In this document: one piece after another, positions 1 to 34,482 of the stretch | Numbering within the stretch: the stretch's first letter is position 1 | Layout of the letters: each line of letters opens with the position of its first letter | From: Deltaproteobacteria bacterium | Lineage (GTDB): Bacteria; Desulfobacterota; Desulfarculia; Adiutricales; Adiutricaceae | Assembly (NCBI GenBank): GCA_031264185.1 | Contig: JAISEL010000054.1 | Coordinates: 1 to 34,482 of the forward strand | Length of the DNA stretch: 34,482 nt | Reading direction: 5' to 3' | The notes under the pieces: model-generated | What the model saw: the letters and a program-made list of their open reading frames with translations, nothing else | Told to the model about the DNA's origin: nothing | The model's database searches: none | Position numbers and translations under genes: made by a program

Positions 1-776
1 AGCTCTAAGGCCTTATTGTTTCAGGCCGGCTGTCTGACCGTTGACCGGATTTTGATTACAGGAGGGGGAAATAAGTTCTGCCTGCGTTTCCCCAACCTGG
101 ATGTTCAAGCGGCCATGGCGGCCCGTCTTTGGCTGTTCCTGAAAAAACCTCTTAAAAACGCATCGTTAATGAAAAGACAGGCTCAGGCCATGCTGGAAGC
201 CCTGCACCAAAGGCAGGCCGATGAATTTCAGACGGCTTTCAAGAGCTTTCTCAGCCGCATCCCCTTGGAGGTTCAGCGGGAGTGCGAAGCCTGCTGCGGG
301 ACGGTTTTTCTGATGGTCATGGCCGGCCAGGAATACGGTTGTCAGCAGTCAGTCGGTTCAGGCAGGCGGATGTCCGTTTAAGAACCAGAGACGGTAACGA
401 TTACGTCACTGAGCTGAAATTTTTCAAGGCTGCGATCAAGGATAAGGGAGGAAAAGATAAGGTTCTGACGGACGAACAAATCCAGGAGGATATGGAAAAG
501 GCCCTCACCACAGCCATGGTTAAGACAGAGAAAAATAAATACACCCTGAAATTTCAGGGCCAGGGCAATAAAATATATAAAGCCGCTTTAGCCGTATCCG
601 GCAGGGCCGGCGTCCGGGTCGCCTTGAAGAGGCGGCAAATTGGACTTTGGCGAAGGATCCCGGACAGCCTTACTATTCGGTCAGGAAGGTTTGAACTGAA
701 GACTATTGGGGATGAGGCCGCCGAATATTCAGCCGCCGTGTCAGAAATAAAAAATTCAGGGCTAACGGCACTTTAA
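1..776 (+). pseudogene. C-terminal part of AAA-ATPase-like / PD-(D/E)XK nuclease family protein, frameshifted
   Basis: The reading frame is already open at the left edge, so the N-terminal ATPase part lies outside the window. Frame 1 reads a LLFQAGCLTVDR and LRFPNLDV segment typical of the linker in AAA-ATPase_like/PDDEXK_9 proteins, then runs to a stop at 379-381. The continuation is in frame 3 from about 366: ADVRLRTRDGNDYVTELKFF carries the nuclease core with Asp and the Glu-Leu-Lys motif, and a helical tail ends at 776. Joining the frames at the GGCAGGCGG run (361-369) needs a single missing base and gives the expected GxAD-x-ELK layout. Family members are common, often multicopy, of poorly known role. 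I call it a pseudogene; a sequencing error would look the same. Confidence 0.7.
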
Positions 777-1480
777 ACGCCTGCATTCAGGATGATGGAT
801 GCTCGGAGGCAAGAGTAACAGGCTCTGAATCAAGTATCATAATCATCCCTATGATTTTGGATAAATTCTGGTTTTTGTTTGAGTCGTTTTGATCTGTCTT
901 CTACTCCAGCAAATAAACCTCCCGTTAAGAGGCATATAAAGCAAAATTTTATGTTTTACTGCTTTTTTTGGCACCTCTTTTGAGTCTTTTAAAGACCGGC
1001 TGCAAATTGGGACCTACTTTAGCGAACGGCTTTCTGCCGGCCGTCTGGCCGTTTTGCTCAGTTAAAAGTCAGGCCCGTTTGGGAGGCAAAAACCAGGGAC
1101 GGCCAAAATGTCTGATGTTTTAGGTATGTTTTTTTGAAAAATCTTGCAAATATTTTAAAAAATATCTAAATGCAGTTAAAGATTATTTTTTAGTCCCAAT
1201 ATCCTTTTTGAGGTTTTAAGTCTTAAGCTCTTGGCGGCTCTCGGGTGAGAAGGATTTTTAGACCGGAGTTTGGATTAAAAAGTGTCTATAGTAGTATAAT
1301 TACAATATTAAAATTTAATATTAATGCTATAATATTAGTAATAGCTTAATTTAAGTTTCCAATTTTGGTGATTGTATGACTTCACCGGAGTCGACAAAGA
1401 TGCTATGATAAAAAAACATACGGTTTTAACTGGCTTAACCCTTAAGGACATCTTTAGTTCAGCCGGAAGTTTCTGGCCAG
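777..1480. other. AT-rich intergenic region
   Basis: I see no convincing gene in these 704 bases. A short hairpin (CGGCC, loop GTCT, GGCCG at 1038-1051) is followed by four T and could be a weak terminator. A 19-bp A/T palindrome with 9-bp arms lies at 1304-1322, flanked by two TATAAT hexamers at 1295-1300 and 1328-1333, neither with a good -35. The region may hold the promoter of the downstream LRR gene, but no start site can be chosen from the sequence. Confidence 0.5.
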
Positions 1481-1591
1481 CTGAATAAGAGAGCGGACGG
1501 ATTCGGATACTTCGTTTCTGATTAAACTAAACTTTAAGGAGGCGGCGTTTCCCGCCGGCCTTTCGGCCGGGGTTTCTACGCCGAAGAGCGG
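1481..1591 (+). promoter_or_regulatory. Repeated structured leader, copy 1 (SD-hairpin-AUG)
   Basis: The segment aligns along its length with 9967-10076 and 28190-28299. AAGGAGG at 1536-1542 is a near-perfect Shine-Dalgarno sequence but lies 49 nt before the ATG at 1592. The gap is filled by a hairpin: outer stem CGGCGT (1543-1548) with ACGCCG (1578-1583), and inner stem CCGGCC (1555-1560) with GGCCGG (1565-1570) closed by TTTC. Eight bases (1584-1591) separate the stem from the ATG, so folding gives ideal SD spacing. A conserved GTTT...CTAAACT stretch precedes the SD. Seen in sequence: the repeat and the pairing. Inferred: control of translation by folding. Confidence 0.7.
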
Positions 1592-2689
1592 ATGAACATC
1601 AATATTTCGGAAAAATACGATATCAAAGCTCTTCTGGCTATTTTCGAAGATTTGAAGTTCACCCATTACCGTCTGACCGCTGACCGGGATTTAATGACCC
1701 TGGATGACACGGCCATTGCCTATATGGAGTATTTCACCATCCATAATCCGAGCGGTCCGGTGGAGAGCCTGCAGATTCGGGACGGCCGGTTTAAGCTTTC
1801 CACTTTAAATCCCTTCGCCCTGCTGAAAAATCTTACATATCTTGATTTAGCCGGTTTGACCTGGATTTCCGATTTAGGGCCCCTGGCCAATTTAAGCGAT
1901 TTAAACTTTTTAGGCTTGGATGACGGGGTCAATATCCGGGATTTAGGTCCTCTGGCCCGCTTAACAGAACTGGGCTTTCTGACCTTAAACCGTCTGCGTC
2001 TGGTTAAAGACTTAAAACCACTGGCCTCTTTATCCCATCTTTATCATTTGGATCTCTCCGGGGGCGGGGCTCTGGAAGATTTAAGCCCACTGGGCAGTTT
2101 ATCGGAACTAACTTTACTGGATCTCTCCGGCTGCCTTAAGATTACGGATATAAGCCCTTTGGGCGCTCTGGCCAACCTGAAAAACTTAAATTTAGCCAAA
2201 AGCCGGGTTTTAAAAGATATTAAAGTTTTAGCTGCTCTTAATAAGCTGACCTACTTAAACTTAGGCGACTGCCCGTCGCTGGAAGAGCTGGAACCTTTAA
2301 GGGATTTAGGTGAACTGTCGAGTCTGGTTTTGTTTGGGGATCACGAGATCCGGGATTTTTCTCCATTAGCCGGTCTGGCTAATTTATCTTATCTGGTTAT
2401 GAGCGGCGACCAGCACCTGGCCAATCTGGAACCTTTGAAGAACCTTCGGAAGCTCATCCATTTAAATTTAAGCGGCTGCCAGGCATTAAAAGATCTTCGG
2501 CCTTTATCTGAACTGACCAATTTGACGCATCTGGATTTAAGCGGCTGCCTCCGGGTGGCAGACTTAAACCCGCTTCTGGGTTTGAATCAGCTCAATTATC
2601 TGGATCTGACCGGTTGCGGCGGTCTGGCCGGGCTGGAGGAACTGGCCGGCCGGGCAGATCTGAAAATAATCGGCCAGCGGGCTTGTTAA
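1592..2689 (+). CDS. Leucine-rich-repeat protein, cytoplasmic
   Basis: This 365-residue protein has an 80-residue N-terminal region without a recognised domain, then twelve consecutive repeats of exactly 23 residues (about 81-356) of the pattern LxxLxLxGxxxLxDLxPLxxLxx, and a short LKIIG cap. This is the regular internalin-like solenoid type, usually a protein-binding scaffold. There is no signal peptide, membrane segment or cell-wall anchor, so it probably acts in the cytoplasm unless secreted by a specialised system. The ATG at 1592 is chosen because the repeated leader ends there and the same element positions the ATG of the HD-GYP gene at 10077. No normally spaced SD precedes it. Partner and function are unknown. 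Confidence 0.88.
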   Translation: MNINISEKYDIKALLAIFEDLKFTHYRLTADRDLMTLDDTAIAYMEYFTIHNPSGPVESLQIRDGRFKLSTLNPFALLKNLTYLDLAGLTWISDLGPLANLSDLNFLGLDDGVNIRDLGPLARLTELGFLTLNRLRLVKDLKPLASLSHLYHLDLSGGGALEDLSPLGSLSELTLLDLSGCLKITDISPLGALANLKNLNLAKSRVLKDIKVLAALNKLTYLNLGDCPSLEELEPLRDLGELSSLVLFGDHEIRDFSPLAGLANLSYLVMSGDQHLANLEPLKNLRKLIHLNLSGCQALKDLRPLSELTNLTHLDLSGCLRVADLNPLLGLNQLNYLDLTGCGGLAGLEELAGRADLKIIGQRAC

Positions 2690-3015
2690 TTATTAATTAG
2701 ATTGCCTTTGTCAAATTTAATATTTATTAGATTTAGCTTCCTTTTTTAAGTATCCAGTTAAAAATTTTATAATCTCCGCTCTGACAGTTCAGGGGCGGAT
2801 TTTTGAACACAGCCCGATCCTTTTCGGATGGGGAGATTTTTAATGACTATTTTTTCCATATAGTGAAGAAGAAAAGGTAAAATTTTTCTCTGTTTGCCGA
2901 AAAGACCGAATTTTAGTAAAATAAACCAGAGTTACAATTTTAATAATCTTGCGGGTTGGTGGGCCGGCTGGTGATCCTATCGGGCCGCAGTTTTGGAGTC
3001 TTAGTTCGAGAATAT
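2690..3015. other. Intergenic region with possible terminators
   Basis: This AT-rich gap lies between the LRR gene and the M23 peptidase. ATC(TC)CGCTC can pair with GGGCGGAT (2772-2800) and is followed by four T, giving a bulged, rather weak intrinsic terminator for the LRR transcript. A second imperfect hairpin near 2813-2840 also ends in a GATTTTT tract. The open frame upstream of 3016 back to a TTG at 2956 is probably untranslated. Confidence 0.35.
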
Positions 3016-4467
3016 ATGAGCAACTGGAATCAGGCTAATCCGCGTTTCCGCCGGCCCCGTCACCTGGGTCGCGAGCAGTCCGGGTCTTTGACGGTCGGCC
3101 TGAAGGCATTTTTTGGCCGCTTCGGCCGGGGGGATAAATTTAAAGGCGCGGTCTTTATCTTAATTGTGCTAATTATAGCTGGCGCGGTCTGGGCCCTTAA
3201 ACCCCATTTTGCCGGCTTTGTTGCCCCCGAAACGCCCTCTGTCCCGGAAGTTAAAGCGCCGCCTTCCCCTTCCATCCAGGGACCGATGCTGCCGGCTCTG
3301 CCCGCCTTGCCCGAGGGTTCCTGGTCCCTTTACGCTGACCAGAAAGCCAAAGAAGACGTGACCTTTGTGGTGGTCGAGATCGGAGGTACGGTCAGCCAGA
3401 GCCTGGAGTCAGTCGGCCTGTCCCGTAACTACAGCCAGAAGCTGATTAATCTTTTGGAGCAGGAAAAACTTCTGCCCGTCATCCAGCCAGGAGCATCTTT
3501 TAAAGCGGTGTGGCGGGATCCGGCCAGGGCCGAGACCGATCTGCTGCGCATTGAGTTTGCGGCCGCCGAAGGCCAGAGACCTTTGATTTTCCGGCCCGGC
3601 GGCGAAGAAGGCTTTTTCCGTTACACTCTGGCGGCCAGACCTCTGACCATTCACCAGGCCACTCAGGCCGAAGTGGAGGATACGTTCTGGTCCGCCGGGG
3701 AAAGAGCCGGTCTTGAGCCCAGAGTCATTATGAATCTGACCGATCTCTTGGCTTCCCAAATCGATTTTGTGTCCGATATCCGTTCCGGGGACAGTTTTCA
3801 GCTGTTATTCAGGGGCCAGTATCAGGAAGGGCTGCTGGTGGCCGCCCCGGATATTTTAATGATCCGGATGACGAACGGGGATGAAAAATACGAATTCTAC
3901 CGTCACGAAAACGCTCAGGGTCTGGTGGGTTTTTACGACACAGCCTTCCGTTCAATCCATAAAACGTTCTTTAAGTCTCCGCTTCAGTTTACCCGGATCT
4001 CTTCGGGTTTTACCCAAAACAGGTTTCATCCTATTTTAAAAATAGTCCGTCCTCACCTGGGGGTTGATTACGCCGCCCCGGCCGGAACTCCGGTTTCAAC
4101 TGTGGCCGACGGCCAGGTGGAGTTTGCCGGGCGGAGGGGCGGCTACGGTCTGCTGGTGGTCATCCGCCATGGTCAGACCTATCAGACCATGTACGGCCAT
4201 CTGTCCCGCATAGCCAAAGGTATTCAGACCGGAGCAGAAGTTAAGCAGGGTGATTTGATCGGCTATGTGGGTTCCACCGGCCTGGCCACCGGGCCTCATC
4301 TGGATTTCAGGCTTAGGCGGAACAATGCTTTTGTCGATCCTATACCGGAAATGGCCAAGCAGGAGGGCCAGGCCCTGCCGGCCGAAGAGCGGGCGGGTTT
4401 TTCCGAAGAAGTCACCGCTGCCCAGTCCCGCTTAAAGGAGCTTTTGTCTTGGGATAGCTCCCTTTAA
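3016..4467 (+). CDS. Membrane-anchored M23 family metallopeptidase
   Basis: A predicted peptidoglycan endopeptidase of the LytM/M23 family, likely acting in the periplasm. I take the ATG at 3016 (483 residues) over a TTG 60 bp upstream, because the protein then begins with a short basic tail before a membrane segment at about residues 35-55. A long middle region resembles the LysM/OapA-like part found before M23 domains. The catalytic domain has the zinc motif HLGVD (His347, Asp351), YGHLS (His395) and GPHLDF (His428). The usual second His of HxH is Asp430; the same variant occurs in other Gram-negative M23 proteins as I recall them, so it may still bind metal or may be a non-cleaving regulator. 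The serine hydrolase gene follows after 28 bp. Confidence 0.88.
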   Translation: MSNWNQANPRFRRPRHLGREQSGSLTVGLKAFFGRFGRGDKFKGAVFILIVLIIAGAVWALKPHFAGFVAPETPSVPEVKAPPSPSIQGPMLPALPALPEGSWSLYADQKAKEDVTFVVVEIGGTVSQSLESVGLSRNYSQKLINLLEQEKLLPVIQPGASFKAVWRDPARAETDLLRIEFAAAEGQRPLIFRPGGEEGFFRYTLAARPLTIHQATQAEVEDTFWSAGERAGLEPRVIMNLTDLLASQIDFVSDIRSGDSFQLLFRGQYQEGLLVAAPDILMIRMTNGDEKYEFYRHENAQGLVGFYDTAFRSIHKTFFKSPLQFTRISSGFTQNRFHPILKIVRPHLGVDYAAPAGTPVSTVADGQVEFAGRRGGYGLLVVIRHGQTYQTMYGHLSRIAKGIQTGAEVKQGDLIGYVGSTGLATGPHLDFRLRRNNAFVDPIPEMAKQEGQALPAEERAGFSEEVTAAQSRLKELLSWDSSL

Positions 4468-4495
4468 TCGGCCAGCGGAGAAAGTCAGGGCCCTT

Positions 4496-5518
4496 TTGAC
4501 TCACGGCCTTAAGGAAGGGGTTTATCCAGGCGCGGTCCTGGTTTACGGCCGGCCTCTGGCCGGAGTAAGCGAGTGCCTCTGCATCGGGACAAGAGGTATT
4601 ACCCGGGATGTTTATCCGGTTCATGACAATTTAATCTACGATCTGGCCTCGCTTACCAAGATTTTAGCCACAACTTTTTTAATCATGATTGAGGTCACCC
4701 GGGGCCGTCTCCGGCTGGACCGCAAGCTGGGCGAACTGGGCTGGTCCGGACCAGTTGCCAAAAAGTCTCTGGCTGCTGTTCTGGCCCATCAGAGCGGTCT
4801 GGCTCCCTGGCGTCCTTTTTATTCACTAAGACCGGAGCCCTCAATGAGGGAGGCTTACCGGCGGGCTCTGACCGAAGAACCTCTGGAACCCGGCTTAAGA
4901 CGTACGGTTTACAGTGATTTAAACTTTATGATTTTAGGGTTTGTTTTGGAAGAATTGAACCAATGCTCGCTGGAGGAACTTTTCCGGACCGAGATTGCCG
5001 GGCCTTTGTGCCTGCCAAATACCGGCTTTAATCTTAAAGAGGGCACTCTGGCCCCGACGGAAGACGGACCCAGAATCGGCGGGCCTCTTGATTATAAAGG
5101 AGCTAAAATTATGGGTCCCGTGCCTTTGGGCCGGGTGCATGACGATAATGCGGCTTTTTTAGGCGGCGCAGGCGGACAGGCCGGCTTATTCGGGACAGCT
5201 CCCGAAATCTGGCGGTTGCTGTCCCACTGGGCCGGAGTCTTAAACGGGCAGGCAGGACTTGTCAGTAAGGAGGTGCTGACAGCGTTTATAAGCCCCCAAA
5301 AGGCCAGAAAGGGTCCTGTCAGGGCCCTGGGCTTTGATCTGGGCACCGGATTCTGGACCGGTACAGTCGGCCACGTTGGCTATACCGGGGGCTGTGTCTT
5401 TTGGGATCCGCTGAAAGACGAGGCGGTCGTCTTTCTGTGTAATCGGGTTCATCCAACGGCGAGGAACCGAAAAATCTTGGATTTTCGGCCAAAAATGGCG
5501 ACCGTTCTGAGGTCATAG
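4496..5518 (+). CDS. Serine hydrolase, beta-lactamase/class C esterase family
   Basis: A 340-residue member of the beta-lactamase-related serine hydrolase family (class C/EstB type; esterases, D-aminopeptidases or penicillin-binding-like hydrolases). The nucleophile motif is SLTK (Ser52, Lys55), the second motif is Tyr139-Ser-Asp in place of Tyr-x-Asn, and a GHVGYTGG stretch near the C-terminus fits the third motif. No signal peptide is seen, so it may be cytoplasmic or start elsewhere. The frame closes at a stop at 4433-4435 and the only usual start is TTG at 4496, with an AGGG about 8 bases upstream. It follows the M23 gene closely, suggesting a joint role in wall turnover, which is inference. 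Confidence 0.8.
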   Translation: MTHGLKEGVYPGAVLVYGRPLAGVSECLCIGTRGITRDVYPVHDNLIYDLASLTKILATTFLIMIEVTRGRLRLDRKLGELGWSGPVAKKSLAAVLAHQSGLAPWRPFYSLRPEPSMREAYRRALTEEPLEPGLRRTVYSDLNFMILGFVLEELNQCSLEELFRTEIAGPLCLPNTGFNLKEGTLAPTEDGPRIGGPLDYKGAKIMGPVPLGRVHDDNAAFLGGAGGQAGLFGTAPEIWRLLSHWAGVLNGQAGLVSKEVLTAFISPQKARKGPVRALGFDLGTGFWTGTVGHVGYTGGCVFWDPLKDEAVVFLCNRVHPTARNRKILDFRPKMATVLRS

Positions 5519-5573
5519 CCCCCCAGATCAAAACCGGGGTCTAAGACTACTATCAAAATTCAAGGTAAAGCCT

Positions 5574-6413
5574 ATGTTAAAATCAGGGTTGGCTCTTTGT
5601 TTACTGCTCCTTATTTCGGCCCTGGGCGGGGAAATTTGGGCGGAAGATCTGCCCCGCGGGGAGACGGTCAGGATTTCGGGCTCCACGACCCTCCTGCCCA
5701 TCACCCAGAAAGCGGCTGAGGAGTTTTTAAAGCTGCACCCCCAGGAAGATTTAACGGTCTCCGGTACCGGTTCCGGGGAGGGCCTGAAGAGCTTAATTGA
5801 CAGAGTGGTGGATCTGGCCGGCTCTTCCCGGGACCTGAAAGCGGCCGAAAGCCGGAGAGCCAAAGAACACGCTGTTATGTTAGTCCGCCATACCGTAGCC
5901 AGAGACGGGCTGGCCGTCATTGTCCATCCCCAAAATCCGGTCGGAAAGCTAACCTTAGAGCAGTTGAAGGGCATTTATCTGGGCACCATAAAAAATTGGA
6001 GCGAAGTCGGCGGCGACGATCGGGTCATCGTGCCCATTAACCGCGATTCCAGTTCCGGCACGTTTGAGATGTGGATTGAGATAGTCTTAAAGGGCCAGAG
6101 GCACAGGCCCGATGCCCAGGTCCAGTCGTCCAGCGGCTCGGTGGCTTACGCCGTGGCCGGGAACCGTTACGCCATGGGTTATGTGGGGCTGGGTTTCATC
6201 GGTTCCGGGGTCAAGGTGCTGGCCATAGACGGGGTCAAGGCATCCTATGAGGCCGTTCTTAGGGGAACTTATCCCATTGCCCGGGATCTTTACATTTTCT
6301 CCCGGGCCGACTCTTCGGCCGGAGCCGGCAGGTTTTTACAATTCCTGCTGGGTCCCCAGGGTCGGGCTTTACTGGGAGCCGAAGGGTTTGTGCCGCCGGC
6401 GGGGGCTTTGTGA
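5574..6413 (+). CDS. pstS: Phosphate ABC transporter substrate-binding protein
   Basis: Periplasmic phosphate receptor of the Pst high-affinity uptake system. The 279-residue protein begins with a cleavable-looking signal peptide (residues 1-23, ending near IWAED), then shows the family features ISGSTT, VSGTGSGEG, a DLAGSSR segment and a NRDSSSGTF segment, all phosphate-binding loop regions. Its length is normal for the shorter PstS type. The ATG at 5574 has AAGG about 8 bases upstream. The stop overlaps the start of pstC. No clear Pho box can be recognised in the 55-bp gap upstream. Confidence 0.92.
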   Translation: MLKSGLALCLLLLISALGGEIWAEDLPRGETVRISGSTTLLPITQKAAEEFLKLHPQEDLTVSGTGSGEGLKSLIDRVVDLAGSSRDLKAAESRRAKEHAVMLVRHTVARDGLAVIVHPQNPVGKLTLEQLKGIYLGTIKNWSEVGGDDRVIVPINRDSSSGTFEMWIEIVLKGQRHRPDAQVQSSSGSVAYAVAGNRYAMGYVGLGFIGSGVKVLAIDGVKASYEAVLRGTYPIARDLYIFSRADSSAGAGRFLQFLLGPQGRALLGAEGFVPPAGAL

Positions 6414-7315
6414 TGTCTCCGGAGGCTGTGTTACTTAAACCAAAATTATCGCCCACCGAACACGGAGCGCGTCTTTTTTTTCTGGCCTGCGCTGTGGTGG
6501 CCCTGGGCCAGATGTTTTTAATCATGCTCTTTCTTTTTAAAGAATCCCTAGGCCTTTTTACTTCCGGGACTTCTTTAAAGGAGTTTTTTTTCTCCGTTAA
6601 CTGGTATCCGACTTACGACAGTCCCGAGTTCGGCTCTTTGGCTCTGGTAGTCGGCTCTTTGACGGTCACCTTTTTTTCCACCGTCCTGGCCGCCCCGATC
6701 GGATTGTCTCTGGCCGTCTTTTTAGCCTGCCTGGCCGGTCGGACGACCCGCGAATGGGTTAAGCCGGCTGTGGAGATGATGGCCGGCATTCCTTCGGTCG
6801 TTTTAGGCTTTGTCGGTCTGGTCGTGGTGGCCCCTTTGATGCAGGACATACTGGATATTCCGACCGGACTTAATGTTTTAAACGCCAGCGTTATTTTGGC
6901 TTTAATGGCCGTGCCTTCCATTGCCTCCCTGGGCGAAGACGCCCTCTCGGCCGTACCTGGGGAGATTCAGGATGCCTCTTACGCCTTAGGGGCCACTAAG
7001 TGGGAGACCATCTGGCGGATAACGGTCCCGGCGGCTATGAGCGGCTTGTCGACGGCCGTCATTTTAGGTCTTGGCCGGGCTCTTGGGGAAACTCTGGTGG
7101 TTTTAATGGTGGCCGGCGGGGCGGCTCAGATTCCCCATTCCATTTTTGATTCAGTCAGGCCCCTCACCGCTACCCTGGCCGCCGAAATGGGCGAAACAGC
7201 CATTGACAGCCCCCATTATCACGCCTTATTTGCTTTAGGGACTATTCTTTTTCTTTTAACCCTGGCCTTTAATCTTCTGGCTTACTGGCTGGGCCGCTAC
7301 TGGCGCCGGAGGTAG
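6413..7315 (+). CDS. pstC: Phosphate ABC transporter permease PstC
   Basis: Inner-membrane permease, one half of the Pst channel. About 300 residues with an N-terminal membrane helix, a short periplasmic loop and further helices. The transporter signature lies around EIQDASYALGATKWETIWR, the EAA-type loop that contacts the ATPase. A GTG three bases upstream (6410) is in frame, but the ATG at 6413 shares its A with the pstS stop (TGATG), a usual coupled start. It is followed after 3 bp by pstA. Confidence 0.93.
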   Translation: MSPEAVLLKPKLSPTEHGARLFFLACAVVALGQMFLIMLFLFKESLGLFTSGTSLKEFFFSVNWYPTYDSPEFGSLALVVGSLTVTFFSTVLAAPIGLSLAVFLACLAGRTTREWVKPAVEMMAGIPSVVLGFVGLVVVAPLMQDILDIPTGLNVLNASVILALMAVPSIASLGEDALSAVPGEIQDASYALGATKWETIWRITVPAAMSGLSTAVILGLGRALGETLVVLMVAGGAAQIPHSIFDSVRPLTATLAAEMGETAIDSPHYHALFALGTILFLLTLAFNLLAYWLGRYWRRR

Positions 7316-7318
7316 ACC

Positions 7319-8194
7319 GTGTTTTTATCCGGCGTAACTTTAGCCGACCGCCAGAAGAGAGAATTTCTGGCCCTGAGCTTAATAAAAATACTCGGCCTCA
7401 GTTTTTTATTTGTCATGGGGACTCTGGTCATTTATCTGATTTACCAGGGAGCCGGCATTATTTCCTGGGACTTTTTAACCCAGTTTCCCCGGGACTCCAT
7501 GACAGCCGGCGGCATCTGGCCGGCTGTAGTCGGGACTTTCGGTCTGGCTGTGGGCTCCATGTTCGTCTCTTTGCCTCTGGGCTTTGGGGCGGCTGTTTAT
7601 TTAGCCGAGTACGCCCGGCCCGGCCCTTTGCTGACCGTCATCCGGCTGGGGGTCAATAATTTGGCGGGCGTGCCGTCGGTTGTGTTTGGTTTGTTCGGGC
7701 TGGCCATATTTGTGGGTTTTTTGGGATTTGGCCGGTCGCTTTTATCAGGCTGCCTGACTTTGGGCATCTTGACTCTGCCTACGGTTACGGCGGCGGCCGA
7801 AGAGGCTTTAAGGCAGACACCGGCTTCTTTCCGGGAAGCGGCTTTGGCTCTGGGAGCCAACCGCTGGCAGGCTATCCGGCAGGTTATTTTGCCCGCCGCT
7901 CTGCCTGGTATGCTGACCGGGGCTATTCTGGCTCTGGGCCGGGCGGCCGGTGAGACGGCGCCGGTTATCTTTACCGCTTCGGCCGCTTTTACCATGGCCA
8001 ATCCGGAGTCGGTTTTCAGCGAAGTTATGGCCCTGCCGACCCATATCTTCAATCTGGCCACCAACGGCACCCATATTGAGGCCACCAGGCCTCAGCAGTT
8101 CGGAACCTGTCTGGTCCTCATGGTTCTGGTTCTGGGTCTTTCCTTAATAGCCATCATTTTACGCGCCAGGCTCAGAAAGGGACGCAAATGGTAG
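7319..8194 (+). CDS. pstA: Phosphate ABC transporter permease PstA
   Basis: Second permease subunit of the Pst system, 291 residues, multi-spanning. The EAA-like loop reads [19 protein letters not shown], and the family phrase [16 protein letters not shown] appears as [15 protein letters not shown]. The start is GTG at 7319 with GGAGG about 6 bases upstream, inside the end of pstC. The last codons overlap the pstB start by 7 bp, so the three genes are almost certainly translated from one message. Confidence 0.92.
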
Positions 8195-8946
8195 ACGACG
8201 GGCCCATTATTTCCGCCCGGAATGTGGACTTTTTTTACGGCAGTTTCCACGCCCTTAAAGGCATCAACTTAGATATGGCCAAAAACGAGGTGACTGCCTT
8301 AATCGGACCCTCGGGCTGCGGCAAGTCCACCTTTTTGAAACTTTTAAACCGGATGAACGATTTTGTACCCGGAGCACGGCTGTCCGGGGAGATACTGATA
8401 TCCGGCCGCTCTGTTTACGGACCAGATTCCGATCCGGTCAGTATCAGGCGGCTGGTGGGCATGGTCTTTCAGAGGCCGAACCCTTTTCCCAAATCCATTT
8501 ATGACAATATCTGCTACGGTCCCAGACTGGTGGGGGTCAAGAAAAAATGCGACCTGGATATCGTGGTGGAGAAGGCTCTCCTGGCGGCGGCTCTGTGGGA
8601 AGACGTCAAAGATAAGCTGGGTAAATCGGCTTTGGAACTTTCCGGCGGCCAGCAGCAGAGGGTCTGTATTGCCCGGGCTCTGGCTTTAAACCCGGATATT
8701 CTGCTAATGGACGAACCGACCAGCGCCCTGGATCCCATTGCTACAGCTAAAGTGGAAGAATGGATTAAAAGCGCCGGCTTGTCTATTGTCATTGTGACCC
8801 ACAATATGCAGCAGGCGGCCAGGGTTTCGGATCACACGGCCTTTTTCTACATGGGGGAACTGGTGGAGTTCGGACCGACCATGGAGATTTTTACCCGGCC
8901 ACGGGAGGTTAGAACTGAAAATTACATCACCGGCCGGTTTGGCTGA
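8188..8946 (+). CDS. pstB: Phosphate ABC transporter ATPase PstB
   Basis: ATP-binding subunit that powers phosphate import, 252 residues. Walker [10 protein letters not shown] is at residues 40-48, a [17 protein letters not shown] segment typical of PstB carries the Q-loop, the ABC signature is [15 protein letters not shown], Walker B is [13 protein letters not shown], and the switch His is in IVTHNMQQA. Length and all motifs are normal. The ATG at 8188 overlaps the end of pstA. Confidence 0.95.
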
Positions 8947-9060
8947 GGGGCCGTCCGGGGGGACAGCCGGCTTTTGGTATTACCCGGAATATCTAAAGCG
9001 GAAGCTGATAAAAAACTTACTGCCAGGTTTTTTTAGGTGGGACCAAGGGGGGTAGAGTTA
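8947..9060 (+). other. pstB-phoU gap with two hairpins
   Basis: A GC hairpin at 8949-8968 (GGC-GTCC, loop GGGG, GGAC-GCC, one mismatch) is followed by GGCTTTT, and a second with A/T arms (AAAAAAC at 9010-9016, GTTTTTT at 9027-9033) lies just before the phoU SD. Either could reduce read-through from pst into phoU. Neither is a textbook terminator. Confidence 0.3.
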
Positions 9061-9732
9061 ATGACCACTGGTACATTTGTCGAGGAATTGGAATCCTTGC
9101 GCCAAAACCTGGTGACTATGGGTAACGATGTTCTGGCCATGGTGAAATCGGCCGTCGAGGCTCTTCTGACCGGTAATGAGGAAGCGGCTGAGACGGTCAT
9201 AAAAAGAGATGCCGATATAAATGCCCAGGAAAATAAAGCCGTCGACCGGGCCATCCGGCTCATTGCCACCAATCAGCCGGTGGCCGGGGATTTACGTTTT
9301 CTGGCCGCCAGTTTGCGCCTGGCCACGGAACTGGAGAGAATCGGCGATTTAGGCTCCAATCTGGCTCGCCGGACCCTGGGGTTGGCCAAATTGGAGAGGG
9401 ACGGCTCGGTACTGGGTCAGGTGCCGCCTGAACTGGGCCGCATGGCTCACGAGGCCGCCTTGATGCTGGAAAAAGCTCTTTTAGCTTTCAGTTCCAGGGA
9501 TCCGGTATTAGCCGAGGAAGTCTTAAAATTAGATGACATCATTGATGATTTTAACCGTAAAATAAGGAAAATGGTTTTGCTTTTGGTCTATGATAACGGC
9601 CATCTGGCAGCCTGGGGGCTGGAGATGATCAATACGGCCGTTCATCTGGAGCGCTTGGGCGATCATGCCACCAATCTGGCCGAGGAAGTCATCTACGTCT
9701 CCCGGGGCCAGAATATCCGCCACAACTACTGA
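9061..9732 (+). CDS. phoU: Phosphate signalling/transport regulator PhoU
   Basis: Cytoplasmic PhoU, which links Pst activity to PhoR/PhoB-type signalling and restrains uptake. The 223-residue protein has two copies of the three-helix PhoU repeat. The conserved metal-cluster motifs are visible as LATELERIGDLGSNLARR in the first half and INTAVHLERLGDHATNLAEE in the second. An upstream GTG at 9037 is in frame, but the ATG at 9061 follows a strong AAGGGGGG at good spacing and fits the family start. No phoR or phoB gene is present in the window. Confidence 0.93.
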   Translation: MTTGTFVEELESLRQNLVTMGNDVLAMVKSAVEALLTGNEEAAETVIKRDADINAQENKAVDRAIRLIATNQPVAGDLRFLAASLRLATELERIGDLGSNLARRTLGLAKLERDGSVLGQVPPELGRMAHEAALMLEKALLAFSSRDPVLAEEVLKLDDIIDDFNRKIRKMVLLLVYDNGHLAAWGLEMINTAVHLERLGDHATNLAEEVIYVSRGQNIRHNY

Positions 9733-9966
9733 TTTAAGCGGGATTTTGGGGTTTAATAAGATGATGGCAGAAGGAAGGCTGACCGGATTCAGCTGGTCAA
9801 GGTTCAATTATCCCGAAGCCCAGGCCCCGGAGGCCCTGGTTCGGGCTGACGGACCGAAAGGGAAAACAGGCCGGAATTGACTCCGGCGGACGGCTGCCCT
9901 GTCTTCCGGTTCATTTGGCAGGGCAAAGGCGTTCGGGCCGGCAGCCAGTGTCCATAATGCGGCTGC
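9733..9966. other. Intergenic region with strong hairpins
   Basis: No supported gene. A long stem-loop at 9812-9845 pairs CCCGAA with TTCGGG, CCAGG with CCTGG and CC with GG around loop CCGGA, with small bulges; it lacks a T tract. A second inverted repeat TGCCCTG/CAGGGCA is at 9895-9901 and 9919-9925. They may end the phoU transcript or belong to an untranslated leader of the following gene. Confidence 0.4.
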
Positions 9967-10076
9967 CTGATTCAGAGAGAGGACGGATAAGTACATTTCG
10001 TTTCTGATTTCAACTAAACTGCAGGGGGCGGCGTTTATTCCGGCTTTTCGGCCGGAGCTTCTAAGCCGCAGATCGG
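9967..10076 (+). promoter_or_regulatory. Repeated structured leader, copy 2 (SD-hairpin-AUG)
   Basis: Aligns with 1481-1591 from CTGATTCAGAG to the start codon. The SD is AGGGGG (10023-10028). The hairpin has outer stem CGGC (10029-10032) with GCCG (10065-10068) and inner stem TCCGGC (10039-10044) with GCCGGA (10051-10056). Eight bases lie between the outer stem and the ATG at 10077, as in copy 1. Loop and internal-loop sequences differ while pairing is kept. Confidence 0.7.
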
Positions 10077-11147
10077 ATGAGCAAAGTCAAACGGAAAGTC
10101 ATGCTGGTCGACGATAATTTGACCAATTTAAATGTGGGCAAGAACGCTTTACTGGAACACTATGATATTCTTCCGGCCACCTCGGCCGAAAAAATGTTTA
10201 AACTTTTGGGACGGGTGACTCCGGATCTGATATTATTGGACGTGGAAATGCCGGAAATGGGCGGTTATGAGGCTATTAAAATCCTTAAATCCAACCCAGA
10301 GACAGCTTTTATACCGGTAATATTTTTAACCGCCATGATTGATCAGGAAAGCGAACTGGCCGGCTTATCTCTTGGCGCGGTGGACTATATAACCAAGCCT
10401 TTTGTCCAGACCTTACTGTTGAAACGGATTGAACTCCACCTGCAGCTGGAGGACTATAACCATAATTTAAAGAATATGGTCGAGGAAAAAACCAAGACCA
10501 TTTTGGAAATGCAGAACGCGGTTTTTGAGCTTTTGGCCGAGGTGGTTGAATATAAAGACGACGTGACCGGCGGCCACATCAGCCGCACCCAGAAGTATCT
10601 GCGGATTATGCTGGACGAACTCATCCGGCGGAGCATTTATTCTGAAGAGGTTTCGGCCTGGGATCCCCGGCTCATTGTTCTGTCTTCCCAGCTCCATGAC
10701 GTAGGCAAAGTGGCCATCAAAGACAGTCTTTTATTAAAAGAAGGCAAACTGACAGACGAAGAATTCGAGGAGATGAAGAAACACACCATTTACGGGGCTA
10801 AAATTATAGAAAAAATAGAATCCAATACGACCGGCCGGCAATTTATAGAACACGCCCGGCTCATGGCTCTGACCCATCATGAAAAATGGGACGGCACCGG
10901 CTATCCTTACGGATTGAAAGGCGAATCCATTTCCTTGGAGGGCCGTCTTATGGCCTTTGCCGATGTCTACGACGCCCTGGTCTCCACCAGGCCGTATAAG
11001 GCCCCTTTTTCTCACCCCGAGGCGGTCGATATCATCCGCCAGGGTCAGGGGACCCATTTTGATCCGGCTTTACTTGAGGTTTTTTTGGCCGTGACCGACA
11101 AATTCCTGGAAATCCGGCGGGATGAAAGACCGTCCGGTAAAGACTAA
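10077..11147 (+). CDS. Response regulator with HD-GYP domain (probable c-di-GMP phosphodiesterase)
   Basis: A 356-residue two-domain regulator. REC (about 6-122) has Asp-Asp at 12-13, phosphoacceptor Asp55 in LLDVEMP and Lys107 in the TKP motif. After a short coiled linker, the HD-GYP domain (about 145-345) shows HD at 207-208 (LHDVGK), HTIYG, HH at 267-268 and an intact GYP at 275-277 within HHEKWDGTGYPYGLKG. Intact HD-GYP proteins hydrolyse cyclic di-GMP, so phosphorylation probably controls c-di-GMP turnover. The ATG is fixed by the repeated leader. Two hybrid kinases follow on the same strand, the first after only 5 bp, making them its likely input. Confidence 0.93.
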   Translation: MSKVKRKVMLVDDNLTNLNVGKNALLEHYDILPATSAEKMFKLLGRVTPDLILLDVEMPEMGGYEAIKILKSNPETAFIPVIFLTAMIDQESELAGLSLGAVDYITKPFVQTLLLKRIELHLQLEDYNHNLKNMVEEKTKTILEMQNAVFELLAEVVEYKDDVTGGHISRTQKYLRIMLDELIRRSIYSEEVSAWDPRLIVLSSQLHDVGKVAIKDSLLLKEGKLTDEEFEEMKKHTIYGAKIIEKIESNTTGRQFIEHARLMALTHHEKWDGTGYPYGLKGESISLEGRLMAFADVYDALVSTRPYKAPFSHPEAVDIIRQGQGTHFDPALLEVFLAVTDKFLEIRRDERPSGKD

Positions 11148-11152
11148 AAAGC

Positions 11153-14008
11153 ATGGCAGACAACTCCAACAACCAGACTCCCGATTTCATCAAATCCAAA
11201 ACCGTTTTTGCGCTTTTTTTGGTGTCTGCGGCGGCGATCCTGATTTTTTCCGTCTACAGCCGGATTAAATTCGGAGAGCACCTGGCCTATGAGGAAAAGA
11301 ACTTAGTCGATCGCCTGATTTTAGCCAGCCGGATGGCCGCCGAACATGTTTCGGGCGAGGAGCTTAACAAGTACACAGTCAGGGAAGACATTGACCGGCC
11401 GGGGTACAAGGCTTTAAAGGATCGGCTGGTCAGACTGGCCGGGACGATGGATGTGGATTTCGTCTATTATTTCAGACAAACAGGCGACAAGATTCAGTAT
11501 ATTGTGGACAGCGACACAGATCCTCACACCAGCACCGGACTGCAGTGGGAACCGGTCGATCTTCAGGTGGAACAGGGTTTTGAGGGAGCATTGGCCGGGC
11601 AGGTCACCACCTCCGGCCGGGAACGTCACTCGGTCAACCGGTCCAATTCAGTCGCCTCTTACGCCCCGGTCTTTGACAGTCAGGGCAAAGTCGTGGCCGT
11701 GGCCGGGGTTGATTTGGACGGCGGCCACTTAAATAGCGCCGCCTTAATTATGACTGTCCTCACGGTTTTAATTATAGGGGCCGCAGTGGCCATCATTTTT
11801 TGCGGCTTTTATTTTCACCGCCAGTATGCCAGGGAAGTTCAGCAGGTCCGCCGGGCCGATCGGGCCAAAAGTCTTTTTCTGGCCAGGATGAGCCATGAGA
11901 TAAGAACGCCCATGAACGCCATAGTGGGACTTTCGGAACTTCTGATGCGTCAGGCTCAGAATCTCCCAACTCAGATCCATACGTATATCCGTAACATTAA
12001 GCAGGCCGGCGCCAATTTGCTGTCCATTATTAATGACATCCTGGATTTTTCCAAAATTGAATCCGGCAATTTTGAGATTCTGCCCGATCAGTACAGCCTG
12101 TCGATACTGGTGGATGATATTTTAAATATCATTAAAGTCAGGCTCCTGGAAAAGCCGGTCCGGATCATCATCTTTCTGGACAGCCGTCTGCCCGATCACC
12201 TGGTCGGCGACGCTACCCGGGTCAGGCAGATCCTTTTGAATCTTATGGCCAACGCCGTCAAGTACACCCGGGAAGGCTCAATTTCTCTTTCTGTGACCTG
12301 TCAGTCAATAGAAGATAAGGAACTGGTTTTAAAAGCTGAGGTGGCCGACACGGGTATTGGCATTAAGCCCGAGGATATGAGCCGCTTATTCGGGGATTTT
12401 ATTCAGCTGGACCAGGGGGAAAATAAAAATATTGAGGGCACGGGACTGGGTCTGGCTATTGCCCGCAACCTATGCCAGCTCATGGGCGGAGACATTAAAG
12501 TCAAAAGTGAGTACGGCCAGGGCAGCGTCTTTACCGTCACCCTGCCCCAGAAAATAGAAAATCCGGCTCCGGTGGCTGTGGTCGGCGGGGCGGACAAAAA
12601 AGCCGTGGTGGTCTTTGAAAGGCGGGCTATATACGCTCAGTCGCTGTCAGCTTCCCTGGAAAATTTAGGCGTGGGCTACTATCTGGTCAATAATTACCCC
12701 AAATTCTATGAAGCTCTGGGGGATTTTGAATATACCCACATGATTATGCCGGTCTCGGTTTTCATAGGCCTTCAGAACAGTTTAAAGGAAAGAAATATTA
12801 CCGTCCCGGTCGGCCTGACCACCGAAGATATCCATCCCTTTGGTCTGGAAAACGCCCGTTACCTTTTTACGCCCATCTACAGCCGCCCTTTAGCCGCCTT
12901 TTTAAATAACGTCCCCGATCAGCCGGAAAAACTCGAATACGGTCAGGGCCAGGCCGGGGCCAATTTTATTGCCCCCAGGGCCAGAATATTAATTGTGGAC
13001 GACCTGCCGACCAATTTAATGGTGGCCGAGGGCTTATTTTTCCCCTATGCCATGCGGATAGATCTTTGCCGGAGCGGCAGTGAGGCCATTAATCTGGTCA
13101 AAGATCATGAATATGACATGATATTCATGGATCATATGATGCCCGAGATGGACGGGGTCGAAGCTACCCGGCAGATAAGAGCGCTGGGCGAAAAATACCA
13201 GAAACTGCCCATCGTGGCCATGACGGCCAATGCGGTCTCGGGTATGCGGGAGATGTTTTTAAGTTTGGGTCTGGATGATTTTTTGACCAAACCCATTGAA
13301 ACGGTTATGCTTAACACCATCCTGCTGAGATGGATTCCTATAGACAAGCAGGAAAAAGTCCGGCCGGCCTCGGAGCAGAAAAATCTTCTGGCTCAGACGA
13401 CCATGGCTCTGCCCCGGATCGAGGGCCTGGATGTCACTTTAGGCCTGTCAAGGGCCAACGGGCAGAGGGAAGCTTATTTGACCACCCTGGAGTATTTCCG
13501 CAAAGACGCCTTAACGGCTCTGTCCAACTTAAACGCTTCACTGGAAGCCCGGGAGTATAAAAATTTTACGGTCCACATCCATGCCCTTAAAAGCGCGGCC
13601 GGGGTGACCGGAGCTGTCGATTTGGCGGCCAGAGCAGCCGCCTTGGAGGCCGCCTCCGTTGCCGGGGCCGAAGGCTTTATCGCCAGCAACATAGCTTCTT
13701 TCCGGCAGGATCTGATCCAGTTAATTGACGGTCTGACCAGGTACTTTGAGGAAATTAAGCTTGAGGCCCAGAATAAGCAGCAACTTGGCGATGAGGAAAT
13801 AAAAAAGGAACTGGCCTTATTGCGGCAATCCATTGCGACCATGGAAAGCGAGCATGTGGACCTGGCCCTGAAAAATCTTCTGGAAAGGAGCGCGGCCGGA
13901 GAACTGAAAAAAGATTTGGCCGAACTGGCCAGACAGTTTCAGGAATCCGGTCCGGAATCAGCGGCGGCTCTGCTGGACCGGATGCTGCCCCCGGATACAG
14001 TTCACTAG
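11153..14008 (+). CDS. Hybrid histidine kinase with REC and HPt domains (catalytically intact)
   Basis: A 951-residue membrane sensor kinase. Membrane segments at about 17-36 and 196-221 enclose a periplasmic sensor of PDC/Cache type. HisKA has the H-box MSHEIRTP with His248. The HATPase domain has the N-box LLNLMANAVKY (about 361-371), G1 ADTGIGI and G2 GTGLGLAIA (about 429-437). Residues about 482-590 look like a receiver fold without the acidic pocket. A true REC follows (Asp-Asp 616-617, phosphoacceptor Asp660 in FMDHMMPEMDG, TKP), and an HPt domain with His810 in HALKSAA. All phosphorelay residues are present. The ATG at 11153 has only a weak SD and is probably coupled to the HD-GYP gene. 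Confidence 0.9.
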   Translation: MADNSNNQTPDFIKSKTVFALFLVSAAAILIFSVYSRIKFGEHLAYEEKNLVDRLILASRMAAEHVSGEELNKYTVREDIDRPGYKALKDRLVRLAGTMDVDFVYYFRQTGDKIQYIVDSDTDPHTSTGLQWEPVDLQVEQGFEGALAGQVTTSGRERHSVNRSNSVASYAPVFDSQGKVVAVAGVDLDGGHLNSAALIMTVLTVLIIGAAVAIIFCGFYFHRQYAREVQQVRRADRAKSLFLARMSHEIRTPMNAIVGLSELLMRQAQNLPTQIHTYIRNIKQAGANLLSIINDILDFSKIESGNFEILPDQYSLSILVDDILNIIKVRLLEKPVRIIIFLDSRLPDHLVGDATRVRQILLNLMANAVKYTREGSISLSVTCQSIEDKELVLKAEVADTGIGIKPEDMSRLFGDFIQLDQGENKNIEGTGLGLAIARNLCQLMGGDIKVKSEYGQGSVFTVTLPQKIENPAPVAVVGGADKKAVVVFERRAIYAQSLSASLENLGVGYYLVNNYPKFYEALGDFEYTHMIMPVSVFIGLQNSLKERNITVPVGLTTEDIHPFGLENARYLFTPIYSRPLAAFLNNVPDQPEKLEYGQGQAGANFIAPRARILIVDDLPTNLMVAEGLFFPYAMRIDLCRSGSEAINLVKDHEYDMIFMDHMMPEMDGVEATRQIRALGEKYQKLPIVAMTANAVSGMREMFLSLGLDDFLTKPIETVMLNTILLRWIPIDKQEKVRPASEQKNLLAQTTMALPRIEGLDVTLGLSRANGQREAYLTTLEYFRKDALTALSNLNASLEAREYKNFTVHIHALKSAAGVTGAVDLAARAAALEAASVAGAEGFIASNIASFRQDLIQLIDGLTRYFEEIKLEAQNKQQLGDEEIKKELALLRQSIATMESEHVDLALKNLLERSAAGELKKDLAELARQFQESGPESAAALLDRMLPPDTVH

Positions 14009-14039
14009 GACAGCGGCTTAATCTCCGGAAAGACCTTTA

Positions 14040-17000
14040 ATGAACTGGCGTGAAATTTTAAAAGCCAACCGTTGGCAACTGATCTTTATCTGTTTGGCCT
14101 TTGTTTTGGCGATCGCCGTAGGCTGCCTGGCCGTCCGCCGGGTTCTGGACGTTGACACGAGCCGGCTGGTCTCCTTATTTCTGAACGATACCGAAAATTC
14201 CATTAAAACATATATCCACGAACCCCAGGTGGCTTTCAACAGCATCCAGGCGGGGGTCCGCAGCTTACTGGACCGAGGGGCCAGTTTAGACGAGGTCTTT
14301 GAATATCTTTACACCTGCAACGGTCTTTTGGTCGGACGGACGCGGGGAGTGGCCGGAGTCTACGGGATTTACGGGTTTTTTAAAGGCCGTTTTATGGATT
14401 CCATATCCCGAAGTACTCCGGGCCGGGATTTCATTATAGCCGAGCGTCCCTGGTACGCCGAAGCCATGAAAAGCCGCGATATTGTCTGGACCAATCCTTA
14501 CTTGGACTATAAAAGCCGCGATATGGTCATCTCAATTTCCCAGCAGGTTTTCGGGGCCAAAGGTGAGTGGTACGGGGTTCTGTCCATGGATCTGGGGCTG
14601 GCCTGGCTGGTGGACTATACCCGGGCCCTGGCCGACGAAGGCGGCCAGGGTATGCTCATTAACCATGAAGGGCAGATCATAGTTCATCCTGAAGAAGAGT
14701 TTGTCAGTAAGGCCATGAACCGGCTGGGCGGCGGTTATCCGGCTGTCTGGGAACTTCTGGCCGGAGGCGACGAGCTTTACGATTTGGCGGCCAAAGATCC
14801 GAGCGGCCGTGATATCCGGGTCTTTTTCCGTCAGATGTTTAACGGCTGGTACGTGGGGCTGACTGTCCCGGCCCGGGCATTTTCTATGGATTCATATATT
14901 GCCGCCGCTGTTCTGGCGTTTTCCGGCTTATTGCTGGCCGTTGTTTTGGGGCTGATAATTGTCCGCTTAAATTCGGCCAAAATCCGGCTGGAAAAAGAGA
15001 GCCGGGCGAAAACGTCATTTGTGGCCAACTTAAGCCAGGAAATAAGAACTCCCTTAAACGCCATTTTAGGCTTAAGCGAGATGCTTCTGCGTTTTGAGTC
15101 CCAGATTCCGCCCCAGGCTCTGGCTTATGCCAGGAACATCAAGAAAACCGGGGGGAATTTGCTCACCACCGTCAATGACATCCAGGATTTTACCCGTCTG
15201 GACTCGGGCTCTATTTCCTTCGGCGATGAGCCTTACACTTTATCGTCTTTAGTCAACGACTTAACTGTTCAGATCCGCGAGCGGCTTAAGGAAAAGTCCC
15301 TGGCTTTTACAGTCTTTGTGGACGCCAATCTGCCTAATTACCTCCGGGGTGATGCCCTTCGGATCCGCCAGATCTTGAATAATATTCTTTCCAATTCCGT
15401 CCGCTCCACTGAAAGAGGGTCCATTGGCCTGGAAGTCAGCGGCCAGTACCAGCCCGGCTCGCAGCTGGTTTTAACATTTACGGTTAACGACACCGGCATC
15501 GGCTACCGTTCGGAAGAACTGGGCTGGATCTATAAAGAACAGGTCAATTTGGACCAGGCCGTCCATCTGGTCGAAGGATTCGGTCTGAGTCTGGTCATTG
15601 CCCGAAAATTAGTCGATCTTCTGGGTGGCCGGTTAACTGCGGAAAGCAATTACGGCCACGGCAGCTCTTTTACAGTCGTCATTCCCCAGAAAGTCGTTAA
15701 ACCCGAGCCTTTAGCAGTCATCGACCGGGTCTCTGAGTTTTCTGTTTTAATTTACGAAATAAGGGCGGTTTATATAAAGTCCCTGGCGGCCTCTCTGGAA
15801 AATTTGGGTCTTTCTTTCCGGGTGGCCAGCGAAGAAGGGCATTTTCTGGAAATGCTGGACCAGGGCTATTCCCACATAATTATGCCGGCTTTAATTTACT
15901 CGGCTTTAAAAACGTTCATGGCTGAAAAAAATGTTACCGCCCGCATAGCTTTAACCGATCGGGATATTCACCGGCCCGGGGGACGGAATTTTTACTACCT
16001 GCAACTGCCGGTCTACAGCCTGACTTTAGCCAATTTTTTTAATAATACGGATTTTTTTGACGGTCAGGAGCCCGTGGCCCTTAATTTTGAAGTCAGTTTT
16101 CCCCAGGCTCAGATTCTGGTCGTGGACGATCTGCCGACTAATCTGGCTGTGGCCGAAGGGTTGCTTAAATCTTATCTGGGCAGGGTGGATCTGTCCCCCA
16201 GCGGCCGGCAGGCGGTCGAGATGGTCCAGGAAAAAGCCTATGATTTAGTCTTTATGGACCACATGATGCCCGATATGGACGGGGTGGAAACAACTTCCAG
16301 GATCCGTTCGCTGGCCGGCGAGCCGTTCAGAAAACTGCCCATCATAGCTTTAACGGCCAACGCCGTTTCTGGCATGAAAGAGATGTTTTTGGCCAACGGG
16401 TTTAATGATTTTCTGGCCAAACCCATTGAAAAAAATAAGCTGGAGGAAGTCTTATTGCGCTGGCTGCCCCGGGAAAAACAGACTTTCACCGAAAGTCCCG
16501 GTGCGGCTCAGTCTGCCGGGCCCCAGAGCCTGCCGGAAATTCCAGGTTTAGATACAGTCCGGGGTCTGGCCATGACCGGGGGGCAGAAAGAAGGCTACAT
16601 TAAAATACTTAAGATTTTTGTAGACGATGCCCGGCAGTATCTGGCTCTTTTGAAAGAGGCCCTGGATAAAGGCGACTGGCCGAAATTTACCATTGAGGTT
16701 CATGCCTTGAAAAGTTCCGCCAGTACGGTCGGGGCGGTGGCTCTTTCGGAGGCGGCCCGCAAATTGGAAGAAGCCGGCCGGGCCGCAGACGAGCCCTTTG
16801 TGGATCTGAATTTTGAGATATTCCATGAAGACATGCTCTTGCTTTTAACCCGCCTGGAGCATTATCTCGCAGGTCTTTCGGCCTCGGCCAGGGGTCAGTC
16901 CTTTTTAAGCCCCGCCGAGATCGTCGGTGAGCTTAAGGCTTTAAGGAGGGCTTTTGATGAAACGGACGGCGGAGCCATTGACAGCATTATTACCCGTCTT

Positions 17001-17135
17001 TCGGAAGAAAGGCTTAGTGAGGAGCTGCGTCAGGATGTGGACCGTCTGGCCCGCCATTTTCTGGAAGTGGAGTATGATGAGGCCATCGCTTTAATTGATA
17101 TACTCATAAACGGCTATCAAGATGACCGCCCCTGA
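14040..17135 (+). CDS. Hybrid kinase paralogue with degenerate kinase core (pseudokinase), REC and HPt intact
   Basis: A 1031-residue paralogue of the preceding kinase in the same domain order. Membrane segments at about 14-33 and 286-309 flank a longer dCache-type sensor containing ERPWYAEA and TNPYLDY. The H-box reads LSQEIRTP, so the phosphoacceptor His is Gln333 (CAG at 15036-15038). The N-box NNILSNSV and G1 NDTGIGY remain, but the ATP-lid G2 box GTGLGLAIA has become GFGLSLVIA (514-522). The receiver-like region (about 565-672), REC with Asp740 and HPt with His888 (HALKSSA) are kept. It may act as a sensor partner or phosphorelay acceptor for the intact kinase. Its last 14 bp overlap the permease gene. 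Confidence 0.88.
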   Translation: MNWREILKANRWQLIFICLAFVLAIAVGCLAVRRVLDVDTSRLVSLFLNDTENSIKTYIHEPQVAFNSIQAGVRSLLDRGASLDEVFEYLYTCNGLLVGRTRGVAGVYGIYGFFKGRFMDSISRSTPGRDFIIAERPWYAEAMKSRDIVWTNPYLDYKSRDMVISISQQVFGAKGEWYGVLSMDLGLAWLVDYTRALADEGGQGMLINHEGQIIVHPEEEFVSKAMNRLGGGYPAVWELLAGGDELYDLAAKDPSGRDIRVFFRQMFNGWYVGLTVPARAFSMDSYIAAAVLAFSGLLLAVVLGLIIVRLNSAKIRLEKESRAKTSFVANLSQEIRTPLNAILGLSEMLLRFESQIPPQALAYARNIKKTGGNLLTTVNDIQDFTRLDSGSISFGDEPYTLSSLVNDLTVQIRERLKEKSLAFTVFVDANLPNYLRGDALRIRQILNNILSNSVRSTERGSIGLEVSGQYQPGSQLVLTFTVNDTGIGYRSEELGWIYKEQVNLDQAVHLVEGFGLSLVIARKLVDLLGGRLTAESNYGHGSSFTVVIPQKVVKPEPLAVIDRVSEFSVLIYEIRAVYIKSLAASLENLGLSFRVASEEGHFLEMLDQGYSHIIMPALIYSALKTFMAEKNVTARIALTDRDIHRPGGRNFYYLQLPVYSLTLANFFNNTDFFDGQEPVALNFEVSFPQAQILVVDDLPTNLAVAEGLLKSYLGRVDLSPSGRQAVEMVQEKAYDLVFMDHMMPDMDGVETTSRIRSLAGEPFRKLPIIALTANAVSGMKEMFLANGFNDFLAKPIEKNKLEEVLLRWLPREKQTFTESPGAAQSAGPQSLPEIPGLDTVRGLAMTGGQKEGYIKILKIFVDDARQYLALLKEALDKGDWPKFTIEVHALKSSASTVGAVALSEAARKLEEAGRAADEPFVDLNFEIFHEDMLLLLTRLEHYLAGLSASARGQSFLSPAEIVGELKALRRAFDETDGGAIDSIITRLSEERLSEELRQDVDRLARHFLEVEYDEAIALIDILINGYQDDRP

Positions 17136-18216
17136 GGCTTATCGGAGCGGATTTAGGCCGGGCAAGCTTTTTGGACTGGCCTTTTTTTTAGTATTTGCCT
17201 TGCTCTTTCTGAGCTGGGAATCGGTCAGCCGTGGCTATATGGATGTCAGTGCCCGGGAGATCTGGGAGGTTCTGAAAGCGGTCTTAAACGGCGAGGCTTT
17301 AACCTCCCCCGGTTCTTTGGTTGTCTGGGAAGTAAGGCTGCCGAGGCTGGCCGCTTCTTTGGCCGTAGGCGCGGCTTTGGGTTTATCCGGGGCCATTTTT
17401 CAGGGACTGCTGTTAAATCCCTTAGCCGATCCCTATACTTTAGGCGTCTCTTCCGGGGCGGCTTTAGGGGCGGCGGCGGTCATATCGGTCAGCATTGTCC
17501 GGCCCATTGAACTTGTAACATTGAAATATTTTGGCGTAATTTATCTGCCGGCTCCTTTTATCCCTGCGGCTGGCGCTTTCTTCGGCGCCGGATTGTCTTT
17601 GGTAGCCGTTATGGCTCTGGCCCGCGAGAAAAACGGTTCCCTGCCTCCGACCAACCTCATCTTAGCCGGAGTTATAATGTCGGCTATTTTATCGGCCGCC
17701 CTGTCTTTTCTGAAATATCTGGCCGGCGATCAGGTCAGTTCCATCATATTCTGGCTGCTCGGCAGTTTTGTGGCCAGGACCTGGGCCGATTTTTGGGTGG
17801 TGATCATATTTTTCCTGCCAGCCTTTTTCGTGGCCATGTTTTCGGCCCTGGATTTGAACATTATGACCTTGGGCCTGAAAGAAGCAAGAACTTTGGGGGT
17901 ATCCACGGAAAAAGTCCGTTTTAGGCTTCTGGTGGCCGCTTCCCTGTCTGCCTCGGCTGCGGTGGCCGTGTCGGGCATAATCGGTTTTGCCGGTCTTATT
18001 GTGCCCCATCTGATAAGATCAATCATCGGGCCGGATCACCGAACGCTGCTGCCTTTTTCAGCTCTGGCCGGGGCGGTGCTGCTGGCCGCCGCCGACTGGA
18101 CAGTGCGGGTTCTTTTGCCGGGTGAGATTCCGGTGGGTGTTTTCACGGCTCTTTTGGCCGGGCCGGTTTTTCTGATCATTTTCCGGCGCAAGATGCGGGA
18201 GCCGGGCCGTGTCTAA
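17122..18216 (+). CDS. FecCD/BtuC-family ABC permease
   Basis: Multi-spanning permease (364 residues, about ten helices) of the iron-siderophore/heme/vitamin B12 uptake class. Family hallmarks are VRLPRLAASLAVGAALGLSG, FQGLLLNPLADPYTLGVSSG, the GFAGLIVPHLIRSIIGPDHR segment and the LPGEIPVGVFTALLAGPVF end. The ATG at 17122 lies inside the end of the second kinase gene, so translation is probably coupled. The substrate (ferric complex, heme or corrinoid) cannot be fixed from sequence, so I give no symbol. Confidence 0.92.
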   Translation: MTAPEAYRSGFRPGKLFGLAFFLVFALLFLSWESVSRGYMDVSAREIWEVLKAVLNGEALTSPGSLVVWEVRLPRLAASLAVGAALGLSGAIFQGLLLNPLADPYTLGVSSGAALGAAAVISVSIVRPIELVTLKYFGVIYLPAPFIPAAGAFFGAGLSLVAVMALAREKNGSLPPTNLILAGVIMSAILSAALSFLKYLAGDQVSSIIFWLLGSFVARTWADFWVVIIFFLPAFFVAMFSALDLNIMTLGLKEARTLGVSTEKVRFRLLVAASLSASAAVAVSGIIGFAGLIVPHLIRSIIGPDHRTLLPFSALAGAVLLAAADWTVRVLLPGEIPVGVFTALLAGPVFLIIFRRKMREPGRV

Positions 18217-19084
18217 GACCAGAGACAGAAACTATCCGTCTGAGATCGCTCCTGCGGAGGCCTTGATTAAAATTACCGGGCTGACTTTTGACTACGGGCC
18301 TCAGGGCGCTTTGAAAGAAGTCAGCCACCTGTTCAGGCCCGGACGCCTTTATTTTCTGGCCGGTCCCAACGGAGCCGGCAAGTCAACGCTGCTTTCGGTT
18401 TTGGCCCGCTTAAATACTCCCCAAAAAGGCCAGATCTTAATAAACAGTCAGCCCATTTCCGGCCTGACCGACCGGGCTTTGGCCGGGCTTATCGCTCTGG
18501 CTCCCCAGAAATTTAACTTTACTCTGCCTTTTACGGTCCGGGAAATCGTGGCCATGGGGCGACGTCCTTATCTGGGCCGCTGGGGCTTATTGAGCGCCAA
18601 AGATCATGAGATTGTTGAAAATTCTTTAAATGTACTGAATCTGGATCATCTGGCCCGGCGGCCGGTCACCGCCCTGTCCGGCGGCGAGGCCCAGCGGGTT
18701 GTGGTGGCCCGTACCCTGGCCCAGACTACTCCGGCCGTTTTGATGGACGAACCGACGGCCAACCTGGATGTGGCCCAGAGTCTGGAGCTGATGAGCTTAC
18801 TTAAGACCCTGGCTGAGGAAGGCCGGACCGTGGTCGTGGTCAGTCACGATCTTTCTCTGGCTGCCGTCTATGCCCAGGAGATGCTCTTTTTAAAAAACGG
18901 CCGGCTGGTGGCCGCCGGGCCTCTGGCTGAGACCATGACGCCGGAGCTTTTGGAAACGGTCTTTGAGGCTGAGGCCAGGGTCGGGAACGATGATTTTACC
19001 GGCGGTCTGGCCCTGTCTTTCAGGCCCCGGCCAAAAGTCAGAAGCGCCCCTGTTTCCCCCAGTAAAACTGCGGAGTCCAGATGA
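18209..19084 (+). CDS. FecE/BtuD-family ABC transporter ATPase
   Basis: Cytoplasmic ATPase of the same importer, 291 residues. Walker A AGPNGAGKST, Q-loop in LAPQKFNFTLPFTVREIVAMG followed by RRPYLGRWG (typical of iron-complex transporters), ABC signature LSGGEAQRVVVARTL, Walker B VLMDEPTANLD and the His switch VVVSHDLSLAA are all intact. The GTG at 18209 overlaps the permease stop (GTGTCTAA), and the stop overlaps the next start (ATGA), making a tightly coupled three-gene transporter. Confidence 0.93.
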   Translation: MSKTRDRNYPSEIAPAEALIKITGLTFDYGPQGALKEVSHLFRPGRLYFLAGPNGAGKSTLLSVLARLNTPQKGQILINSQPISGLTDRALAGLIALAPQKFNFTLPFTVREIVAMGRRPYLGRWGLLSAKDHEIVENSLNVLNLDHLARRPVTALSGGEAQRVVVARTLAQTTPAVLMDEPTANLDVAQSLELMSLLKTLAEEGRTVVVVSHDLSLAAVYAQEMLFLKNGRLVAAGPLAETMTPELLETVFEAEARVGNDDFTGGLALSFRPRPKVRSAPVSPSKTAESR

Positions 19085-19995
19085 AAAAAGGAAAAGCTGT
19101 TATTGGTTTGCCGGCCGGCCGGCTTTTATGTTCAGTCCTTGTACTGACCGGATTTATGGGATTTGGCCCGGCCGGGGGGTTATGGGCCCAGGAGGTTAGG
19201 GGTGATGCGCCCAGAGTCATAAGTCTGTACGCCGCCCATACGGAAAATATACTGCGTTTGGGGGGAAGAGATCTTTTGGTAGGCATTTCGGCCCAGGAGA
19301 CGTATGACGGACCGGAGGCCAGCGGCTGGGTCCGGCCGGCCGTTTTTTCGGCTCATGATGATGTGGAAAAGTATCTTGCCGTAAGGCCGACACTTATTAT
19401 GATGAGACCACAGCATCAGGCCGCTTCCCCGCATCTTTGGGCCGCTCTTGAAAAAAACGGCGTCAAAGTCTGGTCGAAACAGGTCCAGAAGGCCTCGGAA
19501 ATCTACGGCTACTGGCGGGAACTGGGCCAGCTTGTGGGCCTGAGCCCGGCGGCGGCACGGCTGGTGGAAGATTTCAGCCGGGCGGTCAGGCCTTTTCAGG
19601 AAAGTCAAACAAAGGTCCGCCCCGGGGTTTTTCTGGAAGCAGTTCACAAAGAGATTAAGACGTTTACCCCTGACTCTATCCCGATGTGGGTTGTGGAACT
19701 GGCCGGAGGGTGCAATGTGGCCGCCGGTGTTTCCGGCCGGGGAGGGCTTATTGTCGTTGATTTTGGACCGGAAAAACTTTTGGCTGTAGGCCGGAAAGTG
19801 GACATCTATCTCTCCCAGGAAGGCCCTATGAACCGGGTCAGTCTGGAGACAGTCAAGCAAAGATCGATTTTCAGGGAGATTCCGGCTTTTAAAAACGGCC
19901 GGGTTTATAAAGTTCCGGAAACCCTGATTGCCAGACCGACTCCGGCTTTGCTTGAGGGAGTAAAACAGATCTTTGACCTTATAAACCAGCCTTGA
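19081..19995 (+). CDS. Periplasmic binding protein for iron complexes or corrinoids (BtuF/FhuD fold)
   Basis: A 304-residue receptor with a signal peptide (about 1-37, ending near GLWAQ) and the helical-backbone metal-receptor fold: PRVISLYAAHTENILRLG at the start of the first lobe, then AVRPTLIMMRP, VELAGGCNVA and NGRVYKVPETLIARPTP. The ATG overlaps the ATPase stop by 4 bp. It completes a binding protein-permease-ATPase set that would need a TonB-dependent outer-membrane receptor, none of which lies in this window. Confidence 0.88.
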   Translation: MKKGKAVIGLPAGRLLCSVLVLTGFMGFGPAGGLWAQEVRGDAPRVISLYAAHTENILRLGGRDLLVGISAQETYDGPEASGWVRPAVFSAHDDVEKYLAVRPTLIMMRPQHQAASPHLWAALEKNGVKVWSKQVQKASEIYGYWRELGQLVGLSPAAARLVEDFSRAVRPFQESQTKVRPGVFLEAVHKEIKTFTPDSIPMWVVELAGGCNVAAGVSGRGGLIVVDFGPEKLLAVGRKVDIYLSQEGPMNRVSLETVKQRSIFREIPAFKNGRVYKVPETLIARPTPALLEGVKQIFDLINQP

Positions 19996-20205
19996 GAATA
20001 AAAAGTCGTCTCTGTACAAGGCATAACTTGTTGAAATAATTAGATAATTGTCCTAAAATCAAATATTAAACCACCGGCTTTTCGCTTTGGCGGATCAGAA
20101 AGCTGGAAGAAGAACTTATTTTAAAATCAAAAATACATATATACCAACTCTAATGATTCTTAATATATATTAAATTTTCTAATTATTCACCATTATAAAT
20201 CAGGC
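19996..20205. other. AT-rich gap upstream of the RNA candidate
   Basis: With the RNA candidate and a short tail (20352-20431), this makes a 436-bp gap between the binding-protein gene and the methyltransferase. I see no gene in it. It contains a short A/T palindrome around 20160-20173 and the possible -10 box at 20194-20199. Confidence 0.4.
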
Positions 20206-20351
20206 ATTCAAGGCGGACCGAGGACTCTGGCGGCTGAGGCCGAATGTAAAACTCTCATCAGACAACGCATGTGCTGCTCATGAATAAGAGGCGGATCAAA
20301 GGAGGGGCTTTAAATATCACGGAAGCCGCCTTGAATTCGGTCCGTTTTTTT
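20206..20351 (+). ncRNA. Candidate structured RNA / attenuator leader ending in an intrinsic terminator
   Basis: A terminator is visible at 20319-20351: ACGGA pairs with TCCGT and CCG with CGG, followed by seven T. About 110 bases upstream, 20206-20221 can pair with the same zone in two ways: ATTCAAGGCGG (20206-20216) with CCGCCTTGAAT (20326-20336), or CGGACCGA (20214-20221) with TCGGTCCG (20337-20344). Both would break the terminator. CGGC/GCCG at 20231-20242 forms a small inner hairpin. A TATAAA at 20194-20199 would place a start near 20206, though the -35 is poor. It could be a small RNA or an attenuator for the methyltransferase at 20432. I recognise no known family. Confidence 0.45.
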
Positions 20352-20431
20352 GTTGTATGCAAAACAAAAAGGCGGCTCATTTTTAAAACAGGAGACAAAA
20401 TTCTGTTGGATTTTAGGTCAGGCACCGGGGC

Positions 20432-23400
20432 ATGAATTTGATAATAAATCAGTTGTTTACTAATAGTTTCTTTAATAAAGGCATCTTTGAGTTTTTACCG
20501 GAGATTTCTGATATTAATTTTAGATTTAGCTTTTGCTTAAAGTTACTTTCAGATAATAATTTACATAATTACGATCTTAATCGCTTAAAAAAAAATATTA
20601 TACTGCCAATAGCGACTGAATTGGGTTGGTCAATAAGTTTCGATCCTCTTAAAACGGCTGACTCGCCGGCGGAAAACCTGACTGTCCTCTATGTTCAAAA
20701 ATCAAGTCTTATTTTATATGCCCGGCCCTACAGCCTGAGTTTAGACAATAAGACCGCCTCCAAAATCCAGAACCCTTATTTCTCCCTCCTTTCCTCTCTT
20801 GAACTATTAAATATGCCCTGGGGTATTCTGACCGACGGCGGACAATGGTGTCTGGTTGCCAGTAAAGGTCCTCCGGGCCGGAAGAATTTTTTGGCTTTCA
20901 ATTTGGAAAAAATTCTGTCAGCAGGGGACAGTCAGGCCTTTTTTCTCTTTTGGTCTTTGTTCCGAGCCGCTGTCCACGTAAAGGAAAACCAAAAGTCCCT
21001 ATTAAGTTTTTTGGCCGATTCAGACCGGAACAGCTTAAATCAGGCCGAAAAGGAGCTGACCGACCTCATAGACGGTTCAACCGGGTCCTGCCTTCTGGAA
21101 GAAATAGGCCAGGCTCTGTTCCGCTCAGAACCCGAAAAAGGGGAAGACAGTTTAGGGACTGTTCTGGAATTGAGTCTCTACTTTATTTTCCGGCTGATTT
21201 TCCTGGCTCATTTTGAAGACCGCCATCTGGCCGTGCTTTCTGATTTACTGGGCCGGCCTTTAAACACTTTGCGGGGCATTTTATGCCATCTTAAAACGTC
21301 TCCTGAGGCCTATAAGGGCTGGGACAGTCTTCTGTCTCTTTTGTCCGCTCCGGCTACACCTGAAGACAGAGCCGCAAAACCTCTGCAGGCCACCGGTTTT
21401 TTTGAACCCCGTAAAACCCCGCAGCTTTTCCGGCCGGGACAGATAAACGATCATGATTTGAGCAGGATTTTAAAGACTCTTTTAAACAGGCCCGGAGGAG
21501 GGATCAGGGATTTTTCAGACTTCAGTCCGGCCCGCCTGGGAGCTGTTTACGAAAATCTGCTGCAGTTTCAGTTTCGGGTGGCTAAAAGCCCTCTGGTGTA
21601 CGCTGTTAACGTCCGGGCTGCCCCTAATTCGGACCGCTACTTTAATTTAGCTGACTTGGAAAAGCTCAAAAGCCGGAATCAATTCGCGAGAATTAAGATC
21701 TTAAGGCAGTACCGGCCCGGAGATCTGTATTTGAAGAGAGTTTTGAATGACCGGAAAACCAGCGGCACTTACTATACTCCAGAGATACTGGCCCGGCCTC
21801 TTTCGGCTCGGGGGATTGACCGGCAGCTGGCCGGCGGCTTTTTAAATAAATCATTGACAGAGTTGCGTATCCTGGACTGTTCCTGCGGCAGCGGCAATTT
21901 GCTTATAGAGGCTTTGGATAATCTGACCGAAAAAGCTTTAAACAGATTAGACCGCGACCCTGGGTTGAAAAAGGCTCTGGAGGCGGAAATTCAGACCATA
22001 AGAAATTCTCTGCTGAAAGCCGGGGTGCCGGAGGCAAATATTAATATTGATGAATTTTCGGCCTTAAAGAGGCTTTTATTAAAAAGAACTATTTTTGGAG
22101 TCGATCTTTCTTCCTGGGCAGTGGAATTGACCAGGACGGCTCTTTGGCTGGAAACTTACATTGAGGCCGCCGAACTGCCTTTCATTGAACACAGGGTCAA
22201 AGAAGGCAACAGTTTAATGGGCACGACCGCTGCGGCTTTAGGTGAGTTTGCGGACAAAGCCGGTTTAATCCCCGGGCCCGGAACCTATTCTGAGATTCTG
22301 AAGAACATCAAAAAAGACCTGAGGGAGTTAAATGATAGCCATCCCCCGGAAAGTGAAGGATACAAAGAGGCTTATTTGCGGCTCGTCCGGCCTTTGGACC
22401 TGATTAATAAAGTTCATTTAAATCTTTTGAATTACAGCCATGTCCTGGAATTATCCCAGAAGTCTGAAGCTGCCCGGGTACTGGAAATTTTAAAGTCCTG
22501 CCTGCGGAATACCGGCCCCGATTCCGACGGAACTGTCTTAAACCGGGCTGATGATTTCCGGCGCCGGTTAGGGTTTTTTAATTGGGACCTGGAATTTCCG
22601 GAAGTATTTTTGAGTCAGGATTTTTCCGATCCGGGTTTTCATATTTTGATCGGTAATCCGCCCTGGGAAAAAACGAAGTTTGAAGAGCCTTTGTTCTTTG
22701 CTCAGTATCAGCCTAATTACCGGACCTTGAGTAATGCCCAAAAAAGGGAGCTTGGCCGGCTGCTTCTGGCCGACGGTCATATCCTGTCCAAATATAATGA
22801 AAATAAGGCTTTATTTGCTTTAAAGAATGATTATCTCAAAGCCAGATACCCTTTAAACTCCGGTTCCGGGGACGGCAATCTGTTCCGTTTTTTTGTAGAA
22901 AGAGGCCTGGAATTATTGGCTGCTGGCGGCAGTCTTAACTATATTGTGCCTACCGGTCTTCTGACTGAGGACAATTCCGCAGCCTTAAGACGCCATGTCC
23001 TGGAAAATTACCGGCTGAACTGTTTTGATGGATTTGAAAATCGGCGTCTTATTTTTCCGGCCGTGGACGGGCGGTATAAATTCGGGCTTATTCAAATCGA
23101 AAAAACTTTTGATCCCCGGCAGACAGCCAGAACTAGGTTCATGATAAACGATCCTGAGGTCTTGGAAACCACCGACGGGGTTTTTGATTACTCCCTGGGC
23201 GATGTCCGGGCCACCTCGCCTAAGTTCTGGGCCTATCTGGAAGTGGCGGGCGGCGAAAAGGACCTGAAAATCCTGAGGCGTCTTTATGAATCTTTTCCCC
23301 CCCTGTCTTCGGACTGGCTTGATTTTACCAATGAACTCCACGCCACTCAGGACAAGAGCATTTTCCGGGAAACTAAAACTCCCGGCTGCTACCCTCTGTA

Positions 23401-24256
23401 CAAAGGGGAAATGATCCGCCATTATCAGGCTCAGGCCGCACCCCCCAAATACTGGCTTAGGCCTGAGGAGTTTGATAATTATTTACTCAAAAAGGAAGTC
23501 GCTAAATTAAAAAGAGATCTTAGACTTCAGTTTGCCCTGGAGACGGATTTCAGGCCGGCTGCCTTCCGAAGCATTGACTGGCCTTTGGTTTCATCTTTAT
23601 TGGACATACCGGATGAAAGTCTGGCCGACTTCATTTGCCCGGGACATAGTTTTATCCGTTTGGGACTCAGGTCCATTGCCAGGGATACCAATGAGCGGAC
23701 TCTGGTGGCTTCGCTTCTGCCTCGGCAGGTTGGAGTCCAAAATTCCATGCTGGTCTCCGTGCCGGGCCGCTATGTTTTTAATTCAGCTAAAAAGACAGTC
23801 GGGTATGAGGCCGTCAGTTTAAAAAGGCTTCTTTTGGCGCAGGCTCTTTATAACAGTCTGCCTGTGGACTGGCTGCTAAGAGCCTCGGTCAATATGAATG
23901 TCAGTAAAACCTATTTGATCCGGATTCCTTTGCCTCAGCCCAGTGACGGAGAGATTAGCCATAATTCTCTTTACCGGGCTATGATCCGCGATTCGGCTCT
24001 TTTGACCTTATATAACACTCCGGCTCTTTTCCCGGAGCTTAAGTCTTTGGTTGGCCCGGATGAATCGGCCTCTTTAACCTCTTATGAACAGTTTTTAGAG
24101 TGTAAAGCGGCTGTGGATGTGAAAGTCGGCCGGCTTTACGGCTTAGAGCCGGAGATTTTGCTCTATTTTTTGGACAGCTTTCAGGTCTTGAAAGCTAAAC
24201 AGCCCGAATTTGTCGAGGTCTTGAAAAAAACGGTTCAGGCCGGGGCCGGAAGATAA
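20432..24256 (+). CDS. Eco57I-like adenine-specific DNA methyltransferase (type IIG-like) with degenerate nuclease region
   Basis: A 1274-residue protein with the layout of type IIG restriction-modification enzymes. The methyltransferase core has a GTYYTPEILARPL segment, the AdoMet motif LDCSCGSGNLL (about residue 480), FGVDLSSWAVELTRTALWLE and the catalytic NPPW (742-745), followed by a long target-recognition-like part. The N-terminal 150 residues resemble the usual nuclease domain up to LLNMPWGILTDGGQWCLV. Where D...ExK is expected the protein reads LILYARPYS (93-101), so cleavage is probably lost. The first 200 bases are clearly more AT-rich than the rest. No separate restriction gene is nearby. 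It could be a solitary modification enzyme or part of a phage-defence system whose other genes lie elsewhere. Confidence 0.82.
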   Translation: MNLIINQLFTNSFFNKGIFEFLPEISDINFRFSFCLKLLSDNNLHNYDLNRLKKNIILPIATELGWSISFDPLKTADSPAENLTVLYVQKSSLILYARPYSLSLDNKTASKIQNPYFSLLSSLELLNMPWGILTDGGQWCLVASKGPPGRKNFLAFNLEKILSAGDSQAFFLFWSLFRAAVHVKENQKSLLSFLADSDRNSLNQAEKELTDLIDGSTGSCLLEEIGQALFRSEPEKGEDSLGTVLELSLYFIFRLIFLAHFEDRHLAVLSDLLGRPLNTLRGILCHLKTSPEAYKGWDSLLSLLSAPATPEDRAAKPLQATGFFEPRKTPQLFRPGQINDHDLSRILKTLLNRPGGGIRDFSDFSPARLGAVYENLLQFQFRVAKSPLVYAVNVRAAPNSDRYFNLADLEKLKSRNQFARIKILRQYRPGDLYLKRVLNDRKTSGTYYTPEILARPLSARGIDRQLAGGFLNKSLTELRILDCSCGSGNLLIEALDNLTEKALNRLDRDPGLKKALEAEIQTIRNSLLKAGVPEANINIDEFSALKRLLLKRTIFGVDLSSWAVELTRTALWLETYIEAAELPFIEHRVKEGNSLMGTTAAALGEFADKAGLIPGPGTYSEILKNIKKDLRELNDSHPPESEGYKEAYLRLVRPLDLINKVHLNLLNYSHVLELSQKSEAARVLEILKSCLRNTGPDSDGTVLNRADDFRRRLGFFNWDLEFPEVFLSQDFSDPGFHILIGNPPWEKTKFEEPLFFAQYQPNYRTLSNAQKRELGRLLLADGHILSKYNENKALFALKNDYLKARYPLNSGSGDGNLFRFFVERGLELLAAGGSLNYIVPTGLLTEDNSAALRRHVLENYRLNCFDGFENRRLIFPAVDGRYKFGLIQIEKTFDPRQTARTRFMINDPEVLETTDGVFDYSLGDVRATSPKFWAYLEVAGGEKDLKILRRLYESFPPLSSDWLDFTNELHATQDKSIFRETKTPGCYPLYKGEMIRHYQAQAAPPKYWLRPEEFDNYLLKKEVAKLKRDLRLQFALETDFRPAAFRSIDWPLVSSLLDIPDESLADFICPGHSFIRLGLRSIARDTNERTLVASLLPRQVGVQNSMLVSVPGRYVFNSAKKTVGYEAVSLKRLLLAQALYNSLPVDWLLRASVNMNVSKTYLIRIPLPQPSDGEISHNSLYRAMIRDSALLTLYNTPALFPELKSLVGPDESASLTSYEQFLECKAAVDVKVGRLYGLEPEILLYFLDSFQVLKAKQPEFVEVLKKTVQAGAGR

Positions 24257-24293
24257 AAGCCCGGATTAAGTTTAGAGCCCGGCAGGAGGGGAT

Positions 24294-25403
24294 GTGTCTT
24301 TTTCCCGCGGACAAAAGCAGCTGGCCGCTATTTTATTGACTGTTGCGGTCTTAGCCTTTTTGGGCCTGGCCTCAAGGGGGCGGAACAGCTCTAAATACCG
24401 GAGCCTCAAACAGGATACGTCGGCCGGTCTTTTTGTCCGGCTTCCCCAAAAAAACTATACCGAAATAACCGATGCGGCCGGGAGAACTCTGGCTTTAGTC
24501 CCGGCCGGCAGCCCTCGGCCGGAAGGGTTTTCTCCGGTCCGGACCATTCGCATTCCTCCCAGGCGGGTGGTGGCGGCTGCGGGTCAGTTTGATGTCGGCC
24601 TCATAAGCGGGCTGGGTTTTGGGCGCTCAGTCATAGGAGTGACTGAAAAAAAAGAAAAATGGCATCTTTCCGAGATAAAAGAAGGCCTGGAGTCGGGTCG
24701 GGTGACGTTTTTAGGCTCAGAAACGGCTTTGGACTATGAAAGACTCAGGACTCTGGAGCCGGATCTGATTTTAAGTCCTGGCGGCCGGGCCGGTACTTTT
24801 CTGGAGCAGCTGGATTGGCCCGCCATTCAGACTTATACTCCCAAAATTAACGATCTGACCGTGAGGCTTAAATTTGTGGATCTTATGGCCGCAATTTTTC
24901 AGCGCCCGGAGGTTGCGGCCAGTTTCCGGCAGAATCTGACAGCCGCAGTAGATGAAATCCAAAGAAAAGTCGGTTCAGCTGAACCTACCCCGGTCATGTG
25001 GGTCTACGTCGGAAGCAGAAATTTTTACGTTGAACCGGGCAATAACTGGGTTGGGGAGATAGTCAGCCAGATAGGAGGGGATTATCTTTTTTCCAAAACC
25101 CTAGGCGATTCCACAGTCCCGGTGACGACTGAATATTTTTTAGACCAAGGCAGCCGGGCTGTTGTCATGATCGTTTATCCTTTTTCGGAGCAGGTTTTTC
25201 CGGACAAAAAAGCTCTTTTAAAGTTCAATTCCTATTTGCAAAAAATAGAAGCTTTAGGTACTGGCGGCCGGGTTTACGCAGTTAATTCCATTTTTTACCA
25301 GTCCTTTGGCCGTTTGGATGAAATTGTCCGGGAGCTGGCGGCTATTTTACATCCGGAAATTTTTGCGAACCAAAAGCTGCTTTTTTTTCGGGAAATCAAA
25401 TAG
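24294..25403 (+). CDS. Second metal-complex ABC transporter binding protein (BtuF/FhuD fold), membrane-anchored
   Basis: A 369-residue substrate-binding protein with an uncleaved-looking N-terminal helix (about 9-27) and no lipobox Cys. The fold markers are RRVVAAAGQFDVGLISGLG, VTFLGSETALDYERLRTLEPDLIL, GNNWVGEIVSQIGGDYLF and RVYAVNSIFYQSFGRLDEIVRELA. The start is GTG at 24294 with AGGAGG ending 4 bases upstream; the overlapping ATG at 24292 is out of frame. It begins 37 bp after the methyltransferase. It probably once belonged with the FecCD-type operon upstream, with the methyltransferase gene inserted between them. The ligand is unknown. Confidence 0.82.
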   Translation: MSFSRGQKQLAAILLTVAVLAFLGLASRGRNSSKYRSLKQDTSAGLFVRLPQKNYTEITDAAGRTLALVPAGSPRPEGFSPVRTIRIPPRRVVAAAGQFDVGLISGLGFGRSVIGVTEKKEKWHLSEIKEGLESGRVTFLGSETALDYERLRTLEPDLILSPGGRAGTFLEQLDWPAIQTYTPKINDLTVRLKFVDLMAAIFQRPEVAASFRQNLTAAVDEIQRKVGSAEPTPVMWVYVGSRNFYVEPGNNWVGEIVSQIGGDYLFSKTLGDSTVPVTTEYFLDQGSRAVVMIVYPFSEQVFPDKKALLKFNSYLQKIEALGTGGRVYAVNSIFYQSFGRLDEIVRELAAILHPEIFANQKLLFFREIK

Positions 25404-25672
25404 CGGTCCGAAATCAGATGACTCTCTCCGGTTCTGTGCCCACCCATATCAGCTAACGAACAATTGTATGTATCAGGTATGAGGCTGAATAATAAAAAAA
25501 CATTTTTGTTGATTTTATGGTCAGGGATGGACAGACTGGACATGGTAAATTGAAGAATATATAAGTAAAAAATATATATTTTAAATATCTAATAATACCT
25601 TAAAGGAGTTTTAAATAATAATTTTATATAATTTAAAATTATTTATGCCATCCATTTTTTTAAAAAATTTCA
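25404..25672. other. AT-rich intergenic region
   Basis: I see no gene here. From about 25550 to 25670 the sequence is almost pure A/T and leads directly into the promoter of the first RRM gene. The hypothetical small frames in it have no SD or family resemblance. Confidence 0.4.
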
Positions 25673-25722
25673 TTGACTTTAGGAAATTTCTTGACTAAAC
25701 TCAATTATGACTCATTCGAGTC
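25673..25722 (+). promoter_or_regulatory. Promoter and start-site palindrome of the first RRM gene
   Basis: The -35 box TTGACT (25673-25678) and -10 box TAAACT (25696-25701) are separated by exactly 17 bases. The palindrome GACTCATTCGAGTC (25709-25722) begins 8 bases after the -10 box, at the expected transcription start. It would be an operator or a 5'-terminal RNA hairpin. The same arrangement is at 28595-28644 before the second RRM gene. The leader to the ATG would be about 108 nt. Confidence 0.6.
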
Positions 25723-25816
25723 GATTGGGCTCAGAGAATTTCGAAAATGTCATTGGCTTCAGTCTTAACTATTTTGATCCTACCTGTCCCTATTCATCTA
25801 TATATTTGGTGTAATT

Positions 25817-26236
25817 ATGTTAATTACCCTGTTTGTGGGGAATTATCCTTATGAAACTCAGCCAGCTGAACTATTGGCCGTTTTTTCTCGTTTCGGCCGG
25901 GTGGATTCGGTCAAGCTTATAAGCGATCAATTGACCGGCCGGTCCAAGGGTTTTGGCTTTATTAAAATTGAGGAGTCGGCCGGCCGAGCTGCCATTAAGG
26001 CTCTCCACCGGGCTGATTTTTCCGGACGCCCTTTAAATGTTCGGGAAGCGGGTCCCGTCCGGCGGGAGATTACTTTGGCTGACAACCGAGAAATCGGTAA
26101 TGGGTTTTCGCCAGCTCCCCTAGAGTCGGAAGCGTTTGTTCAAAATTACTGGCAGAATCAAGGGCCTCAGCTTTCCTCAGTCGGCTTGAAACGTCAGACT
26201 TCTTATAACCAGTGCAGATCAATCATCCCCAGCTAA
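25817..26236 (+). CDS. RRM-domain RNA-binding protein, first copy
   Basis: A 139-residue protein with one RNA-recognition motif at residues 3-80. RNP2 is LFVGNY and RNP1 is RSKGFGFIKI, with the aromatic residues that stack on RNA bases present. The C-terminal 60 residues are polar and without a known domain. Small single-RRM proteins of this kind occur in cyanobacteria and several other phyla, where some are cold-induced; that role is only suggestive here. The ATG at 25817 has a weak SD. The RRM domain is about 60 percent identical by eye to the protein at 28737, so the two are paralogues. Confidence 0.88.
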   Translation: MLITLFVGNYPYETQPAELLAVFSRFGRVDSVKLISDQLTGRSKGFGFIKIEESAGRAAIKALHRADFSGRPLNVREAGPVRREITLADNREIGNGFSPAPLESEAFVQNYWQNQGPQLSSVGLKRQTSYNQCRSIIPS

Positions 26237-27322
26237 AGCACAGGGTTTGAAGAGCCCTGGTTTAACCGGGGAAAGCGGTAACCAGCCCGCTGTGTTTTCT
26301 GCAGGTGCAGACCTACGGCAGTGTGCATCAAACGTTCCGCCCTCTTTAAGTCTGGTGATAAAGGTAAGCCAAAGGCAGGCTTGAGACGGCTCGGAACCTC
26401 AGCGCAGACGTAAAACTTTTCTGAGGGGAGCGGTCTGACAGGGCCCGCCACTAGGCCAGCAGGGATATTTATCCAAGGATTGAACATGGTTTTTTGTTTT
26501 GGATAAGAGTAAAAAACGCTCATGCCATGCTCTGAGAAACTAGCCGGACTTCTTTTGGATCGAAAGAGGACTGACGTATTTAAATATGTCCCTTTACTAT
26601 CCGCCTGGCAGGCCGTTTTGGTGAAGACTCGGGTTCTCCGGCCTCCGGCCTCTGACCTTGAAATTAGATCCTGGCAGTAAAACTCCGGAGTGGCCTTGGT
26701 TCGTCCGCCGGATGAAAGTCCCGGATTTTTGATCAAACTTGTCTCTTTTTTTGAGAGCCAAAATCTGTGCTGGTTCCTAGTAACCTCTAATTTGATGGAT
26801 AAAGGCGCTTCAGCTTGATCCGTGCATCTGATGCAGTAAATTGCCATTTTATCTTGGAAGTCCGGTTGTTTCTGTCTTTCTGGCCTTCGACAGGCAGACA
26901 AATTAAAGACTATTTAGATAAATTTGGACTTCAAAAATATTCTTATGCAACAAAAAATTCTTGGCTGGCTAACTATATTAAAAAAATATATAACGAGTAT
27001 GAGTTGCTAAATTAATACAAATTATTATTGATGGTCAAAATAGCAGCAGGGTAATACGTCAGCTAAAAAAATGATAATAAATTCAGCCAGTTATCTGTTG
27101 TCCTGCAGATAACAACGAAACTCGGGCTATTCCTCGGCATTTAATTATGAGAATGCTGTAATACCGTTTTTATTACAGGTTTTGAACTAATCCTCTCAGA
27201 GTTTCGTGCAGTGGCAATAGTTGATGAGAACGTTAAACTCAGTCTTGGCAAAATTCAGCCAATTTCCAGGCTTGGTTCTATAGTTGTTTCCCGACCTTTG
27301 ATATAAGCGGAATTCCTCTTAG
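26237..27322. other. Gene-poor debris region between RRM genes
   Basis: More than 1 kb of mixed composition. A 222-codon minus-strand frame spans 26233-26901, but its composition is unlike the neighbouring genes and I recognise nothing in it, so I do not call it. Visible structures are an inverted repeat TTATCCAA/TTGGATAA (26469-26476, 26499-26506), a palindromic stretch just after the RRM stop (about 26241-26272), and the branched fold at 27090-27207. Most of it is probably decayed or horizontally acquired DNA. Confidence 0.4.
27090..27207. other. Branched inverted-repeat structure (possible structured RNA or element end)
   Basis: Four nested perfect pairings fit one fold. Hairpin A is GTTATCTG/CAGATAAC (27090-27097, 27106-27113). 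A 9-bp closing helix pairs ACGAAACTC (27115-27123) with GAGTTTCGT (27199-27207). Inside it are hairpins GCATT/AATGC (27137-27141, 27152-27156) and CTGTAATA/TATTACAG (27156-27163, 27171-27178), which share one base. The result is a three-way junction beside a hairpin. No known RNA family or transposon end is recognised. Confidence 0.4.
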
Positions 27323-28138
27323 AAAGGAAAGGCCGCTTGCCTTTCAAAAATAAGCTACTCGGCACAAGGCCACAAGACCCATGAGTGTGTTGACAAATTC
27401 ACGGCCAATATACGAAGTCTGGCTCTGAGGGGCGGGGCTGTCAGGTTCGACCTGCAAGAAATAGGAAAACCGGAGATTTCTGAGGCCGAGAACAGTTTGG
27501 GGATCCTCTAAGGTTGAGAGTTCCTGGAGTACTGACTGGAGAAATGGGTCAGGTCAGACGTTTACTTTGGTCAGGAGAACGTATCTATCCAAATTGCGCC
27601 CAAGTTTCCAAAGCTTCCGGCGGTTCTGGCCGCCCGTCCAATCTGGCCTTGGCTTGATTGTAGCCGGAAGAGGGCTGTCCAGGACTTCAAGATTTTTTGA
27701 ACTAAAGCCGGAACTTGCGGATAAAATTCCTAAACAGGCCAAGTCTCCTCTAAAAGATGCGGTGTCAGGCAACACCTTGGCTGGATTCAATTTTCTGAAG
27801 GATACAGGGCAGCCTGATTTTATGGGCTGTGGCTGGCCAACCAAGTTCAGCAGGTTAAGATTCAATATCCTTAAATCACAGGCTCTGTAGACTGTCTGCG
27901 TTGGTCAGGTTTCTGCGCATCAGTTTGGAAAAACCGCCTTTGATTTTCCCCAACCGGTGGCGCGGGAGGTAACAGCGGGCCCAACTTGCGAGTCACGTCT
28001 TTCCAAGAGGCTATCAGCCGGAGGCCAAAAGCGGATTTGGGTTCTGAACCGGACATGGTCTGGACTTATGTATTGATTAGTCCAGCTGATCGGAATTCAC
28101 ACCGGATGGCCGTCCGTACTTTAGGATCATTTAACTGA
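27323..28138 (+). pseudogene. Multi-lesion pseudogene of an unrecognised protein
   Basis: Protein-like sequence is spread over two frames. Frame 2 from 27323 gives HECVDKFTANIRSLALRG up to TAA at 27509, then TGA at 27515 and 27533, then WVRSDVYFGQENVSIQIAPK. At the T6 run (27693-27698) coding moves to frame 3 (ELKPELADKIPKQAKSPLKD) and passes an in-frame TAG at 27888 (then VGQVSAHQFGKTAFDFPQPV). Near 27977-27982 it returns to frame 2 (RVTSFQEAISRRPKADLGSE) and ends at TGA 28136-28138. That is at least four stops and two frameshifts. I do not recognise the family; the N-terminal end is undefined. This is decayed, not expressed, coding DNA. Confidence 0.6.
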
Positions 28139-28189
28139 CATGCTGGCGCACTTGGGATGGCGGTCTCTTTTTCTCATAAATATGTTTGC

Positions 28190-28299
28190 CTGATTCGGCG
28201 AGTGTATGAATATTGATACTTTGTTTCGAGTTAAGCTAAACTTCAGGAGGCGGTGTTGCTCCGGCCTTTCGGCTGCGGGGTTTTACGCCGGAGATTGAG
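28190..28299 (+). promoter_or_regulatory. Repeated structured leader, copy 3 (orphan)
   Basis: Third copy of the SD-hairpin-AUG element. AGGAGG is at 28245-28250, and the outer stem CGGTGT (28251-28256) pairs with ACGCCG (28285-28290) through a G-U pair, so the stem is kept despite a base change. The inner stem is less regular. Nine bases separate it from the ATG at 28300. That ATG opens only ATG-AAC-CTA-CAG-TAA (28300-28314), so no real gene follows and the element has either lost its gene or acts alone. Confidence 0.6.
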
Positions 28300-28314
28300 A
28301 TGAACCTACAGTAA

Positions 28315-28594
28315 AGTTTTTTGGCTGTATAAAACATTAATTATATATATTTTTATATTTATAAAAAAAATTATAACTCATTTTAAGAGTCTATTTAGTT
28401 GTTAAATAGTTTATTGCGGGTTTTTTTGAAAAGCATAGGTAGATCAAAAAAGCTGATTTTCTTTTTACAATGTCAGTCTGTCTAGAATAAGATTGAGCTA
28501 ATTCTGTCTAAAAACTGGTATTAAGTTTTAGCTCCTTCTTTTAAATTATCCAAGGTGTCAATATAAAAAAATTAACGGATTTTATAAAAAACTA
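28315..28594. other. AT-rich intergenic region upstream of the second RRM promoter
   Basis: Very AT-rich with long A and T runs. No gene, no clear repeat shared with the rest of the window. It continues from the four-codon ORF after leader copy 3 up to the promoter at 28595. Confidence 0.4.
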
Positions 28595-28644
28595 TTGATT
28601 TAATTTGATTAAACGGCTAGAATCCATACAGACTCATTGGGGTC
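28595..28644 (+). promoter_or_regulatory. Promoter and start-site palindrome of the second RRM gene
   Basis: The -35 box TTGATT (28595-28600), a 17-base spacer and the -10 box TAGAAT (28618-28623) are followed 8 bases later by the imperfect palindrome GACTCATTGGGGTC (28631-28644). Spacing is identical to the copy at 25673-25722. The predicted leader to the ATG is about 106 nt, almost the same length as in the paralogue. Confidence 0.6.
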
Positions 28645-28736
28645 TTGGGGCATTAGAAATTTGAGAAAATATTTCTCATTTAGGCTGGTGAATTTAATGT
28701 GTTGTGTAGTTATTTTGCTATTAAGTAGGGGTAAAT

Positions 28737-29096
28737 ATGATTGATTTATTCGTTGCCAACTTTCCTTATGATACCAAGCATATTGAATTAATGACCATTT
28801 TTTCCCGCTTCGGCGAGGTTGAATCGGTCAAAATCATCACCGACCATTTTACTGGTTTCTCCAAGGGATTCGGTTTCGTCAGAATGGAGAAAGAGGCCGG
28901 CCAAGCGGCTATAGCCGCTCTGAATATGGCTAATTTTGGCGGCCGGGCTCTGACCGTCAGAGAGGCTTTACCGCTGCCTCCTAAGAAAATGGGTTCGGCA
29001 GATGTTGACTTGCAACCCCGGGCCAGGCGGTTTGAACCCAGTTATGGGGAGTCATCCTATGAGCCCAGGGAGAGAGAGTACGTTTACCGATATTAG
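28737..29096 (+). CDS. RRM-domain RNA-binding protein, second copy
   Basis: A 119-residue paralogue of the protein at 25817. One RRM (about 2-77) has RNP2 LFVANF and RNP1 FSKGFGFVRM, then a short tail rich in Arg, Tyr, Glu and Pro ending in YVYRY, which differs fully from the first copy's tail. Such charged Tyr/Arg tails often add non-specific RNA contacts. The ATG at 28737 has AGGGG about 7 bases upstream, a better SD than the paralogue. A strong hairpin at 29155-29194 follows. Confidence 0.9.
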   Translation: MIDLFVANFPYDTKHIELMTIFSRFGEVESVKIITDHFTGFSKGFGFVRMEKEAGQAAIAALNMANFGGRALTVREALPLPPKKMGSADVDLQPRARRFEPSYGESSYEPREREYVYRY

Positions 29097-29154
29097 TTTA
29101 GAAAAAGTAAAGTTGGTCTTTGTTTATGTTTTCGCCTGTAAAGTTTCTTTAATG

Positions 29155-29210
29155 ATACAACAGATCACCCCCTGGCGATGGTGATCTGTTGTATAGCTGT
29201 ATTATTTTTT
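29155..29210 (+). terminator. Strong hairpin after the second RRM gene
   Basis: A perfect 15-bp inverted repeat (29155-29169 and 29180-29194; arms contain ACAACAGATCACC and GGTGATCTGTTGT) with a 10-base loop, followed about 9 bases later by a T-rich run near 29203-29210. It is best read as the terminator of the RRM gene and could also act on minus-strand transcription. Confidence 0.6.
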
Positions 29211-29231
29211 ATGAATAAGCTTGAAATAAAT

Positions 29232-29379
29232 TTAAACAGTAATTTCTGATTTTTGCCTGGTCGCTGTCTCTATCAGGTAAAACATCAGGCCCGGAAGGAA
29301 TAATAAAATAGTCCACAGATTCCACTTAAAAACCAGGCGGTATGATGGGTTCTTCAGTTTGAGCCTTTAATTTTCTCAT
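29232..29379 (-). pseudogene. Small membrane protein ORF, apparently frameshifted
   Basis: On the minus strand, GGAG lies about 6 bases before an ATG at 29379, which opens MRKLKAQTEEP. In the next frame the sequence continues as SYRLVFKWNLWTILLFLPGL with a single membrane helix, then a polar end TRQKSEITV and a stop at 29232. Without the shift the ATG frame ends after 17 codons. Together they would make a one-helix protein of about 48 residues. No family is recognised, and such a short reconstruction could be accidental. Confidence 0.3.
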
Positions 29380-29461
29380 AAAATCTCCAAAATTTCCTGC
29401 TGATACTCACTAATGGGTGTACTAAAAAAGTCACTGATAACAGAATTTTGCTTCCAACAGT

Positions 29462-29887
29462 TTAGCTAATCCCAAAATGGCTGTTGATGGCATTTTCTAC
29501 TTCAGTCTCCCAAAGGTCACTTTTTGCCTTGGCAATTAAAGAGACAGCCCATTGGCCACAGTCTATGTTCCACCTCATTCCTGGTTGCTTCAGACGTGAC
29601 TGTACAACTGATTTGTTGGCGCTTTCTGTCGCCCCGCTCCCGATAAAGTATACTTTTTTGATATATGCAGCATAGTCAATATGATCACTATGATGCTTTA
29701 AATATCCGAGTAAGCTATTCATATCGTCTGAAAAATTTTTTTGACCAATTAATTTTATCTCTTTAATTGATAAATCGATCTGACTGTTCTTAAAATAGTC
29801 AGCCATACTGGAGCCCCAGGGTTTATACAAATTTACATCTTTATTGAATACAATTTTAGCATAATCTGATATCTGATAAATGTTCAC
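29462..29887 (-). pseudogene. C-terminal fragment of an ISKra4-like transposase
   Basis: A 141-codon minus-strand frame. Its core IGSGATESANKSVVQSRLKQ followed by PGMRW matches the very conserved C-terminal IGSGxxEsanK...RlKQxGMRW block of ISKra4/UPF0236-type transposases, and the preceding YLKHHSDHIDYAAY fits the residues just before it. Full proteins are about three times longer, so the N-terminal catalytic part is missing; an in-frame stop precedes the GTG at 29887. No inverted terminal repeats could be paired around it. It is a relic of a mobile element. Confidence 0.65.
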
Positions 29888-29902
29888 ATACTAAGCTTTT
29901 TA

Positions 29903-30669
29903 TCAGGAATAATCGCTAATTTGCATCTTGTTTCTGGCTTCGGATTCCGGACATTTTATGTCGATGGAGGTGGAGAGTAAGGTCCTGTAGGCAGCGGACT
30001 CTTCTTTAGCTATGTGGAATACTGTCGTGACATAGTTTATTTGTGCCCGTACTTCGTCCCCACTGGCTAGCCGGTATTTTTGGAAAGAGTCCGGACAGCA
30101 TCATCTACGGGGATCAGGACCTCCAGCTGAAGCTGCTCAGAGAGTTTATTGAATGAGGGAAGGAACAGAGACAGCGGGTTATTAAAGGCCAAGCCTTCTT
30201 TCTGCCCTAAAGTCTTTATGACCTCAACCGCTCAGGCCCGAAGGGTGGCCTGATAATTTCTGAAGTTGTCCAGAGCCAGAGACTGGTTGAATTTGGTGTT
30301 AGCCACGGGATTAGCGGTCTGAGTCCGCAGAGCAGAGCCTGAGTCCGGTGTATTCATGATAGCGTCCTTAATGGCCTGGTCTTGGCCCGCTCCCTGCATG
30401 GCCAATAGTGTGACGGCTAGGTCGGCTGACACGACCGGAGACTGCTGAGGTGAGCCGGTTCCGTCGGCGGCTCAGGCCCGTTGATTAGTACATTGATACC
30501 ATAATAATAAGAGACTCAAGCTTCTCCTTGATGAACCGCAGAGCCCGCTAAAAGAAAGTCTCAGGCGAAACACCGTCCGTCGGGTCCAGGGTGTCAGCTG
30601 ATCCGGACTCGTCAAGGGTGGGAGGGACGCATCGTCCTTATTCGGAGCTTGAGGTTGCCTTATTAACAT
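29903..30669 (-). pseudogene. Multi-lesion pseudogene of an unrecognised protein
   Basis: The minus strand starts with AGGG about 9 bases before the ATG at 30669 (MLIRQPQAPNKDDASLPP), shifts frame near 30612-30620 (DESGSADTLDPTDGVSPETF), meets TAG at 30548-30550 and shifts again near 30500. It then reads well in one frame (SADLAVTLLAMQGAGQDQAI ... DNFRNYQATLRA) to a TGA at 30232-30234. After that it continues AVEVIKTLGQKEGLAF ... VDDAVRTLSK, shifts at the T5 run (30077-30081), and ends as YRLASGDEVRAQINYVTTVF ... NKMQISDYS with a stop at 29903. The intact protein would be about 255 residues, rich in helices and without membrane segments. I do not recognise it. Confidence 0.6.
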
Positions 30670-30872
30670 GGCAATATCCCTAATAGCGTTGCCTTTTTAT
30701 TGCATACATTGACTGTTAAAGATAAAGTTAGCTGTTAATGGCCTCTGTTCTTAAAAATAAAAGAGGCCTTGATCGCAATGCTTGCCATTAACCGGGATTT
30801 TGGGTAATTTAAATTGTCCAGCCTCCCGGATTTTAAGCTGGCACCGGCAGAAAATATTTTCAGGTAAATAAC
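30670..30872. other. Short intergenic region before the HAD gene
   Basis: Contains an inverted repeat GGCCTCT/AGAGGCC at 30740-30746 and 30762-30768 with a 15-base A/T-rich loop and no T tract, and a TTGACT at 30709-30714 without a good -10. It may hold the promoter for the HAD-PrmA pair, but none is clear. Confidence 0.3.
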
Positions 30873-31739
30873 GTGCCCTATCCTTTTGGCCATTATCGCC
30901 TTTTGATCACCGATTATGACGGCACCTTACGGCCTCACCACGGTCTGGTATCCCCCGAAAACTGTCAGGTATTAAGGGATATGGGTAAGGCCGGTTTAAT
31001 CCGAGCGGTGGCTACCGGCCGGAGTCTTGTATCGTTTCTAAAAGATTGGCGGCCGGAAATAGAGCTGGACTATCTTATCTATTCTTCAGGCATGGCTCTG
31101 TGCCGTTGGACTCGTAGGGGACCGGGGGAGCATATATATACCAGAGCCTTCCCTCCGGAGGAACAGAAAAAGGCATTGGAGACAGTTTTGGCTTTAAAGA
31201 AAGGTTTTCTGGCCTTTTTAGCCCCTCCAGACAGCCACTGTTTTTATTATCAGGATGCTCCAGACGGTCTGAGATCCCCAGGCTTTCAGGCCAGGCTTAT
31301 CCAGTTTCAGTCTGTAGCCAGACCGTGGCAGCCGGTGAGGGGTTTAGATTTAGAGCCCTTGTCTCAGTTCTTAATTATGGTCAGAACCCACGATTTATTT
31401 GAACTTAAAGAAAAGTTTCAAAGCTTAAATCCGCAGTTGTCGGTCACCCACAGTACCTCCCCCTACGAAGATGACTGCGTCTGGCTGGAGGTCTTTCCCG
31501 CCGGGGTGTCCAAAAGTACCGGCAGCCAGGCTTTAGTTGATCTTTTGGGCTTAGGTTCTGAAAATACGGTGGCTCTTGGTAATGACTTTAATGACAAAAC
31601 TCTTTTAGACTGGGCCGGTTTAAGTTACATTGTTCCCGAGGCGCCGCCGGAGCTTTTAGCTAAATTTTTAACCCTGAAGGGCCCAGGGCCGATTTTACAG
31701 AAAGTCTTTAATGCTTTGAAGTCGGCCGGAGGAAATTAA
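30873..31739 (+). CDS. HAD-superfamily hydrolase, Cof-like (subfamily IIB) phosphatase
   Basis: A 288-residue phosphatase. Motif I is DYDGT with nucleophile Asp14 and Asp16, motif II sits in AVATGRS, motif III Lys is in FPAGVSKSTG, and motif IV is LGNDFNDKTLL. The cap insert between motifs II and III marks the Cof type, whose members dephosphorylate sugar phosphates, nucleotides or cofactors; the substrate here is unknown. The start is GTG at 30873 with AGGTAA about 6 bases upstream. The next gene starts 1 base after the stop, so the two are co-transcribed. Confidence 0.87.
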   Translation: MPYPFGHYRLLITDYDGTLRPHHGLVSPENCQVLRDMGKAGLIRAVATGRSLVSFLKDWRPEIELDYLIYSSGMALCRWTRRGPGEHIYTRAFPPEEQKKALETVLALKKGFLAFLAPPDSHCFYYQDAPDGLRSPGFQARLIQFQSVARPWQPVRGLDLEPLSQFLIMVRTHDLFELKEKFQSLNPQLSVTHSTSPYEDDCVWLEVFPAGVSKSTGSQALVDLLGLGSENTVALGNDFNDKTLLDWAGLSYIVPEAPPELLAKFLTLKGPGPILQKVFNALKSAGGN

Positions 31740-31740
31740 A

Positions 31741-32613
31741 ATGCGTCCGGAGACGCCTTTGGTTATTTATGAATTAAGGGCTATAGAGGGCCAGACTGCG
31801 GACTTTTTGTCCGGGCCTCCAGAACCGGAGGAAAGGTTTGGGCCCGATTTTCTGGGCCTTCATTTTGAGGGTGATTTTGCTTTTCTATTCTTTACCAATG
31901 ATTACGATTTGAGCCCCTTTTTAGGAAAACACCCGTTTTTGGAAGTCCGGCAAATCCATCGCCTGCGTTATGACCAATGGCAGGACGGGGCGGCCATGGA
32001 GCCTGTGACCATAGGAACTCTCTCCGTCTGGCCGGCTGACTCGGACCGGAAGATTATAACACCTAAAGGCTCCTGTCCGCCGCTTAAAATCGATCCAGGT
32101 CTGGCTTTTGGCTTTGGCGGCCATCCCACTACCAAAGCCTGTCTGGGCTTTTTAGTTCGGCTCCTGGCTCCGGGCATAACTCAGGCACATATTCCCAAGA
32201 CAGCTTTGGATTTAGGCACTGGGACAGGTGTTCTGGCTCTGGCCGCAGCCTCTCTGGGTGTGCCGGAGGTTCTGGGAGTTGATCACAGTCATATGGCCGC
32301 CAAGTGCGCGGCCAATAATGTGCTGTTAAATAATATGTCTCAGCGTGTCCGGATCGAAAGGGGGCTGGCTCAGGATTACAGTCAGGCTCCAGGGGAACTC
32401 GTCCTGGCCAATATGCCACTTTTTGTCTTAATGGAGCTTCTGGTATTAGATGCTTTTATGGGCCGTGATTATCTCATATATTCAGGACTTCTGACAGGGG
32501 AGGGTCAGATTTTTTTGGAAGAGCTGGGCCAGAAAATTGGGCGGCCTTTTAAGATTATTGACAGCTTCCGAGATGATCGCTGGGTCAGCGGACTGATCGA
32601 TTTTAGAGCCTGA
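31741..32613 (+). CDS. PrmA-like (ribosomal protein L11) methyltransferase
   Basis: A 290-residue AdoMet-dependent methyltransferase. The PrmA-type entry DPGLAFGFGGHPTTKACLGFL is followed by AdoMet motif I (ALDLGTGTGVLALAAASLG), the acidic residue of motif II in LGVDHS, and ELVLANMPLFVLMEL where PrmA has its ANI catalytic segment. The N-terminal 100 residues differ from typical PrmA, so the target could be another protein, and I leave out the symbol. The SD GGAGG lies about 9 bases before the ATG. Pairing with a HAD phosphatase may reflect repair or modification, but that is a guess. Confidence 0.8.
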   Translation: MRPETPLVIYELRAIEGQTADFLSGPPEPEERFGPDFLGLHFEGDFAFLFFTNDYDLSPFLGKHPFLEVRQIHRLRYDQWQDGAAMEPVTIGTLSVWPADSDRKIITPKGSCPPLKIDPGLAFGFGGHPTTKACLGFLVRLLAPGITQAHIPKTALDLGTGTGVLALAAASLGVPEVLGVDHSHMAAKCAANNVLLNNMSQRVRIERGLAQDYSQAPGELVLANMPLFVLMELLVLDAFMGRDYLIYSGLLTGEGQIFLEELGQKIGRPFKIIDSFRDDRWVSGLIDFRA

Positions 32614-32753
32614 AGGGACAGAGTATGGATTTGAGGGCGGATAACAATTCGATTTACCTATGAGGACTAAATGTTAGTTTTTTGAACAGAGATTTCAGGG
32701 AAAGTGTCAATAAAATTGTTCAAAAAATGTTCATAATCTTTATTTAAAATTAG
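32614..32753. other. Downstream region of the HAD/PrmA operon
   Basis: No gene. Positions 32629-32649 match the E. coli lac operator O1 at 18 of 21 bases, and TTTTGAACA (32680-32688) and TTGTTCAAAA (32716-32725) repeat the arm sequence of the hairpin at 32754. Whether any of these are binding sites cannot be judged from the sequence alone. Confidence 0.3.
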
Positions 32754-32919
32754 TTTGTTCAAAACAGAGCCGACTACCGGGCCGGAAAATCGGCTTATCC
32801 GTTGAGATTTTGTGGTCAATAGAGGTAATTTTGGGCTAAAAAGAAGGCTTTTTTTTAAGATCCCCGCAAAAGCCACGAAATGAGCCCGATTATGGCCCGG
32901 TTTTGAACAATTTTTTTTT
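32754..32919 (+). terminator. Long-range hairpin ending in T9, possible terminator or small RNA
   Basis: TTGTTCAAAAC (32755-32765) pairs perfectly with GTTTTGAACAA (32900-32910), which runs directly into nine T. Next to the arms, CCGGGCC (near 32777-32783) and GGCCCGG (near 32895-32901) can extend the stem across a 12-base bulge. A competing local hairpin AGCCGA/TCGGCT spans 32768-32795. It lies about 140 bp after the PrmA-like gene. It may terminate that operon from a distance or be a separate short transcript. A minus-strand 94-codon frame (32667-32951) covers it but shows no recognisable family. Confidence 0.4.
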
Positions 32920-33373
32920 GACGTCGAAAGCCTTTGGTCACCAAACCACAAGATATGCTGGGGCTGTTCATTGGTTTAATTAATTGTCCATTTAGAATTT
33001 AAATTTAGAAGATTTATTATTAAAAAATATATTTATTTAGTTAATGATTAGCTAAAACTACTATATCAAGGTATATTCGCTTCTATGGATAAACAATATC
33101 TGAGAGGAAATGAGGAAATTTTCAGACATATAAAAAACGTTAAGTCACAGCAGTCCAGGAAAAAAATCACGTAAAATCAAGGACTCATAAAAAATAACAC
33201 TTTTGGAATGCAAGCGAGATACTATAATTATATATAATTATAGTATAAAGGTAAACTAATATCTTTAAAGAGCGGTTTAGTGTAAATTTCATCAGGAATC
33301 TCCCTGTGCGTTTCGATTTTTAAAGATGCAGTCTATAAGAATTAATTTGCTGAATTTTTTTACCTAGGTAATT
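32920..33373. other. AT-rich region
   Basis: No gene is supported in these 454 bases. The one clear structure is the perfect 28-bp A/T-rich palindrome at 33219-33246, listed separately. The composition resembles the other AT-rich gaps of the window. Confidence 0.4.
33219..33246. repeat. Perfect 28-bp AT-rich palindrome
   Basis: Both arms (14 bases each, beginning ATACTATAATTATA) are exact reverse complements with no spacer. It may form a cruciform or a hairpin in a transcript, or be a protein-binding site. It lies in non-coding DNA. Confidence 0.8.
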
Positions 33374-33615
33374 TTAACCAACGCCGACCTTGATGGCAGC
33401 CGCGACTTCCCTTACAGTGACATTCAATTCATAATTAAATTACACTAGTAGATAATTTACAGCCGACATCGTCTTTGGCAGCAGTTGAGTCGTTCTTCAA
33501 AGTATTGAGACTGCCGCAGCCCCTTGATATTTGATCATGGTCCATAGTTCCCAGGATCTTGTGTTGGTCTTGGTCCAATCTGATATCAGTTGACGTGTTA
33601 ACTTGTTCAGCTTAA
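33374..33615 (-). pseudogene. Possible coding remnant, minus strand
   Basis: A minus-strand frame is open from about 33615 to a stop at 33435 and reads AEQVNTSTDIRLDQDQHKIL and later KNDSTAAKDDVG; a different frame then gives LNVTVREVAAAIKVGVG to a stop at 33374. The amino-acid mix looks protein-like and the two pieces would join through a frameshift. No family, start codon or SD is recognisable, so it is offered only as a likely decayed gene tail. Confidence 0.28.
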
Positions 33616-33720
33616 ATTAATGTTCAATTTTTTCACCATCTTCTCGAAAACGTGTGTATTGTTGGTCATTTGCCACCGGCGCCAATCATTTAGAATTCTC
33701 AACCGTATCAGGGAGTTGCC

Positions 33721-34079
33721 ATGTTTAAGAATTTTGAACCGCCGCCTAAGGTCAATCCAAGCGGAACCGATCTCCTGGGACAAGCAGCAGTTGACCAGAT
33801 CCACTGATCCATGCCTGCGGAACCGATCTCCTGGGACAAGCAGCCGCTGACCAGATCCACTGATCCATGCCTGGGGAGACCGATCTCCTGGGACAAGTAG
33901 CCGATGAACAGGTCTCGGGAAAAAACTATAGTGAGTCAGCATCTCAGGATCCGCCCGCAATTGAGGCCAATGAGTCTTCCCATAAATCCCATCCCAAAAG
34001 GATCAAGGATCTTGGGGGCAGGCAGCCGACGACACTGCGCCGCCAAAATCAGACTATATACTACTGTTTAAATATATAA
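33721..34079 (+). pseudogene. Short ORF broken by a 56-bp tandem repeat
   Basis: GGGAG ends about 8 bases before the ATG at 33721, which opens MFKNFEPPPKVNPSGTDLLG and hits TGA after 27 codons, inside the first repeat unit. The last unit, in a different frame, continues ETDLLGQVADEQVSGKN to a stop at 34079. Units of 56 bp are not a multiple of three, so each extra copy shifts frame. Collapsing the array to one unit (removing 113 bp) would restore a frame of about 81 codons. The product is polar, without a known domain, and may itself be the start of a once longer gene. Confidence 0.45.
33761..33917 (+). repeat. Tandem repeat, 56-bp unit, about 2.8 copies
   Basis: Units at 33761-33816 and 33817-33872 are nearly identical (both begin GCGGAACCGATCTCCTGGGA and end CTGATCCATGCCT). 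A third, diverged partial unit at 33873-33917 has one extra base. There are no unique spacers, so this is not CRISPR. Confidence 0.85.
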
Positions 34080-34104
34080 TTTATATAAATTATATATTTA
34101 AACA
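34065..34104. repeat. Perfect 40-bp palindrome
   Basis: The arms (20 bases each, beginning TGTTTAAATATATAATTTAT) are exact reverse complements without spacer. The stop codon of the repeat-broken ORF lies inside the left arm. It is the longest perfect palindrome found in the window and is almost purely A/T. Confidence 0.85.
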
Positions 34105-34256
34105 TAAAAATAATTTTATAGCAAACAATACATATAAAATATTAAAATTCATTATCAAAACAAGGACATCCTTCTTAAGGATTTGTCTGACAGCTACAGG
34201 GTTCCTTTTTTAACCTTCTTAATATTATCGACAGTAAAAATAAAGTTTTTACACCA

Positions 34257-34482
34257 ATGTCAAGTGAAATTCCTGAATATATGTCTTTTGACTGCAGACC
34301 GGTTAAAGTATATCTATTGGGCAATAACGTCATTTTGGATATGGAGTCTGACAGCTCCGGGGAAAAAAAAATTTGCCCCGGTATATGCTGTACGCCGCGC
34401 ATTCAGCGTATGCGCATACTGTCAAATGCAAGTCTGGCGCCGTTTATTCAGTTCGGACTGTCGCGGTTTACCCTGACACCGT
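34257..34482 (+). CDS. Possible partial CDS running off the right edge
   Basis: The frame containing the ATG at 34257 stays open to the window end (75 codons) and back to a TGA at 34188. It reads MSSEIPEYMSFDCRPVKVYL and later RILSNASLAPFIQFGLSRFT, a mix that looks more like a real protein than the overlapping frame from 34183 to 34476. There is no evident SD, and several Cys occur close together (ICPGICCTP). I recognise no family. It may be the start of a gene or another remnant. Confidence 0.3.
   Translation, partial: MSSEIPEYMSFDCRPVKVYLLGNNVILDMESDSSGEKKICPGICCTPRIQRMRILSNASLAPFIQFGLSRFTLTP

Follow-up and report, generated by a model that had tools for sequence, protein, structure and literature searches.

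The 3' end of IscB/HEARO elements as a putative folded ribosome-binding site at start codons

The window analyzed here is the whole 34,482-nucleotide stretch of contig JAISEL010000054.1 (assembly GCA_031264185.1, Deltaproteobacteria bacterium). It carries three copies of a repeat, all on the plus strand and all ending directly in front of an ATG. Copy 1 consists of a short iscB C-terminal coding remnant of a truncated element (1488–1536, recognized by BLAST similarity to the element at secA and to 40 genomic copies) and a terminal module (1537–1591) composed of a Shine-Dalgarno sequence (SD), an outer stem, an inner hairpin, and an 8-nt tail. The SD, AGGAGG (1537–1542), adjoins the outer stem CGGCGT/ACGCCG (1543–1548 and 1578–1583), and 8 nt further the ATG at 1592 opens, with an ATGA start, the ORF of an LRR protein (1592–2689). 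Copy 2 comprises a decayed iscB C-terminal part (9838–10006, from blastn and tblastn, the tblastn part being weak) and a module with an 8-nt tail (10023–10076). Its SD is AGGGGG (10023–10028), its outer arms CGGCGT (10029–10034) and AAGCCG (10063–10068) form 5 of 6 pairs (GCGGC/GCCGC is an alternative stem), and after 8 nt the ATGA start of a HD-GYP response regulator (10077–11147) follows. In copy 3, a HEARO (omega RNA) region (26220–26494; matched by blastn to that of other copies at E 5e-33 to 3e-14) precedes a frameshifted iscB pseudogene with stops (26519–28228; hit in several segments by tblastn with two IscB proteins, lowest E 2.6e-25) and a module with a 9-nt tail (28245–28299), an arrangement that we read as a full-length, decayed element. 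The SD AGGAGG (28245–28250) is followed by the stem CGGTGT/ACGCCG (28251–28256 and 28285–28290, one U-G pair), then 9 nt, and the ATG at 28300. ATGA is found here too, but the ATG opens an ORF of 4 codons only. A repeat scan of the window also detected three tandem 56–57 bp repeats, 70–89% identical, at 33752–33920.

The SD-to-AUG distance in copies 1 and 3 is 48–49 nt in the linear sequence and 8–9 nt once the stem is looped out. The preliminary description of this DNA had given the same positions and anatomy for the three copies, with the SD directly at the 5' base of the hairpin, the 3' base 8, 8, and 9 nt before the ATG, and a linear distance of about 49 nt, all of which agrees with our measurements in the window. 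Its repeat length of about 110 bp was too short, since full-length copies extend to ~1.4–2 kb. The placement before unrelated genes holds for the LRR protein and the HD-GYP regulator but not for the 4-codon ORF of copy 3.

In many copies the stretch 5' of the SD translates as ..VSHKYCRLIQRADGYGYFVSNF-stop, the C-terminus of IscB; where it matches the remnant of copy 1, the consensus of the other copies reads ..SHKYCRLIQRADGYGYFVSNFN-stop. An intact ORF of 431 aa located 5' of the copy C97:69292 matches guided_IscB (NF040563, E 5e-79) and contains RRXRR (PF14239) and HNH (PF01844) domains. The HEARO RNA (RF02033) was matched over its full length on two sister copies (E 8.8e-5 and 1.7e-4, below the gathering score of 83 bits), and the HEARO region could be aligned in 16 copies. 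The order of the element, 5' to 3', is HEARO RNA, iscB (usually decayed or deleted), the IscB C-terminus, and the leader. Self-comparison reveals nested lengths: up to ~1.4 kb with iscB, ~350 bp with HEARO joined to the end, and short stubs. Because its upstream part reads as the IscB C-terminus and HEARO is found, the leader is identified as the 3' terminus of a HEARO/IscB element (ISC, IS200/IS605 superfamily). A free-standing regulatory RNA family was dropped on the same grounds. A riboswitch or known Rfam leader was also rejected, as no curated family covers the leader: Rfam gave no gathering-level match over the window, the best match to the leader (E 4.8) being to an sRNA on the opposite strand. 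A REP/RAYT-type repeat was set aside, since a TnpA search of the genome (draft, 166 contigs) returned a single partial Y1_Tnp match in a 62-aa frame, and the copies always stand in one orientation and place relative to ATGA. The preliminary reading as a folded leader stands in its SD-hairpin-AUG layout and in the many copies at start codons, but it had foreseen neither a transposon terminus, nor an ATGA target, nor a hairpin that doubles as a terminal palindrome.

BLAST of copy 1 against its own genome detected 40 strong copies. The covariance model built from them and run on the 4.4 Mb draft genome gave 72 matches at E<=0.014, so that the genome holds about 70 copies, and the repeat recurs far beyond chance. 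The preliminary description had expected such a search to find more copies before start codons and had counted copies elsewhere against its reading: for 62 of the 72 matches, an ORF of 60 aa or more starts at the ATG of the model or a few in-frame codons away, and about 10, mostly low-scoring and decayed, face no gene (orphans). The downstream genes, as read from their translations, are unrelated and include secA, leuC, an atpF-like gene, rplO, cysS, asd, cheW, modA, dnaJ, nrdR, a Fur-type regulator, pheT, argD, guaA, a parA-like gene, and response regulators. Some of the element-led ORFs have features of their own. In two of them (C90:46807 and C68:185), a short nucleotide repeat gives the encoded N-terminus long Ser-Leu repeats (ALSLSLSLSLSL) within a membrane segment, which may mark phase-variable genes. 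Paralogous proteins of ~135 aa starting MKIRQDFVSNSSSTSF occur in at least four copies (among them L033, L106, and L116, on C11 and C100), each member standing behind its own diverged element end. The ORF after the end at C147:19711 can be read as a fusion of a trpF domain with trpB.

ATGA directly follows the element in 67 of 75 copies, and the far foot of the hairpin stands 7–9 nt from the AUG. We read ATGA as the target (TAM) motif, which doubles here as a start codon, so that the position of the element at the ATG follows from its insertion target. Insertion of HEARO at ATGA/GTGA sites was reportedly described by Weinberg in 2009. IsrB prefers an NTGA/ATGA TAM (PMC9581776). At the filled secA site, the native SD region TAAAGGATCGATTAATTC is located just outside the 5' end of the element and ATGAAAAAT follows its 3' end, whereas in five same-genus secA genes without the element the native leader joins the ATG directly. 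At rplO, the element lies at the end of rpmD, which leaves the native SD ~390 nt away. Among 16 junctions, with boundaries set by eye, an SD match of at least 4 nt is present just 5' of the element in 9 (4.4 expected, p 0.01). The ATGA sites of the window include 7 start codons and 67 non-coding non-start sites, as against 62:10 among the element copies, so that either targeting or selective retention is needed. Neither BLAST nor the covariance model detected element copies in the same-genus genomes; the model misses diverged copies, since an old copy before an EF-G-like gene was found there by a protein search.

The gene-linked copies differ from the orphans in what has been kept. A perfect AGGAGG is present in 53 of 62 gene-linked versus 3 of 10 orphan copies (Fisher p 6e-4) and an intact outer stem in 45 of 62 versus 3 of 10 (p 0.013), all ten orphans having been found with the model built from the module itself. 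The divergence of the stretch from SD to tail, relative to the HEARO part, is 0.13–0.79 in 12 gene-linked copies of ~350 bp and 0.70–0.99 in four orphans. The median predicted probability of the outer stem is 0.71 in the gene-linked copies and 0.03 in the orphans. The SD is predicted to be partly paired by local folding in many copies (median unpaired probability 0.34). An asymmetry of C-to-T versus G-to-A changes, considered as a sign of G-U tolerance, was uninformative, the excess being equal in unpaired columns. We conclude from these comparisons that the SD-hairpin stretch is held by selection in the gene-linked copies, while the orphans decay.

In a survey of 67 IscB loci from named genomes, the same end recurred in Schekmanbacteria, Desulfobacterota, Thiomargarita, Bacillota, Aliidiomarina, and Nitrospirae, and the ATGA behind it usually opened a gene. 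In 25 diverse IscB ends the SD is located at the foot of the stem, with a linear SD-ATG distance of 47–55 nt and a looped-out distance of 5–13 nt. The outer stems include CGGCGT/ACGCCG, CGGTGT/ACACCG, GCGCGA/TCGCGC, GGCAA/TTGCC, TCGGCAA/TTGCCGA, and ACAGCGT/ACGCTGT. At least 9 distinct outer stems occur across phyla, and their own 3' arms pair better than swapped ones (permutation p<5e-5); the stems were paired sequence by sequence, because MAFFT shifts the 3' arm by one column. The compensatory stem changes expected in the preliminary description are thus seen as outer stems rebuilt in other lineages, but covariation among the copies within the genome is modest. Two related genera carry the same device at rsmI, glyS, ilvN, a nadE-like gene, rplC, era, and gltX, with GCGCGA/TCGCGC stems. 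Before the EF-G-like gene, an orthologous SD-hairpin-AUG is present in six genomes of the same genus and in three other genera, with varying loop lengths, changed stems, and no mobile parts recognized alongside. This old copy has thus been kept across four genera. Among these orthologs the outer-stem swap test gave p 0.5, the stems being too alike, and the MFE z-scores were unremarkable.

In some of the surveyed IscB lineages no SD-hairpin module could be recognized, and in those of Acidaminobacter and Silicimonas the SD seemingly lies in the 3' arm instead. At three loci of Acidaminobacter sp. JC074, the terminal stem has AGGAGGTT in its 3' arm, paired to AACCTCC and ~6 nt from the ATGA, a different way for an element end to supply an SD and perhaps to mask it. 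The terminal hairpin with AGGAGG is also found at the ends of tnpB elements. In two genomes (G024 and G010), such elements, with a divergent N-terminus and the terminal hairpin of the IscB elements, number ~26–40 copies that are almost identical and often lie at contig ends; TTGA or TTAA flanks them, and most face no gene. The hairpin thus serves as a terminal palindrome of transposons as well, and its conservation and covariation may in part be due to recognition of the DNA by TnpA.

The identity of the element, its ATGA target, the architecture of the module, the arrangement at the empty secA site, and the selective conservation can be read from the sequences; we infer that the hairpin folds in the living cell and that the SD of the element is the one used by ribosomes. 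A copy of IscB/HEARO inserts immediately 5' of ATGA, in most surviving copies a start codon and the first base of codon 2, and pushes the native SD upstream by hundreds of bases. The end of the element brings a replacement SD, AGGAGG, which directly adjoins the 5' side of the terminal hairpin, and folding of this hairpin in the mRNA would remove ~40 nt and set the SD 7–9 nt from the AUG, so that the downstream gene, even an essential one, would stay translated. The iscB gene and HEARO later decay or are deleted, while the SD-hairpin-AUG module is kept by selection and would become the ribosome-binding site of the gene. We consider it highly probable that the 3' end of the transposon acts in this way as a start-codon ribosome-binding site with a folded SD, and a split site of the T4 gene 38/25 type appears to be the best-supported mechanism.

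The hairpin and AGGAGG might instead function only in DNA, as a terminal palindrome with guide bases recognized by TnpA, with the start-codon position following from the ATGA target and translation resuming by chance or by another route. The hairpin shared with tnpB ends that are flanked by TTGA and face no gene would suit such a role, as would ATGA in nearly all copies, but we find it unlikely: the SD and stem are kept in gene-linked copies while HEARO and iscB decay and are lost in orphans, the start-codon bias is 62:10 as against ~7:67 among the available sites, and the old copy has been kept across genera with no mobile parts recognized beside it. Termination-reinitiation, with ribosomes that end iscB just 5' of the SD restarting at the downstream AUG and the hairpin being incidental, would fit the full-length copies, where the stop of iscB precedes the SD by ~10 nt. 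It appears very improbable, as most copies have no translatable iscB (pseudogenes and the ~350-bp deleted forms) yet keep the module.

Scarcely any credence can be given to a ligand- or protein-responsive switch, in which a loop CCTCC would pair with the SD GGAGG in an OFF state opposed to the split-site ON state. Such pairing is suggested by a TTCCTCC conserved across phyla between the outer and inner stems, but its predicted probability is ~0.003 in the median gene-linked copy and exceeds 0.5 in 8 of 62. Moreover, many copies have no CCTCC, the downstream genes share no pathway, and TTCCTCC is found at gene-less tnpB ends too.

The likeness to T4 gene 38 noted in the preliminary description agrees with the published cases: at T4 genes 38 and 25, a hairpin shortens the SD-AUG distance from 22 to 5 nt and from 27 to 11 nt, respectively (PMC3014915). 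A hairpin likewise lies between SD and AUG here (a predicted shortening from ~49 to 8 nt), but the T4 cases are single phage genes, whereas the present hairpin is larger, has two parts, and belongs to a mobile family repeated before many genes. With HEARO/IscB (ISC) elements it shares the IscB ORF, the HEARO RNA 5' of iscB, the terminal hairpin, and insertion before ATGA; it differs in the SD at the foot of the hairpin, in the location of most copies at start codons, and in the retention of the end as the ribosome-binding site of a host gene after the rest has decayed. IStrons (a group I intron joined to IS200/IS605) are likewise of the IS605 type and have a built-in device that spares the host from the harm of insertion (PMC4227781); their repair takes place within genes, by splicing, whereas the present element would repair translation initiation at start codons. 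Mobile promoters and REP or MITE repeats are likewise short, transposase-mobilized repeats before unrelated genes, but here a ribosome-binding site rather than a promoter is fixed to the ATG, always sense-oriented at ATGA and with a clear full-length IscB parent.

What appears to be new is that the end of a transposon would serve as a portable ribosome-binding site targeted to start codons. The literature searched yielded no report of an SD-hairpin transposon end in the role of a split ribosome-binding site aimed at start codons, though part of this may be described in Weinberg 2009 and Kapitonov 2016. To our knowledge, split ribosome-binding sites have so far been known mainly from two T4 genes; the present family would provide a large natural set of them and allow a direct test of the loop-out model. 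It also suggests a biological reason for the ATGA-type TAMs of IscB/IsrB. We think it reasonably likely that a whole branch of IscB/HEARO, from the family that gave rise to Cas9, has become specialized for start codons: its target would be the start codon itself, its guide would be a copy of the native SD region that insertion displaces, and its end would be a portable folded ribosome-binding site, making insertion at an essential gene survivable and then locked in by selection. If so, an RNA-guided transposon would spare its host at a sensitive gene site by replacing the ribosome-binding site that it displaces, and tens of host genes would depend on a transposon end for their translation.

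Follow-up and report, generated by a model that had tools for sequence, protein, structure and literature searches.

To our knowledge, bacterial histidine pseudokinases are known mainly as single cases (DivL, RcsD), and we know of neither a receiver (REC) nor an HPt domain in DivL. The Myxococcus hybrid kinase EspC can autophosphorylate in vitro. Among the closest described systems, the Rcs route carries phosphate from RcsC through the HPt domain of RcsD to RcsB, and RcsD is portrayed as a membrane-bound, kinase-like protein with a degenerate ATPase and a relaying HPt that does not autophosphorylate (PMC5651002). RpfC/RpfG of Xanthomonas comprises a hybrid kinase with REC and HPt together with a REC-HD-GYP regulator (PMC3749722), and in Myxococcus EspA phosphorylates the EspC receiver (PMC4320627). 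In Caulobacter DivL, the H-box His is replaced and the ATP site lost with the fold kept, and its partner is an active hybrid kinase (PMC4211667; PMC12189002). RetS and GacS of Pseudomonas form a pair of hybrid kinases in which one modulates the other through a heterodimer (PMC12189002).

The window, the whole 34,482-nucleotide stretch analysed, comes from a member of the Adiutricaceae (contig JAISEL010000054.1) and encodes two hybrid kinases, HK1 and HK2, behind a REC-HD-GYP regulator (Table 1). HK1, with REC and HPt, thus lies beside such a regulator as RpfC does; unlike RpfC/RpfG, there are two kinases, one of them apparently dead, and the sensor domains, flanked by two membrane spans, are short or of the dCache type. 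A Pfam scan of 16 window proteins gave no rpfF-like match. As in the inspected part of the E. coli Rcs region, an active hybrid kinase is encoded near a putatively kinase-dead HPt protein, and HK2 shares the RcsD-family trait of a kinase-like domain that lacks the H-box His and is accompanied by HPt. By Pfam, RcsD has RcsD_ABL (PF16359) with no receiver and no HisKA match, whereas HK2 has a receiver and HisKA with no ABL match; RcsC lacks the HPt that HK1 has, and the output here is a REC-HD-GYP protein rather than a DNA-binding regulator. The likeness to EspA/EspC, two hybrid kinases of which one would donate phosphate to the receiver of the other, is here a proposal by analogy, and unlike that pair HK2 has lost His and ATP lid, and HK1 and HK2 are adjacent, each with HPt. 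HK2 resembles DivL in its replaced His, lost ATP site and predicted fold, and HK1 would stand to it as the active hybrid kinase does to DivL.

Organization of the operon

The original prediction named an HD-GYP regulator as output, and an intact REC-HD-GYP gene does precede the two kinases; its product has receiver Asp55 (from LLD at 53-55) and, at residue 267, HHEKWDGTGYP, which we take to be the HD-GYP motif. HK1, described there as having every residue, retains its H-box His and departs at 0 of 71 near-invariant kinase positions. The two kinases are 43% identical over 719 residues (49% in the DHp domain), and both carry HisKA, HATPase_c and a receiver in one chain above the Pfam cut-offs, with bit scores for HisKA, HATPase_c, REC and Hpt of 68, 99, 84 and 27 in HK1 and 52, 61, 85 and 49 in HK2. 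The dCache_1 match of HK2 (43.4 bits) falls under the Pfam cut-off of 45; MCP-like_PDC_1 exceeds its own. Promoter and terminator scans across 10077-17135 gave no usable result.

Table 1 Features of the two-kinase operon and its 3' neighbour, in window coordinates
Feature	Position	Strand	Details
REC-HD-GYP response regulator, likely output	10077..11147	+	356 aa; Pfam Response_reg + HD_5
HK1, intact hybrid kinase	11153..14008	+	951 aa; two membrane spans, HisKA-HATPase-degenerate REC-like stretch-REC-HPt
HK1 H-box His248 (CAT)	11894..11896	+	
HK2, predicted pseudokinase hybrid	14040..17135	+	1031 aa; dCache_1-DHp(Q333)-dead CA-REC-like stretch-REC-HPt-C-terminal helices
HK2 dCache_1 match (residues 116-273)	14385..14858	+	Pfam
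HK2 codon 333, CAG (Gln) at H-box	15036..15038	+	also inside pattern match 15018-15052
HK2 broken G2 box GFGLSLVIA (residues 513-521)	15576..15602	+	
HK2 receiver Asp740	16257..16259	+	
HK2 HPt His888	16701..16703	+	
FecCD permease gene	17122..18216	+	overlaps HK2 end by 14 bases; context, outside relay

Decay confined to the kinase domain

HK2 is an open frame without internal stop. Gln in place of the H-box His and a G2 box reading GFGLSLVIA, both claimed in the original prediction, were confirmed in the sequence. The receiver Asp and HPt His that it held to be kept are both there, and the receiver also has its Thr772 and Lys794. The degeneracy goes further than was first stated. Departures were scored at near-invariant columns of a 33-row alignment (71 DHp/CA, 41 REC, 12 HPt), and HK2 departs at 22/71, 0/41 and 2/12 of these (2/53 for REC and HPt together); the other 32 rows show 0–6 DHp/CA departures each. 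Scored alike, HK2 is the largest kinase-minus-REC outlier among 129 hybrid kinases of the family, and its branch is 0.796 in CA against 0.284 in REC, a ratio of 2.81 compared with 1.35 for the whole tree. The HK2 HPt is weakly conserved, at 34–36% identity to relatives. With Q333, the altered G2 box and these 22 departures, HK2 lacks the H-box His and intact G2 box that define a functional histidine kinase.

An active kinase of unusual chemistry, using another acceptor residue and a tolerant ATP lid, could still be imagined, since both Asn of the N box remain in HK2 and its G1 motif still reads DTGIG, and RcsD was reported in one study to label with ATP (PMC3762810). We consider it highly improbable: lid and F-box are lost too (T514F, G517S, F498Y, F501Q), and the H-box offers no alternative His. 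The chance that a sequencing or assembly error produced the change is practically negligible. The metagenome-assembled genome is in 166 contigs and CAG is one base from CAY, but the 22 kinase positions are changed coherently in an open frame, and a comparable loss occurs in an independent genome. Some relatives do have an intact His, the finding that the original prediction named as its refutation; the recent mutation or sequence error that it was to indicate does not follow, because 22 positions have changed rather than one or two. We therefore read the sequence of HK2 as decay confined to the kinase domain, and not as a point mutation or sequencing error.

The predicted model of HK2 residues 300–1031 has a mean pLDDT of 81.9, with the CA core at about 90 or above and the ATP lid at 52–74, and among solved structures it matches ShkA, GacS and RetS best; the likeness to the last two is qualified, from the HK2 side alone, by the missing acceptor His and ATP lid. 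Sequence and model together show that HK2 has lost its autokinase residues, and that its DHp/CA is still folded, its HPt remains and its receiver is fully conserved. A kept fold with a lost active site also suits a DivL-like role, in which HK2 carries no phosphate, offers its DHp as a docking site for HK1 or a phosphorylated receiver, and switches HK1 between kinase and phosphatase modes. DivL (4q20) is among the solved matches of the model, at rank 44, and DivL itself has neither kinase nor phosphatase activity and acts as a sensor of DivK~P (PMC4211667). This role, which has a modest chance of being right, leaves unexplained why the receiver departs at none of its positions when the kinase departs at so many. 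HK2 keeps REC and HPt, neither of which is known in DivL, so we favour a relay over pure allostery.

The cassette in relatives

In the 37 family genomes examined, the H-box position is His at 471 sites and Gln at two. Both Gln sites lie inside the tandem cassette, on opposite sides of the pair: here it is the downstream gene that is affected, in G015 the upstream one. In G025, both kinases of the tandem pair are intact. G001 and G002, of the same genus, have HK1, directly followed 3' by the FecCD permease gene, and both HK2 and the HD-GYP gene are missing at that place. In G031 and G034, the HK2-type gene still encodes the His and has lost the N and G2 boxes, a dead ATP site common to both genomes. 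The original prediction looked for a conserved loss of His and G2 box in one partner only; this pattern is contradicted by the varying broken side, by the intact pair of G025, by the kept His of G031 and G034 and by the relatives that lack HK2. No HK1-type gene was detected in G028, G031 or G034 (best other match ≤46% identity; genomes 87, 82 and 74% complete), each of which has the HK2-type, so the pair is not obligate.

Mapped receivers across the family have Asp in 125 of 125 cases and mapped HPt domains His in 103 of 105. In the broken upstream partner of G015, the receiver decays too (9/41 departures; CA/REC ratio 0.92), and a 936-aa hybrid in G014 (C288, a genuine DNN pattern match), with an HD-GYP gene downstream beyond a 1.3-kb gap, has His replaced by Phe, has lost its N, G1 and G2 boxes and keeps the REC Asp and HPt His, with 13/41 REC departures; a rule that the broken partner always has a perfect receiver was dropped on these two cases. 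In G006, the other DNN pattern match (C111) sits in a 42-codon frame and is not an H-box, and L069, with a poor G2 box, was left out of the counts since the contig end removes its H-box.

These genes bear on whether HK2 is on its way to becoming a pseudogene, as a redundant copy in which the kinase drifts first and the remainder is to follow. The same-genus relatives without HK2, its long branch (0.76–0.82) and the wider decay in G015 and G014 would fit, but its frame is intact over 1031 codons with no departure at the 41 receiver positions, and drift would not spare one domain. Furthermore, dN/dS between G031 and G034 is 0.088 in CA and 0.065 in DHp, which places their pseudokinase domain under purifying selection, and the remaining tandem pairs of the family did not decay. 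We give the pseudogene reading a slim chance. No close HK2 orthologue exists in which selection on HK2 could be measured.

Twenty adjacent same-strand kinase pairs were found in the fetched loci, of which three were cut or artefactual, leaving 17. Outside the cassette, none of 14 pairs has lost His and 12 have all motifs intact, the sole change in the other two (L220, L221) being the first Gly of the G2 box; within it, 2/3 pairs have lost His. Tandem duplication by itself is hence an insufficient cause of decay. Eighty loci from named genomes gave no sign of a wider habit of H-box loss: 96 of their 97 kinase matches cover the H-box and all 96 have His; three rows were flagged (L114, L185 (cut gene) and L131 (gapped G2 alignment)).

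Proposed relay

We propose, at roughly even confidence, that HK2 is a relay pseudokinase of the RcsD/EspC kind in an RpfC/RpfG-like HD-GYP operon, taking phosphate from HK1. Gene order and sequence are observed, and the tree suggests that HK2 was added beside HK1 by an old duplication. The operon would then be an RpfC/RpfG-like phosphorelay of HK1 and a REC-HD-GYP phosphodiesterase, later joined by HK2. HK1 would autophosphorylate on His248, and the phosphoryl group would pass to HK1 Asp660, HK2 Asp740 or both, in a mixed assembly or by collision, then to HPt (HK1 His810 or HK2 His888) and on to Asp55 of the HD-GYP regulator, altering c-di-GMP, a plausible currency because the genome has GGDEF proteins (four matches). 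The HK2 dCache domain may gate the REC/HPt branch of the protein, setting it either to carry phosphate or to drain it, which would make HK2 a second input, unable to start the relay alone. The relay is supported by the decay confined to the kinase domain, by the acceptor residues kept across the family and by the position of both His-to-Gln losses in this cassette. The purifying selection between G031 and G034 supports it in that pseudokinase domains of this clade can be under selection. Counted against it are the REC and HPt of HK1 itself, with which HK1 could drive the regulator without HK2, the persistence of HK1 without HK2 in G001 and G002, the HK2-type genes with no HK1-type gene detected, the weak conservation of the HK2 HPt and the decaying receiver of the broken G015 partner.

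The intact REC and HPt of HK2 would also serve a sink or dominant negative, in which HK2 drains HK1 or the HD-GYP regulator, or poisons HK1 by heterodimerizing, so that output is mainly off. RetS inhibits GacS through heterodimerization, siphoning and dephosphorylation (PMC12189002), and what precedes the HK2-type gene in G031 and G034 is not an HD-GYP gene but one encoding a lone receiver. This alternative has a small chance of being correct: a DHp identity of just 49% does not assure heterodimers, and the sign of an HK2 effect is not readable from sequence.

Implications

The relay pseudokinase reading places HK2 among known kinase-dead relay or partner proteins, set apart from DivL and RcsD by the REC and HPt that it keeps together. 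An annotation of 'hybrid histidine kinase' can thus mask a protein incapable of self-phosphorylation. Related species appear, from their gene sequences, to have lost a kinase from this gene set on more than one occasion, and one gene pair seems to yield pseudokinases independently in three lineages, twice via His-to-Gln. Tentatively, and with some doubt, we suggest that the HD-GYP-linked kinase pair of this gut bacterial family repeatedly became a driver and a relay pseudokinase, with the losing partner differing by lineage: downstream here, upstream in G015 and, by another route, the downstream type again in the ancestor of G031 and G034. If true, the family would offer a natural replicate series for the origin of RcsD-like proteins, with G025 as a living ancestor-like state, and three origins, an intact pair and a dead domain under selection would make it directly testable how a paralogous kinase turns into a relay or a sensor partner. 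In this gut bacterium, HK2 is apparently a second sensor fed by its live neighbour HK1.

Locus organization and domain-specific decay

The window is one entire contig of 34,482 bases. In it the REC-HD-GYP regulator gene, the intact hybrid kinase HK1 and the degenerate hybrid kinase HK2 are separated by gaps of only 5 and 31 bases, and a FecCD permease gene then follows, overlapping the end of HK2 by 14 bases (genome assembly: 4.4 Mb, 166 contigs, 97% complete). An Eco57I-type restriction-modification methylase (1274 aa) lies between two metal-transport gene groups, with FecCD, ABC and binding-protein genes before it and Peripla_BP_2 after it. The region from ~25.8 to 30.8 kb has few long open frames apart from two small RRM_1 (RNA-recognition-motif) proteins.

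Features of the kinase locus and its surroundings in the window
Feature	Position	Strand	Remark
REC-HD-GYP gene	10077-11147	+	
HK1	11153-14008	+	All kinase motifs present
HK2	14040-17135	+	Gln333 (CAG) at H-box
HK2 sensor	14385-14858		Residues 116-273
HK2 C-terminal stretch	16911-17120		Residues ~958-1027
Eco57I-type methylase	20432-24256		
Peripla_BP_2	24294-25403		
RRM_1 protein	25817-26236		
RRM_1 protein	28737-29096		

HK2 carries Gln333 at the H-box and GFGLSLVIA at the G2 box and retains Asp740 and His888, while HK1 has every motif; the residue numbers in the original prediction are correct. We aligned HK2 residues 300–1031 with HK1 and 31 kinases from named records, including L172, which belongs to the window's own family, and scored columns with ≥90% agreement among the other rows. 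HK2 departs at 12 of 34 positions in DHp and 10 of 37 in CA (the kinase), at 0 of 41 in the receiver (REC) and at 2 of 12 in the phosphotransfer domain (HPt); when each of the other 32 rows was in its turn scored against the rest, it differed at 0–6 of 71–74 kinase positions. H333Q is joined, among others, by changes next to the N box (K455R), in the F region (I489Y, F498Y and F501Q) and in the ATP lid (T514F and G517S). An AlphaFold model of HK2 300–1031 has a mean pLDDT of 81.9, with values close to 90 or higher in the CA core and of 52–74 in the ATP lid; REC and HPt are both well formed. Foldseek searches with this model ranked ShkA highest, followed by GacS and RetS, and placed DivL 44th. 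HK2 is therefore a pseudokinase that is still folded and whose relay domains look intact.

The model also predicts a four-helix C-terminal stretch after HPt, which aligns in HK1 and most relatives and matched no Pfam family. In the HK2 sensor, R136-P-W138-Y139 and D184, placed by eye, resemble the dCache_1AA amino-acid motif, for which the PctA residues are given as Y121, R126, W128 and Y129 (PMC10104139). By this placement HK2 has Phe at residue 131 where PctA has Tyr121, and kinases of another family genome, G029 (L049, L054), read Y-x4-RPWY.

Rare loss of the acceptor histidine in the family

The family, represented here by 37 genomes, consists of gut bacteria. Searching these genomes for the H-box DNA pattern with a varied acceptor codon gave 471 sites with His (summed over rows) and two with Gln, one in HK2 and the other in the upstream member of a G015 tandem pair. 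Codons starting with A, G or T gave two sites, one of them a real kinase and the other not, and CC, CG or CT codons gave none in the 37 genomes. Given the window site, the post hoc chance of a second Gln site in one of the other five cassette genes (the kinase genes of the HK1-type/HK2-type tandem pairs) is 1.1%, or 1.7% with eight genes when lone HK2-type genes are counted.

A census of 123 family loci plus the window (L001–L018, L036, L049–L085 and L208–L274; L019–L035, L037–L048, L086–L113 and L194–L207 were excluded as overlapping or duplicate) yielded 144 kinase matches. The sample is not random: loci were picked because they resemble HK1, HK2 or the HD-GYP gene, and include 60 regions around HD-GYP matches, among the matches listed. 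In these similarity-chosen loci the H-box His was absent from 3 of 126 near-full rows (HK2, the G015 upstream gene and a G014 kinase); all 125 rows mapped for the receiver had its Asp, and 103 of the 105 mapped for HPt had its His. Among the 17 uncut tandem kinase pairs in these loci, His was lost in two of three cassette pairs and none of 14 others, and 80 loci from named genomes had His at all 96 covered H-boxes. Two hybrid kinases (L001:4869-7793 on contig C65 of the window genome; L068:2-3682 in G019) are the mirror image of HK2: their kinase motifs are intact, and the position aligned with the HPt His carries another residue or none.

When 59 kinase cores were placed on a maximum-likelihood tree, HK1-type (9 rows; 100/97) and HK2-type (5 rows; 98/87) sequences formed separate clades. 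Of the 37 genomes, 7 carry HK1-type genes (9 in all, at E = 0) and 6 carry HK2-type genes (window, G015, G025, G028, G031 and G034). The two types stand in tandem, HK1-type upstream, in the window, G015 and G025. HK2 is the broken partner in the window; in G015 the HK1-type gene is broken (RISQEIRAP, GPWLGL) and the HK2-type intact; both are intact in G025, as is the HK2-type in G028. The HK2-type genes of G031 (split over two contigs) and G034 keep His and share changed N (LFVSLK) and G2 (GTQAGL) boxes. On the tree, the cassette would have undergone three independent losses: in HK2, in the G015 upstream gene and in the G031/G034 ancestor. G014, which is absent from the tree, adds a fourth, apparently outside the cassette. 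Its hybrid kinase (L212:1595-4405) has Phe at the H-box, has lost the N, G1 and G2 boxes, keeps the REC Asp and HPt His, and stands upstream of a REC-HD-GYP gene (L212:5690-6802); by its motifs it looks like another pseudokinase of HK2's kind. Between the two G015 kinases lies a gene for a Bmp/PnrA-like substrate-binding lipoprotein (L050:10902-12086), possibly a ligand-presenting partner.

Selection and origin of the cassette

Between the G031 and G034 HK2-type genes, dN/dS (Nei–Gojobori, own script; dS 0.45–1.14) was 0.142 in the sensor, 0.065 in DHp, 0.088 in CA (135 codons), 0.230 in a REC-like stretch, 0.121 in REC and 0.196 in HPt. The kinase domain is therefore still under purifying selection despite the loss of two ATP-site boxes. 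CA/REC ratios of branch length, taken on a fixed tree, were 2.81 for HK2 and 3.34 for the stem of G031 and G034; the tree as a whole gave 1.35 and other tip branches 0.39–2.35. As HK2 is without a close orthologue, any selection on it would be read from this domain contrast alone. The broken G015 gene falls outside the pattern and may be on its way out, since its ratio is 0.92, its REC departs at 9 of 41 positions and its receiver Thr is lost (MAAQ for MTAN).

Two genomes of the window's genus, G001 and G002, have the order phoU, HK1, FecCD and lack both the HD-GYP gene and HK2 in that interval. Related kinases in G029, G025 and G015 are preceded by HD-GYP genes 65–66% identical to the window's, and a receiver-only gene resembling the front of the HD-GYP protein precedes the HK2-type gene in G031, as does the tail end of one in G034. 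We infer an old unit of HD-GYP gene and kinase, in which the kinase was then duplicated and lineages afterwards lost different parts. Alternatively, the window species may have gained the HD-GYP gene and HK2 around HK1. The G031 protein (134 aa; L214:1405-1806) occupies the expected place of the HD-GYP gene, before the pseudokinase gene; kinase and output both seem to have been lost there and relay parts kept.

A candidate relay pseudokinase

The literature searched, mostly at title level, yielded nothing on an HK1/HK2 pair, and we claim its absence within that search only. The nearest system in domain set is RpfC/RpfG (PMC3749722), and EspA/EspC is nearest in that one hybrid kinase phosphorylates the other's receiver (PMC4320627). 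In logic the nearest is RcsD of the Rcs relay (RcsC His479 to Asp875, RcsD His842, RcsB Asp56), described as lacking autophosphorylation (PMC5651002); one study reports that RcsD labels with ATP (PMC3762810). By direct comparison RcsD, unlike HK2, has no HisKA match and no receiver and carries an ABL domain, which rules HK2 out as an RcsD.

We prefer a relay over an allosteric role like that of DivL, the reference pseudokinase (PMC4211667), mainly because the HK2 receiver is conserved. An obligate HK1/HK2 pair is disfavoured because G028, G031 and G034 (87, 82 and 74% complete) have HK2-type genes with no HK1-type detected; in G028 and G034 the contig starts just 328 and 270 bases ahead of that gene, too close for a neighbour upstream to be visible. 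The order of the genes, their domains, the lost kinase residues, the preserved relay residues and the recurrence are observed; we infer complex formation between HK1 and HK2, the direction of phosphate and the sign of the effect. The output is presumably c-di-GMP (the genome has four GGDEF matches). The reading to which we commit, with an even chance of being right, is that HK2 is a relay pseudokinase: HK1 would start the relay, and HK2 would contribute input through its dCache domain and a further REC-HPt path to the HD-GYP regulator.
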